A DNA stretch of 64,000 nt from an uncultured Mycoplasmataceae bacterium (GTDB lineage: Bacteria > Bacillota_I > Bacilli_A > Mycoplasmatales > Mycoplasmoidaceae), in NCBI GenBank assembly GCA_947041945.1, contig CAMREV010000004.1:1-64000 (forward strand), given 5' to 3'. How positions within the stretch are numbered: position 1 is the stretch's first letter; every line of letters begins with the position of its first letter. The notes under the pieces are model-generated. The model ran no database searches and had not been told where the DNA came from. It saw only the letters and a list, made by a program, of their open reading frames with translations. The position numbers and the translations under genes were made by a program. Shown piece by piece: positions 1 to 64,000 of the stretch.

Positions 1-139
1 AACTCTCTTTTAGGTTGCTCAACAACTGGTTTAGGTTGGAACTCTCTTTTAGGTTGTTCAACAACTGGTTTAGGTTGGAACTCTCTTTTAGGTTGTTCAG
101 TAACTGGTTTAGGTTGGAACTCTCTTTTAGGTTTTTCAA
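1..139. repeat. 39-bp tandem repeat, three full units plus a partial fourth
   Basis: Units begin at 1, 40, 79 and 118; each starts AACTCTCTTTTAGGTT and is 39 bp long, so the reading frame is kept. The copies differ at a few positions only. On the minus strand they encode a 13-residue Pro/Gln/Lys repeat in the gene that runs off the left edge, so more units may lie outside the window. Such in-frame repeats commonly vary in number by slippage. Confidence 0.95.
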
Positions 140-644
140 CTTTTTCAGAATCTACAGCATCAGATGAAAAATCTATTTTTTCATTTACATGTAATTCAAT
201 TAAATCACTATCATTTGATTTTTCATTAATACTAGTAATCTTTGATAATTCTTTAATTTTTTCAGAATACATTTCAGATTTGATATCTTCTTCAGTTGGT
301 TGTTTTACAATTTTAGATTTTTTCTCAGCTTCTTCTTTTCTTAAAAGAGATTCTTTTTCTTTAATTTTTTCAAGATCTCTTTCTTTAGATTCTTCAATTG
401 CTTCGATTTTTTTAACTTTTTCAAGTTCAATATTTTGTTTTTCTTCAACTCTAATAATAGATTCTTTTGTTGGAGCTTGAACTGAGATATTCACTCTAGA
501 TCTAACATCATCTCATTCTTTGAATACAACTTCTTGATTTATTAATTCTGCTAACTTGTGAGCTTGATCTTCTAAGACATTAATGTCTTCTTTTACATTC
601 AGAATATCTTTTTCTGATGTCGATTGTTTTTTGTTTTCACTCAT
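1..644 (-). CDS. coiled-coil protein with C-terminal Pro/Gln repeats, 3' end outside window
   Basis: I do not recognise this protein. It starts at ATG 644-642 and stays open through the window edge, so at least 214 residues are present and the C-terminus is missing. The start is supported by a purine-rich AAGGAA stretch upstream. Residues 1 to about 120 are rich in Glu, Lys and Leu and look like coiled coil, with Lys-Glu clusters around residues 70-110. From about residue 170 the chain becomes a tandem 13-residue repeat (QPKPVVEQPKREF). A TGA at about residue 44 must be Trp. It follows the next coiled-coil gene with a 42-bp gap and lies where rpsE would be expected in a spc operon. Pro/Gln repeats plus coiled coil recall mycoplasma cytoskeletal or tip-structure proteins, but that is only an analogy. 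Confidence 0.75.
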
Positions 645-686
645 TTTTATTTTTTTCCTTGTTTGTTAATTTAATTAAAATTAAAT

Positions 687-1511
687 TTATTCATTTTCAC
701 TTTCAGAATCTTCATTATTAAATTCTTCAATTAATTCTTCATGTTCATGATTTTCAACATGTTGTTTTTCAACATTATTTGAACCCATAAAAGGATCTTC
801 AAGTTCTTTCTTTTGTTTATTTAAACTTTCAATATCCATGTTTAGATTGATATCATATTGAGAAGCTTGTTCAAGTCTTTTCTTTAATTCATCATATCTT
901 TCTTTTGTAGCATCAGCTTGTGATCTATGTAAATTTGCAAGTTCAGAAGTTCTTTTTGCAGTTTCTTGTGCAATTCTTGCTTCTTCATCTTTTTTAGTTG
1001 CATGTAATTCTTCAAGTTCTGATTCAAATGCTGCTTTTGCAGTTTCTGATCTAACTTTTGAAAGTTGTGCTTTAATAACAAATTGTTTTGCATGAACTAA
1101 TGAGTTGTTTGCAACTTCAGAAATTTCAAGAGCATCTTTTCTTGCGCTATCAGATTCTTCTTGTGCTGTTGAACAATCTTCAATTTTTCTTGCATATCTT
1201 TCTTTCGAAAGAGCAATTTTTTTAATTAAGCTTTCAAGATCATCCTCTTCTTTTTTTAATTGAAAAAAAAGTTCATCTCTTACTAGTATTTCTTTTTCTA
1301 AAATAATTGTTTTTGTTTCAGCTATTTCTGTAACAGCTTTTGCTTCTTTAATTAATCTAGTTGCTTTTTCTACTTCGTCTCTAGCAACTGTGTCTAGTTT
1401 TCTAGTTTCCTCTTCTAATTCAAGTGCTTTTATACTTTTTTCTTTAAGATCAGGTGTTAAAGAAATTCCGTAAGCATCTAATTCATCTATTTTTCTTTGA
1501 AAGTCATTCAT
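687..1511 (-). CDS. coiled-coil protein of unknown function
   Basis: This is a 274-residue, highly charged protein with no membrane segment and almost no Pro or Gly until the last 50 residues. Long stretches (about residues 20-225) have the Glu/Lys/Leu/Ala pattern of a continuous coiled coil; the tail is acidic (Asn-Glu-Asp-Ser-Glu). The ATG at 1511-1509 is preceded by a clear AAGGAG. It lies 21 bp downstream of rplR and 42 bp upstream of the other coiled-coil gene, all on one strand, so it is probably co-transcribed with the ribosomal operon. I know of no ribosomal protein with this form. A structural or cytoskeletal role is possible but unproven. Confidence 0.8.
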   Translation of the reverse strand: MNDFQRKIDELDAYGISLTPDLKEKSIKALELEEETRKLDTVARDEVEKATRLIKEAKAVTEIAETKTIILEKEILVRDELFFQLKKEEDDLESLIKKIALSKERYARKIEDCSTAQEESDSARKDALEISEVANNSLVHAKQFVIKAQLSKVRSETAKAAFESELEELHATKKDEEARIAQETAKRTSELANLHRSQADATKERYDELKKRLEQASQYDINLNMDIESLNKQKKELEDPFMGSNNVEKQHVENHEHEELIEEFNNEDSESENE

Positions 1512-1532
1512 AATATTTTCTCCTTTTTTTTA

Positions 1533-1892
1533 TTAAAAAACTAATCCATTTTTTCTTGCACTATCAGCAAGAATTTGAACTCTACCATGGTACTTAGAGC
1601 CACCTCTATCGAAATTTATTTCTTTTATATTTTTCTTAAGAGCTTTTTTTGCAATATCCTCACCAACTTTTGATGAGTTTTCTTTATTACCATTCTTCAA
1701 TCCTAATTGTAATGAAGAACTTGAAACAACTGTAATATTTTTTCCATCATCAATCAATTGGGCATAAATATGTCCATTTGTTTTAGTAACTAGAAGTCTA
1801 TGTAAACCGTTGTCAATTCTTTTGAATTTTCTAGCAATTTTTAAATGTCTATTTTTTCTATTTTCTTTTTTATTTAAACTTAATCTTTTCAT
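1533..1892 (-). CDS. rplR: 50S ribosomal protein L18
   Basis: L18 binds 5S rRNA in the central protuberance of the large subunit. The 119-residue length is normal. The N-terminal basic stretch, the central HIYAQLIDD segment and the C-terminal FDRGGSKYHGRVQILADSAR block are the family's most conserved parts. It follows rplF by 13 bp in standard spc order. What is unusual is the downstream neighbour: two coiled-coil genes stand where rpsE normally follows. Confidence 0.97.
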   Translation of the reverse strand: MKRLSLNKKENRKNRHLKIARKFKRIDNGLHRLLVTKTNGHIYAQLIDDGKNITVVSSSSLQLGLKNGNKENSSKVGEDIAKKALKKNIKEINFDRGGSKYHGRVQILADSARKNGLVF

Positions 1893-1905
1893 ATATAACT
1901 AGTTC

Positions 1906-2457
1906 CTATTTCTTCCCACCGTCAGCAGTTTTACCAACTTTTCTAATAATGTGTTCATCATGATACATAACACCTTTTCCTTTATATGGTTCAGGTGGTC
2001 TTTTGCTTCTTATAAGAGAAGCAAATTCTCCGACAACAGTTTTATTAGAACCAAAAATTTCTATTTCTGTGGGTGTTGTGCAAGTAACTTTAATATTTTT
2101 AGGTATTTCCAATTTAATATTGTGAGAATGTCCTAAATATAAATCTATAGAATTACCTGCAAGAGATGCTTTGTAACCAACACCAATAATTTTTAATTTT
2201 TTTGAATGTCCTTTACTAACACCGATTATTGCATTATTAATGTTTGAATTAAGAGTTCCATGAATCATTTTAGTAAATTTTTCTTCATTATTTCTTTTGA
2301 TAGTAACTTTGTTATCATCTAAAGTAATTTTAAGTAAATCACTATGAGGATTCATTTCAATTTCTCCATGTGTTCCTGAAATTTTTAAATTATTTTTTTC
2401 TAAATTAATTAAAACTCCAGCAGGTACTTCTAGTACTCTATTACCAATACGTGACAT
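1906..2457 (-). CDS. rplF: 50S ribosomal protein L6
   Basis: L6 sits near the GTPase-associated region and sarcin-ricin loop of 23S rRNA. The 183-residue product starts MSRIGNRVLEVPAG, typical of the family, and ends in the conserved RPPEPYKGKGV segment followed by IIRKVGKTAD. An AAGGAG ribosome-binding site precedes ATG 2457-2455. It lies between rpsH and rplR, as in other Firmicute-derived genomes. Confidence 0.97.
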   Translation of the reverse strand: MSRIGNRVLEVPAGVLINLEKNNLKISGTHGEIEMNPHSDLLKITLDDNKVTIKRNNEEKFTKMIHGTLNSNINNAIIGVSKGHSKKLKIIGVGYKASLAGNSIDLYLGHSHNIKLEIPKNIKVTCTTPTEIEIFGSNKTVVGEFASLIRSKRPPEPYKGKGVMYHDEHIIRKVGKTADGGKK

Positions 2458-2478
2458 TATATTTCTCCTTTTATTAAA

Positions 2479-2874
2479 TTATCATACATAAGCGATGACT
2501 TCACCACCTAAGTTATTTTTTCTTGCATTCTTATCAGTCATTATGCCTTGACTAGTTGAGATGATAGCAATACCTAAACCATTTAAAACAGTTGGTAATT
2601 TGCTAACTTCACTATATATTCTTAAACCAGGTTTAGATATTTGTCTAACTCCTGATATTGTAGAAAGACTACCTTTATATTTTAAAGTTATAAGAGTATA
2701 AGGTATTTTTTTTGCATCTACTTTTTCTTCGTAATTTTCAATGTATCCTTCTTCTTTAAGGATTCTTAATAAATTACTACTTAATTTTGATTTCTTTGAT
2801 TGAATTTTAGCTTTTTTAGATTTTGTTCCCATGCTAATTCTAACCAGTAAATCTGATATTGGATCTATGTACAT
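2479..2874 (-). CDS. rpsH: 30S ribosomal protein S8
   Basis: S8 binds helix 21 of 16S rRNA and often regulates the spc operon. The 131-residue product begins YIDPISDLLVRI and contains the conserved KPGLRIYS and LNGLGIAIISTSQG motifs. The last sense codon is TGA (2482-2484), giving the family's usual Tyr-Val-Trp end before TAA. This is direct evidence for TGA as Trp. Confidence 0.97.
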
Positions 2875-2887
2875 AATTTATTCCTCC

Positions 2888-3073
2888 TTATCAAGAAGCC
2901 TTTCTTACTCCTGGAATTGAACCTTTGTAAGCTAAGTCTCTAAAGCAAAGACGACAAATTCCAAATTTTCTATTAACAGCTCTTGGTCTACCACATTTTT
3001 CACATCTAGTATAATTTCTTACACCAAATTTTTGGTGTTTTTTCTGTTTTTCAATTAATGATTTTTTTGCCAT
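2888..3073 (-). CDS. rpsN: 30S ribosomal protein S14, zinc-binding type
   Basis: At 61 residues this is the short type-Z S14. It has two Cys pairs (CEKCGRPR and CRLC) that bind zinc, and it ends GVRKASW with Trp encoded by TGA just before TAA. It joins the head of the small subunit. It lies 3 bp after rplE and 13 bp before rpsH. Confidence 0.97.
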
Positions 3074-3076
3074 ATA

Positions 3077-3628
3077 TTACTTTTCTCCTTTGCTTTTTAC
3101 AAATGGTATTCCCGCGTGTTTTAATAATGATAATGCTTCTTCATTTTTATTTGCTGAAGTTACAATAGTTATATCAAAACCTCTTATTCTTTTTACATCA
3201 TCAAAATTGATTTCTGGAAATATGATTTGTTCTTTTATTCCCATAGTAAAGTTTCCTCTACCATCAAATGATTTTGTTGATATTCCTCTAAAGTCTCTAA
3301 TCCTTGGAATAGCTACTAGAATTAGTTTATCTAAGAAATTTCACATTTGATCATTTCTTAAAGTTACTTTTACTCCAATTTCTTGACCTTCTCTTAGTTT
3401 ATAAGTTGCCAAAGATTTTTTCGCTTTTGTTTTAATAGGTTTTTGTCCAGTTATCACGCTTATTTCATTGTAAACAGAATCAATATTTTTGCTATCTTGA
3501 GTTGCATCACCAACACCAGCATTAATAACGATCTTTTCTATTCTAGGAACTTGCATTACTGATTTATATGAAAATTCTTTCATTAAAGCAGGAGCTATTT
3601 CCTTTTTGTATCTATCTTTTAATAACAT
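3077..3628 (-). CDS. rplE: 50S ribosomal protein L5
   Basis: L5 binds 5S rRNA and the central protuberance with L18. The 183 residues contain [39 protein letters not shown] and, after a TGA-coded Trp, the C-terminal RIRDFRGI and [11 protein letters not shown] blocks. Length is normal for the family. The stop at 3077-3079 lies 3 bp before rpsN. Confidence 0.97.
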
Positions 3629-3637
3629 AATAACCTT

Positions 3638-3961
3638 CTATTTGCTTACAATTTCCAAGTTAGTTTTTTTAGAAATTCTAACTTTTTTATTGTCTTTGTT
3701 TAAACCGTATTTAACTTTTGTAGTATTACCTTTTCCTTTTGGATCTAGTAATGCTAATTTTGATAATGGAAGTGGTTTGTTAACTTCAATTATTCCACCA
3801 TCCTGATTTTCTTGACTTGGTTTTTGATGTTTTTTAACCATGTTTACTTTTTCTACAAAAGCAGAGTCAGTTTTGTTATCGATTTTTAAAATTATTCCTT
3901 CTAAACCTCTATGTTTACCAGATATAACTCTAACTTTATCACCTTTTTTTAATCTCTTCAT
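3638..3961 (-). CDS. rplX: 50S ribosomal protein L24
   Basis: L24 is an early assembly protein of the large subunit. The 107-residue product opens with a KOW motif (KKGDKVRVISGKHRGLEG), the family's signature, and carries the usual GGI and PLPLSKL segments further on. It lies between rplN and rplE with gaps of 12 and 9 bp. Confidence 0.96.
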   Translation of the reverse strand: MKRLKKGDKVRVISGKHRGLEGIILKIDNKTDSAFVEKVNMVKKHQKPSQENQDGGIIEVNKPLPLSKLALLDPKGKGNTTKVKYGLNKDNKKVRISKKTNLEIVSK

Positions 3962-3973
3962 AATGACTCTCTC

Positions 3974-4342
3974 TTATAAAACTTCAGGAGCTAGAGAAAC
4001 GATTTTAGGAAAACCTTTATCTCTTAATTCTCTAGCAACTGGACCAAATATTCTTGATCCTCTTGGTGTTTTGTCATCTTTAATGATAACGCATGCATTT
4101 TCATCAAAACTTAAGTAGACACCACTACCTCTTCTAATTGATTTTTTTGTTCTTACTAATACAGCTTTAAAAATTTGACCTTTTTTAACGTTACCGTTTG
4201 GTTGGCATTTTTTAACTGAAACAACAACAACATCACCAATTGATGCATATCTTCTTTTAGATCCACCTAAAACCTTAATAACTCCTACTTCTTTAGCACC
4301 AGTATTATCAGCTACAGCTAGTCTTGACATAAATTGAACCAT
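3974..4342 (-). CDS. rplN: 50S ribosomal protein L14
   Basis: L14 forms part of the subunit interface. The 122-residue product is very conserved: [13 protein letters not shown] near the N-terminus, [13 protein letters not shown] in the middle and [14 protein letters not shown] near the C-terminus. An AAGGAG lies upstream of the ATG. Gene order is standard. Confidence 0.98.
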
Positions 4343-4364
4343 AATATATTCTCCTTAATTTAGC

Positions 4365-4625
4365 TTATTTAGCTTTTTCTACTATTTTGTAAAGTCTTCA
4401 TCTTTTAGTTTTACTTAAAGGTCTAGTCTCTACAATTTTTACTTTGTCACCAATTTTGCAAACTTCTTTTTCATCATGCGCATGATATTTTTTATGAGTA
4501 ATAACAAGCTTGTGGTAAAGTTTATGTTTACTTCTTGTTTCAACATTTACCACAATTGTTTTAGACATTTTATCAGATACAACAATACCTGAAAGTATTT
4601 TTTTATTAATAGTTGTTGTTTGCAT
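4365..4625 (-). CDS. rpsQ: 30S ribosomal protein S17
   Basis: S17 binds 16S rRNA in the small-subunit body. The 86-residue protein has the family pattern of [14 protein letters not shown] near residue 15, a KKYHAHDE loop and the [16 protein letters not shown] segment, where Trp is TGA. After this come nine residues and TAA. It lies 5 bp after rpmC and 22 bp before rplN. Confidence 0.96.
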
Positions 4626-4630
4626 TGATA

Positions 4631-5110
4631 TTAAACTCCTCTTTGCGCTTTCTTAACGATGTTTGTTTTTTTAGTTTGGTTATTGTTTGACTTAGTAACA
4701 ATTTTTTTAGGTGCAGATTTAGTAGAACTTGAATCTGACTTAGTCATTTTTAAGATTTCATCTTTTTCACTAGATGAAACTTTTGTTTTTGGTTTTTCTT
4801 TTGATTCTTCAGCACTGTTTATAATTGCATCAGGATCGAAAGATAAACCTTTTCCGATTGAATTAGTAATCATTTTTCCATCTTTTCATTCAACTAAAGC
4901 ATAGTTGTGAGATGAAACAGATAATTCAACATTTCTTTCTCTTAAGATGAAGAATGAAACAGCAATAGTTTTTTTAACTAATTTTACTTTATGTGTTTTT
5001 TCTAATTGCCCAACAGCAGCTTTGAATCTATATTCTAATAAATCATTTTTTAATTTGATTATTAAATCAGCTAATTCTTTATTACTTTTTTTTCTTAAAT
5101 CATTAACCAT
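4631..5110 (-). CDS. rpmC: 50S ribosomal protein L29 with long C-terminal extension
   Basis: Residues 1-65 are a recognisable L29: a helical hairpin with [15 protein letters not shown] and the [19 protein letters not shown] block. L29 sits beside the peptide exit tunnel. The frame then continues through a TGA-coded Trp for about 90 more residues rich in Lys, Ser, Thr and Glu, ending KKAQRGV; bacterial L29 is usually 60-70 residues. L29 and L22 extensions are known in M. pneumoniae ribosomes. The tail here is low-complexity and probably disordered. The start overlaps the rplP stop by 8 bp. Confidence 0.93.
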
Positions 5111-5525
5111 TTGGATTCTCCTCTTTGTGAATTATCTTTCATGTAACACATAATTTGTTTCCAGCTTTTCTTAAAGCTTCCTTCATTTCTTCAGGTGGAA
5201 TTCCAGCAATTTCAAACATTACTGTTCCTTCTTTAACTACAGCTACTCATTTTTCAGGAGAACCTTTACCAGATCCCATACGAACTTCTAATGGTTTTTT
5301 AGTTAAAGATAGGTGAGGGAATATTCTTATTCACATTTTACCTGTTTTACCTAAAGACTTAGAAATTACAATCCTTGCAGATTCAATTTGTCTGTCAGTA
5401 ACTCAAGCACCTTGTGCAGAAACTAATCCATATTCACCAAAAGCAACATATCTGTTTCCTTTTGCTTTACCTTCATATTTAATTCTATGAGGCTTTCTAT
5501 ATTTTGTTCTTTTAGGTTGTAGCAT
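5103..5525 (-). CDS. rplP: 50S ribosomal protein L16
   Basis: L16 contacts A-site tRNA and is assembled late. The 140-residue protein starts [11 protein letters not shown] and has the conserved [21 protein letters not shown] and [15 protein letters not shown] motifs; several Trp codons are TGA. The rpsC stop is 2 bp upstream, and the 3' end overlaps the rpmC start, which suggests translational coupling. Confidence 0.96.
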
Positions 5526-5527
5526 AT

Positions 5528-6259
5528 TTAAGCCTCCCTAGGTGCTTTCTTGTTTTGTTTTTTTGAATCAAAACTACTTCTTTTTGATTTAATTAAAATT
5601 GGATTTTCATTAATTAATTTATTTCCGAAAATTTCCCCTCTATTAATTCAAACTTTTACACCTATTAATCCATAAGTTGTATGAGCTTCTTCTAAAGCAT
5701 AATCAATGTCAGCTCTAATAGTTGATAATGGAATAACACCTTCAGAGTAACCTTCTACCCTAGCCATTTCCACTCCACCTAATCTACCAGAAACTTTAGT
5801 TTTTACACCTAAAGCACCAGAAGCTAGAACTTTTTTAATTGACATTTTTTGTGCATTTCTAAATGAAACTTTTTTCTCAATAGCATCAGCTATTTCTCTT
5901 GCAACTAATCTTGCAGATAATTGTGGATTTTCAATAGTAATAATTTTAGTATTTACTTTTATTTTTCTTCCAACAATTAAACTAATTTCTTTCTTGATTT
6001 TTTCTAAATTAGCACCTTCTTTTCCAAATAAAAAACCTGGTTGAGAAGAATAAATAAATAATTCAATGTTAGTTTGTTGTCTTTCAATTTCAACATTTGA
6101 AATTTGAGCATCTTTATATTTTTTAATTAATAATTCTCTGATTTTGTGATCTTGAACTAATCATTTAGCAAATTGCTTTTTATCTTCAGCAATTCATCTT
6201 GATTGTCAATCTTTGTTTACACCATATCTTAAACTATTAGGATTTGCTTTTTGACCCAT
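5528..6259 (-). CDS. rpsC: 30S ribosomal protein S3
   Basis: S3 lines the mRNA entry tunnel. The 243-residue product starts [13 protein letters not shown], has a KH domain in the middle ([17 protein letters not shown]) and the C-terminal [20 protein letters not shown] and GVKVWI blocks, the last Trp being TGA. The last 35 residues are Lys-rich. It lies 4 bp after rplV and 2 bp before rplP. Confidence 0.97.
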
Positions 6260-6263
6260 ATTA

Positions 6264-6812
6264 TTATTTACTTCCCTTCTCTATTTTTGGTTTTGCAGTT
6301 GTTTTAGGTTTGCTAGTTTTTGAAACTGCAGCTTTTTTAACAACTGTTTTTTTTAGTTTAGAATCTTTGCTAACTTTAGCTAAATTTTCTTTTCTTTGTT
6401 TTGCACTATAGCCTTTATTAGCTTGTGCTCTTTTTGTTTTTAAATCTTTAATTTTCTTAAGATCTTTTTTCATTTCTTCAGAATCATCAGAAAGAGTAAT
6501 CTCAATATGAGAATATCTTTTCTTTAATAAATCTGCTGAACCTCTTGCTCTTGGATTTGTTCTTTTTAATGTTGGAGCTTGATTAGCTACAATTTTATAA
6601 ATATATAATTTAGAACCATCCATTGCATGATTGTTAGTTGCATTTGCAATTGCTTGAATTAATAATTTCTTAACAATTGGTGCTGCTTTTTTATTAGTGT
6701 TTTCTAAGATAATTAGAGAATCAGTAACTGACTTATTTCTAATTAGATCAACTACAAGTTTAGCCTTTTGACTAGAAATGTGAATATATCTTTGTATTGC
6801 TGTTGCTTTCAT
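6264..6812 (-). CDS. rplV: 50S ribosomal protein L22 with basic C-terminal extension
   Basis: Residues 1-112 are a normal L22, whose beta hairpin lines the exit tunnel: the N-terminal helices (QKAKLVVDLIRNKSV), NATNNHAMD and the hairpin PTLKRTNPRARGSADLLKKR. A further 70 residues, nearly all Lys, Ala, Ser, Thr and Pro, follow. Typical bacterial L22 stops at about 110-115. Together with the L29 tail this gives two extended proteins around the tunnel exit. Confidence 0.94.
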   Translation of the reverse strand: MKATAIQRYIHISSQKAKLVVDLIRNKSVTDSLIILENTNKKAAPIVKKLLIQAIANATNNHAMDGSKLYIYKIVANQAPTLKRTNPRARGSADLLKKRYSHIEITLSDDSEEMKKDLKKIKDLKTKRAQANKGYSAKQRKENLAKVSKDSKLKKTVVKKAAVSKTSKPKTTAKPKIEKGSK

Positions 6813-6820
6813 AATTATCC

Positions 6821-7087
6821 TTATTTCCTATTACCTGTATGACCTTTGTAAGTTCTTGTAGGAGAGAACTCTCCTAATTTATGACCTACCATATCATCGG
6901 TTACATAAACATTAATAAATTGTTTACCATTATGCACTTCAAATGTTAAACCTACAAATTCAGGGAATATTGTACTTCTTCTAGATCAAGTTTTAATATT
7001 TTTCTTTTTATCTTGTGCATTCATGCTTACAACTTTTTTTAATAAGCTTGGTTCAACATAAGCACCTTTTTTTGAGCTTCTTGACAT
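6821..7087 (-). CDS. rpsS: 30S ribosomal protein S19
   Basis: S19 is in the head of the small subunit with S13. The 88-residue product opens [18 protein letters not shown] and has the conserved [13 protein letters not shown] (Trp from TGA), [18 protein letters not shown] and ends [12 protein letters not shown]. It follows rplB by 16 bp in standard order. Confidence 0.97.
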
Positions 7088-7103
7088 AAATTAATTATTC
7101 TCC

Positions 7104-7946
7104 TTAATTTTTTCTTCTTCTTACAATTAATGCACTTGAAGATTTTTTCTTATTTCTAGTTTTAACACCCATGTGTCTTTTACCTCAAGGAGTTCTAGGA
7201 GCATCCATACCAATTGGTTGTCTACCTTCCCCTCCACCATGTGGGTGATCATTAGGGTTCATAGCTGAACCTCTAACTGTTGGTCTTATACCTTTATTTC
7301 TGTTTCTACCGGCTTTACCAATGTTAACTAAGTTATGGTCACCATTTGAAACTTTACCTATAGTTGCAAAACAATTGTTCATTACTTTTCTAACTTCACC
7401 TGAAGAAAGTTTAATAATTGTATAGTCACCAGTTTCATCCTTACCTAAGATTTGTGATGCAGTACCAGCAGATCTTGATAGTTGTCCACCTTTACCATGA
7501 ATTAATTCAATATTATGAACGAATGTACCTTCAGGAATCAATGAAATTGGCATTGAGTTTCCAATTTGGATATCACATCCATTTTTACTAGAAACTATTT
7601 TATCTCCAATTTTAATTTTTTCTGGTGAAATGATATATCTTTTATCACCATCTTCATAAGATACTAATGAAATGAAACATGTTCTGTTTGGATCATATTC
7701 AACAGTTTTAATATAAGCAACTTTATCATATTTGTCTCTTTTGAAATCAATCAATCTATATTTCTGTTTTTGTCCGCCACCTTTGTGTCTTACAGTAATT
7801 TTACCTTGATTGTTTCTACCAGCCTTTTTGTTTTGACTAACAAGTAATTTTTTATAAGGTTCATCAGTAGTAAGAGAAGCTTTATAGTCTATTACTATTG
7901 TTTGTCTTATACCACTACTTCTGGCTTTGATTCTTTTTATAGGCAT
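7104..7946 (-). CDS. rplB: 50S ribosomal protein L2
   Basis: L2 is needed for subunit association and peptidyl transferase activity. The 280-residue product has the early [15 protein letters not shown] block, the [20 protein letters not shown] segment and the [17 protein letters not shown] motif with the functionally critical His. After a TGA-coded Trp it ends with the usual basic tail (VRRRKN). It lies 16 bp from both rplW and rpsS. Confidence 0.98.
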
Positions 7947-7962
7947 TTTCTCTCCTTACCAA

Positions 7963-8265
7963 TTATTCTTTTTTTTCTTCTTCATCAAATACAATTTCAG
8001 TTCCAGGTAATAAAGTTACAATTGCAATTTTCTTAGCTTTTTTAACTCCTGGTTTCTTAGTTCCTGTTTTTGTCTTTTTTTCAACTTTGCTTACAATGTT
8101 TACTTTTTCACATTTAATTCCATAGATAGCTTGGAAAGCTTCTTCTACTAATTTTTTAGTTGCATTTTTATTTACAACAAAACAATATTTCTTTTTATCT
8201 AAAGAAGTCATTAAATATGTTTTTTCAGTATTATAAGGTTTGATTATTACTTCACTTAAATTCAT
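7963..8265 (-). CDS. rplW: 50S ribosomal protein L23
   Basis: L23 sits at the exit tunnel and docks SRP and trigger factor. The 100-residue protein has the IKPYNTEKTYLM start and the FVVNKNATKKLVEEAFQAIY segment typical of the family. Its ATG overlaps the rplD stop in a TAATG arrangement, and its ribosome-binding site (GGAGG) lies inside the end of rplD, so the two genes are probably translationally coupled. Confidence 0.95.
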   Translation of the reverse strand: MNLSEVIIKPYNTEKTYLMTSLDKKKYCFVVNKNATKKLVEEAFQAIYGIKCEKVNIVSKVEKKTKTGTKKPGVKKAKKIAIVTLLPGTEIVFDEEEKKE

Positions 8266-8900
8266 TATGCAAATACCTCCGATAATTTATCAAAAGCATT
8301 TTCTTGACATATTGTAATGTGACTATTAGCAATATCTCTTGTTGAAACTTGGTTTCATTTTTTTGAATACACTTTTTGAATATTTCTACATGATAAGTTG
8401 AAGTTTTCATTCTTCTCATCATTTAATATAAATAAAATTTTCTTGTTGTTAATTTCTAATTTTTTTAATAAAGTATCAATTTTATTAGTTGATGGACTCT
8501 TCATATCAATATCATTAACCATTAAATAAATTTGGTTTTCTTTAAATTTAAATGTGATTGCAGATCTAACAGCAAGTTTTCTAACTTTTTTATTTAATTT
8601 TATGTCGTAGTTTCTATTTGGTTTAGGACCAAATACTACCCCACCACCAACTCATTGTGGAGATCTTGTAGAACCTTGTCTTGCTTTTCCTGTATGCTTT
8701 TGTCTTCATGGTTTTCTACCACCACCTCTAACTTCAGCTTTTGTTTTAGTTGAATGAGTACCTTGTCTCTCACCAGCATTTTCAGATAATATTGAATCAA
8801 AAATTGCTTGCTTACTAGGTTTAGCTTCGATTAAACTAGTATTTTTTAAATCAATTTTTTTTATATTACCAGATAAATCTACTAAATTTACTTTTTCCAT
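8265..8900 (-). CDS. rplD: 50S ribosomal protein L4
   Basis: L4 lines the exit tunnel and in many bacteria also regulates the S10 operon. The 211-residue product contains the conserved loop [23 protein letters not shown], where Trp is TGA, then HTGKARQGSTRSPQW and VFGPKPNRNY. The stop overlaps the rplW start by one base. Confidence 0.96.
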
Positions 8901-8924
8901 TTGTATAACCTTTCTACTTCTTTA

Positions 8925-9629
8925 TTAAGCAGCTGCATCAATATTTTGATTTTCAACTTTACTGTTCTTAACAATATTGCTCATTTTTTTAAAATTCTTT
9001 ACTCTGTTTGTAGTTTTAATAATAACTAAAGAATTTTTTGGACCAGGAACTGATCCTTTAATTAAAATTAAATTTTTTGATAAATCAATATCAACTATTG
9101 GTAAGTTTTGAATTGTAACTAATTCTTGTCCATAATGACCAGACATTTTTTTACCCTTCATTACTCTTTGCCCTTGGCTACCACCTCTACCGAAAGAGAT
9201 AGAACCTTGATATCTATGTGGATAACCAGCACCATGAGATTTAGGACCACATTTAAAGTTTCATCTTTTAATTGCCCCTGTAAATCCATGCCCTTTTGAA
9301 ATAGCTTGCACATCTACATGATCACCAATATTGAAAGTGTCAACCTTAATTAAATCACCAACATTGTAACCATCAACATTTCTAAATTCTTTAATATGTT
9401 TTTTTGGTTCACAATTTGCTTTTTTAAAAATACCTAATTCACTTTTATTTATATTTTTTTCACTACAGTTTAAGAAACCAACTTTAGTAGAAACATATTT
9501 ATGTTTTTCTAAGTTTTTTGTTTCAAGAACAAAATTTGGTTCAGAATGTACCACTGTTACAGGAATCATTTTTCCATCTTCCATAAAAGAAGATATCATT
9601 CCAATTTTTTTACCTAATATCATTTTCAT
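8925..9629 (-). CDS. rplC: 50S ribosomal protein L3
   Basis: L3 is an early assembly protein near the peptidyl transferase centre. In the standard code the gene looks split in two; reading TGA (9261-9263) as Trp joins [11 protein letters not shown] to [16 protein letters not shown], giving 234 residues. The central [26 protein letters not shown] block is the family signature. It lies 15 bp after rpsJ. Confidence 0.97.
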
Positions 9630-9644
9630 ATTTGTCTCCTAATC

Positions 9645-9947
9645 TTATAAAGAAATCTTAATTTCTACACCAGTAGCTAGTGAAAGTGTTTTAAGTTTTT
9701 GAATTGACTCACCAGATGTATTAGTAATTATTAATAATCTTTTGTGAGTTCTTCTTTCGAATTGCTCCATAGATGGTTTGTTTACATGGGGAGATCTACA
9801 TATAGTAAATATTTCTTTCTTTGTTGGTAAAGGTATTGGGCCTTTAACATTTGCTCCTGTATCTTTTACAGTCTTAATTATTTTTTTAATAGATGAATCT
9901 AACAATCTGTGATCATAAGAAAATAATTTTATTTTCAGCTCATTCAT
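9645..9947 (-). CDS. rpsJ: 30S ribosomal protein S10
   Basis: S10 is both a ribosomal protein and NusE. It is the first gene of the operon, 100 residues, with [35 protein letters not shown] and [11 protein letters not shown]-like ([13 protein letters not shown]) motifs. A good AAAGGAG precedes the ATG. About 80 bp upstream is the predicted operon promoter. Confidence 0.97.
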
Positions 9948-10029
9948 TTTAAAAACTCCTTTTTATTTATATAAATTTTTTGTTAACAACTTGTATTAGT
10001 GTATCATAAAAATAAAATAACACTTTGAT

Positions 10030-10058
10030 ATTATACTATTAAAAATAAAAAATGCAAA
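10030..10058 (-). promoter_or_regulatory. predicted promoter of the S10-spc operon
   Basis: On the minus strand a perfect TATAAT lies at 10030-10035, with TTTGCA at 10053-10058 and a 17-bp spacer. A second -10-like TATGAT lies at 10003-10008. The gap between scpB (ends 10064) and rpsJ (starts 9947) is otherwise AT-rich, so this is the only obvious start point for the ribosomal operon. It leaves a leader of roughly 75 nt. Confidence 0.6.
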
Positions 10059-10063
10059 AAAAA

Positions 10064-10624
10064 TTATTCTTCTCTATTTGAGTCGAAAAAGTCAAAGTCT
10101 TCTTCTTCATCAGAAGAAGAAACTTTTATCTCGGGTAACTCAGATAAATCTTTGATTCCAAAAACATCATAGAATTTCTCAGACACTTTATAAAGGAATG
10201 GTTTTCCTTGAGAATCAGCTCTACCAATTTCCTCAACCATGTCTAATTCTAGAAGCTTTGTTATTTGTTGAGTAGGATCTATTTTCTTAATATCATGAAT
10301 CTTTGTTCTAGTACATGGCGAATTATATGCAATAATTGCTAATGTTTCTATTAAAGAAGGATTTAAAGGATTTTTTACAACGTGATTTTTTTCAGGAAAT
10401 AATTTTTCATGAACATGTGTTTTTGTAACTAATAAATATTTGTTTCCAAATTTTTTGATTTCTAGTCCTCTGTCTTCATGTTTAAAAATTGAAACAAGTT
10501 CACTCATTTCATTTTCAAAAATGCTTTCATCAACATTTAAGATTTCTAATAATTCAGTATGACTAATTCCTTTTTTACCTTGAATAAAAAGAATAGCTTC
10601 TATTAACGGTTTAATATTTGGCAT
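10064..10624 (-). CDS. scpB: segregation and condensation protein B
   Basis: ScpB is the winged-helix kleisin-binding subunit of the Smc-ScpAB condensin. The 186-residue protein begins IKPLIEAILFIQGKKGIS and has LIETLAIIAYNSPCTRTKI and LLELDMVEEIGRADSQGKPFLYKVS, the family's conserved winged-helix segments. It ends in an acidic Asp/Glu tail. Its start is 1 bp after the scpA stop, so the two are co-expressed. Confidence 0.93.
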   Translation of the reverse strand: MPNIKPLIEAILFIQGKKGISHTELLEILNVDESIFENEMSELVSIFKHEDRGLEIKKFGNKYLLVTKTHVHEKLFPEKNHVVKNPLNPSLIETLAIIAYNSPCTRTKIHDIKKIDPTQQITKLLELDMVEEIGRADSQGKPFLYKVSEKFYDVFGIKDLSELPEIKVSSSDEEEDFDFFDSNREE

Positions 10625-10625
10625 T

Positions 10626-11408
10626 TTATAATCCTAAATCTATTTTATTTATTATGATATCGTCATCATTATTTATTTCTTGTTCTAAAAGAATATTACC
10701 ATTTCTAACTAATACAAGTAAGGCAAGAAAAGTAACGGCTAAATATTGTTTAGATATTTTTGAACTTGGAAATGATGATAATAATTCGAATAATGAAATT
10801 TTACTTGAATTAAAATTTTTTAAAAATCTTGTTATTTCATTAGTAACATCTTCAATTGATAATTCAGAAATATCAATACTAATTATATCATTTTCATTTT
10901 TATTTAATTTTTTAAATATATTTCTCATTGATCTAAGTAAAATATTAGGAGAAATATTCTCAGGCATTTCTTCTTCAATAATATCTTCCATTTGAAAAAA
11001 GTCTATTTCTTTAGTATGCATCTTTTCTCTTTCTTCCATTCTTTTAGAAAGATTAGGAACTAATTCTCTAAATTGCTTATGCAATAATATTCTTTGAATA
11101 AATTTATCATCTGCCATTTCATTTTCTAATTTTTCTTGGCTTGTAGTTTGTCCTAGAATTTTTTTTGACTTTAATTCAAAAAAATAAGTAATCATAGAAA
11201 GATATTCAGTAATATTATCTATTTTCATGTCATGTAAATGTTTTTGTACATATTTTACATATGAAATAGAAACATATAATAAATCAATGTTTAATATATC
11301 AAACTTTCTTTCCTTTATTAAACTAAAAAGAAGATCAACTGGTCCAGTAAAATCACCCATAGTTAATAATAAATTATCAAAATTACTTAAATTTTTAAAA
11401 TCGGACAT
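10626..11408 (-). CDS. scpA: segregation and condensation protein A
   Basis: ScpA is the kleisin that bridges Smc heads. The 260-residue product has the N-terminal FTGPVDLLFSLIKERKFDILNIDL motif, the YLSMITYFFELKSKKIL helix and a C-terminal winged-helix with AVTFLALLVLVRNG. Its ATG overlaps the plsC stop by 1 bp. Length and order with scpB are normal. Confidence 0.93.
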   Translation of the reverse strand: MSDFKNLSNFDNLLLTMGDFTGPVDLLFSLIKERKFDILNIDLLYVSISYVKYVQKHLHDMKIDNITEYLSMITYFFELKSKKILGQTTSQEKLENEMADDKFIQRILLHKQFRELVPNLSKRMEEREKMHTKEIDFFQMEDIIEEEMPENISPNILLRSMRNIFKKLNKNENDIISIDISELSIEDVTNEITRFLKNFNSSKISLFELLSSFPSSKISKQYLAVTFLALLVLVRNGNILLEQEINNDDDIIINKIDLGL

Positions 11409-12196
11409 TACTTATCCTTTTCTTCTTTTGTTTTTTTAAGAATCATATATTCTTTTTCAATGATATCTTTAATATTAGAAGCTAAGATGTCCTTGTCTTT
11501 ACCAACATATTCAGTATGTTTAATTGGTTTTAAAAAAGTTACATCAAATTCTTTATAGCCGAATCTTCTTTTCTCATTTTTTTTCATAGTACCACTAGTA
11601 CCATATACAGCAACAGGAACTATTGTAGCTAAATTATTAATTGCAGGAACTAAACCAGCACTTTTAATTTCTCCAATAATATTTTCATCTTCAATTCTTT
11701 TACCTTCTAGAAAAACAACCATTGAATCTTTTTTAATTATTTCTTCTTCTTTTGATAGAATTTTTATAATTTCTCTTGGATTTTTTCTATCTAAAAATAA
11801 ACAGTCAATTAAAACTGATGCACCATAAGCTAAATTATTTTCAGACATTTCTTTTTTAGCTACAAAATGGTAATAAGGATAACCTTCATGTTCATATAAA
11901 GTTTTAATAAAAATAAGTGGATCAATATTTGATTTATGATTTGGAACAAATAGTACTGGTCTTTTAGGAACGTTCTCAAATCCTGTGTAATTTATTTTTA
12001 CATTGAATAGAAACAAAGCTTTCTTAACAAGTTTGTATACTCTAAGAAATCTATCTTCCACTGAATAAAAATCTGGGTTATTTTTGTAATCTTTTGCTTT
12101 CTTGTTACAAATCTTTATTGAAATTCATAATGAAGAAATTACAAATGGAAATGCAAGAAAATGACCTAAATTTCTAAAAAAAAGTTTTAAATTCAT
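11408..12196 (-). CDS. plsC: 1-acyl-sn-glycerol-3-phosphate acyltransferase
   Basis: This membrane enzyme transfers an acyl chain to lysophosphatidic acid, giving phosphatidic acid. The 262-residue protein has the HX4D catalytic motif (NHKSNID, His87-Asp92), a phosphate-binding FLEGKR segment near residue 150 and VPVAVYGTSG. I chose ATG 12196-12194 over an internal GTG at 12061 because the upstream 45 residues include a hydrophobic helix (FLAFPFVISSLWISI) expected in the family. It is upstream of scpA in the same operon. Confidence 0.9.
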
Positions 12197-12250
12197 ATTA
12201 AATTAAATTCCTTATTAAAGTTAATAAATAGATTATAATAAATTTTTTAA

Positions 12251-12973
12251 TTAATAATACACATTATATAAATATAAACCAGAAGGATATGCCTTGTGAA
12301 TTGCTGAACCTTTTGATGGGTTAGCAAGTAATTTTTTTATAGAATCAATATCCTTTTTTTCTTCAACAACTATTAGAGAATAACCAACTATCATTCTTAC
12401 CATGTATCTTAAAAAACCATTGCCATTTATTTTTATCTTTATTTTATTATTTGATTTAGAAACCTTTATTCAATTTATTTTTCTAATTGTATTTTTTAAA
12501 ACTGATGTACTAAAAGATAAAAAATCATGTTCTCCCAAGAAAGTGTTTAATATTTCTTGAAGTTTAATTAAGTTAATTTCTTTATTGTAATTTAGTTCTT
12601 TACTACTCATAAATGGATCTTTTTTTGATGTATTAATTACATACAAATATGTTTTATTTTGTATAGAATATCTTGAGTGAAATTCTTGATTTACTAATTT
12701 GATTTTTTTTATATAAATATCTTCATTTATAAATCTATTTAATATAGAGACTAATTTGTTTGGATCAAGCATCATTTCTGAATCAAAGTGAAAATATTGA
12801 TTCAATGCATGTACTCCCTTATCAGTTCTTCCACTACAATGAATGATTATTTTTTCTTTAAAAATTTTTGATAAAACTTTTTCTAGATGATCTTGAATTG
12901 TTTTTTCATGTTTTTGTTTAGATCATCCATAATAATTAGATCCATCATATGACAAATTTACTAAGTATCTCAT
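12251..12973 (-). CDS. truA: tRNA pseudouridine(38-40) synthase
   Basis: TruA converts U38-40 of the tRNA anticodon arm to pseudouridine. The 240-residue protein starts MRYLVNLSYDGSNYYGW and has the catalytic Asp in CSGRTDKGVHA (about residue 50) and the C-terminal GFLRYMVRMIVG block. Several Trp codons are TGA. Its ATG overlaps the ecfT stop (TAATG); truA is the usual downstream partner of ecf genes. Confidence 0.94.
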
Positions 12974-14157
12974 TAGCTTATAATCATTAAAGCATCTAAT
13001 ACACCAAATGGTGTTATCAGAATTGGTTTCCCTCTAATAAATATCAGTGTTATTACAAAACCAAAATAAACAAGTACTAATCCAAAGAAAAGCAAATCTA
13101 AATATTTAATTGAGAATACTCTATATCTTGTTCTAACACTTCTTGGATCATATGCTCTTGCTTCCATAGCATTTGATAATTCATCAGCTTTTCTAAAAGC
13201 AATAGAAAATAATGGAACTACTAATGATGCTAAAGATTTCATTTTATCTAAACCATTTCCATTTCTAAAATCAACACCTCTAGAAGCTTGAGCTTTTAAA
13301 ACTCTATTTGATTCATCTAATAGTGAAGGAATAAATCTTATCGATAAAGAAATAGTCATAGATCATTCACTAATTGGAGCTTTCAAGTATTTTAATGGAC
13401 TTAAAATATCTTCAATTGCATAAGTCATTTCAATTGATGATGTTGTTGAAGTTAAAATTGTTATTACTAAAATCATTGCAAATATTTTTAGTGTTACATA
13501 TCCCATTAGACCTAATGAGAAAGATGATATTGCATATCATTCTGTTGAATAAGAAAACATGAATAATTTTCCATTTCTAACAACAAACTCATTTACTATT
13601 TCGTTTCCTGTTAAGCTTGTTAAGAGGTTAAGTTTTGATTCTAATATGTTAAGGTTTACATCATTAGCTATATCAAAAACATAAAAACCATTTCCTGATG
13701 AATTCAATGTAGCTCCATTGAATCCTACAAGTGCAGTTAAAATTTGAGAATTAAGGTTATCTTCAATTTTTCCACCTCAGATATCTCCATGTCCAAATCA
13801 TTTTCCATCAAGAAAAACAACATTTGGATTTTTAACATTTAATCAGAAAGGTTCTTTGAAAATTGCAAAAGCATTATTAAAATCAAAAATTGCACCAGGA
13901 GTTTTATAACTGACTCAATTTATCAAAGTTAGAAGTAAAGCCATAAATAAAATAGATACAAAAATTTTTCATAATCTTCCAAATGGTAATTTTGAAGCAA
14001 AGTATATTCCAAATATTATAACAATAAGTATTACTTGAAATAAGAAACCAAATGGAATAAAAATTAATATTATGAAGAATATTAATGAGATCATTTTTAT
14101 AGAAGGATTAATTTTATGAATTATTGAATCTCTAAAAACATAACTATCTTGTATCAT
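12973..14157 (-). CDS. ecfT: ECF transporter transmembrane subunit EcfT, with large loop insertion
   Basis: EcfT is the scaffold membrane protein of energy-coupling-factor transporters, which pass vitamins and cofactors from S components. The C-terminal half carries the two coupling motifs that contact the ATPases (KAQASRGVDF and NAMEARAYDP). Hydrophobic helices lie at about residues 20-60 and from about 230 onward. Between them is roughly 150 residues of polar sequence (residues about 75-215), so the protein is 394 residues against the usual 260-270. The insert has several Gly/Asn-rich segments and probably forms an extracellular domain. It lies between ecfA2 and truA with one-base overlaps. 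Confidence 0.9.
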
Positions 14158-15275
14158 TAGACTTTCCTTTCAAGTATTTGAATTATACAGCTTATTAATT
14201 CTTTATCATTAGTGGGTTTCAGTTCATATAATTTTTTAAATTTAGAATTACCTTTTACTAATTGGTCAATTAATTCTATTACTTTAGGTTTTTCCATTTT
14301 TGTTTTTGAATATAAAATTGGATTAGTGAATATTTCATATGGATTTCCAGTTAAGAGTATTTTACCTTTTTCCATTACAGTAACTGTATCTCCATTTAAA
14401 AGAACTTGGTCCATTGAATGAGTTATTACAAAAAGTGTTTTTCCTTGACTCTTTAAGTCTGAAATTATTTCCATTGTTTCATGTTCACCTGAAGGATCTA
14501 GTCCGGCAGTTGGCTCATCAAAAACTAAGATTTCAGGGTCTATAGATAATATACCTGCAATCGCTACTCTTCTTTTTTGACCACCAGATAATCCAAAAGG
14601 ATTTCTTTCTAAGAATGAATCATCTAAGCCCATTTTGTTCAAGTATTTTTTACCAATTTCTCTTTCGATTTCATTTAATAAATTTTCCTTTAAAAAATAA
14701 CTAACTTTAAATGAAAAGTTTTTTATTCTTAATTTCAAAGTAACATTATTATTTTTAAATTTTCATTTTAAAATTTTGTACTCTTTTAAGAAAAATTCTT
14801 TATCAACTTTTTCTTCAAACTTTTCAAAAAAAGTGACTAATATCATATCAATATTTTCATTAATACTTTTTTTAATATTCTTCAAATTGATATCCTGATA
14901 GAATATTTTTGGAGTACCTAATGCTTTTGGTCCAAATAAGATATCATTATAAATTGTATCTTTAAAAAGTTGGTATTCTGGGTATTGAAAAACCAAACTA
15001 ATTTTTCTTCTTAGTTGTTTTACTTTTTTTATTTTTTTATTCTTTCCAAGAATTTCAATATCATCAATTATGATATCACCAGTGCTTGACTTTAATAAGC
15101 CATTTAAATGTAGAACTAATGTAGATTTTCCCGAACCAGAATCACCAATAATATAGTGAATATTTCCTTGAGAAAAACTTGAAGAGAAATCATCAATCGC
15201 TTTTAATTCATTAATTGTATTTTTACCGAAAATTAATGATAGATTTTTTATTTGAACTATTTTATCATTTGACAT
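14157..15275 (-). CDS. ecfA2: ECF transporter ATP-binding subunit EcfA2, with internal insertion
   Basis: This is one of the two ATPases of the ECF module. It has Walker A (GDSGSGKST), Q-loop (VFQYPEYQLF), signature LSGGQKRRVAIAGIL, Walker B (ILVFDEPTAGLDP) and the His switch (FVITHS). Two features are odd: 372 residues against the usual about 280, and about 95 Lys/Phe/Asn-rich residues between the Q-loop and the signature motif. The insert crosses a TGA-coded Trp and is in frame. Its start overlaps ecfA1 by 19 bp. Confidence 0.92.
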
Positions 15276-16093
15276 ATATTTTTAACCAATTCACTTCTAT
15301 TAAGTGTTCTTTTAATTTTTGAATTACTTTTATTTAATCCACATGCTATTTTTAGAATAAAAGGAAAATCCAAAGCCATTTTTTTTAGTTCATCTTCATC
15401 TGTAAAAATTACTTCCGGCTTGCCTTGAGAAGCGATTTTTCCCTTATTTAAAACTATTACTTTATCAGCATTAATTACTTCTTCCATATCATGAGTAATT
15501 GATATAACTGTTTTATCTTTTTTGTCTCTTAAAAAAAGCATTAGTTCCTTTAATTCTTTTTTCCCTTTTGGATCAAGCATTGAAGTGGATTCATCAAAAA
15601 TAATTATTGAAGGATTAATTGCAAGTATTGAAGCAATTGCAACTCTTTGTTTTTCACCACCTGATAATTTTTGTGATTCAAGAGATAATAATTTATCAAC
15701 TTCAACACTTTTTGCAGCTTGAATAATTATATCCTTCATTTTCTCTTGAGGTATTCTTCTATTTTCTAAACCAAAAGCAATATCATCTTCTGCTGTTATA
15801 CCAATGAATTGATTGTCAGGATTTTGGAATACTATTCCAATATTACTTCTTATAAAATTAATATTGGTATGATCGATTAGGTTATCTTTTATGTATAGTT
15901 CGCCGCTCATTGGTTTTAAAAGTCCAGTTAATACTTTTGAAATGGTAGATTTACCAGAACCATTATGACCAATAATGCAAATATATTCGTTTTCTAATAT
16001 GGAGAAATTTATATCATTTAAAACCATTACTTCTGGGTTGTAACCAAAAGTAATATTTTTAAATTCAACTATTGTTTTTTTATTTTTATTCAT
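15257..16093 (-). CDS. ecfA1: ECF transporter ATP-binding subunit EcfA1
   Basis: This is the first gene of ecfA1-ecfA2-ecfT-truA. The 278-residue ATPase has Walker A (GHNGSGKST), Q-loop (VFQNPDNQFIG), signature KLSGGEKQRVAIASIL, Walker B (IIIFDESTSMLDP) and His switch (ISITHDMEEV). The Asp-Glu-Ser after Walker B, in place of Asp-Glu-Pro or Asp-Glu-Ala, is common in EcfA1. The pair should form the heterodimeric motor for all S components in the cell. Confidence 0.94.
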   Translation of the reverse strand: MNKNKKTIVEFKNITFGYNPEVMVLNDINFSILENEYICIIGHNGSGKSTISKVLTGLLKPMSGELYIKDNLIDHTNINFIRSNIGIVFQNPDNQFIGITAEDDIAFGLENRRIPQEKMKDIIIQAAKSVEVDKLLSLESQKLSGGEKQRVAIASILAINPSIIIFDESTSMLDPKGKKELKELMLFLRDKKDKTVISITHDMEEVINADKVIVLNKGKIASQGKPEVIFTDEDELKKMALDFPFILKIACGLNKSNSKIKRTLNRSELVKNICQMIK

Positions 16094-16134
16094 AGCGTTT
16101 TTTTACCATAACAATATTTATTATTATATAATAA

Positions 16135-18810
16135 TTATTTTTTAAAAATCGTATAACATCTCTTACAAATATTTCTCTCTGGAACTAATTCACTAAAGAA
16201 ATTTCAACATCTATCGCATTTGTGATTTTCTGTTTTTTCCACAACTATATCTTTATCTAAATTTTGATCAATAATTATTTCTGAAACATTTAAATATTTT
16301 TTAACAGTTTGAATATCAAATAAATTATTATCAAAACTTTTAATTATTACTTTCGCAGCATTGTTTTGATTAATTATTTTATTTTTTCTTGCTTCTTCAA
16401 GATTCGCAAAAACTTTTTCCTTGAATTCAAAAAATAAGTCTCATTTCTCATGATTTATTTTTAAGTCAATATTTGGGAATTCTATTTTCTTAATAATTTT
16501 TTCTAGATGAACACTTTTCTCTTTTTTATCTGAATTAAAATGTTCGTATGCCTCATCAGTTGTATGAGGTATTATTGGTGAAAGAATTGTTAAAAATGAT
16601 TTTAATATTTGGAACAGTACAGTTTGAATTGCTCTTCTTGCTGAATTGTTTTCTTCATCACAATAAAGTGAATCTTTTATGAATTCAAAATATCATGTAG
16701 ATAATTCTAAAATCATTTTATTTATTACTTTAATAATATTTTTAAAGTCATATTCTTCATAATAAGAATGGACTGCTTCAAGCATGTTGTTCATTTTAAA
16801 AATAACTAATTTATCAGCTTCTGAAAAATCAAAATTAAAATCCTTTTCAGAAAAATTATTTAGGTTTCCTAAAATAAATTTAAAAATGGTATTTCTAATT
16901 CTTCTATATGTTTCACTTGATTGATCCAAGATGTCATTCGATATTCTAACATCATCAGAATAATCAATTGAAGCACATCAGATTCTAAAAACATCTGCAC
17001 CATATTTTTTTATAATTTCATCTGGTTTAATAACATTGCCTAAAGATTTAGACATCTTTCTTCCTTGTGAATCTAAAACAAAACCATGTGATAAAAGTTC
17101 TTTATATGGAGCACTATTGTTATAAGCAACACTTGTTGTTAAAGAAGAATTAAATCAACCTCTAAATTGGTCTTTACCTTCAAAATATAAATCAGCTGGA
17201 AATTTTAAATCGCTAATCACAGTATGAGAAGTACCAGAATCAAATCAAACATCCATTATGTCTTTTTCTTTGCTGCACTTTTTATTTTTATATTTGTGTG
17301 TTAAAAAGTATTCAACATCTTTTGAATATCAAGAGTCGGTACCTTCTAGGGCAAATATTTTTAAAATATTATTTTGTAGTTCAATATCCATTATTGGTTG
17401 TTCTTCTTCATCATAAATAATTGGAATTGGAACACCTCAATATCTTTGTCTACTAATACATCATTCTTGTCTGTTTTCAACCATCACTTTTATTTTTTGA
17501 ATAATAGATGTTCCTTGTTTTGATGTAACTTTGTTTAAAGAATCTAATAAATTACTTTTAATTTTAGAAAGGTTAACAAATCACTGATCTGTTGCCCTAT
17601 ATATTACAGGTTTTTTTGTTCTTCAATCATTTGCTACAGAGTGAGTAATTTTGCTGTATTGAATTAATGAATTAGTATTTTTTAATCTATCAATTATTAT
17701 TGGATTTGCATCAATATAAAATTTACCTATTAATTCTTCATCATTACACTCATTTGTGAATTTACCAAAAGAATCAATTGGACAATAAACATTTATTCCA
17801 TATTTTTTACAAGCTAGATAATCATCATTACCAAAACCTGGTGCATTATGTACTAATCCAGTATTGTCTGATAAAACATAATTAGCTAATATTACTTTAT
17901 GAATTTTTTCTGAATATAATGGATGAGAATATTCATCATTTTCTAAATCCTTACCTTTGAATTCTTTAATAACTTTTTCAAAAGTAATTTCTAGTTTTTT
18001 TAATAATTCTTCAAAGTTTTTTTTAATTAAAATAACATTTCCAATATTAGTTTTAACCTTTACATATTCAAAGTCAGGATGAATTGCAATTGCTAAATTT
18101 GAAGGAATTGTTCATGGAGTAGTAGTTCAAATAAGTAGCTTATCATCCTTTTCTAAAATTTTAGAATTGGTAATATTAAAAGTAAGGTAGATGCTATCTG
18201 ATTGAGAATCAGCATATTCAACTTCCGCTTCTGCAAGTGCCGTTTGACTTGATCAAGATCAATAAATTGGTTTTAAATCTTTATAAATTAATCCATCATT
18301 TAACATTTTAAAAAATATTTTTATTTGATTTACTTCAAATTCTTTATCAAATGTTCTATAAATTTTATCAAATCTAGTAAGAAGACCTAAAGATAAGAAT
18401 TGAGATTTTTGTTTCTCAATTCATGAAGAGGCAAATTCTTTACATTTAACTCTTTTTTCAACAATAGTTAAATCGCTTATTTTATCTTTTTTTTGTAATG
18501 CAATTTCAATTGGCATACCATGAGTATCTCAACCGCCAATAAAAGGTGAATAAAATCCTGTTCCATTTTTATAACGAACAATAAAATCCTTCAAAATTTT
18601 GTTTAAACCATGTCCAATATGAATGTCACCATTAGCATAAGGAGGACCATCATGAAGAATAAAAACTTCATTATTTTTATTCTTAATATTTATTAATTTT
18701 TCTAATTCTAAGTTAGCTCATTTTTTTTGAAAAATTGGTTCTTTTGTATTAAGATTTGCTTTCATTTCAAAACTAGTTGAAGGCATACTTAATGTTGTTT
18801 TATAATTCAT
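16135..18810 (-). CDS. ileS: isoleucyl-tRNA synthetase
   Basis: IleRS charges tRNA-Ile and edits Val. The full 891-residue protein appears once its many TGA codons are read as Trp. It has the class I HIGH motif (residues 64-67), the KMSKS motif (585-589), the editing-domain segment LLIWTTTPWTIPSNLA near residue 230 and a C-terminal zinc finger (CDRC ... CKRC). The start ATG at 18810 gives the family's usual short N-terminal extension. It has its own 89-bp upstream gap shared with the divergent membrane protein gene; that is too short for a T-box leader, and I see none. Confidence 0.96.
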
Positions 18811-18899
18811 GTATTCCAACCTTTTTTTAAACAATCTTTAATAATTATAAACCTTGTTTATTAAAAAAAATATATATATTCAATTATAATTCAATTAAT

Positions 18900-19346
18900 A
18901 TGGAAACAAGAAAAGCTATTTATAATTTTATTATGAATTCAGAAGAATATGAAAAGTATAATAACAGAAAAAGAGTTGTATCTATTTCTTCTTCAATAAT
19001 ATTTGTAATTGGTTTTATAATTCTTTTTTCAATGCTAATTGCCTTAAATTATAAAATGCTATTTTTAATAATTGGGCTTTCAATTATTCTTTTAAATTTT
19101 ATTTATATACTTGCTTCAATATCCATTTTCCTAAGAATTTTAAAAAAGAATATCTATAGTCAAATAAATGATAATATCATTGAATGAATTAAAAAAGAAA
19201 AAACAGATATTAAAATTGAAAATATAAATGTGAGTGATTTAAAGATTAGTTCAAAAATGAGAACTTACAATTACAAACAAACTACTGTCTCACTAATGAC
19301 AGATGACATAATTGCTAAAATAAAAGAAATAATAAATTCCTTATAG
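18900..19346 (+). CDS. small two-helix membrane protein of unknown function
   Basis: I do not recognise this protein. The 148-residue product has two hydrophobic segments (about residues 28-50 and 53-78, the second with LFLIIGLSIILLNFIYIL), a short basic linker and a soluble tail of about 65 residues reached through a TGA-coded Trp. It is divergent from ileS and converges on the phosphohexomutase, whose stop overlaps its last codons by 6 bp. The N-terminal METRKAIYNFIMNSEEYEKY is polar and amphipathic. No catalytic motif is visible. Confidence 0.75.
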
Positions 19347-20972
19347 GGTTTTCATTATTTCTTTTATTTCTCTTCTAAATTGGATAAAATTAAGTTCAGC
19401 TTTTTCAAGTGTGCTTCCATACATATTGAAATATGCTTTAAATTTTGGTTCAGTTCCTGATCTTCTAAATCTTACACTATTGTCATTTTCAAAAATTCAT
19501 TCTAGACAGTCACCTTCATCATTTCATTTGCTTTCTAAAAGCTTAACTCCACAAACTTCTTCAAGCTTAGTTGTTTTTAAAATTTCCATCATTTCAATTG
19601 ATTTTTCATTTCAATTTAAATCTTTAATCATGAATGAAATAGTTTCACCTCTTCAGAAACCATATTTAGGGTAAATTTCTTTTTCTAGTAATTCTTTAAA
19701 ATCCATATTCTGTTTTCTATAGAAATCAAATATTTCTAATGCTAATGCAGAAGCTTGGTAAGAATCTTTATCTCTATTTATTGTTGAGTTTAGTGAACCG
19801 ATAGCTTCTTCAAATGCAACAACAAAATCCATGTCTTTATATTTTTCTTCAACAACCGAAGATAGTCATTTAAAACCTGTTCCAGTTCTAAAAACTTTAC
19901 AACCATAATCGTCAGCTATTCTATCAATTAAGTTTGTTGAAACAAAAGTTGAAACAATAAAAGGAGCTTTTTTATAGTTCTTATTCTTTAAACAATAATA
20001 TGTGAATATTATTCCCATTTCATTACCTGAAATATATTTGAATGAACCTTCTTTTGTTCTTATTGCAACAGCAAGTCTATCAGCATCAGGATCAACACCT
20101 AACATTATATCTGCATTATGCTTATCTGCATATTCCAAAGAAAGTTCAAATGAATCTTTATCTTCTGGGTTACTATTTGGTGAATTAGTAAAATTAGTAT
20201 CAGGGTAACATTGTTCTTTGACTTTAATTACTTTAGTATAACCTAATGTATAAAGAAAATATGGTAAATCTTCCGAAGCAGTACCATGATGAGAAGTAAA
20301 TATTACTGGGAAATTTTTAGTATCAATTGTATTTGTATTTATTAAACAAGATTTTGCTTGATTAAAATATTCTAAAATGCTTCTATCATCAACTTCACTT
20401 ATTAAATCAGGATTTGGTTCATAACTAAGTTCTAATACTTTATCATTAGCAGGCATTCTTTTAATAATAGATTCTGCATCATCATTTAGTATTTGTCCGC
20501 CAGTTTCTTTATATACTTTAAAACCATTATAATCTTTTGGATTATGACTAGCTGTAATTATAATTCCACCATCCAATTTAAGATATGAAATTAAGAATGA
20601 TATTATTGGTGTTGCTTTTAAAACATTATTTTTGATAATTAAAACTTCTATACCAAATGATGTTAAAACATTTGCACATACCATTGTAAATTCATCTGAG
20701 AAAAGTCTGTTGTCATGACCAATTAAAACTTTTCTTTTCATATTTGATTTTAATAAATGCTTTGCATAACCAATGGCAATTTGCTCATAAGTAAATCTAT
20801 TAAATCTTCTTGTTCCTGCACCCATTTTTTGTCTAATACCTGCAGTTCCAAATGATGGTTTTTTATCAGAAAAATATAAATCTATTTCTTCTTTAGAAAG
20901 TGTCATCATTTCGTCTTTAAATTCTTTAGAAACTAAATCACTATCTAATCAATTTTTAAAATTTTTATTCAT
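19341..20972 (-). CDS. phosphoglucomutase/phosphomannomutase family phosphohexomutase
   Basis: This enzyme moves phosphate between C1 and C6 (or C5 of ribose/deoxyribose). The 543-residue protein has the phosphoserine loop TASHNPKDYNG, the metal site DPDADR, the sugar-specificity loop FEEAIGS and the phosphate-binding RRSGTEPK. It is the last gene of deoD-deoA-cdd, its ATG lying within the end of cdd (8-bp overlap). In that context it may work as a phosphopentomutase or phosphoglucomutase; sequence alone does not decide. The usual mycoplasma annotation is ManB/CpsG-like. Confidence 0.92.
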
Positions 20973-21366
20973 TTTTTAAATCCTTTTTTATAAATGGAGC
21001 CAATATTAATTCAGATAATTTATATTGCTTATATTCTTTACTTTTTGTAAAAATATAAATTGAACCATTTGAGTCCAAAAATTCTGAAATAAATTGTAAG
21101 CAAATTCCACATGGGTAAATAAATCTATCCATATTAGTAAGTAAGTAAACATTTTTTATAGATTTGTTTCCACTTGAAATACAAGAAGATATTGCACTTC
21201 TTTCAGCACAGATTGTTGCTCCAAATGAGGCATTTTCAATATTAACACCTTGGTAAAATTTTTCATCTTCACCCTCAACAATAGCTGCAACTTTAAAATT
21301 TGAATATGGACTATAAGAATTATTTATTAAAATATTCAAATTATTAAAAATTTTTTCAATTTCCAT
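20965..21366 (-). CDS. cdd: cytidine deaminase
   Basis: Cdd hydrolyses cytidine or deoxycytidine to uridine or deoxyuridine plus ammonia. The 133-residue protein has the zinc and catalytic motifs CAERSA and PCGIC and the substrate-binding SPYSNFKVAA. Length is normal for the tetrameric form. Start and stop overlap deoA and the mutase, showing tight coupling within a nucleoside salvage operon. Confidence 0.95.
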   Translation of the reverse strand: MEIEKIFNNLNILINNSYSPYSNFKVAAIVEGEDEKFYQGVNIENASFGATICAERSAISSCISSGNKSIKNVYLLTNMDRFIYPCGICLQFISEFLDSNGSIYIFTKSKEYKQYKLSELILAPFIKKDLKNE

Positions 21367-22670
21367 TATCTAACCTCTCCTAGAACAATCTTTTCTTTTC
21401 TAACTTTTTTACTTGTTATTATGAAACTTTCCTTAATATTTTTTAAAATACCATCTGTTATTTCAGAATTTGAGTAAACTTCAATTATTGGTGTCCCTTT
21501 TTTAACTATATCACCATTTTCTTTTAATAAAAGTATCCCAGCATCATAATCAATTGAAGAATCCTTGTTTATTCTTCCGCCACCAAGGTCAAAAACAGCT
21601 TGTCCAATCATAAGAGAAGATAAAATTTTAAAGTATCCCGATTTTGAAGATGTGATTACTTTTTTATTTTTTGCATTCAATTTTAAATTAGAAAAATCTT
21701 CATTTGTTAGTTTAGATCCCTGATCATTCGCTCAGTCAATAAATTTGTTGTATGGTTTTAATGACTTAATCATTTTGTCAATTTTTGTTTTTGATTCTGA
21801 ATATGATTTAGACTTCTTAAAATCAATTAAAATATCAGATAGCATTATATAAATTAACTCTTTTAGATTTTTTGAATCACAATTGCCTTTTAAAAAATTT
21901 AATGATTCTATAATTTCAATTTTGTTTCCTACTGCATTACCTAATGGTTGGTTCATATTTGTAAAATGACAAATAACACTAACTTTTTCTTTTTTACCTA
22001 TTTGAATACAAATTTTACTAAATTCTTCTGCAGATTTTTTATTTTTAAATAGAGCTCCATCACCAATTTTAATATCAAGATAAATATGTTTAGAACCAAG
22101 TGCTAATTTTTTAGACATTATAGATGAAACTATTAATGGAATTGACATTACAGTTTCAGTATCATTTCTTAAAGCATAAAATATTTTATCTGCAGGAGTA
22201 AGATTTGAAGATTGTTCAATAACTACCATTTTATTTTTGTCAAAAATTTCCCTTGCTTTTTCAAGACTTATAGAAGTATTAACACCAATTGATTCTAGCT
22301 TATCAATTGTTCCACCAGTAAATCCTAATCCTCTTCCAGACATTTTAAAAACTGGGATATCAAAACAAGCTAGTAATGGAGTAAGAATCAAAGTAACTTT
22401 ATCACCTACTCCACCAGTAGAATGTTTATCAATTGTTCTTGGAATTGTTTTCAATGTGAAACCAGAATTTTTCATTGCGATTGTTAACCAGTAAGTTTCA
22501 TCAAAAGACATACCATTAAAAAAAATTGCATTAAGCATTGTCGAGATTTGGTAATCTTTTATTTGCTTATTGCAAGACATATCAACAAAAGAAAATACTT
22601 CTTCTTTTGTTAATTTTTCATTATTTATTTTTTTATTTAGTAAGTAGTTAATAGTAATTTTATTTTTCAT
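21366..22670 (-). CDS. deoA: thymidine/pyrimidine-nucleoside phosphorylase
   Basis: The enzyme splits thymidine (or uridine) with phosphate to the base and (deoxy)ribose-1-phosphate. The 434-residue protein has the KHSTGGVGDK phosphate loop, the SGRGLGFTGGTIDKLESI signature and an alpha/beta C-terminal domain; a TGA at 21732-21734 is Trp. It overlaps the deoD end by 11 bp and the cdd start by 1 bp. Confidence 0.95.
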
Positions 22671-23376
22671 AAAAATTAATACCTATTTTTAAAGATAATT
22701 TAACCATTTTTGAAAATCCAATTTGTCTTTCTTCAGAAGGCATTGATTCATGTGTAACTAATGAATCACTACATGTAAGTAAACATAAAGCTTTTTTATT
22801 TAAAATAATTGCATTGGCAAATAACCCGAATGCTTCCATTTCAACAACTTCTGAATTTGATCTTTTTATTCATTCTTCACATGTAAATTCACTATAAAAA
22901 ACATCAGCTGAATGACAATTAATTTTTTTAGCATCAATTCCATTTTGTTTTGATGTTTCAAAAGCTAAATTAACCATTTCATTATTTGCAGGAATCATTT
23001 TGTTTTTTACATCAACACCAATTATTTCGGCATAGGTTGAATCAGAATAAGCATTCTCTACAATAAGGACATCTCCTAAATTAATTTCTCTTACATATGT
23101 TCCAGCAGAGCCAACTCTAATAATTAAGTCTACATCATAAAATTTAAACAATTCAAATGAATAAATACCTATTGATGGTATTCCCATTCCATGTCCCATT
23201 ACTGTTATTTTTTTTCCATTGTAAGTTCCAGTGTATGCTAACATTCCTCTAACAGAGTTTACTTGAACTATGTCTTTTAAAAAATTTTCAGCAATTCATT
23301 TTGCTCTTAAAGGGTCTCCTGGCATTATAACAACTTTTGCAATGTCATCTTTTTTTGCACTAATATGTGGCGTCAT
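22660..23376 (-). CDS. deoD: purine-nucleoside phosphorylase, DeoD type
   Basis: DeoD splits purine (deoxy)nucleosides with phosphate. The 238-residue hexameric-type enzyme begins TPHISAKKDDIAKVVIMPGDPLRAKW and has MGHGMGIPSIGIY, the phosphate-binding RVGSAGT and the ribose-binding VVEMEAFGLFA (Trp and following residues recovered past a TGA). It is the first gene of the salvage operon. Confidence 0.95.
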
Positions 23377-23490
23377 AGTATCTCCATGTAAAATATATTT
23401 ACTTATAATAATTTTATAATACATATAAAAAATAGTTTTTTTATACTTATTTTTAATAAAATATAATTCATACGAAAAAAAAGAGAGAAA

Positions 23491-24441
23491 ATGATTATTT
23501 CAAAAGACGTTTTAATAATTGGTGGCGGACCTGGTGGAATGTATTCTAGTATAATTGGAGCATTAATAAATGTTTCTTCATTTATAGTAGAATCTAATGA
23601 TAACCTTGGCGGTCAACCAATGCAACTATATGCAGAAAAAGATATATATGATTATCCTGGTTTTTTAACTATTCAACCTTATGTTTTAACAGAAGGAATG
23701 AAAGAACAAATTAAATCATATCCAGATAAAATAGAAGTATCCTTAAAAACAACTATTTTAGACATTGTAAAAGATGGAGAATATTTCTTAACAAGACTTT
23801 CAAATGATGAAATTGTAAAAACAAGGTTCATCATAATTGCAACTGGTTCTGGATCTTTTACACCTGTAAAAAGTGATTTATTAAAGGAAGCAAATTATTC
23901 AAATATTCATTATGTATTCCAGGGAGAAAAACAATACAAAAATAAAAAGATTGTTATTCTTGGTGGCGGAGACTCTGCACTTGATTGAGCAAACTATTTG
24001 AATGAAAAAAATATTACAAATGATGTTGTCTTAGTACATAGAAGAGAAGAATTTAGAGCAAGACAAGAAAAAATAAATAAATTAAGTTTGAATAATACTA
24101 GAACATATTTAAATTTTGACTTATCAAAAATTTCAAAAAATAATATTGTAATTAATGGAATTGAATCTAAAGAGGAAATAATAATTCCATATGAGTTCTT
24201 ATTAGTTCAATATGGTCAAGAAATTAAAAGACTTGGTGACATTGATATCTTAAAGCAAATTGAAAGAAATAGAATAAATAAAATTAATATTGACATAAAT
24301 TGCAAAACTAATGTTGAAAATATTTATGCAATAGGGAATTCAAATGATTTTGAAGCTAAACCAAATTTAATAATTTGTGCAGCAGCAGAAGGTGCTAGAG
24401 CAATGTATAGTATTAGAAAAAAAATCAGAGATAATTTTTAA
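23491..24441 (+). CDS. ferredoxin/flavodoxin-NADP reductase-like flavoprotein
   Basis: This 316-residue two-dinucleotide-binding-domain flavoprotein has an FAD site (IGGGPGGMYS, residues about 10-19), a second Rossmann site (ILGGGDSALDW with Trp from TGA) and a C-terminal AIGNSNDFEAKPNLI. The CxxC redox centre of thioredoxin reductase is absent: the region after the second nucleotide site shows no paired Cys. It therefore fits the type 2 ferredoxin-NADP reductase (YumC-like) branch. RBS AGAGAG is 4-5 bp before ATG. It is a single gene convergent with tpx. Confidence 0.88.
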
Positions 24442-24444
24442 AAA

Positions 24445-24468
24445 AAAATAAGGTTTAAACCTTATTTT
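24445..24468. terminator. bidirectional terminator between flavoprotein and tpx genes
   Basis: A perfect 24-bp palindrome centred at 24456/24457 (core AAGGTTTAAACCTT) has an A-run on its left and T-run on its right. It can end transcripts from both converging genes. It overlaps the last codons of tpx. Confidence 0.8.
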
Positions 24469-24953
24469 AATTTGTCAACAACTTCATAAACTTCTTCAAA
24501 ATTTACTGGTTTTCCAACATCTTCATTATATGAAGCAAGAGCTATTTTTTTATCTCTATCAATTACAAAGATTGATCTGAAAAGAGTCATGAATGGATCC
24601 ATTAAAACACCGTATGATTTACCAAAATTATTATCTCTGTAATCACTTAAAATTATTGCATTTTTATTATTTGATTCACATCATCTTGAAAATGCAAATG
24701 GTAAGTCAACTGAAACTGTTAATACAACAACGTCATCTACATCATTGTATTTTTGATTAAATGTTTTAGTTTGAAGATCACAAACTCCTGTGTCAATTGA
24801 AGGAATAACAGAAATTACCATTATTTTCCCTCTTCAATCATCCAATGTTCTTTTTTCCATATTTTTATCATAAAGTTCAAAATTTGGAGCATCATCTCCG
24901 ACACTTAATTTATTACCAATTAATTTAAAATTTTCTGCTTTAAAGCTTGCCAT
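24462..24953 (-). CDS. tpx: thiol peroxidase
   Basis: Tpx reduces peroxides using thioredoxin. The 163-residue protein has the peroxidatic Cys in [12 protein letters not shown] and the resolving Cys in SRWCESNN, at the spacing seen in atypical 2-Cys Tpx. Two Trp codons are TGA. It has its own gap to divergent tyrS, so it is probably monocistronic. Confidence 0.93.
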
Positions 24954-25058
24954 ATTATTACCTCATTGTTTAAATGTCTTTAAATAATATCATATTTAAT
25001 AATATTTAAAACATTTTAATATTATAATTTAGAAAATCTAAATATTAAGAAGGTCATT

Positions 25059-26294
25059 GTGAGTTTATTAGAAGAATTAAGAAAAAGAAAAATATTAAAT
25101 AATATTACAAATGAAAAGAAAGCAAAGAAATTCTTTGAGAAAAAAGGTAGCCTTTATGTGGGTTTTGACCCATCTTTTCATTCTCTTCATGTTGGAAATT
25201 TAATTATGATAATTTTACTAAGAAGATTCAATGATGCTGGTTTTAAAACTTATGCAATATTAGGTGGTGCAACAGGGATGGTTGGTGATCCATCAGGTAA
25301 GAATTCAGAAAGAAATCTTTTATCAGAAGATATTCTAAAAAAGAATGTTGAATGTGTTGGAAAACAATTAAAAAAATATACTAACTCAGAAGTAATTAAT
25401 AACTATGATTTTTACAAAAATTTTAATGTCCTGGATTTTTTAAGAGATGTAGGTAAGTACATAAATATAAACTATATGTTAGAAAAAGATATTATAAAAA
25501 ACAGATTAGAAACAGGGATATCATATACAGAGTTTTCATATTCTATTTTACAAGCATATGATTTTTATACTTTATGAAAAGACAAAAATATTAACCTCCA
25601 AATGGGTGGTTCTGATCAATGAAGTAACATAACTTCAGGAATTGATTTAATAAAAAAATTTGATACTAATAATGATGCATTTGGAATAACAATTAATTTA
25701 TTAACAAAAAAAGATGGCACAAAATTTGGGAAGTCTGAAAAAGGTGCAATTTATTTAGATAGTGAAATTTCTTCTCCATATGAAATGTATCAGTTTTTCT
25801 ATAATCAAAGTGATGAAGATATTGAAAAAATATTTAACTTTTTTAGTTTTAAGAAATTAGAAGAAATTAAAAAAATAATTGAACAACATAAAGAAAATTC
25901 AAAATTTAGAATTGCTCAAAAAGAAATTTCTTATGAAATAGTTTCTTTCATTCATGGAAAAGAAGCTGCAGAAAGCGTAATTGAAATGAATGAATTAATT
26001 TTTAATAAGCAATTTAATCAATTGAATAAATCTCAATTTAGCATGATTGCAATAAGTAGTATTACTTCTGAAATAAAAGAGAAAAAAATACAATTATTAG
26101 AAGCAATAGTTTTATCAAATATTTGTGAATCTAAATCTCAAGCAAGAAGCTTAGTCTTACAAAAATCAATAAAAGTAAATGGTTTTGATATGAATGATAT
26201 TAACTTCGAAATTCTAAAGGAAGATTCATATCATAAGCATTATACAGTTATTCAAAAAGGGAAAAAAGATTTCAAAATCTTAAAGTGAATTTAA
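25059..26294 (+). CDS. tyrS: tyrosyl-tRNA synthetase
   Basis: TyrRS charges tRNA-Tyr. The 411-residue class I enzyme has a HIGH-like HVGN motif, GATGMVGDPSGK, the QMGGSDQW substrate motif (Trp from TGA), the KFGKS signature loop and a C-terminal S4-like domain (SKSQARSLVLQKSIKVNG). The start is GTG at 25059, set by AAGAAGG 7 bp upstream. It is followed 6 bp later by the metallopeptidase gene. Confidence 0.95.
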
Positions 26295-26300
26295 ATAATA

Positions 26301-26990
26301 ATGACAAAAACAAAAACTGAAAAAAGTTACATTATTTATAATGGTGAAAATATATATTTTACTATCACTTATAAAAATGTGAAAAATATGACTTTAAGAG
26401 TAAAGGATAATATTCAGGTTGTTGCTCCATTTTATGTACCAAAAACAGAGATAAATAATTTTATTTATAGAAATATTGACAAGCTTTTAATTATTTTGGA
26501 AAAGAAGAGTAATAATACATACTTCAATCATCAAAAAAATATTGTTAGAATGATTGGTGAAGACTACAATATTATTGCAAATATCTCAAATTCAAAAAGT
26601 ACTTGAAAAATAGTTGGTAATAATATTTACATGAATTTAAAATCAATAGATGATAAGGAAATTGTTTTAAGAAGAATTTTTAAGAAAAAAGCAGAAGAAT
26701 ATTTAAAAATGAGAATTGATGAAATATCAAGTGCAATATCAATAAAATATAATTCAGTCAATTTTAAATGAATGACAACTAAATGAGGGTATTGTGACAA
26801 TAAAAATAATATTGTCCTTTCTACCAAAACAATAATTTTGGATAAGAATATGATAGATTACATTATAGTCCACGAACTTTGCCATACTATTGAGCATAAT
26901 CATTCTAAAAAATTTTGATTACTCGTTTCAAAAATCATGCCAAATTATAAAGAGATAATAAAAAAAATCAAGTTAATTAACTTGATTTAA
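26301..26990 (+). CDS. YgjP-type zinc metallopeptidase-like protein
   Basis: The 229-residue protein belongs to the YgjP/DUF45 (M48-like) family. Its hallmark is VHELCHTIEHNHSKKFW: HExxH for zinc and the following His-x-x-x-Phe-Trp. An N-terminal beta-rich half (NMTLRVKDNIQVVAPF) and a FKWMTTKWGYCD segment also fit; Trp codons here are TGA. The substrate is unknown. It is probably co-transcribed with tyrS and ends in a palindromic terminator. Confidence 0.88.
26966..26987. terminator. bidirectional palindromic terminator
   Basis: A perfect 22-bp palindrome (core AAGTTAATTAACTT) lies across the converging 3' ends of the metallopeptidase and HAD-like genes, with a preceding A-run giving a T-run on the minus strand. 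The stem is AT-rich but long. Confidence 0.65.
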
Positions 26991-27834
26991 CTATTTCTTT
27001 TTTTAAGTATTCATTAATATAAATACTTTCAACACCTACAAATAAATTTGTAGCATTCTTTTTAAGTTCTTCATGTGCACTATCAACAGTAATAGCTATA
27101 AAAGATTTTTTAAAGATTCCAAGATCATTTAATGAATCACTAAATGACATAATTGAATCTTTTTCTAAATGATATTTTTTATCATTTATTATATCCATAG
27201 CAGTACTTGTACTAGCACCAACTGCAGTTATAATAATTTTTCTATTGCTTACTATTTTATATGAAAGATTATTATCAAAATTTCTTAATAATTTAATTAC
27301 ACTATTTAAATTTACATTTTCTAAAAATGTAATTGAAATATTTAATATGTTAGTGTATTCAACAATATGATCTATTACTTTAAACTCAGTATTTTTGTTT
27401 TCTCTTTGATATTCTTCTAATTTTCTATTAAACATTTTATATTTATTATTTCAAATATAAACATCACCTGATTTTTCAGAAAGTTCAACAAATATATTTT
27501 GGCAAAAGTCAAAGTCAATTCTTCTTACTACTTTATCAGCTTCTTTCATACTTTTATTATCAAGTAATACTCTTGATATTACTTTTTTTCTTTTAAAAGA
27601 ATAAATTTCACTACCATAAGAACATATAAGGAAAGATGTTTTTGTAGGCATATATAAATTTAAAGCCATTGCAGAAGCAACCTTAGAATGAAATCCACTT
27701 ATTGATGTGAATTTCACATCATTATCCATTAAGTAATTTATTGTTCTTCTTATTTCTCCGTTTTCAACCATATTGTCTTGAATATTTTTTGAAATACTAT
27801 CAATATTCATTAAAACTCATTTAATTTGTCCCAT
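26977..27834 (-). CDS. degenerate Cof-type HAD-superfamily protein
   Basis: The 285-residue protein has the layout of Cof-like HAD phosphatases: an N-terminal strand, cap domain and a C-terminal GASTSTAMDIINDKK plus FSDSLNDLGIFKKS block (motif IV normally GDxxND). The catalytic start is eroded: the family's DxDGT is here MNIDSIS, so the nucleophilic Asp is Asn10. Motif II (usually ATGR) is SISG. A conventional phosphatase reaction looks unlikely. I chose ATG 27834 because it adds the IKWVL strand. It lies 7 bp downstream of ftsH. Confidence 0.78.
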
Positions 27835-27841
27835 AACTATC

Positions 27842-30067
27842 CTACTTTTTTTCTTTCTTTTCTTTAATTATATCTTTTTGTTTTTCTAAAGCTTCTTTTG
27901 GAAGTTTTAATTCCCTATGAATATAATCAATTTGATTTTTTGTTATTGTTTCTAAAATTATAAGGGAATCCACAATTAAATCTAATTCTTTTTTATTTTT
28001 CTTAATAATATTTTTTGCATATTCATATTGAGTAGTAATTATTTTTTCAATTTCTTTATCAATTAATTTAGCAGTATCATCTGAATATAATTTATTTTGA
28101 TAAGGGTTAGAAGTTCCTTCAGAAGGAATAAATTGAGTCATACCTAAATTACTCATACCTAATTGTGTAACCATTGATCTTACAATGTTTGAAACTTTAT
28201 ATAAATCATTTGAAGCACCAGTAGAAACATTTATTGATCCATAAATAACTTCTTCAGCTGCTCTACCACCTAGTGTACTTGCGATAATTCCAAGTAAATC
28301 ACTTTTCCTTTGAATTGATAATTCCTGTTTTTCTGGAGTTGATAATGTATAACCAGCTGCATTACCTCTTGGTATGATTGTAATTTTTTGAACTACATCA
28401 GATCCAGGAGTATGAAGACCAACTAAAGCATGTCCAGCTTCATGGTAAGCAATTTGTTTCTTCTCATGAGCAGTAATGATTCTAGATTTTTTAGAAGGTC
28501 CACCAATTACTCTATCAATTGCTTCATCAATATCTTTTGTAGAAACAACAGTTTTGTCTTCTCTAACAGCTAAAAGTGTTGCTTCATTTAAAACGTTTTC
28601 TAACTGAGCACCAGAGAAACCAGGTGTTCTTCTTGCTATATCTTCTAAATTAACATTTGCAGAAATATTTTTGTTTCTTGCATGAATTTTTAAGATTTCA
28701 GTTCTTTCTTTAATGTCTGGTAAATTTACAGCAATATGTCTATCAAATCTACCTGGTCTTATAACTGCAGGATCAAGTACATCTAATCTATTTGTAGCTG
28801 CCATAACAACAACACCATTATTTGGTTGGAATCCATCCATCTCAGAAAGTAATTGGTTAATTGTTTGATCACCAACACCTCCTGAACTATCAAACTTACC
28901 TCTTTTTGAAGCAACTGAATCTATCTCATCTATGAAAATGATTGAGGGTGCAGCTTTTGAAGCTTTAGAGAATAAATCTCTAATTCTTTTTGCACCAACA
29001 CCAACTAACATATCTTCGAATGAAGAACCTGAAGCTTGGAAGAAAGGAACATTAGACTCACCAGCAACTGCTTTAGCTAATAAAGTTTTACCAGTTCCAG
29101 GTGGGCCATAAAGCATTACACCTTTTGGAGTTCTAGCTCCCATTGCTGCATATTTATTTGGTTCTCTTAAATAATCAACAATTTCCATTAATTCAATTTT
29201 TTCTTCTTCAATTCCAGCAACATCAGAAAATTTAACATCAGATTCAACTACTTTTTGTTGGAACTTACCAATACTGAATACAGATTCATTTGATGAAGAA
29301 CCACCAGACATTTTTTTCATTGATCAGAATAATATACTAATTAGTAAAATCATCGGCAAGAAACTTATTAATGTAAATAATGGGTTGAATTTAGCTGATT
29401 GCGCAGTTGCATTAATTACTAATTGAGTAGACAATTGATTTAAAATTGTATTGTTTATCCCGGGGCCACCATTTACTTCAGTACCACTTCCTGTTTGTGC
29501 ATCAAAAATATAATTACCAATTTGAATTCCATCAACATTTGGGATATATCTAGCATTAATTACAAAGCCTTGAAATAAGAAAACATCTATATGTAATGAA
29601 AGTTGTGCAGTTGTTGCACCTCAAAATACTTGAACTGATGTAGTTTTTTTTAATTCAAAAGTACTATTGTTTGTAAAAGTGAATTTAACATTTGAAGGGT
29701 TTTCGACAGTACCAACTGGACCAACTGGTGTAATTGAAGATATGCTTCTAACAGGGGGGGTGTGAACACTTAATGCTTGTCAAAAAGCAATACCACCAAC
29801 CAGAAATAATGTGAAAACAGTTCAAAAAGCAATTTTTTGTCTTTTCTTCATTCTTTCAACAACTGATGGATTAGTTTTATTTTTATTATCTTTATTTTTA
29901 TTTTCAACTGGTTTAATAGGAGGCGTTGTAGCGCTTGGATTAGGAGTTGGTTTAGAAACATTAACATCTTTTTCAGATGTATTATTTTTTGGATCTTCTA
30001 AATAATTAATAGAAGAATCTTTTCTTTCAAGATTAAATCTTCTTTTTATTTGTAATGTTTTTTTCAT
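27842..30067 (-). CDS. ftsH: ATP-dependent zinc metalloprotease FtsH
   Basis: FtsH is a membrane AAA protease for quality control. The 741-residue protein has about 80 cytoplasmic N-terminal residues (Pro/Asn/Lys-rich, longer than usual), TM1 at about 80-100, an extracellular domain, TM2 at about 227-249, Walker A GPPGTGKT (321-328), Walker B IIFIDEID (about 376-383), the SRH segment with NRLDVLDPA and RPGRFDR, and the protease HEAGH (542-546). It crosses several TGA codons. A run of seven G at 29754-29760 lies in the extracellular-domain coding part. It follows hpt, as in many Firmicutes. Confidence 0.96.
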
Positions 30068-30076
30068 GTTTTTTCC

Positions 30077-30631
30077 TTAATCTAAGAATTCTTTTTTAAG
30101 AACTCCTACAAACTCATAGTTTCTGTATTTTTCTTTGTAGTCTAATCCAAACCCAATAATAAATTTATCAGGAATAGAGAAGCAAGTGTAATTAGGTTCC
30201 AAATCAACCTTTCTGTTTCCATCTTTACTTAAAAAAGTAATGATTTTTATTGAAGCAGGTTGTCTTTCCTTAATTTTGTCTATAACGTATTTAATTGTGT
30301 ATCCAGAATCAATAATATCTTCAACCAATAATATATGTTTTCCTTTTACATCTGAGTCTATGTCTTTTATAATTTCGGGCATACCGATAGCACTTTGTGT
30401 TCCTTTGAAACTTGAAACAATCATAAATTCTAGTTCAACATCAATTTCTAATTTTGTTGTTAATTGACCTAAAAAGGGAATGCAACCTTTAAGAATACCA
30501 ATAAGAAGAACTGGTTCATTCACATCTTTATATTCATTATCAATTCATTTAGATGCTTTTGAAATACCCTCATTTATTTCTTCTTTTGAAATAAGTATTT
30601 CAGAAACCTTTGAATAATATGATTTTTTCAT
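30077..30631 (-). CDS. hpt: hypoxanthine-guanine phosphoribosyltransferase
   Basis: Hpt makes IMP or GMP from the base and PRPP. The 184-residue protein has VLLIGILKGCIPFLGQL, the acidic PRPP motif LLVEDIIDSGYTI and the C-terminal FIIGFGLDYKEKYRN. I start it at ATG 30631, upstream of an apparent break caused by a TGA (Trp), since this restores the normal length. It sits between ispF and ftsH with 8- and 9-bp gaps. Confidence 0.94.
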
Positions 30632-30639
30632 TTATTACC

Positions 30640-31107
30640 TTATTTCGAAATTGTGCTTTCCAATAAAATTACACAATTGCATTGAATCATGTCTTTATTT
30701 TCTTCTCATCTTGTAGCTTTAATATTAATATAATTACAATCAGTCAACTTCTTAAGAGAAAGGGTAATATTTTCTTTGTGATCTTTCATGATTATTTTTT
30801 CACAAATCAAACTAATATCAGCATTACATATTTTGTATTTTAAATCATTCATTTTTTTTAAAGCATCAGCCAATATTATTTGAGAAGAAATATTTCTATT
30901 TTTCTCATCTTGATCACTGAAATGATCACCAATATCGCCCAATCCTAAGGCGCCATAAATAGATTCTGCTAATGCATGTAAAATAATATCTCCATCTGAG
31001 TGTGATATTATTTCATAATTAGAGCTAATTTTTACGCCACCCAGATAAATGAATGAATCTTTTTTTTCTAAAGAATGAATATCATTGGATAAACCAATTC
31101 TATGCAT
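30640..31107 (-). CDS. ispF: 2-C-methyl-D-erythritol 2,4-cyclodiphosphate synthase
   Basis: IspF forms MEcPP in the MEP isoprenoid pathway. The 155-residue product starts MHRIGLSNDIHSL with the metal ligands Asp-x-His, followed by SHSDGDIILHALAESIYGAL and GDIGDHFSD, the family's signature. The C-terminal KATRW... crosses a TGA. An upstream ATG at 31131 is in frame, but MHRIG matches the family start. With ispE in the same window, this supports a working MEP pathway. Confidence 0.92.
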
Positions 31108-31179
31108 ATATGCCTCATTTATAAAATACAAACTAATTATAATATATAAAGTAATTAAATTTTCTAAAATAATATTTAT

Positions 31180-31926
31180 TTAAATGAATAGTTTTTTGAA
31201 GTTTTCAAGAGGCTTATTGCTTTTATTTGAGAGAATTTTTCCATCATTTATTTCAATGATATGATCTGCTATTCTAGCAACTCTTGGATCATGTGTTACA
31301 AGTACAATTGTAGTTCCACTTTCATTTATACTTTTTAGAATTTGAAGTACATTAAAACTTGTATATGAATCTAAAGATCCTGTTGGTTCATCACCAAAAA
31401 TAATTTTCGGGTTTTTAACTAAAGCTCTAGCAATAGAAACTCTTTGTTGTTGACCACCTGATAATTCATTTGGCATTTTTTTTACATGATTTTGTAAATC
31501 TAAAAATGTAATTATTTCTTTAACTTTTGATCTTAATAATTTATTCTTTGCTAAATAAATTCCAGTTCTAATATTGTCAATTACATTAAGAGTAGAAAGT
31601 AAACCATAATCTTGAAAAATGAATGAAACATTATCTCTTCTAAAATTAATTAAATCAGAGTTAGAATAATAACTTAAATTTTCATTAGATACAACCAATT
31701 CACCACCAGTACATTTTGACATACCTGACATTAAATTCATTAAGGTAGTTTTTCCAGATCCAGACCTTCCTATAATCACAGTAAAAGATCCTTCTTTAAT
31801 TTGAAGTGAAATATTCTGTAAAAGTACAGTTTCAGTTGATTTTGTTTTCGCAATCTTTGAAACATCATTTAATTCTATTATGTAACCTGGGGTATTCTCT
31901 TTATACATTAATTCTTTTTTATTCAT
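31180..31926 (-). CDS. ABC transporter ATP-binding protein, MacB/LolD type
   Basis: The 248-residue ATPase has Walker A (GRSGSGKTT), Q-loop (FIFQDYGLL), signature ELSGGQQQRVSIARAL, Walker B (IIFGDEPTGSLD) and switch (VLVTHDPRVA). The LSGGQQQRV and DEPTGSLD forms are typical of the MacB/LolD/FtsE export class. It lies 12 bp after the 1405-residue permease gene, so the two form one exporter. The substrate is unknown. Confidence 0.92.
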   Translation of the reverse strand: MNKKELMYKENTPGYIIELNDVSKIAKTKSTETVLLQNISLQIKEGSFTVIIGRSGSGKTTLMNLMSGMSKCTGGELVVSNENLSYYSNSDLINFRRDNVSFIFQDYGLLSTLNVIDNIRTGIYLAKNKLLRSKVKEIITFLDLQNHVKKMPNELSGGQQQRVSIARALVKNPKIIFGDEPTGSLDSYTSFNVLQILKSINESGTTIVLVTHDPRVARIADHIIEINDGKILSNKSNKPLENFKKLFI

Positions 31927-31938
31927 AACAACTCTATC

Positions 31939-34900
31939 TTATTTGATATTTTTAGTTAAGTCTAACTTTTTAATCTTTCTTCAATTAGCTAAGAATGCTA
32001 AGAAGAAAAAGGCAAAAACTGAAACTGATGCAATTGCATAGTCTCCAAATACTATTGGAGCAATTAATAATATGCTTGTTGAATCAAAAATTATTTTAAT
32101 AAAAATACTATTAACAAAGAATGAAAGCGGAATTGAAATTATAATACCAACAAAAATTGCTACAAAGTAAATACTCATGAATGAGAATGCATTAGCAGTA
32201 TTTTTAAAACCTAAAATTTTCATCATTCCAGCAATTTTAAGTGAGTCACTAATTAGCATGTAAATCATTAAACCTATTATTATTGTAGAAACTAAAATAA
32301 TAATCATTAATATCACTAGTTCAATAAAACCAGCTGTTCAAGAAACATTTTCAAATAAACTTAATAAAGCATCAACTGATATAATATTATCTATCATCGA
32401 AACGTAAGTTTGTTCCCCATAAATGTTAATAAGTTCACTTTGAAATTTTTGAGCAGCAATCAATTTATCTTTAGCAGGTAAAGTTCCAAAATTAGGTGCA
32501 AGAATAACATCTTTATGAATTCCTGTAATTTGAGATGCTGTAATTAAATTTGAATCTGATTTTTGAAGGATTTTAAGGAATGCATCATTATCAGTTCTAT
32601 CTTCTTTAGGATAAAGTCCACTTGGTGAATAAAGTGAAATAGTATTTGCAATTTGAACTACTTCATCACTATTACTAAAAATTGCATTAAATGGTTCATC
32701 AGAATTTAGAACTGGGTTTTTATCATCAGTGAAATTCTTTTTTAAAGTATCCATACCTGTTAAAACATTTGCATATTCTTGTAATGTAAAGAATTCATTA
32801 TTTTGGAATGATTCACTAATTCCTATTACTACTAATTGATGCAATTTAGGGATTGTTTCTTCATATCTTTTTACATGGTTGCTAACATCAATTTCAATTG
32901 TGCTGCCTTCCTTTAAATTAAATTGACTTGCTGTAAATTGATTAACCACAATTGGAAATAATCCTTTTACTGGATCAAATTTAAAGTCAGCTAATTTTTC
33001 AACTAGATTTTGATTTCCCTTACCCACTAGAGAAACAAATTTTGTATCTCTTTTAAGACCTTGCATTGAAAATTTATTATTTGGGATATCTATAACTTTA
33101 TCTTTTACTTTTTTTAAAGAGAAATCAACATTTGTGTATGTTTCATCTAAAATGTTTGTGCCATCTGTCATTAATGGAACTTTATTGTAATTCAATGTGT
33201 AGTTTTTATTAGCAGAATTTATATTGCTATATGCATGAAATAGTAGACTGGCAAATTCATGATTAATTAGTGGTGACAAAGGGTTTGTAAAACCTGACAT
33301 AATTTTGTTTTTATTAAGTTCAAGATAATCATTAGTTATATCCTCATCAACTACTAAATTTTTAAATGAATTAGGATTATTTTCTGATGAGATTTCAACA
33401 AATTTTGCTAATGAAACAGAAGCCTTTTGTTTAGGATTAAATTCTCCAGTTATTTCTTTTCCAACCAATTCAACAATTGGAAAAGTAGTATTATCAATTG
33501 TAAGACTTGATAATAAATTCTTAAATGAACTATCTGCATAATTTTTTTGATTACTTGGCATTAATCTAGCTGCAATTTCTCAAGGGTTATTTCCCAGAAT
33601 ATTAACATCTAGCAAAGCTCTATTCTGAGTTTTTGACTTTAAGTAGTCAATTCTATTTTGACTGTCAACATCTGCTATAGATGGTAAGTGTCAATTACCA
33701 TTTTCAAATATGTTACTAAATGTAGGATCTTTGATTAAAGGATCAGTTTTATTAGTAATATTATCGAATACTTTGTAAGGACCTGTGACATCACCTATTG
33801 TTATAAGTGAGTTAGGATATAAAGCATCAAAACTATTTAATTGTTCAGTTGTGTAATTTGTTGAATTTTGATATTTTCCTTCTACTAATGTCATTCCAAC
33901 ATTATTAATTGGAACAGCAAAGTATTGACCAGAAGCACTTGTTGGGCTAAATAGTTTTAAATCATATTTATATTGTTTTGAAGTGAAAGTAGCAATTTGT
34001 GCTTCTTCAAATTTACCATAAGTAGAAGAAGCAAAAATTAGTGATGTCATTATTAGTGATGTCATAACAGAAAGTAATAATAATTTTGAAAGGGAATGGT
34101 ACGCTAGTGAAAATCTAAATTTTCTTAATGGACTTGATCCTTTTAATACTTTTTTAGATCCTTCAGAAATTAAATTACCTTTATATTGAGCATCACTTTT
34201 CATTAAGTAAACATTATCCCCTCTTAGAGAGAATAAAGTTATTATGAATGTTATTAAAGAATATAGTGAAACTAAACCAATTACAAAAATTGAAAATGAA
34301 ACAGCATTGAAAACAGTATAGCTGACTGGAAGTGTTCAGAAGCTTTGAAAAATAAGCATTGCTGGACTTTGAAGAATTAGTCCTAAATTAAATCCAATTA
34401 TTGTTCCTATAAAAATTAATAATCCCATACAAATAATCATTGGTATGACAATATCTGATTTCTTATAACCATTCGCTTGAAGTATTCCTAAATTAACTTT
34501 ATTTAAATCTAGGAATCTTTTAATAAATAGTATTGAAATAACTATTGAAATGAATGTTATAAATGATGTCAAGAAATAGGAAACTAATGTAATGATTTTC
34601 ATTACATTAGGAATAAAAATAACTCTTAAAGCAGATGGTGTTATTATGTTATTTAAATCATCAGCAAAAAATGCTGCTTGCATATTGCTAGGTCAGTCCA
34701 TTAATGTTCTAGATAGATTATTAATTTTTTTAAGAACTTCTCCCTTATTTGTTACTGTTGAATAAAATTTACCAAGAATCATTGTTTCAAGTTCTGCATT
34801 TCTAAATGAATCTTGTATTTTTGTAAATCCTGCACCATTTGCATAAAAAAATACTTCTGTTTTAAGATTGGGAATTATTCTTTGATTTGAAAGAACTGGA

Positions 34901-36156
34901 TATATGAAATCCGGAGATATACCTGTACCAATTATTATGTAGTCAATACTATCAATACTTATTTTAAATCTATCATCTATTTGGCTAAATCATTTTAAAA
35001 AATCACTCTGAGAATCATTCTTATGAGACATTCATTCATTATATGAAAATACTTCTTTTTTATTTATTTTAAGATATTGTGGAGTAACTATAGCTTCATA
35101 TGAACTCTTATCTTCAATTACACCAGTTACAGGTATTAATGCATTCTCATCAAATACAATTGAAAATCCTTTTTCTTTATAAAATCTATTATTTATAATT
35201 TTTTTAAAATTTGTTTGTCCATTTCTTGCTAAGCCAAAAGGAGCAGTAACTGTTCAAGGGTTCTCATTTGGTTTTTCTTTTAAAAAATTATTGAAAGCAT
35301 TGTATTGTTTAACTCTTGTGTCAGAGTTTCAATCTACTTTAGATAACATTTCTACAACTTTTCTACCAGCTGGTATATTGCTACTTTTATCACCAGTTAA
35401 ATCTGAATAAAAAGAAAAAAGACCAGAAAAAGATTCATCTGTATCAGAAAGGTTGTTACCTGAAAATAAAACTACTTTATCAATTAAGTTATCCCTATTA
35501 CTTTCAATTACTTTATAAAAAGTATTTTGTCTATTGGTAGGGATGTTTATTGATTTGAAATTTCTAAGAGATGTTGGAGTTTGATTTTGAACATCAGAAA
35601 TATATCTGATTGGCATATAATTCGTTGTTAGCATTTCCAATTGTGACAATTGTTCTGAAATTGAATCTTGAACTAAATTATCTATTACTGATTGAGTTGG
35701 GGCTGTTGCAAAACCACTTGCAACATAATTATTATTTTCAAAAAGAAATTTGTTTTGTGAAAAAAATTGATCTTGGAGTTCGCCATTTGACTTTCAAGCT
35801 TGATAATCAATTGAAATTTTTGCATATGAATTAGTTCAATCGATTGTATTGCCTACGCCAGTAAATGGTGTAATTGTATAAGAATATGTTTGGGCTATTG
35901 GATCATATGTTTCGCTTCCACTTACAAGAGCATAATCCGAATTACCAAGTGTGAATCTTTCGTTTATTACAAAGTCATGTAAATTACCCTTGCTAGTAAC
36001 TCTATTGTAAGAAGAGTTAAGATTGTTAGTTGCATTATTCAAAGTTGTGAATACTGCGGATGAAAATAAAACTAACATTATCATCCCAAACACAGACAAC
36101 AAGTTTTTAGTGAAAAAATTAATTATTGATTTGATTATTATTTTTTTCTTTTGCAT
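31939..36156 (-). CDS. large ABC transporter permease, FtsX/MacB family
   Basis: A single 1405-residue frame runs through many TGA codons; I checked the gaps and found no TAA or TAG. It has TM1 at about residues 15-40, an extracellular domain to about 500, three helices at 520-640, a further helix at about 680-705, a second extracellular domain to about 1270 and three final helices (1281-1390). This is a duplicated FtsX-like layout with two large external domains, typical of mycoplasma MacB-like exporters. It is the first gene of the pair with the ATPase. Confidence 0.9.
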
Positions 36157-36220
36157 TCTAAATCCATGTACATAGATAATAACATTTTTTAGATTAATTT
36201 ATGCAAAAATATATTAATTT

Positions 36221-36247
36221 TTTAACTATTACTATGTAATAGTTAAA
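36221..36247. other. 12-bp inverted repeat upstream of the permease gene
   Basis: TTTAACTATTAC and its exact complement GTAATAGTTAAA are separated by TAT. It lies between the permease start (36156) and the partition-like repeat array. It could be an operator for the permease promoter or a terminator-like hairpin; the stem has few G-C pairs. Confidence 0.55.
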
Positions 36248-36328
36248 TGTTATTGTTTTTTGCCTAGTAAGAATCCATAAATCAACCAGCTTATTTTTAA
36301 TCAAATTTTCATTATAAATTGTTATTAT

Positions 36329-36437
36329 TACATAATTAATTACATAATTAATTACATAAATATTAGATAGCAAATATGGAATATAGTTAAAGCAATTAAA
36401 TACATAATTAATTACATAATTAATTACATAAATATTA
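36329..36437. repeat. two exact 37-bp direct repeats built from ATTAATTACATA units
   Basis: The 37-bp copies start at 36329 and 36401 and are identical; each begins TACATAATTAATTACATA. Each contains two-and-a-half copies of a 12-bp unit. They lie 180-290 bp upstream of parA and resemble iterons or centromere-like sites for a small DNA-binding protein. The rest of 36157-36618 is non-coding and AT-rich. Confidence 0.85.
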
Positions 36438-36466
36438 ATAAGTATTATTCAGATAATTTACATAAC

Positions 36467-36603
36467 TAATTACGTAATTAAAATTTGAAAAACTAAAAAG
36501 ATGGACTATTCTGTAATATAATAGTTTTGTAATTAATTACGTAATTAAAAAATTATTGTTTAAAATAATAATAAACAAAGTGATATAATTAATTACGTAA
36601 TTA
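36467..36603. promoter_or_regulatory. three TAATTACGTAATTA palindromes and parA promoter region
   Basis: The perfect 14-bp palindrome TAATTACGTAATTA occurs at 36467-36480, 36534-36547 and 36590-36603. The third directly follows a TATAAT at 36584-36589, and another TATAAT lies at 36517-36522, just before the second. Binding at these sites would block both candidate promoters. I infer operators for auto-repression and possibly partition sites, with the ribbon-helix-helix partner as the likely ligand. Confidence 0.75.
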
Positions 36604-36618
36604 AAATTAAGGAAAGAA

Positions 36619-37413
36619 ATGATTATAAGTATAGTTAATAACAAAGGTGGAGTTTTAAAAACTACATTAGCAACTAATATAGCAGCTGCATTTTCTTTAA
36701 ACAAAAAGAAAACAATAATACTAGATCTTGATGGGCAAGGCAACGTATCTGCTACATTTGGAAAAAACCCTTATACCTTATCAAAGACAATTGTTGAAGT
36801 TCTAAAAGGTGAATGTGAATTAGAAGATGCAATAATAAAAGAAAGAGAGTTTCTACATATATTACCAAGTAATGATGAACTTAACTTCTTTGATATATTT
36901 ATATCTAATGGAGAATTAAAGCCAGAAGCATTAAAAAGAATAATACATGCATTAGAAGATAAATATGACTATCTAATAATAGATACACCACCAATGATGT
37001 CAACTATTGTCTCAATAGTTCTTTCAGTGAGTAATGTTACATTAATACCATTCGAACCAGATCAATATGCAATACTTGGTCTTAGAAGAGTCGTAGAAGC
37101 TTCTAAAATGATCATTGAAAAGGGCAACAAAGACTTAATTGTTATTGCAGTACCTACAAAAGTTAATTCAAGAGTTACTATTCATAATGAAATAATTGAA
37201 AAATCAATTAAGCCTAAGTTAAATTCACAAGGAATACCAGTTACAAAGAACTATGTTAGCCAATCTACAAAATCAACTGCATCTGTAGGTTATGAGAGAG
37301 TACCAATTACACTAAGTATACAAAAAAGCAAATTTCAATTGGAATATTTGGAAATAACAAGAGAAATAATGGAAATTATAAAAGGAATTAAAATTGAGCA
37401 AAAGAAAATTTAA
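36619..37413 (+). CDS. parA: ParA/Soj-like ATPase with variant Walker A
   Basis: The 264-residue protein is a MinD/ParA ATPase without an N-terminal HTH. It starts MIISIVNNKGGVLKTT: the usual KGGVGKTT has Leu13 for Gly, with both Lys9 and Lys14 kept. ILDLDGQGNVSATFG and LIIDTPPMMST follow. From memory, the Soj-like protein near the origin of M. pneumoniae/M. genitalium has the same Leu, so this is probably a lineage trait and not decay. It overlaps the next gene by 20 bp, which suggests one operon, and lies about 8 kb from dnaA. The repeats upstream fit a segregation role. Confidence 0.92.
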   Translation: MIISIVNNKGGVLKTTLATNIAAAFSLNKKKTIILDLDGQGNVSATFGKNPYTLSKTIVEVLKGECELEDAIIKEREFLHILPSNDELNFFDIFISNGELKPEALKRIIHALEDKYDYLIIDTPPMMSTIVSIVLSVSNVTLIPFEPDQYAILGLRRVVEASKMIIEKGNKDLIVIAVPTKVNSRVTIHNEIIEKSIKPKLNSQGIPVTKNYVSQSTKSTASVGYERVPITLSIQKSKFQLEYLEITREIMEIIKGIKIEQKKI

Positions 37414-37879
37414 ATTTATTGATTTAGCAGATGATGACTATATTGAAGAAGAAATTGTAAATCAAAAAGAAGTAAGCAATGTAAATTTTGTTGAAAATGA
37501 AAAAATACTAGAAGAAAAATCTCCACAAGTTGTAAATTTTCAAGAAGAACCAAAGATTGAATTAATTAAAAAACCTGAACCAATTGTAGAAGAACCTAAA
37601 ACTATTCCTGTTGAAGTAATAAGAAATATTCCAGATTTAAAACCTGAAATATTAGAAAATAAAAAAGTTATTAAAAAACCTAAAGAAATAACAAATAAAA
37701 ATGTAAAAATTGATGCATTTTTTAAGGAAAAAGAAAAACTTGATGTTAAAACAAATATCTATCTGAAAAAAGAAAATTATTTAAAAATAGAAGAGATATA
37801 TAAATCTACTGGAAATAGTAGATCTTCTATAATAAATAAGCTAATTGAAATAGCACTAAATAAGATTGGTGAAAATTAA
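37394..37879 (+). CDS. ribbon-helix-helix DNA-binding partner of ParA (ParB/ParG-like)
   Basis: The 161-residue protein starts at TTG 37394, set by AAAGGA upstream, inside the end of parA. Residues 1 to about 110 are acidic and Pro/Val/Glu-rich, probably disordered. The last 47 look like a ribbon-helix-helix domain: a strand (VKTNIYLKK), helix (NYLKIEEIYKST), a turn with GNSRSS and a second helix (SIINKLIEIALNK). Plasmid ParG and Omega centromere-binding proteins have this design: flexible N-terminus plus C-terminal RHH. No classic ParB is visible. The assignment is by pattern and context. Confidence 0.75.
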   Translation: MSKRKFKFIDLADDDYIEEEIVNQKEVSNVNFVENEKILEEKSPQVVNFQEEPKIELIKKPEPIVEEPKTIPVEVIRNIPDLKPEILENKKVIKKPKEITNKNVKIDAFFKEKEKLDVKTNIYLKKENYLKIEEIYKSTGNSRSSIINKLIEIALNKIGEN

Positions 37880-37917
37880 TTATTATCTGTAAAAAAATTT
37901 GTGGATAATAATTTTTG
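37879..37917. terminator. terminator hairpin, first (decayed) copy
   Basis: ATTATTATCTG pairs with TGGATAATAAT through two G-T wobbles, followed by TTTTTG. It lies directly after the stop of the ribbon-helix-helix gene. It is the duplicated counterpart of the hairpin at 38170-38207. Confidence 0.65.
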
Positions 37918-38166
37918 ATCATCATCCATATTAATCATCTTTACACGAGAAGTAGATCTACCTATTACTCTAATTTGGGATAATGAAATTCTATTTATTT
38001 TAGCTAAAAAAATGCATTTAAAAAAGAAAATCTTGATGTTAAAAAAATATCTATATAAAAAAGATAATTATTTGAAAATAGAATGGATAAAAAAAATCTA
38101 CTGGAAACAGTAGATTTTTATAATAAATAAGCTAATTGAAATAGCACTAAATAAGATTGGTGAAAA
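37880..38166. pseudogene. decayed tandem copy of the RHH-gene and gyrA 3' ends
   Basis: Bases 37880 to about 38005 match the gyrA 3' end (38170 onward) with several changes. Bases from about 38010 to 38166 match the 3' part of the RHH gene (about 37714-37875) with substitutions, small indels and stops. The copies are offset by 291 bp, for example TAAGATTGGTGAAAATTAAT at 37861 and 38152. This is what a tandem duplication across a convergent gene junction would leave, with the middle copies free to decay. No functional frame remains. Confidence 0.88.
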
Positions 38167-40632
38167 TTAATTATTATCTGTAAAAATTGTTGCAGATAAT
38201 AATTTTTGATCATCATCCATATTAATCATTTTTACACCAGAAGTAGATCTACCTATTACTCTAATTTGAGATAGTGAAATTCTATTTATTTTACCTAAAG
38301 AAGTTAACATTAATAAATCTTCTTTTCCATTAACTACATTAGCAAAAATCATGTTACCAGTTTTATCATTTACTTTTAATGAAATAACACCCTTTGAACC
38401 TCTTTTTGTAAGTCTATATGTATCAATATTTGATAATTTACCAAAACCATTTTCTCCAATAGAAAGCATTAGATCACCGAAGCTTGATGAAGAAGCACCA
38501 GTAACTGTATGTTTAGGTAATAATTTAATACCTCTTACACCAGCAGCTGTTCTACCCATAACTCTAGAATCTTTTTCATTAAATCTAACTAGATGTCCAC
38601 TTGTTGAGCCAATAAATATTTCTTCATTACCATTTGTATTGAATACATATTTTAATAAATCATTTTCTTTAAGTGTAATAGCTATTTTACCATTTGTTCT
38701 TATTGAAGAATATTCATCTAAATTGGTTCTTTTGATTACACCATTAAGGGTTACAAAAAATAAGAAACTTTCATCATATTTTTCAACAGGTAAAATTGTT
38801 AGAATTCTTTCATTCTTTTCAATGTTCATAATATTTAGAGCAGGCATACCTTTGCTTTGTCTACTTCCTAATGGAATTTGATGAGCTCTAATTCTATAAA
38901 CCTTACCTTTATCACTAAAGAATAGTAAATCTATATGAGTATTAGTATTTATAAGTAATTTAACATTATCATCATCATGAGTAGATAAACCTTTAACACC
39001 AACTCCACCTCTATTTTGAGTTTTGTAAGTATCAATTGGAATTCTTTTCAAGTATCCATTTTCAGACATAGTAATAACAATATTTTCTTTTGGTATTAGA
39101 TCTTCATCATTAATGTCTGATGATACTCCATAAAGAATTTCTGTTCTTCTCTTGTCACCATATTTTTCTTTAATTCTTGTCATGCTTTCAGAAATAACTT
39201 CAACTTGTTTATTTTTAGAAGCAAGAATTTCATTTAATTCTGAAATGAATTTTTTAAGGTTTAATAATTCTTCCTTAATTTTATTAATTTCAAGACTTGA
39301 TAAGTTTCTTAATCTCATATCTAAAATTGCTTTAGCTTGTTCTTGAGATAGTTTGAACTTAGTAATTAATTCTTTTTCAGAAGCTTCATTACTTTCAGAC
39401 TTTCTAATTATTTTAATTACTTCTTCAATATTATTAATTGCAATTAATAAACCTTCAAGTAAATGTTCTCTAGCTTTAGCTTTCTTTAATTCAAAATTTG
39501 TTTTTCTAATTAAAACTTCAATCTGGTGAGCTAAATAATGTATTAAAGATTCTTTAATATTTAATTGTTTTGGAACACCATTAACTAGTGCAATAAAGTT
39601 AACACTTACATTAGTCTGTAAATCTGTCATTTTAAATAATTTATTTAATAAGATTTCAGGAATAACATCTCTTTTTGTTTCAATGTAAATTCTTATTCCA
39701 TCTCTTGAAGTTTCATCTCTTAAATCAGCAATAGAAGTAATAACTTCATCTTTAACTAATCTAACAATTTTTTCTATTAAATTAGATTTATTTACTAAGT
39801 AAGGTAATTCGTTAATAATAATTGCAGATTTACCATTATCTAAAGTTTCAATTGTATATTTAGATCTAACAGTTACAGAACCTCTACCAGTATTAAAGTA
39901 ATCATTAATACCTTTATCTCCAACTATTTCACCATATGTAGGAAAGTCTGGACCTTTAATGAATTGTTTAATATCTTCAATTGATGCATCTTCATTTTTT
40001 GCTAAATAAATTGCTGCATCAATAATTTCACAAAGGTTATGTGGTGGAATTACAGTTGACATACCAACAGCAATACCAGTACTACCATTTGCTAATAAGT
40101 TTGGAAAAGCACATGGTAATACTGAAGGTTCAATTTCACTACCATCATAATTTTCTAAGAAATCTACTGTTTCTTTTTCAATATTGTTTAATAGTTCAGA
40201 TGAAATTTTAGAAAGTCTAGATTCAGTATACCTCATTGCAGCTGCTGAATCACCATCTATTGAACCAAAGTTACCATGTCCATCAATTAGTGGATATCTT
40301 AAACTAAAGTCTTGAGCCATTCTTACAGTTGCTTGATAAACTGCACTATCACCATGAGGGTGAAACTTACCTATTACTTCCCCTACTAATCTTGCAGACT
40401 TTTTGTAAGGTTTGTCATGAGTCATTCCTAAATTATATGCAGCATATAAAATTCTTCTATGAACTGGTTTTAAACCATCTCTAATATCAGGTAATGCTCT
40501 TGAAGTAATTACTGACATTGCATAATCTAAAAATGAATTTTGTAATTCACTAACAATAGAAATATCACTTATCTTTGTACCAATAAGTGAATCTTTAATT
40601 TTTTCTATTGTGTTAATATCTTTTTTTGACAT
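38167..40632 (-). CDS. gyrA: DNA gyrase subunit A
   Basis: GyrA breaks and rejoins DNA. The 821-residue protein has the [12 protein letters not shown] start region, the quinolone pocket [10 protein letters not shown] (93-102), the catalytic Tyr135 in [10 protein letters not shown] and C-terminal beta-pinwheel repeats ([25 protein letters not shown]). At the position of E. coli Asp87 there is Gln100. It is 16 bp downstream of gyrB and follows a yaaA-gyrB-gyrA order next to the origin. Confidence 0.96.
38170..38207. terminator. bidirectional terminator in the gyrA 3' end
   Basis: ATTATTATCTG pairs exactly with CAGATAATAAT across an 11-nt loop, followed by TTTTT on the plus strand and preceded by an A/T-rich stretch. 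The left arm overlaps the gyrA stop codons. It is the intact copy of the duplicated hairpin. Confidence 0.7.
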
Positions 40633-40648
40633 AGGTTACCTTTCTAAA

Positions 40649-42583
40649 TTATGCATCTAAGTTTTTTACATACTTAGCATTAATTTCTATAAATTCTTTT
40701 CTTGTTTTAACATCTTCACCCATTAATTCAGAAAAAGTAGTGTCAGCTAGTATTGCATCTTCAATACTAACTTTAAGTAATAGTCTGTTTGTTGGATCCA
40801 TTGTTGTTTCTCAAAGTTGGTTAGGATTCATTTCACCTAAACCTTTATATCTTTGAATGTTGAATTTATTTTTTTCACTTTCTTTTTTAAATTTATCTAA
40901 AGTTTCTTCATCATAAGCATATTTAACATTTTTACCAACTGAGAATTTATATAAAGGAGGTTGAGCAATAAATACACTACCATTTTCAATTAATGGAAGC
41001 ATATATCTAAACATAAAAGTTAATAATAATATTCTAATATGAGCACCATCGACATCGGCATCAGTCATTATTATTATTTTGTTATATCTAAGTTTTTCTA
41101 TATCAAAGTCATTAGCAACACCTGCACCAATTGCAGTAATTAAATCAATAATCTCATTGTTATTAAAAATAGTTGTAGTTTGTGCTTTTTCAACATTAAT
41201 TATTTTCCCTTTTAATGGAAGGATTGCTTGGAAAAATCTATCTCTACCAATTTTAGCAGATCCACCGGCTGAATCCCCTTCAACAATGTATAGTTCTGAA
41301 ATTTCAGGATCTTTAGTTGTACAGTCTGCTAATTTACCAGGTAATGAATTTGATTCAAATGGAGATTTTCTTCTAGTAGCTTCTCTAACTTCTTGAGATT
41401 TTTTTCTAGCTTCTTTAGCTAAAAGACATTTTTTAATAATGATGTCAGCATCATCTGGATTTTCTAATAAATATTTTTCAAATATCATTTGAGTTAAATC
41501 ACTTACAGATGGTCTAATATCATTACCACCTAATTTTCTTTTAGTTTGTCCTTCATAAATAGGGTTAGGATGTTTAATTGAAATAATTGCAGTTAAACCT
41601 TCACAAACATCTTCTTTTGAAATTTTGTCATCTTTATCTTTTACATATTTATTATTAATTGCATATGTGTTAATAACTTTTTGAATAGCAAATTTAAAAC
41701 CATCTTCATGGCTTCCACCTTCAGTAGTGTTGATGTTATTACAAAATGAAAAAATAGACACATTATAAGTCTTGTTATATTGAAAAGCTAATTCAACCAT
41801 AATGTTCATGTGTTCTTCTTTATTTTGAATTTTAATTTTCTTAGAAACTTCACCACAAATAATATTATCAGTTAAAGGTTCTTTTTTACTATTTAATTCT
41901 TCAATTCAAGTTTTAATACCACCATCATTTTTAAATTCATGTTTTGAACCACTTAATTCATTAATAAAAACAATTTCTAAACCTTTGTTTAAATAAGATA
42001 ATTGTTTAAGTCTTGAAGAAATACTTAATTCATCTCAATCATGTTTTTCCATAATAGTAAAATCAGGAAAGAAAGTAATTGAAGTTCCTTTTTCTATCTT
42101 TTCAACATTATCAACTTCTTTTAAAGGAGAAGCAACTGCTCCACCTTTTTCAAATCTGATATTGTATTTTTTACTATTGATTCAAATATCAGCTTCTAAT
42201 CAAGAAGATAAAGCATTAACAACTGATGCACCAACACCATGTAAACCACCAGAAACACTATAAGAATTATTGTTAAACTTACCACCAGCATGTAGTTCAG
42301 TAAAAACCATTTCTACACCACTTTTTTTAGTTTTAGAATTTATACCTACAGGAATACCTCTTCCATCATCAGTTACAGTGAAAGAGCTATCTTTATTTAT
42401 TTTTACAGTAATCTTTTTTGCATGCCCAGCCATTGCTTCATCAATAGAGTTATCAACGATCTCTCATATAAGATGATGCAAACCTCTTGAATCAACTGAT
42501 CCAATGTACATACCTGGTCTTAATCTTACAGGTTCAAGTCCTTCTAACTGGACTATACTATCAGAATTATATTCATTACTCAT
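40649..42583 (-). CDS. gyrB: DNA gyrase subunit B
   Basis: GyrB supplies ATPase activity. The 644-residue protein has [17 protein letters not shown], the GHKL ATP site ([24 protein letters not shown]), the TOPRIM motifs ([27 protein letters not shown]) and the [14 protein letters not shown] end, with Trp from TGA. The start at ATG 42583 is 13 bp after the S4-domain gene. Confidence 0.96.
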
Positions 42584-42596
42584 ATTGATACCTTTT

Positions 42597-42812
42597 TTAA
42601 CCTATCTCAAAAATTGTTCCATTGATTTCAACAGTATAATTTTTGTATAGTTTTTTTCCTCTTCTATTTTCGGTTTCACCATTAACCAAAATTTTATTTT
42701 CACTTAAAAAAAACTTAGCATCTGAACCCGATGAAATGGTTCCAGTGACCTTTAAAAATTGACCTAATTTTATATATTCAGTTGTTATTGGAATAATTTT
42801 TTTTTCATTCAT
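42597..42812 (-). CDS. yaaA: S4-domain RNA-binding protein, YaaA/RlbA type
   Basis: This 71-residue protein is a single S4 fold: [28 protein letters not shown] then [15 protein letters not shown]. In Bacillus the equivalent gene lies between dnaN and recF; here recF is missing and gyrB follows directly. It may act in ribosome assembly; that is by analogy. Confidence 0.88.
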
Positions 42813-42880
42813 AATTAATATAATAATTTTAACATATTTATATGCATTTTAAGTATATAAAAAAACAAGTTTTTTATTAA

Positions 42881-43993
42881 CTAGTTTTTTCTTAAAGGTA
42901 CTAAAATTTGTGTAAATTTAACATCAGTTTCATCTTTGAACATTAATGGTTTATTTATGTCAGAAATATGAATTGTTATTTCATTTTTTTCAAAAGGTTT
43001 TAATAAAGAAATTAAGTATGAAATATTAATATCAAAATCAATTCTATCAATGTTGTTTGATTCAATTTCTATTGTCTCACTTGCAGAACCAATTTCATTA
43101 CTTTTAAATGAAATTAAAATATCATTTCTACTTATTCTAAAATTAGCAATTGGTTTGTTATCATTTATGATTAATGACAAACCTCTATTAAGAACATTTT
43201 GTAATTTATATTTGTCAATTTTTAAATTACTTACATAGTCTTGATTAATTATTTTATCAATAGATGGGAAATTGCCTTCAATGTTTTTTGTAGAGATTAT
43301 TACGTTATTAAATTTAATAATAATTTTACTATCTCTTTTAAAAAAATGAATTTCAGAATTATTAGCAATTTCTAAAATATTTTTAATAATTGATGGTTCA
43401 ATTATCATTTTAAATTTACTTCCATTAAAATGGTATTTAATTAGAGATAATTTAAATGTATCTGAGGCAATAGTTCTTAACATATGGTTTTCTGTCTCAG
43501 AATCAATTAGAATTCCATTAAATACAGATTCTTTTTCAACATTTGTATTAACTGAAGGAGAAACTTTCTTATTTATTTCAAATAATTGTTTAGGAGACAT
43601 TGCAATTGTATCTCATCCACTATTGTCAAATTTAAGATTTGGATATTCTTCCACATTCATAATATTTATATTTGAATCAAATCTACCTGACTTTATTTTA
43701 AGTAATGAATTATCCATTTTCTCTAATAAAACATCTTCATCATCAAGTTTCGAAATTATATTTAATAATGTTCTTGCTTTTATTAAAACAGTTCCTTCTT
43801 CAAATATTTGTATTCCTTCACTTATTTTATAAATTGAAGAAGATATACCATTTGAAGATGTTAAGAAAATACTATTATTTTTTATTTCAATTAAGATTGA
43901 TTGTAAAATAGGATAAATTATATTTTGCCCAATCATATTGTTACAAAATTTTATTCCATTTAATATTGCACTCTTTTTAATTACTACTCTCAT
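42881..43993 (-). CDS. dnaN: DNA polymerase III beta sliding clamp
   Basis: DnaN is the processivity clamp. The full frame (370 residues) crosses a TGA at about residue 127 and starts MRVVIKKSAILNGI. Conserved parts include SNGISSSIYKI and VLIKARTLLNIISKL in domain 1, the middle domain VEEYPNLKFDNSGWDTIAM and a C-terminal ILVPLRKN, which falls where the clamp's binding pocket ends. AAAGGTGG lies before ATG. The gene is downstream of dnaA. Confidence 0.95.
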
Positions 43994-44077
43994 ATATCCA
44001 CCTTTAATGTATTTAATTTATTATTATTTATATTGTATTATTATTAACAGCGTTGGAACTGTTATGTTCGTGGGAAA

Positions 44078-45424
44078 CTATATATTATTTATTAAATTAT
44101 TAATAAACTTATTTAGATCACTATCAGATTCTATCATCTTTTTTATTTTCTTATATGCTTCCAATATTGTTGAATGATCTCTGTTTGAAAAAAATGTTCC
44201 AATTTCTGCATAAGACATGTTCATTTTTTCTCTCAAAACATAAATACATACTTGCCTTGCAAATGCCACTTCTTTTGTTCTAATTTTAGATACAATTAAT
44301 TCCTTACTAACACTATAAGTCATTGCTACATTTTCTATGACAATATTTGGACTTATTTTGTAACCAGAACTTATTAATCCATTATCTAATTCAATGTCTA
44401 ATAATTCTTTTATCTTTTCCTCATTAATTGTAAAATTTTCATCTTCTTCAACACTTACTTGAAAGAGTATTTTGTTAATAACACCTTCTAATGATCTTAT
44501 GTCTGAATTAAATCTATTTGCAATAAATTTAATAGAATTATTTGAAAATTTTATACCATTTACATCTTTATCAATCTTGTATTTTATTATTTCATAAATT
44601 GTGTCTAAATCAGGTTTAGTTAGTTTAATAGTTAATCCAGAATTAAATCTTGAAATCATTCGATTATCTATCTTTAATTCATTTGGATTTCTATCTGAAC
44701 TAATGATTATTTTTTTATTACTTTTTATGTAGTAATTAAAGATGTTGAAAAAGATTTCATTCATCTTATCTTTGTTAGATAGAAATTGAACATCATCAAC
44801 TATTAATACATCATATACATCGAATGATTTTTTGTATTCTTCTATCTCTTTACTTCCATATGACATATACTCATATGATTCTCTAACAAAGTCTTCAATG
44901 TTCATATATTTAACAACTAAATCTTTTTCTTTTTTTAGTTCAATTCCTATTGCATTAATAATATGTGTTTTACCTAAACCAGTATCTCCATAAATAAAAA
45001 AAGGATTATATTTGTTTTCATCATCATTACAAATTTGTTTAGCTGCTTTAAATAGTTTTTTATTAAATTTTCCTACAATAAAGTTATCAAAAGTTAGTTT
45101 GTAATTAAGGTTGTCTTTTGTATCTTTAATCTGTTCAATTTTTTGCTCATCTTGTTTTTTAGATTCACCTTTATATAAGTATTTAATTTTGATATTTTGG
45201 TTTGTTGCTTCCAAAAATAAATCAGCTATTTTTTTTGAAAATTCTTCTTCAATTATTTTCTTAGAAAACTCATTTGGTGTTTCAATAATAATGCAGTTAT
45301 TTTCAACTTTTGTTAAATTGGTTTTTAAAAAAAAATTCTCATAAAAATTTTGATTTTCAATGAAATTTTGCATCTTGATTTGAATGTTGATTCAAACCTT
45401 TTTTAGAAATTCTTTATTTTGCAT
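44078..45424 (-). CDS. dnaA: chromosomal replication initiator DnaA
   Basis: DnaA opens the origin. The 448-residue protein has an N-terminal domain (crossing a TGA), a charged linker, the AAA core with Walker A GDTGLGKTH and Walker B VLIVDDVQFL, sensor motifs in ISSDRNPNELK and a C-terminal HTH with AEIGTFFSNRDHSTILEAYKK. The start is ATG 45424-45422. It is divergent from rpmH, with a -10 (TATAAT, minus strand) at 45443-45448. Confidence 0.96.
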
Positions 45425-45546
45425 TTATTAACCTATGTAAGTATTATAAATAATTAGTTTTATTATAACCTATAATGTGTTAAAATATTTAATGCTTAAT
45501 ATTTAAATAATATCCATATATATTTAATGAGCTCGTAGAGGAAAAA
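45425..45546. other. likely oriC: dnaA-rpmH intergenic region
   Basis: This 122-bp AT-rich gap is where gene orientation flips: dnaA-dnaN-yaaA-gyrB-gyrA run left and rpmH-rnpA-yidC-rsmA run right. That is the classic origin arrangement. No consensus DnaA box (TTATCCACA) is visible; the best match is ATATCCATA at 45510-45518 (7 of 9). Minus-strand TATAAT at 45443-45448 and plus-strand TATAAT at 45471-45476 are candidate -10 elements for dnaA and rpmH. Confidence 0.55.
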
Positions 45547-45690
45547 ATGAAAAGAACTTATCAACCTAACAAGAGAAGAAAATTCAAGAAACATGGTTTT
45601 TTATCTAGAAGTAAGTCAACTTCTGGTAAAAATGTAATTAGTAGAAGAAGACAAAAAGGTAGACATAACTTAACTGTTTCAGATGAATAA
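45547..45690 (+). CDS. rpmH: 50S ribosomal protein L34
   Basis: L34 is a small basic protein of the large subunit. The 47-residue product is a full match to the family: [17 protein letters not shown] then [15 protein letters not shown]. The start is preceded by AGAGGAAA. Its stop overlaps the rnpA start by 8 bp. Confidence 0.97.
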
Positions 45691-46015
45691 AAAATATCGA
45701 TTAAATAAAGTTTTGTTTAATGATGTTTTTAAGTCTGGTAAAGCTTCACATTCTGATCATTTTATAATTAAATTTAAAAAGAATTCTGAACAAAAAACTA
45801 GAATTGGAATATCTACATCGAAAAAGTTTTTTAAAGGATCTGTTTTGAGAAACAGAATTAAAAGACAAATAAGATCAATTTTTCAACCAATTGCTACTCA
45901 AATGAAAAATTTTGATTTAGTAATTATTGCTAAAAAAGAATACAATGTTAATTCTTTTGAAAAACAAAAAGAAGAATTAATATCTTTAATTAAAAAAAAT
46001 AATATTTTAAATTAG
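45683..46015 (+). CDS. rnpA: ribonuclease P protein component
   Basis: RnpA assists the RNase P RNA in tRNA 5' maturation. The 110-residue protein has the RNR motif ([15 protein letters not shown]) and [14 protein letters not shown], with [11 protein letters not shown] toward the C-terminus. It begins inside rpmH, as usual. Confidence 0.95.
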
Positions 46016-46027
46016 AAAGGGATAAAA

Positions 46028-47188
46028 ATGAGAGAGTTTATACTTAAGAGTAATACCACTGCAGTTAATAACTCTGTTTTTGTCTCTTCACCTGTTTGAA
46101 ATAGAGCTATTGATAGCAAAGAAAAATCTAAAAATGACGTTAAAAATGTCTTCAAAATAATACTAAAAACATTTAAGTTTTTAGTATATGCTTTTTTATT
46201 ACTTATGGGTCTTTGAGGTTGTTTTCAAACTATGGCTGAAGGTGAAACACAAACAAGTGTTCATCTTGGTGATGGTTTAGAGTTTGGTTTCTTGTTTGGT
46301 ACTACTGGAGACATTAGATACGACTTAAGTGGTAGATTAGATACTGATTATTACACCTATGCAATAAATCAGTTTAGTTTTAATTATGGTCCCTTTTATG
46401 CACTGTTTGTTTTCCCTGGAGCTTCATTAGTTCTTTCTATCATGTATTCAATGAGAGATGCATGAGGTGGAATGAATGCTTTATTAGCTATTTTCCTACT
46501 TCTATTAATTATTAGGGTAATTACTCTTTTAATTTCTATTAGATCAACTATTCAAAATGAAAAGATGCAAGAGATTCAAGGTAAAGTAGCTGAAATTAAT
46601 GCAAAATATAAAGATCAAAAAGATAATGAATCAAGACAAAAGAAACAAATAGAAGTTTCTGCAATATATAAAAAGCATAATGTTAAACCATTTGCTGCTT
46701 TCGAACAAATATTCATTACTATGCCAATCTTCTTAGTAGTATATAGAGTTATTACAATTCTAAGACCATTAAAAGATACTAACCTATTTAATATCTGAAA
46801 CTTATCAGAAACTCCAATGGAACAAATATTTAGTAATTTAACTAATGGTGGATGAGTTTATATATTCTTCTTATTATTAGTAGTTCCTGTACAAATACTT
46901 TCTCAAAAGTTACCTCAATTTCTAACTAAGAAAAGAAGTTCAAGTGCTAAAGCTATTAGTAGTAAAGGCAATGATCAAATGAAGAAAATGAAAACTATTC
47001 AAACAGTAATGATGGTATTCATGGCATTCATCTTAGTAACATCTGCAACAGGTATTGGTTTATACTGATTCCTAAGTTCGATATTTAGTATTTTACAAAC
47101 TTTATTCTTACATAAATTAATTATGAATGGTAAAAAGAAGAATAAGAAAACCAATCGTATTCTTGAAGAATTAGGTATTCAAACTTAA
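46028..47188 (+). CDS. yidC: YidC/Oxa1-type membrane insertase
   Basis: YidC inserts proteins into the membrane. The 386-residue protein has a TM1 at about residues 48-65 ending in LWGC, a possible imperfect lipobox as in Gram-positive YidC lipoproteins. It has a cytoplasmic coiled helix ([19 protein letters not shown]) and further helices with [18 protein letters not shown] and [15 protein letters not shown] (Trp from TGA). The tail is Lys-rich. The stop overlaps the rsmA ATG by one base. Confidence 0.94.
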
Positions 47189-47994
47189 TGAACAACAAAG
47201 ATCTATTAAAACATTTAAAAGAAACAAATTTTATTCCATCTAAAAAAATGGGACAAAATTTTTTAATATGTAATAACTATAAAAAATTAATTGTTGATAG
47301 TTTGGAAATTAATGAAGAAGATAATATTATTGAGATTGGTCCTGGATTTGGTGCTTTAACTTCTTTAATACTTGATAAGACTAATAATCTTAAATTAGTA
47401 GAACTAGATAAAAGAATACATGCTCATTTAAAAGAAACATTTACAGATATTGAAATCATTAATAATAATATATTGGATGTTAATTTAGATGATCTTTGTA
47501 TTAAAGATAAAACTAATAAAATTATTTCTAATTTACCATATTCAATATCTTCTAAAGCTATTGTTAAAATTATTAAATGCAAATATATCGAATCTTCTAT
47601 TTTAATGATTCAAAAAGAAGTAGCAGAAAGAATTACTGCTAAAGAAGGTTCAAAGAACTATAATGGTTTTTCAGTTTTTATTCAATTAGTTTGTGAACCT
47701 AAAAAATTATTTGATGTTCCTAATACAGTTTTTCATCCTAAACCAAGTGTTACTTCTTCTGTTATTAAATTAACTAGAAAAGATAACTTAGATTTTGATA
47801 TTGATAAAATGGAAAAGTTTATAAGAAAATGCTTTGGTCAAAAAAGAAAGACAATATTTAATAATCTAAAAGAATTTTTTAATCATGAAAATGTTACTAA
47901 TGTTTTATTAAAATTAGAAATTGATAAAAATAGAAGACCCGAGACATTGTCTTTGAATGAATATAAGGAATTATATTGCTATTTTTTAATTTAA
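47188..47994 (+). CDS. rsmA: 16S rRNA (adenine1518/1519-N6) dimethyltransferase
   Basis: RsmA (KsgA) dimethylates two adenines in helix 45 of 16S rRNA. The 268-residue protein has KKMGQNFL, the SAM motif IIEIGPGFGALTSL, catalytic motif IISNLPYSISS and VFHPKPSVTSSVI. No TGA codons fall in it. A decayed second copy of its 3' end lies at about 49.64-49.79 kb, beyond the next gene. Confidence 0.96.
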   Translation: MNNKDLLKHLKETNFIPSKKMGQNFLICNNYKKLIVDSLEINEEDNIIEIGPGFGALTSLILDKTNNLKLVELDKRIHAHLKETFTDIEIINNNILDVNLDDLCIKDKTNKIISNLPYSISSKAIVKIIKCKYIESSILMIQKEVAERITAKEGSKNYNGFSVFIQLVCEPKKLFDVPNTVFHPKPSVTSSVIKLTRKDNLDFDIDKMEKFIRKCFGQKRKTIFNNLKEFFNHENVTNVLLKLEIDKNRRPETLSLNEYKELYCYFLI

Positions 47995-48044
47995 ATAATA
48001 TTTTTTTAATATAAAATATAATTATATTTTTTCAAAGGATAATA

Positions 48045-49625
48045 ATGATTTTAAGTTGAAAAGAATTTAAAAATTTAAATGACTCTGATATTATGAATTT
48101 TAAACTACCTGATAAATCTTTTAGAGAAATGATGTTTTTTAAGAAAATAAAAAGCGATTTTATATTAGATGACGATTTGTGTTTATTATTTAATTATGAA
48201 GATAATATTGTAGATAAAAGTTATGAATTTGATGTATTATTTATTCAAAATCCTAAAAAGAAATTAAAAAATAATAAAAAAATAATTTGTAATATTGAAT
48301 TTCATGATTATTACTTAGAATCAAATTATGATGAAAAAGATATACAAAAAGATTTTTTGTCTAAAAAGTCTTCTGCTATAGATTATTTTTCTGATTTATT
48401 ACTGGATCAAGAAAATTATTGTTTAGACTTTTATTTTTATTATAAAATATCTAAAGAAAAAACAGAACTTATTAGAGAAACTTTATCATTTAAAAATATG
48501 AGAAAATTAAAAGAAAAAAATTATATTGATTATTATGGTGAAGAAAATATTGAATTAATATTAAATTATTATAAAAAACAAGCATTCAGTATTAAAAAAA
48601 TAATAAAGTCTGTAAAAGGCAAAAAACACAAAAAAATAGATAGTATTTTGGCAAATATGGATGATTATAAATATTTTTGCGTTGAAGGTCATGCGGGCAC
48701 AGGGAAAACAGTTGTAGCACTTCAAATAAAAGAAATCTTAGAAAAAAGAGGACATAGTGTTCTTTTTCAATTAATAAATGAAAGGTTTTTTGATCAATTA
48801 ATTAAATCTTTTGAAAATAAGGATAATTTTTTTTGTTTAACTAAAGATATAATAAATTCTTTGAATAAAAACAAGATAGATTTTCTAATTATTGATGAAG
48901 CTCAAAGGATGAGTAAAGAAATATTTCAATACTTGGGAAATACAAAATTAATAATTTTAGGAGATGATAGACAAAAGATAAGACCTAGTTATGATTCTTT
49001 TTCTATAAAAAAATTTTATAATGAAAATACCAAAGAAAGTTTATTTTTCAAGTTAAAAATTTTTTGAAGATTTTCTAAAAATGATTTTCAATGAATGGAT
49101 TATATTTTTACAAACAAAAACAAACCACCCTCAAGGGATGGTGTTGATTTTAAAATTAAAATTTTTGAAAATATAGAAGATTTTAAAAATCATTTTTATA
49201 ACTCAACATATAGGACAAAATGTTTTACTTCTTTGATACATGGAAATGATTCTAAAATAACTCCATTTATTAAAACAGCTCCATGAAATTTACCATATAA
49301 ACATTTTTTTTTAGAAATACCAAAATTATATGAGAATTATATATTTTCTCCATATGATATCATTTCAAGAGAAGTTGATTCTAATTTTATTTATTTACCT
49401 TATGAGTTTGAAATAGAAGAAAAAAAAAGCAAATTGGAATTTCATTATTCTTTAAAAAAAAATGGAGAAGGTGTTGATTTTTATCAAAATCAATTTTGAG
49501 TTTTATTAACTAGATCTACTCAAGAAATAGTTTTTTATTCTGAAAATAAAAAGACTAGAGAATATTTAAAAAATAAGTGTTTCGATTATAATAATGCCAA
49601 AATAATAGCAAAAAAATCTAATTAG
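48045..49625 (+). CDS. DUF2075/Schlafen-type P-loop helicase-like protein
   Basis: The 526-residue protein starts at ATG 48045 (AAAGGA upstream). Residues 1-210 are Lys/Asp/Tyr-rich and I do not recognise them. From about 215 it has a P-loop NTPase: Walker A GHAGTGKT (215-222), Walker B LIIDEAQRM (DEAQ 284-287), LIILGDDRQKI and, near the end, FWVLLTRSTQEIVFY, a motif VI-like block. This matches DUF2075/Schlafen group 3 proteins, often found in defence loci. It crosses several TGA codons with no TAA/TAG. It lies between rsmA and a decayed copy of the rsmA 3' end, so it was probably inserted here. Confidence 0.8.
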
Positions 49626-49639
49626 ATTTATCTTGTTAT

Positions 49640-49790
49640 TCTTTCCATAACAATTAAAGACTAGATTTTCTAATTTAGATGATATTTATAATGCTTTGTT
49701 AAAATTATAAATTGATAAAAATAGAAGACCTGAAAACTTACTACTAAAGCAGTATATATTTCAGTTTGACTTCATTAATAATATCTAAGT
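49640..49790 (+). pseudogene. decayed duplicate of the rsmA 3' end
   Basis: At about 49698-49732 the sequence reads as the RsmA C-terminus: LLKL, then an in-frame TAA where rsmA has Glu, then IDKNRRPE followed by a diverged tail. The true gene has LLKLEIDKNRRPETLSLNEY. The upstream 50 bases (KTRFSNLDD) also align loosely with KTIFNNLKE. The copy has no start and is truncated. It flanks the DUF2075 gene on the side opposite intact rsmA. The rest of 49626-49893 has no gene. Confidence 0.75.
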
Positions 49791-49893
49791 ATAATTAATC
49801 AATAAATGATTAGATAAATAATATTTAAAAAATTGAAAGAGAATTTTTTTTAAATTATTTAAATGTAAAATCACTTGACTATAAAATTACTTT

Positions 49894-50769
49894 TTATTTG
49901 ACTTTTTCTCATAATTCCTGATTAGAAAAAAAATCAGGATCGCTTTTTCTTGACATCACCTCATCAGGAAAACAAACGTTATCATAGAAATTTTCCTTAT
50001 TATATTGTATTTTAATTCCATCTGGTTCAAAGTGAAATATTTTATTAACTCATGTTAAAAGAAGAAGAAAATTTAAATTAGTAAGTAGATAAATAATGTT
50101 CATACAATTATTATTTTTTTCAAATTCTATAGTTTTTAATATTGCTTCTTTAGTTTCTTTGAAATTAATTATTTTTATTTCTCCACCCTTTTCTAATTCA
50201 TTTAATATATTTATCATTTCTTTTCTTAAATCTATGTTTACTTTCATCAGCTTTTTCACACATTCAGGTGAAAAAAAATTAGAATGATTTTTATTGCCAT
50301 GTTTTAAGAAATTACTTATCGATCTTAAAATTTCTATTTGTTTTAAAAAAAATTTATTTTTGATTTTTGAATATTTTCCATATTTATTTTCAATAGCATC
50401 AATCAAGCCAGCTCAATTTAATCTTTTATCTTCATTTATTTCTAAAATCCCCCTAAAAAAATTTTCTATGTTAATACAATAGTTTATTATAATCATTGGA
50501 GTCAATTTGTTAATTGCTAAACTAATTTTGCTAAAATAATGTTTTTTTATTTTTTCAACTTGGTCTTCAATATCTTCTTTTTTCAAAAATACATCATTTT
50601 TTTTTATGTATTCTAACAACCTATTAATATGATCTTGTTCTCTAATTTTATTTGCTTCAATAACATAAGAGTTTAATAAAATTATTTCTTCTAAGTCAAA
50701 AATAGAATTAACCATATTCTTTAATTCTTCTTGTTTTGATTTGTCATTTTTATTTAATTTTTCTTTCAT
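49894..50769 (-). CDS. hypothetical protein, possibly membrane-anchored
   Basis: I do not recognise this gene. From ATG 50769 it encodes 291 residues, mostly alpha-helical and charged, crossing TGA codons at 50050-50052 and 50413. If translation starts at TTG 50850 (overlapping the divergent reductase gene), 27 more residues form a strongly hydrophobic N-terminal helix (FPLLLFFIIIVLLFVINL). TATAAT lies only 7 bp before ATG 50769, so the transcript could be leaderless. A second hydrophobic stretch (YLLTNLNFLLLLT) is near residue 240. No enzymatic motif is visible. Confidence 0.6.
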
Positions 50770-50842
50770 AAATATATTATAATTTAAATTTATTACAAAT
50801 AACAAAACTATAATTATAAAAAACAATAATAAGGGAAAAATA

Positions 50843-51679
50843 ATGAACAACTTTCTAAAATCAAAAATAGGATATGGAACTTATAAAGTGACTGATCAAA
50901 AAGAACTTAATAATTCAATTAAATGAGCAATTCTTGCTAAATATGATTTTATAGATACTGCTGCTTTTTATAAAAATGAAACACAAATAGGTAAATCTAT
51001 TAAACTATTCAAAAAAGAATTTCCCAAAAAAGAAATACTACCAATTCAAACTAAAATATTTCCTAATAACTTTAAAAAGAATATAGTTTCAGAACTTAAA
51101 ATTTCTTTAAAAAAATTAGGTAATCTTAAATCAATAGAAGCTTGTTTATTACATAGACCTCATGTAGAAAATTCAATGAATGTTAAAGCATGAAAAGAGT
51201 TAATTAAATGTCAAAAGCTAGGCTTAGTTAAATACATTGGTGTATCTAACTTTGAACCTGACATGATTAGAATTTTATACAATGAAACAGGAGTTATTCC
51301 CCAAATTGTTCAAGATGAAGCAAGTGTTAACTCAATCAGAAATGATAGAATAAGATTTTGTAAAGATAACCACATAATGATGCAAGGTTGAAGACCAATT
51401 GGTTTAATGGAAAAGAATATGAAATGTCCATTACTAAAAAATATGGCTAAAAAATATAAATGTAATGTTTCAGATATTTTAATTGCTTTCTCTGTTGCAA
51501 AAGGTTATGTTCCTATTGTTAAATCATCTAATGAAAAAAGAATCTATGCTAATGTTAAAGCATTAAAAATCAAATTAAAAAAAGAAGATGTTATTAAATT
51601 AGAACTTGATTTAAATGAATATCAATCAACTATTACATCAGGTGCTGATAGTTACGCTTACTTATATTTGAAAAAATAA
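50843..51679 (+). CDS. aldo-keto reductase
   Basis: The 278-residue NADPH-dependent oxidoreductase has the catalytic tetrad: Asp38 and Tyr43 in DTAAFYKNE, Lys70 in QTKIF and His103 in LLHRPH. It also has KLGLVKYIGVSNF and the C-terminal coenzyme loop PIVKSSNEKRI. Several Trp codons are TGA. It is 5 bp upstream of ispE and probably co-transcribed. The substrate cannot be told from sequence. Confidence 0.92.
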
Positions 51680-51684
51680 TTTTT

Positions 51685-52443
51685 ATGAACAAAATGAAAA
51701 TTAAATCATACTCAAAAATAAATTTATTTTTATTAGTTAGCAAAAAGAAGAAAAGTAATTTACATAAAATTAAATCTTTATTTTTATTAAATAAAGATTT
51801 ATATGATGAAATAGATATTAATAAATCTAATGAATTAAAAATAAATTATTATAGAGACAATAAAAAGATTAACATCAACAATTGTAATGTTAAAAGAATG
51901 TTAATAGCTATTAAGGATAAATACAATATTAATATTAATTTTGATATTAATATAAATAAAAATATCCCAATTGGTTCAGGTATTGGTGGTTCTTCTTCTA
52001 ATGCAGCATATGTTGCTAAATATATATTAGATTTAAATAATATAGATTATAAGAATGATTATGATTTTTTTATTAATATAGGATCTGATATCCCCTTTTT
52101 CTTATCTGGCTTTGAATGTGCATATGTTTCAAAATATGGAAACAAAGTTAAAGAAAAGAAAAAACCAAATATTAAATATGAATTAATATTTAATGATATT
52201 CAAATATCTACAAAAGATGTTTATAATAATTTCATTAAAATTAATAAAAATTACATTATTGAAAATTATTTTTTTCAAATGCTATGTTTAAAATTTAAAT
52301 TATATTTATTACTAATAAATGATCTTCAAGAACCATGTTTAAATATTTATGAAGAATTAAATAATAAATTTATTTCAATGAAAAATAGTAATAAAAATAT
52401 ATTAGTTGTTGGTTCTGGTTCTTGTTTTGTTGTTTATATTTAA
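51685..52443 (+). CDS. ispE: 4-diphosphocytidyl-2-C-methyl-D-erythritol kinase
   Basis: IspE is the GHMP kinase of the MEP pathway, phosphorylating CDP-ME. The 252-residue protein starts IKSYSKINLFL with the family's SKINL element. It has the ATP loop IPIGSGIGGSSSNAAYVA at about residues 94-111, the GSDIPFFLSG motif and VVGSGSCFVV near the end. It is about 30 residues shorter than most. It lies in a different place from ispF (31 kb). Confidence 0.9.
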   Translation: MNKMKIKSYSKINLFLLVSKKKKSNLHKIKSLFLLNKDLYDEIDINKSNELKINYYRDNKKININNCNVKRMLIAIKDKYNININFDININKNIPIGSGIGGSSSNAAYVAKYILDLNNIDYKNDYDFFINIGSDIPFFLSGFECAYVSKYGNKVKEKKKPNIKYELIFNDIQISTKDVYNNFIKINKNYIIENYFFQMLCLKFKLYLLLINDLQEPCLNIYEELNNKFISMKNSNKNILVVGSGSCFVVYI

Positions 52444-52653
52444 AAAAATTTTGTGAGAAAAAAATAAAATGATTCAAAACAATAGAGGGCAATTATAATT
52501 ATTTTTTTTCTATTGATTATTATAATTACTTTTCATAAATACATGAAAAATTAAATTCAAATATATTGGTGATTTTGAAAATAAAAATAGTTTAAAATAA
52601 TCATTCATATAAAAAAAATTATTTTTTGTTATTATTATAATTAACGAGGAAAA

Positions 52654-53574
52654 ATGAATAAATATAGAAAAGATTCACAAGAGTGAATAGATTTATTAAA
52701 GAAAAACAATCTATCGATTACAAATGAAGAAAAATTCAAATGATACATAGATAATTATAGTTTTTTTAATTTGGTTAAAAGATACAGTGTTCCATTTTAT
52801 TTAAATGAAGATATTGAAAGAGCTTTCTATAATAAAAATTCAACATCCCAAATGATAATTGATTTATTTAATTTAGATCGTAAATTATCTGCCCTAATAT
52901 TGTCTGATATTCTAAGCATTGAAAAAAAATTATCTACATTAATTTGCAAGGAAATTATTGATAGCAATTCTGATAATATAAGTGATTTAAAAATAAATTT
53001 CTTTTATGATTTAAAAAAAGAAGATTTTTACAATATTTTTCCAAAAATAAAAGATAGAGTTATTGAGGAAACTGATAAAATAGAATATCTTAAAAATAGA
53101 CTATTTAAAAATGAAAAAAGCAAAAAAAAATATATATGAGAATGTTTTCTTGAGTTTAACTTTGGTCAAATTTGCGAAATATTTTCATATCTGAGTACAG
53201 ATTCAAAAAAAAGAATAATTGCCTCCTTTGCTAAATTTAAAAATATGACTAGTTTTCATTTTGAATTCCAAAAAATGATTGAATTGCTAAACTATGTTAG
53301 AAACATGATTTGCCATAACCATCCAATATACAATATCAGACATAAGAAATATAGAAATTATGAAAAAAATGAAAAATCAATAATTTCTTTATACATAAAA
53401 ATATTCTCTAAAGAAATATCAAAAATAAAATTATTTGATATTATAAATATAGTAGTTTGTATTTGTCCGCACAAGACTGATTTGTATAATTTAGCGAAAG
53501 ATAGATTTGATAAATTATTTTCAGATCACAAAGAAAATTTTTCTCAAAATATAAAAAAAATCATTAACTATTAA
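52654..53574 (+). CDS. Abi_2 family abortive-infection protein (AbiD/AbiF-like)
   Basis: The 306-residue protein fits the Abi_2 family. It has YSFFNLVKRYSVPF near residue 35 (family: a YRF..Y-like start), the LDRKLSALILSDILSIEKKLST helix and, at 212-225, LLNYVRNMICHNHP, the R-N-x-x-x-H motif (Arg216-His221) shared with HEPN ribonucleases. It is monocistronic, starts after AACGAGG and ends near a strong bidirectional terminator. Abi proteins cause cell dormancy or death during phage infection; the function here is inferred. Confidence 0.85.
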
Positions 53575-53672
53575 TAATTCATTTTTTTTTAAAATATTTG
53601 TTTTTTTTAAATTGGTGATATATAATATTTACATAACAAATATATTTGAACTTGAAAAAGAAAGTATATCTT

Positions 53673-53706
53673 AAAGAAACCATACATTTTGTATGGTTTC
53701 TTTTCA
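53673..53706. terminator. strong bidirectional terminator
   Basis: A 13-bp perfect stem (AAAGAAACCATAC with GTATGGTTTCTTT) and a 5-nt loop are followed by TTTT. It lies between the convergent Abi_2 and glycosyltransferase genes, 100 bp after the first and 4 bp before the second. Confidence 0.9.
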
Positions 53707-53709
53707 ATT

Positions 53710-54876
53710 TTATACCAATTCAGTCATTTCCTTATAAACATCAATTCACTTTTTTTCAAAGGTTTCATATAATAAATTTTCAATAGCAAATTTATAGCAA
53801 TTTTCAGACATCTCTTTTAAAGTTTCTATTGACAATTCATTCATTTCATCAAATACTCTTCTATATTCTTTAAGATTAAATTTATTATCTAAAAGTATTC
53901 CATTTTTATTTTCATTTGTTAAGAAAACAGCAGACAAATGAGAGTTCCTTACTAGTATAGGAGTCATTGAACAAATAGATTCTACCATTGAAGTTGAAAA
54001 GCCTTCATAATCGCTTCATAATGAGCTTATCTTTGAATGCATTAAAGTATTAATTACTTTACTATGTTCTAATGTTCCATGATATCTTACATTATGAGAT
54101 TTTTTAAAACATTTAGTATATGTACCAAATCCTCAAACATCTAGCTTATTTTTTGTTTTCTTTAAAACACGTTTAACATCATTCATTCTTTTTTGTTCTA
54201 CTGTTATTCTTCCAACATATATGACATTATATGAGAATTTATTTTCTTTATAAATTTGATCTTTAATAATTTTATTCTCTTCAATTGTTTTTCTGTCAAT
54301 ACATGAGTTCATAATTGTAAAATATTTCTTGCCTTCATTATTTTTAAAGTGTCTTTGGAAATATTCTTTATTTGGTTCATCAAAAAAAACAATATTTCTA
54401 GCTTCCTTAAAATTATTTTTGAATCCAGTAATTTTAAGAATAAAAAGAGCAAGCAGTCTAAAAAAACCATATCTTCTCATTTCAAAAAAATCAGCATTTT
54501 GATGCTGAATATATAGATACTTTTCACTATTCATTACTTTTTTTGATCTGACTAACATTAATGTAGAATCAATAACTAAGTCATAATTATCGATTAAATT
54601 ATTTAATTGTTTTCTCGATCTATAAACGACATTGTATATGTTTTTTATTCATCATTTAATTTTTATTTTATTATAAAAATTTTTAGATTTATTTGGAGAT
54701 ATTATTTTAATATCAGATTTTTTTTCAAAATCTTCTTTTTGCATATTAATTTCAAAGCTATATTCATCTATATGACAATTTTGTTTTTTTAGAATAGAAA
54801 TTAATCTTTTACTGTACATATCTACACCAGAAGTACACATATGATTATTTCCACTAATTATAAGTACTTTTTTCAT
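53710..54876 (-). CDS. GT4-family glycosyltransferase
   Basis: The 388-residue protein has the two-domain GT-B outline: an N-terminal Rossmann start (KKVLIISGNNHMCTSGVDMYSKRL) and a C-terminal donor-binding half with YVGRITVEQKRMND, SLWSDYEGFSTSMVESICSM (Glu-x7-Glu type) and TPILVRN. Several Trp codons are TGA. It may glycosylate lipids or surface polymers. It is a single gene, divergent from nothing; 435 bp upstream are non-coding. Confidence 0.85.
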
Positions 54877-55312
54877 AGAAAAAAACCATCCTATTATTTA
54901 ACTAATTTAATATTACAATATATTAAGTATTTTTTAATAAAATGATTAATATTCTATTGAAAAATTGATAATAGCTATTATTTTTTACTATATTGTTGTC
55001 TTTATTATTCTTATAATTATTTCAATATTTTTTCTTATTTATGCTACACGAAATTATCTTTTATTTTATTCAAATTTATTTTTTTAAATAAAAATTAATA
55101 TTTTATAATTCTATATTTTGAATAAAAAAATTATATAGGCCTATTCAAAAAAGTTTGCTTTCTATGTGAAGATATTTATAGTATATTTTTTGATTAATAT
55201 TGTTAGTTATTAATGACTTTTTCCAAAATATTGTGAATCAACTATTTTTGCTAATCTGAACATTTAGTATTTTTAAAATAACAACATTAATATTTATTAT
55301 CTGAAAATATAG
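54877..55312. other. non-coding AT-rich gap
   Basis: I see no gene, repeat or RNA structure here. Short TATAAT-like stretches are frequent but uninformative at this base composition. The 54877-54960 part should hold the glycosyltransferase promoter. Confidence 0.6.
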
Positions 55313-57103
55313 TTAAATTTCTTTCATAAAATCATATTCAAAAAGACAATCGCATATAATTTTAGTTCTATTTTTTACATTTTTTTCAGTTCAATTATCT
55401 TGATTTAAAAAACTTTCTTCCTTGAAAAATTCTTCTTCTATAATTTTATGATAAATATTATTTGTTTTTTTACCCTTAATAATTGAATTTGATTTTCCAT
55501 CATAATTGAAAACTTCCAAAATCATTTCTTTCTTTTTGGAGAATTTTTCATTTGAAATAGCTGTATTTAATTTGCTCTCTAATATAGTTGCATTACCAAT
55601 TTTATAAATCATATTTTTAAAATTATCTTCAGAACAATCTTTTTCTCATTTTTTTGAAATAATTGGGCAAATGTGCTCCAAGGTTGATGTTTTTCAATTA
55701 ATTTTTTTTTCATTTTTCAATGAAGTTTTGGAAAAGAAAAATTTTATATAATCTGTTTTTTTAAAATTAATATCTATAAGTCTATCAATAAAAACTTTTC
55801 TTTCATAATCCCCTAATGCATTTGCTATATATCCATTTATTTTTTGTTTAACTTTACTTATTTCTTTTGCTTCTTTTGTTTCTTTAGAAAGATCTACCAT
55901 TATAGATTCAAAAAAATTAGCTTGTTCATTATTTATTACCACTATAGAAATAAGCAATTCATGAATTTTTTGAATTATCAAATGCGGATTATCATTTCTA
56001 AAATTCTCATAGATATTTATGGCAATTGGTATATGTTGATAAAATCTTAATAGTTTTATTTCAGAGCTTAATATATCATGATTTTTAAATAGATCCAAAA
56101 AAGAATTCATATATTTTGTCATATCTTTGACTATTTCAATACTATCTTTTTTATTTTTCATTCATTCATTTTTACTGTCTTTTAATTCTGTTTTTTTAGT
56201 ATGCTTGTATCTAGAAAATAAGAAATGTTGTAAAAATTTGTCATAATCATTTTTATAAATTGAACCTTCACAATTCAAAACAGACAAGAAAATTTGTCAT
56301 TCATCATCAAATTCTCTCTCTTTTTTATTTTCCTTTGCTAATGAAAATATTTCGCTTTTTAGCAAATCTAAAATTGTTAAATTTTGACCTGTGGAATTTA
56401 TTGTAGAGAAAGTTGTAATAGCTTCATCAATATTGTCTAAGCAAAAAAGACCTATATTTATATATTTATCAAGAATGGCAAGAATGTCAATAATTTTTTG
56501 CTTAACTTCACTTATTTCTTTCGTCTCTTCCTTATTAACCAGTCATTGATGTATAAAACCATAATTTTTTAGAAAAATATTTTGATTTTTTAAAATATTT
56601 TTAGCATTGCATTCTTTTTCGGAATATTCAACCATTTCAGTAAATGAACGTCTCTCTCGTTTATTAGAATGATAAATTCTGAATTTATCATTTCCAGTGA
56701 ACAACATATAATTTATTTCCTTATTTATTTTTTCAAACTTATCATCTTCAATATTTCAATTATTAGACTTAATAATATTTCTCATTGCGAATAGCAATAT
56801 ATGAATTGTTGTTATTCTTTGTTGGCCATCCACGATGTCTATTGTCTTAGAATTTTTACTATCAAAGTAATAAAAAATATTTCCAAAATATATTGCTTTT
56901 GAACTGAATTTTGAATCAAGAATTTTATCAAACATTTCTAAAAAGTTGCTAATAGATTCTGAATTTCAAGAGTAGTCTCTTTGATACAAAGGAATATTTA
57001 TTGTAGAGTATGAATCAGTTTGAGGATTTTGTTTTAGTGTTTCTTTTTTTAAAAAATGCCCCATTGTTTCTAGTTGACTATTATCTTTTGTTATATTTAT
57101 CAA
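55313..57103 (-). CDS. DUF262-DUF1524 protein, GmrSD-like
   Basis: The 596-residue protein starts at TTG 57103, chosen because AAAAAGGAG lies 7 bp upstream and it gives the N-terminal residues before the first ATG (57064). It has the DUF262 motifs YQRDYSW (40-46) and DIVDGQQRITT (DGQQR 92-96), the ParB-like nucleotide-hydrolysing half, and a C-terminal DUF1524 HNH-type region with LEHICP (His477) and IGNATILESKLN (about 502). This fused form is known from GmrSD type IV restriction enzymes against glucosyl-HMC phages, and from other defence nucleases. The target here is unknown. Many Trp codons are TGA. Confidence 0.85.
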
Positions 57104-57399
57104 AATATCTCCTTTTTTACATTTTTATTAAACCATAATATTATTATATATATAACAATAATCCTAAAATAACTTTTTTAACTAAATGGAAATAGCCTAA
57201 GCAATTAGAAAATACAGGAATCAATCAAATTAGATACTATAATGTAAATGTTTAAGATAAAAAAGAAATATCATTTAATTAATAATTTTGAAATCAAATT
57301 ACTATTCATTATAGAAAAAGCAAAAATACTTTAACTTTATTATTTTTTTCAATTATAATATTTTTCTAAATATTATATTAACTAAAAAATGAGAAACAA

Positions 57400-58065
57400 A
57401 TGCTGAAAAATGAATTTCAAAAAATAAAAATATCCAACAGTTATGCTGTTGGTGGAATGATAGGAGCTGGAAAGTCAACTCTTACTAGAGCTTTAGCTAA
57501 AGCAATTAATGCAGACATTGTTTTTGAATTAAATGAAAAAGATGAATTACAGAACATTCTACTTAAAAAACTATATGAAGGTGATAAGAATTCTGCAATT
57601 GCATTTCAAGTTTACTTCTTCTGTTCAAGATTTGAAAACTATAGAAATGGAATCAAAAATAATAACTTAACCATTTTTGATAGAACAATTTTTGAAGATA
57701 GATTATTTGCTCATCAAAACATGACTTCAGATCCAGTTATGTTTGGATTCTATGATAGTATGTGACATGATAAAGTAAAAGAATTAATATATTCAGTAGG
57801 TGTTCCTAAGCTTTATATCATTTTAGATATAAAATGAGATGAATTCAAAAAAAGAATCTTTGAAAGAGGAAGAAAATCTGAAGTAGATAACTTTGCTAAG
57901 AATGAAGCATATTTCAAATCTATTTGAAATGTATATTTAAATTACTTAGTAGATGTTTGTCAAGTTTATGGAATTAACTATATGGTTATAGATGCATCAA
58001 TAGATGTAGAAGATAAAGTTGAATTAATTAAAGCTAGAATTGAAAAAGATGGTTTAGAAAAATAA
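57400..58065 (+). CDS. deoxynucleoside kinase (dGK/dAK family)
   Basis: The 221-residue kinase makes dNMPs from deoxynucleosides. It has the P-loop GGMIGAGKST (18-27), VFELNEKDELQN near residue 40, FDRTIFEDRLFAHQN (the DRS-like motif) and a LID-like KRIFERGRKSEVDNF. This matches mycoplasma deoxyadenosine/deoxyguanosine kinase. It goes with the salvage operon at 19-23 kb. It ends in a terminator at 58171. Confidence 0.9.
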
Positions 58066-58080
58066 ATTATATTCATTTAT

Positions 58081-58130
58081 AAAAAAAGCATATAATCTAA
58101 TTGTATCAATTGAGATACAAGATTACATAT
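58081..58130 (-). terminator. terminator of the restriction-modification operon
   Basis: On the minus strand a stem (TTGTATC, 6-nt loop, GATACAA, extended by a bulged TAATC/GATTA) is followed by GC and seven T. It is 100 bp after the DUF4357-like fragment and would end the leftward operon. Confidence 0.6.
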
Positions 58131-58170
58131 AAATGATACTGTGTCAAGACAAGACTTTATGTCGCATTCG

Positions 58171-58197
58171 CCTTAATCCACGTGATTAAGGTTTTTA
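58171..58197 (+). terminator. terminator of the deoxynucleoside kinase gene
   Basis: CCTTAATC and GATTAAGG form an 8-bp stem with loop CACGT, followed by TTTTTA. It is 106 bp after the kinase stop, beyond the opposing terminator. Confidence 0.75.
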
Positions 58198-58231
58198 TAT
58201 GCCTACAAAACAAATATGGTTATTTTTAGAT

Positions 58232-58378
58232 TTATTTATTTTTTCCATAAACTTGGTCTAATGTCTCGCCCTTTTTATTTTTAAATATATCTCATCCATT
58301 TTCAGCATTCGTTCCCTTTGCAATTTTTCCAGCCATACTAGGAGAATTAATTTTAATATCTCTAATTAATAAATACAT
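58232..58378 (-). pseudogene. DUF4357-like C-terminal fragment
   Basis: A 48-codon frame from ATG 58378 reads SPSMAGKIAKGTNAENGWDIF then KNKKGETLDQVYG. This resembles DUF4357 (S-P-S ... N-G-W ... G-x-T-L), a small C-terminal domain recalled from various nucleases. The frame is open upstream to about 58420, overlapping the end of the endonuclease gene in a different frame. A single-base shift at the AAAAA run near 58420 would join it to the endonuclease. It may be an independent small gene, a remnant, or a frameshifted tail. Confidence 0.5.
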
Positions 58379-58406
58379 TTCATCATCAAAAATTTCATTA
58401 TTCTTA

Positions 58407-60185
58407 TTATATAGTTTTTACTAATCTACTCGGCTCTATTTCATGTTTACGACAAAAATCATATATATTTTCATTTGATTTTAACATTTCAATAAGAGAA
58501 TCACAATCGAAAATTATAATTTTCATTTTGGATTCAAATTGCTTATTTATACCCTCAAATGCAAAAACTAATCTGTCTTCTATTTTTGGAGCCACAATAA
58601 TAGAAATCGCATTTTTAATTTTATTATTTAATTTACTTTCAACCAAAAGATCATTAATTAGATGTTGTAAAGATGAATCAAATTCCATTTTAACTTGATT
58701 TTTTATTTGAGTTGTTGGTTCTATATTTATGAAATTAACTTGATTCTTTATCATGATATCTGCTTTTCCTCCGGGGGCAAATCTTACAGGGCAAAGATTC
58801 GAGTCCAGTTTTGTTCTGAAAGATTTTTTTATAATATCTTTCTCTTCTTTATCAATTTTAATAATTTCAATATTTTTTTTAGTTAAAAAAATCATTCCAA
58901 CTAAAAATTCAAAAAAAGTAGGATAATCCACCTTCCCTTTCATATGTGGATGATTTTTTATTATTTTATAAATTTTACTTTGATCAGGAAAAATTTTATT
59001 CTTTTCATAAGATTCTTTTATTTCTTCAAGTAATTTTATCAGTTGTTTTTTCTCATAATAGTTATCAAAAATATTTTTCTCTATATCACTTATTTTTTGA
59101 GGCAAAAAAACCAAGGAATCTATACCAAGAATTGATGATAATTCATTAACATCATAAAATTTTTCAGTTTCAAAATTTAATTTTCCTTGACTACCATTTA
59201 TTAAAATATTTTCTATAAAATCTTTATAAAAGGGATTTATAGAAAATTTCTCTGTTTTGTCTTCTTCTAAAACTTCATAAATAAAAATTTTGTCTAATGC
59301 TATAAGATGTGACTTTATTAAATGTTTATAAGAATCCCAAGATCCCTTGATTATTCTATCGAATACTCTTTTTTCAAAATCTACATACCCTTCATTTATT
59401 TTTTCAGTAACTCAATTTTCAAATTTTTTTTCTCTTATAAGTTTTTCCATTTTTGCATAAGAAAATGTTTCATTAAAAATTAGTGAATCAATTCCAACCG
59501 AAACCTTACCGTTTTTTTCATATATATTGATGATTAATGATATTATTTCTTCAATATTATTCTTTTCTTCCATTTTTCCTTCAACAAACAGATTGACCAA
59601 ATTATCATTCATTTTTTTTATTTCTGGATTTTTTGACCCGCTTTTTGGTACTAAAATATTTTTGATTGAAATTATATCTTTATTTTTTATACAGTTTCTT
59701 ATTCTTTCTTTATTTTCAATTGTTAATAGAATATCTCCGGTAATTTTTTCTTTATTATTTAAAAAATTAACTATATGATGAAAACAATTTTCTACTTTAT
59801 TTCCATTATTAAATTTTTGTTTTAATAATAATTGAAAAAATGAATAATCAATAGAAGTTAATCCCCAAAATTTATTTTCATATTCATCATTTTCTCAATT
59901 TTCTGAAACTTGATTTTTTTCTATTAAATATTTTTCTAATTCCCTATAGTATGTTGTTTTACCAATCCCTAAGTTATTAATTAAACTCATTTCACGTTTA
60001 ACATTTTCTTCAATTTTAAAACCAGTAAAAAATCTTGCTTCTTTTAAAAATTGAAAAATTTCGCTTTCACTTAATTTTTTCCCATTATTCTTAATAACAA
60101 AATCAACTAAAATAGTATAACTTTGTTTAATATTTGTTCTCTTGGTTTCTGATACACCAAATTTCACTAAATCATATTTAATCAT
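58407..60185 (-). CDS. AlwI-like type II restriction endonuclease
   Basis: The 592-residue protein is a single frame through several TGA codons. Near the C-terminus it has FAPGGKADIMI and FINIEPTTQ, with Asp476 and Glu489 placed like a PD-(D/E)x(K/T) nuclease core. The layout (long helical N-terminal part, then catalytic domain with GG-x-x-D-I) resembles the AlwI/MlyI/PleI family as I remember it, which cut beside asymmetric sites such as GGATC. The methyltransferase end overlaps its ATG by 8 bp, so they form one operon. Cleavage specificity cannot be read from sequence. Confidence 0.75.
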
Positions 60186-61749
60186 AAAAAAAGTTACTAA
60201 CTAATATTTCCTTATCTTTTTTATTTTTATCATTTTTTCTTTGATAATTTGAATTTTTATAATCAACACTATCAATGCTGATTATTTTTATTTTACCTTT
60301 ATTTTTTTTAATAAACTTATCTAAATAAATATTTATTTTATCTTTAGATTCGATAACATTCGAAAGAAATCAATAATAACCTTGATTTGTTAAGTCTTCT
60401 AAACAAGATATCAATTCTTTTTCTTTTTCTTCATTTCAAACATTGTTATAAGTGGCATTAGAAAGCAAATAAGGAGGATCAAAATAAAAAATAGTTTTTT
60501 CTTTTTCTAAAAGAGGAAGCGTTTCATCAATGAAAATTTTAAAATCTTGTGATTTAATTGTTATTTTTTTATCTTTAGTGTTATTAATAAAATTGATAAT
60601 TTTTGATTTATGATATTCATTTCATCAAAATTTTCCAACAGGTATGTTAAATTCTTCTTTATTATTGAATCTAATTTGTTGATTAAAACCAAAAAGTATC
60701 AAAACTAATAATTTTGGTATCTCTTTTGTTCTATTAAAATCATCACGCAATTTATTATATTGGACATCATATTTCTTTTTCTCTTTAGGCAAATTAAATT
60801 TTTTTATAATTTCTTCAATACTATTCAGTAAAATTTTCTTTTCTGTGTTGAATAGATGTTCCAAAATTCTAGATAATCAAATGTCATTGTCATTAAGATA
60901 TATTTTTTTTGGAGTTTTGTAATTTAATCCAACCAATCCTGTACCTGCAAAAGCATCAACAAAACAATCTATATTTTTTTTAGGAAATTCACGCATTAAT
61001 TCTTCAATCATTCTGTATTTATTACCCAAATGATTAAATGGTGCTCTGAAGTACATTGATTTTATTCTCTTTATTGATTGTTCATAATATTTTTTATCTA
61101 TTTCGCTACCAATATAAAATCTATTTAAAAGATTTGCAGAATAACTTATTTGACCAGAACCAGAAAAGGGATCAAAAACAACATCGCCTTCATTTGTGTG
61201 TGTCTTTATAATTTCTTCTATTAAATTTTCAGCTTTTTGTGTAGGATGTATTCTATTTTTTCCATTTGTTGGGCTAGCCTTATATTCTGGTCTTAAATAA
61301 GGTTTGTCTTCTGGCTTGTTAAAAGTTCATTTTTCTCCTGGTTTAGTTGCTCAAATTGCAAATTCAAAATCAGTTACATATCTTCTTTTTGTATTTCTTG
61401 GCATTGGTGCCGGTTTAATCCAACGAATTAAATCCTTAATTTCCAAACCTTGTTTTTCCAATTCTTTAGAAATATCACCCATATTTTTTCAATCATTAAA
61501 AATAATAATAGAACCACCAGGTTCCATTATATCAGTTATATTTTTTAATCATTTTAATTGATCAAAATTTTTATCTCAATCACCAAAATCTATACCCGCT
61601 CTGCCAATTGTTTTAAAATTATTTTTTCTAGAAATATTATAGGGAGGATCAGTCAAAATAAGATTTACTTTAAAATTATTCTTTTTAAGTTTTTTTATTA
61701 ATTTTAAACAATCCATATTATAAATGTTATTTAATAAAATTTTTTCCAT
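60178..61749 (-). CDS. fused DNA adenine methyltransferase, beta-class plus D12 (Dam-like) domains
   Basis: One 523-residue frame holds two full N6-adenine methyltransferases. Residues 1 to about 232 are beta-class (D21/DpnA-like): DPPYNI (34-39) comes first and the SAM motif DPFSGSGQ (FSGSG 195-199) last. Residues about 235-523 are alpha-class D12 (Dam/DpnM-like): FNHLGNKYRMI, SAM motif FVDAFAGTG (267-271), the DNA-contact stretch FNQQIRFNNKEEFNIPVGK (355-373) and DPPY (424-427). I found no TAA/TAG; Trp codons include TGA. It precedes the endonuclease and probably protects both strands of an asymmetric site, one domain for each. Confidence 0.9.
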
Positions 61750-61983
61750 ATTTTTTTAAACCTTTGACATACTTTAATAATTATAATTAAAGAAACATAA
61801 AATTTTATATTTCTTTATACAAACTTTATTTAATATTCTATGATTTAATTCTAAGTTCTTATTTTTTTAATCAAAAAAAGTTCAATCATCTTCCAATAAA
61901 GGTTAATGACTAAACTTTGTAAAAATAATTCCGTTAAAATTTACATATTAATTATAACTATTTAAATAGTTTAAAAACATTTT

Positions 61984-62382
61984 TTATAATATTATTCTAT
62001 TCTTACAAAAAACACAACTCTTCTTCTTTGCAAAAATTCAATATATTAAACCAATAGGTGTGGCCCCTAAAACTAAAAAAATTATTAATGCTATTTGACC
62101 TGAACTATATACTAATTTAGTTTCTGTTTTGCAATATGGACATATATTTCCATAACCATAGTTAAAATTATTATGATCCTTAGATTTGTCATCATATTCT
62201 TTTCTTTTTTCATCATTCGAAAGAACTTCATATGCTTTATTTACTTCTTTGAATTTTTCTTCAGCATCAGGTGATTTATTAACATCTGGATGAAATTCTT
62301 TTGCCTTCTTTTTGAATGCTTTTTTTATTTATTCATCAGTAGATTCTTTTGAAACGCCAAATACATCATAATATTTATCCAT
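61984..62382 (-). pseudogene. J-domain protein with Zn/TM tail, broken by one nonsense codon
   Basis: From ATG 62382 the frame reads a DnaJ domain: KYYDVFGVSKESTDE, a TAA at 62329-62331, then [18 protein letters not shown] with the HPD motif, [22 protein letters not shown]. The family usually has Glu before IKKAF, so one G-to-T change (GAA to TAA) explains the stop. Everything else is intact: a CPYCK pair, one membrane segment ([23 protein letters not shown]) and a final CVFCKN. No alternative start lies near. It is a fresh pseudogene, or a sequencing or clonal variant. Bases 61750-61983 hold no gene. Confidence 0.85.
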
Positions 62383-62526
62383 CTTAATTACCTTTATAAA
62401 TTTAATCTAATGTTTTATTGTTATTATCTTTGAATGATGTTTTGATCATTTCTATTATATATGAAGCGGAAGCTGAATATACAATAAAAATGAGAGATAA
62501 TGTTGAAAAACCAATTTAAAAAAAAT

Positions 62527-62560
62527 AAAAAAGATGGTCTATAAAATAACCATCTTTTTT
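62527..62560. terminator. terminator after P35-like lipoprotein gene
   Basis: AAAAAAGATGGT pairs with ACCATCTTTTTT (12 bp) across a 10-nt loop; A- and T-runs flank it, so it can act in both directions. A close copy lies at 63681-63715. Confidence 0.85.
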
Positions 62561-62627
62561 AAAATAAACAAATCTATTTACTATTAATACAAATTACTAA
62601 TTTCAATAAAAGGAGCACCCTTTATAT

Positions 62628-63509
62628 TTATTTTGATGTTTTTCCTTGTATAGTAAATCATTCAGATAATAAAGTATTAGTACCATTTTTAAAAATGAAA
62701 CCCTTTTTTGCAGTTAGAACTATTTGATTACCCATACCAGGTACAATTTCTTCTGTTAAAGATACAGTTACATTTTCAAAATCACTTTGAGTAATATTAA
62801 ATAGTTTTTGAATAGTTGATAATGCAATTGGACTAGCACTAATTTCTACATATGGAATAAAAGAAGCTGCTTCTTCAAGAGTTTTTGCAGTTATTTCTAA
62901 TTGTTTAGATAAATTAAATATAGCAGAATCTAAAGTACCAGCACCACCCTCAAAAACAAAACCTTCATTTGCAGTTAGAACTATTTGATTAGTCGAACTA
63001 GCAGCTGCATTTTTGTAAGTAGCAGTTACATTTACAAAATCACTTTCAGCAATATCAAATACTTTTTGAACAGTTGTGAATGTAATTGGACTAACTAAAA
63101 CTTCTTCAGCAGAAATACCATCAGGAATAGCCTTTAGAGTTATTGGTAGTGTTGCATTAGATAAAGTAAATTCAACAGAATCTAAAGTATTAGTACCATC
63201 TTCAAAAACAAAACCTTCATTTGCAGTTAGAACTACTTGATTAGTTTGGTTAACCCCAACATTAGTATTTTTTAAAGTAGCCTTTACATTTACAAAATCA
63301 CTTTCAGCAATATCAAATAGTTTTTGAACAGTTGTGAATGTAATTGATTCAGCTTTAACTTCATGAACTGTAATAATACCAGGTGTAGCCTTTGCAGTTA
63401 TTTGTAATTTCACATCAGATGCTTGTGCACTACATGATGCTAAAAGAAATGCAGGTGTAGCTATCAAAGATATACCAATCACTAAATTTAAGAATATCCT
63501 CTTTTTCAT
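62628..63509 (-). CDS. P35-like surface lipoprotein with three internal repeats
   Basis: The 293-residue protein has a basic N-terminus, a hydrophobic signal and a lipobox ending Ala-Ser-Cys26, so it should be a membrane lipoprotein. The body has three repeats of about 80 residues, each with a TTVQKLFDIAESDFVNV-type helix and NQIVLTANEGFVFEDGTNTL-type strand pair (third copy TIQKLFNITQSDFENV, NQIVLTAKKGFIFKNG). This layout recalls the M. penetrans P35 family. It ends past a TGA-coded Trp. An extended -10 and GAGG ribosome-binding site are upstream; a near-copy gene lies beyond. Confidence 0.85.
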
Positions 63510-63540
63510 TTTTCCTCTTTTATGTTTTTTTAACTATTTA

Positions 63541-63549
63541 ATTATAGCA
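63541..63549 (-). promoter_or_regulatory. extended -10 promoter of the lipoprotein gene
   Basis: On the minus strand TGCTATAAT (TGn extended -10) lies 31 bp before the start codon; no good -35 is visible. AGAGGAAAA precedes ATG. In M. penetrans P35 genes, promoters of this kind are reported to invert; I could not find clear flanking inverted repeats here. Confidence 0.6.
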
Positions 63550-63680
63550 CATTTTAAATTTAAAAAAAATGAGCACCATAATAGTTCTGAATAGAAAATT
63601 ATTTCAATATTTTAAGAAACATATTTTTTATTATATTAAATATAATCCATTCCCATTTAAACAAAAAATATACTAAAAAT

Positions 63681-63715
63681 AAAAAAGATGGTCTATAAAA
63701 ATAGCCATCTTTTTT
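63681..63715. terminator. terminator after second lipoprotein gene
   Basis: AAAAAAGATGG pairs with CCATCTTTTTT; the loop and flanks are nearly the same as at 62527-62560. It lies 80 bp after the partial lipoprotein gene and 132 bp before the next lipoprotein promoter. Confidence 0.85.
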
Positions 63716-63795
63716 AAATTAAATAAATTTAGTTACTATGAATGCAAATTAACTAATTTCAAAAAGTAGTACACTTAATAGTTATTTTGTATTAT

Positions 63796-64000
63796 TTAGG
63801 AGGTATTGCACCTACAACAAATCATTCAGATTCTAAAGCATTAGTACCATTTTCAAAAATGAAACCAGCTTTTGCAGCTAGAACTACTTTATTTGACTTA
63901 TTAGGACCAATTATTTCTTTTAAAGATACATCTACATTTACAAGATTACTTGCATCAACATTATTAAATAGCTTTTGAATAGTTGTTAATGTGATTGGAC
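63796..64000 (-). CDS. second P35-like lipoprotein, C-terminal part only
   Basis: The frame enters from the right edge and ends at TAA 63796-63798. It reads TTIQKLFNNVDASNLVNV, then KVVLAAKAGFIFENGTNAL, ESEW (Trp from TGA) and a short FVVGAIPP end. It matches the last repeat of the preceding lipoprotein closely but not exactly, so it is a paralogue from a tandem family. The N-terminus is outside the window. Confidence 0.8.

Follow-up and report, generated by a model that had tools for sequence, protein, structure and literature searches.

Two overlapping genes on the minus strand of the window (the whole stretch of DNA analysed, 64,000 nucleotides) encode a fused DNA adenine methyltransferase, M12 (M), and a putative restriction endonuclease, R. 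Their features are given below, with the evidence for each.

60178..61749, minus strand: M12, a fused DNA adenine methyltransferase of 523 aa; TGA=Trp (frame, Pfam, PDB matches, alignment)
61060..61728, minus strand: beta-class N6_N4_Mtase domain, residues 8-230 (Pfam PF01555; match to M1.HpyAVI, 5hek; signature alignment)
61639-61650, minus strand: DPPY of the beta domain (residues 34-37)
61255..61320, minus strand: residues 144-165, a disordered loop in the target-recognition domain (TRD) of the beta domain (pLDDT <50; site of an (AG)n tract in genomes G026 and G018, with no tract in the window copy)
61153-61167, minus strand: FSGSG of the beta domain (residues 195-199)
60190..61050, minus strand: alpha-class D12 domain, residues 234-520 (Pfam PF02086; 1yfj match; alpha alignment)
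60937-60951, minus strand: FAGTG of the alpha domain (residues 267-271)
60469-60480, minus strand: DPPY of the alpha domain (residues 424-427)
60178..60185, minus strand: 8-base M/R overlap ATGATTAA; R start codon within the M end, proposed translational coupling
58407..60185, minus strand: R, 592 aa with two TGA read as Trp; putative cognate restriction endonuclease, Type IIS-like
58662..58910, minus strand: R catalytic region E426 ... D476 ... E489-P-T491 ... E501 ... H508, invariant in 8 mycoplasma homologs

The M12 frame runs for 523 codons, with 10 TGA and neither TAA nor TAG ahead of its stop. Seven of the ten TGA-encoded tryptophans (W58, W67, W87, W133, W141, W438 and W460) are invariant, and because these positions are tryptophan in all seven full-length homologs aligned, code 4 (TGA=Trp) is supported, as a sequence-only reading of this stretch had assumed. 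That reading had also described two domains of opposite motif order, DPPY then FSGSG in the first and FAGTG then DPPY in the second, with both catalytic sets intact. Both descriptions hold: the motif residues are present, and the central ones are invariant in both domains across the seven homologs. The two Pfam families that it had named were found far above their cut-offs, N6_N4_Mtase on residues 28-226 (E 3.6e-39) and MethyltransfD12 on residues 241-478 (E 2.4e-31). The best PDB match of the alpha domain is a T4-type Dam (1yfj, E 6.6e-26). The beta domain had been called DpnA-like, which we do not uphold; its closest match is Helicobacter pylori M1.HpyAVI (5hek, E 1.1e-64) and not pneumococcal DpnA, despite the PDB label 'DpnA'. 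Homology to M1.HpyAVI extends across residues 8-230, but that enzyme is stand-alone and partnered by an m5C methyltransferase.

An AlphaFold model of M12 (nine-sequence input, pLDDT 77) consists of two methyltransferase-like domains of alternating helices and strands, which meet around residues 230-240 with almost no linker. Three loops of the beta domain (40-54, 113-126 and 144-165) are of low confidence, and the last falls below pLDDT 50. In M1.HpyAVI the TRD comprises residues 133-166 and is disordered (PMC5173035). A promoter scan gave no excess of sites over shuffled sequences. M12 is a real, intact and probably functional enzyme.

Full-length fused homologs were found in six other genomes (G066, G052, G001, G114, G127 and G119) at 48-60% identity. 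Further fused copies are cut by the contig end in G050 and split by repeats in G026, G018 and G123. Unfused beta and alpha genes, overlapping or adjacent, occur in G137 (14-nt overlap), G296, G160, G159 and a Bacilli MAG (locus L021). The same beta domain is also found, in several mycoplasma genomes, on the C-terminus of an m5C methyltransferase, an arrangement of the M. hominis DCM3 type (L039:6177-7985, L041:675-2477, L042:5622-7418, L067:5602-7491 and L068:4768-6582). Like M12, the DCM3 type is a two-class, two-strand fusion built on this beta domain, but its partner domain is m5C and N-terminal. Could the fusion in the window be an artefact, two overlapping genes joined by read-through or in the assembly? 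The unfused genes of locus L038 overlap by 14 bases, so that a small indel could make or undo a fusion. Nonetheless, the identical direct fusion recurs in many independent genomes and is active in M. hominis (PMC12898733), and we consider an artefact extremely unlikely. A fusion by chance or by assembly was rejected because homologs with the same fused gene occur in other mycoplasma genomes.

On the methyltransferase tree 11 fused proteins make up the window lineage, a clade with support. The history of fusion on this tree involves two changes, but the hypothesis that every fusion goes back to one origin is not rejected (p 0.33). The G052 protein, 60% identical to M12, lies within this clade; a tree that moves it to the loci with MhoVII-type R is rejected (p 4e-5). 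We infer that G052 (locus L028; WP_081794293 / WP_027124015) is M. pirum, because its methyltransferase of 531 aa and endonuclease of 575 aa match the lengths given for that species (PMC12898733). A plasmid or phage origin was also rejected, as the plasmid collection contains no record that matches 80% of M12 at a single place; the only records to reach this coverage were two identical uncultured-phage ones, at 29% identity and in two pieces. One scan of viral_contigs gave just partial relatives, mostly of the beta domain.

Wherever the contig of a fused locus extends as far as R, M and R are direct neighbours and their order is the same. The 8-nt overlap also recurs in L027, L028, L029, L032, L033 and L036. 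The R catalytic residues, all except P490, are invariant also in three non-mycoplasma AlwI-type relatives. The first PDB match of the R family profile is the small subunit of R.BspD6I, at a marginal E of 0.049. The model of R has low confidence (pLDDT 45) and was used solely for fold ranking; with this weak model Foldseek returned nine matches at E <1e-3, all to Nt.BspD6I or its small subunit, followed by FokI (E 0.02). A profile-profile comparison linked R over its catalytic part (probability 99%) to the branch that holds the M. pirum R. The tree puts the window R in a separate branch of its own, with a best identity of 40% to its nearest homologs and about 25-32%, over short stretches only, to the MhoVII-like endonucleases. 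We place R in the AlwI/BspD6I superfamily because of the catalytic pattern, the PDB profile match, the fold ranking and the profile-profile link; judged from sequence and model, it is a divergent Type IIS-like endonuclease. The sequence-only reading had spoken of an AlwI-like nuclease. This stands in so far as R shares the E...D...E-x-T...E...H pattern of AlwI, N.BstNBI and Nt.BspD6I and finds this group in the fold search, but R is only a remote relative of AlwI: it scores 17.1 bits against Pfam RE_AlwI, below the gathering cut-off of 23.1, and its recognition part is unrelated in sequence. Close relatives of R gave no AlwI match, most being without a Pfam match worth the name, and PADLOC returned no family for R.

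This architecture has a precedent, and the fusion is no novelty. It was reported in Metamycoplasma hominis in 2023 as DCM8/DAM3 (PMC10305163). In February 2026 the fused beta-alpha methyltransferase of MhoVII was cloned in E. coli, where its first domain (M1) gave GmATG and its second (M2) CmATC; R.MhoVII cleaves unmethylated sites only (PMC12898733). The window locus shares with MhoVII a single protein with the beta domain (YhdJ/M1) ahead of the alpha D12 domain (M2), an endonuclease gene directly downstream on the same strand, and a mycoplasma host. It differs in the divergent branch of its R and in having no (TA)n in the alpha TRD, a tract reported for M. hominis and not for all members. 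The M. pirum member has the methyltransferase and the 8-base overlap of the window lineage and its M placement is firm, whereas its R groups, not firmly (AU p 0.198), with the MhoVII-like endonucleases, outside which the window R lies. A clean exchange of the nuclease between M. pirum and the window lineage is therefore no more than a possibility. The window system belongs to the MhoVII kind but has a divergent nuclease; its fusion, domain order and division of strands are already published.

Two other systems invite comparison. In the DpnII system an alpha (DpnM) and a beta (DpnA) m6A methyltransferase likewise serve one nuclease, but they are encoded by two genes, read the palindrome GATC and accompany another nuclease family, where the window has one fused gene and an AlwI/BspD6I-type R. 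M.FokI also modifies both strands of an asymmetric site from one fused polypeptide, but its fusion is of two alpha domains.

For the recognition site, beta domains were aligned. Those partnered with an alpha methyltransferase, fused or not, carry FND[WY](K/R)N in 17 of 17 cases (FNDWKNMG in the window), in the segment that follows the second beta-strand region. The six m5C-partnered domains, fused to their partner or next to it, and M1.HpyAVI, which reads GAGG, all have FCSY(R/K/L)(F/Y)ISY here (FCSYRFISY in M1.HpyAVI). The two groups differ too at RRYV-xD where the residue is present, the m5C group having Q. This residue signature, which separates alpha-m6A-partnered from m5C-partnered beta domains in our alignment, is new here; it tracks clade membership and is not an independent test of specificity. 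The class of the partner fits the chemistry, because CATC, the complement of GATG, holds an adenine, and CCTC, the complement of GAGG, holds none and hence calls for an m5C partner. Since the beta signature and the alpha TRD core GFNxQIRFN..FNIPxGK are shared with MhoVII-like loci, the site in the window is predicted to be GATG/CATC. That each domain serves one strand of an asymmetric site, as had been proposed from the fusion, is well supported by analogy with MhoVII (PMC12898733). Site avoidance was discarded as a line of evidence on the motif: at an observed/expected ratio of 1.39, GATG/CATC is over-represented in the window, and the measure is uninformative.

The same two-strand enzyme might instead read a longer or different site, determined by the divergent R and the TRDs; GGATC (AlwI) and GCATC (SfaNI) are examples. 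The separate branch of R, at most 40% identical to its nearest homologs, is consistent with this, as is the unfused beta and alpha pair of L021, which adjoins a clear AlwI-family R (Pfam E 1e-35). A related methyltransferase of M. agalactiae and M. bovis recognizes GCATC (PMC9465063). Against these stand the 60% identity between the methyltransferases of the window and G052 and their common TRD cores, although the specificity of the M. pirum enzyme is itself only predicted. We regard a longer or different site, the main alternative, as possible but unlikely, and retain GATG/CATC as the prediction.

We therefore propose, from sequence and from analogy with MhoVII, that M and R very probably constitute a restriction-modification system that is Type IIS-like and of the MhoVII kind. 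The site would be short and asymmetric, its adenine being methylated on one strand by the beta domain (predicted GmATG) and on the complementary strand by the alpha domain of the same polypeptide (predicted CmATC). R would act as an AlwI/Nt.BspD6I-type PD-(D/E)xK endonuclease, cutting foreign DNA without these marks. After replication each daughter duplex is unmarked on one strand, and with a single protein the two activities would then be present in equal dose. R has no obvious ribosome-binding site in the window and starts within the end of M, and is probably made by re-initiation after M. The 8-base overlap would then probably couple translation of R to completion of M, such that no R is made without M. 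A frame-shifted M would lower R as well, which would make switching safe.

Such switching is suggested by the relatives. No simple repeat tract, neither (AG)n nor (TA)n, was found in the window copy of M12, which looks locked ON. Six relatives carry (AG)n inside the fused gene at three positions, two of them in target-recognition loops. Two have the tract in an N-terminal leader: L030, where it is in frame, and L031, where it is out of frame from upstream ATG codons. In L032, L033 and L036 it lies in the beta TRD and is out of frame in each; in L035 it lies in the alpha TRD and is in frame. Most tract-bearing relatives are draft assemblies, whose tract lengths may be wrong. The R proteins of L032 and L033 are 84% identical, and their fused genes are out of frame in two distinct ways, which is what slippage of the tracts should produce. 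Their tract is located at the disordered residues 144-165 of the window model and the disordered TRD of M1.HpyAVI, and in-frame Glu-Arg repeats should therefore be tolerated there. At least five changes of tract state are needed on the tree. In M. hominis the alpha TRD carries (TA)n instead, as does that of the MhoVII-like locus L059, with (TA)8. From these patterns, the (AG)n tracts of the relatives are probable ON/OFF switches.

The out-of-frame copies, together with the variable activity of MhoVII among isolates (11-76% of sites methylated; PMC12898733), could also indicate a system kept mainly for epigenetic regulation, with one domain or the nuclease inactive. The window locus, with both methyltransferase motif sets and the R catalytic residues intact and no repeat tract, speaks against this, and we judge it improbable. 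Within the restriction-modification reading that we prefer, we suggest only tentatively that the fused lineage comprises independently evolved contingency loci, in which dinucleotide tracts entered three places separately, namely the leader and the TRD loop of each domain. Slippage would switch the protection of both strands together, and perhaps restriction through the M/R overlap, and in-frame gain or loss of Glu-Arg in a recognition loop may tune specificity.

Repeats were also noted outside the fused genes. A (CT)n tract lies about 290 bases upstream of the fused methyltransferase start in L028 (about 8193-8211; L003:1181-1199), a possible transcriptional switch. In the window's own genome (G000), contigs C3 (86046-86099, L085) and C11 (21838-21877, L086) both terminate within an (AG)n tract that interrupts an apparently single m5C methyltransferase gene, with the N-terminal part on C3 and the part with motif PCQ on C11. 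This gene is probably phase-variable, and the tract is probably the reason for the contig break.

Further genes flank the system. A GmrSD (DUF262) protein is encoded at 55313-57103 (minus strand; PADLOC best match HEC-06/Orf5), and GmrSD-like genes are close to the fused methyltransferase also in L027, L030, L031 and L035, which suggests that this pairing of defence genes recurs. A deoxynucleoside kinase gene (PF01712; 57400-58065, plus strand) lies between the endonuclease and GmrSD genes, on the strand opposite to theirs. On the other side, paralogous lipoprotein genes with internal repeats stand in a row (62628-63509, minus strand, and L087:1793-6624 past the window) and share MKK(R/K)I(F/L)LNLV...LLASCSA; they possibly encode variable surface proteins. 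About 10 kb past the window end (G000 C4, L087:12379-17750), large ORFs resemble, by eye, a Type I restriction-modification system (HsdR-like, HsdM-like and a third partner).

With this locus, a recently reported restriction family of mycoplasmas extends to a lineage whose nuclease belongs to another branch. The analysis also yields a testable rule for the partners of the beta m6A domain: an alpha m6A partner if the opposite strand of the site has an adenine (GATG/CATC), and an m5C partner if it has none (GAGG/CCTC). New asymmetric-site enzymes are useful tools, and the family points to Type II systems that may switch on and off via AG repeats in their recognition loops.
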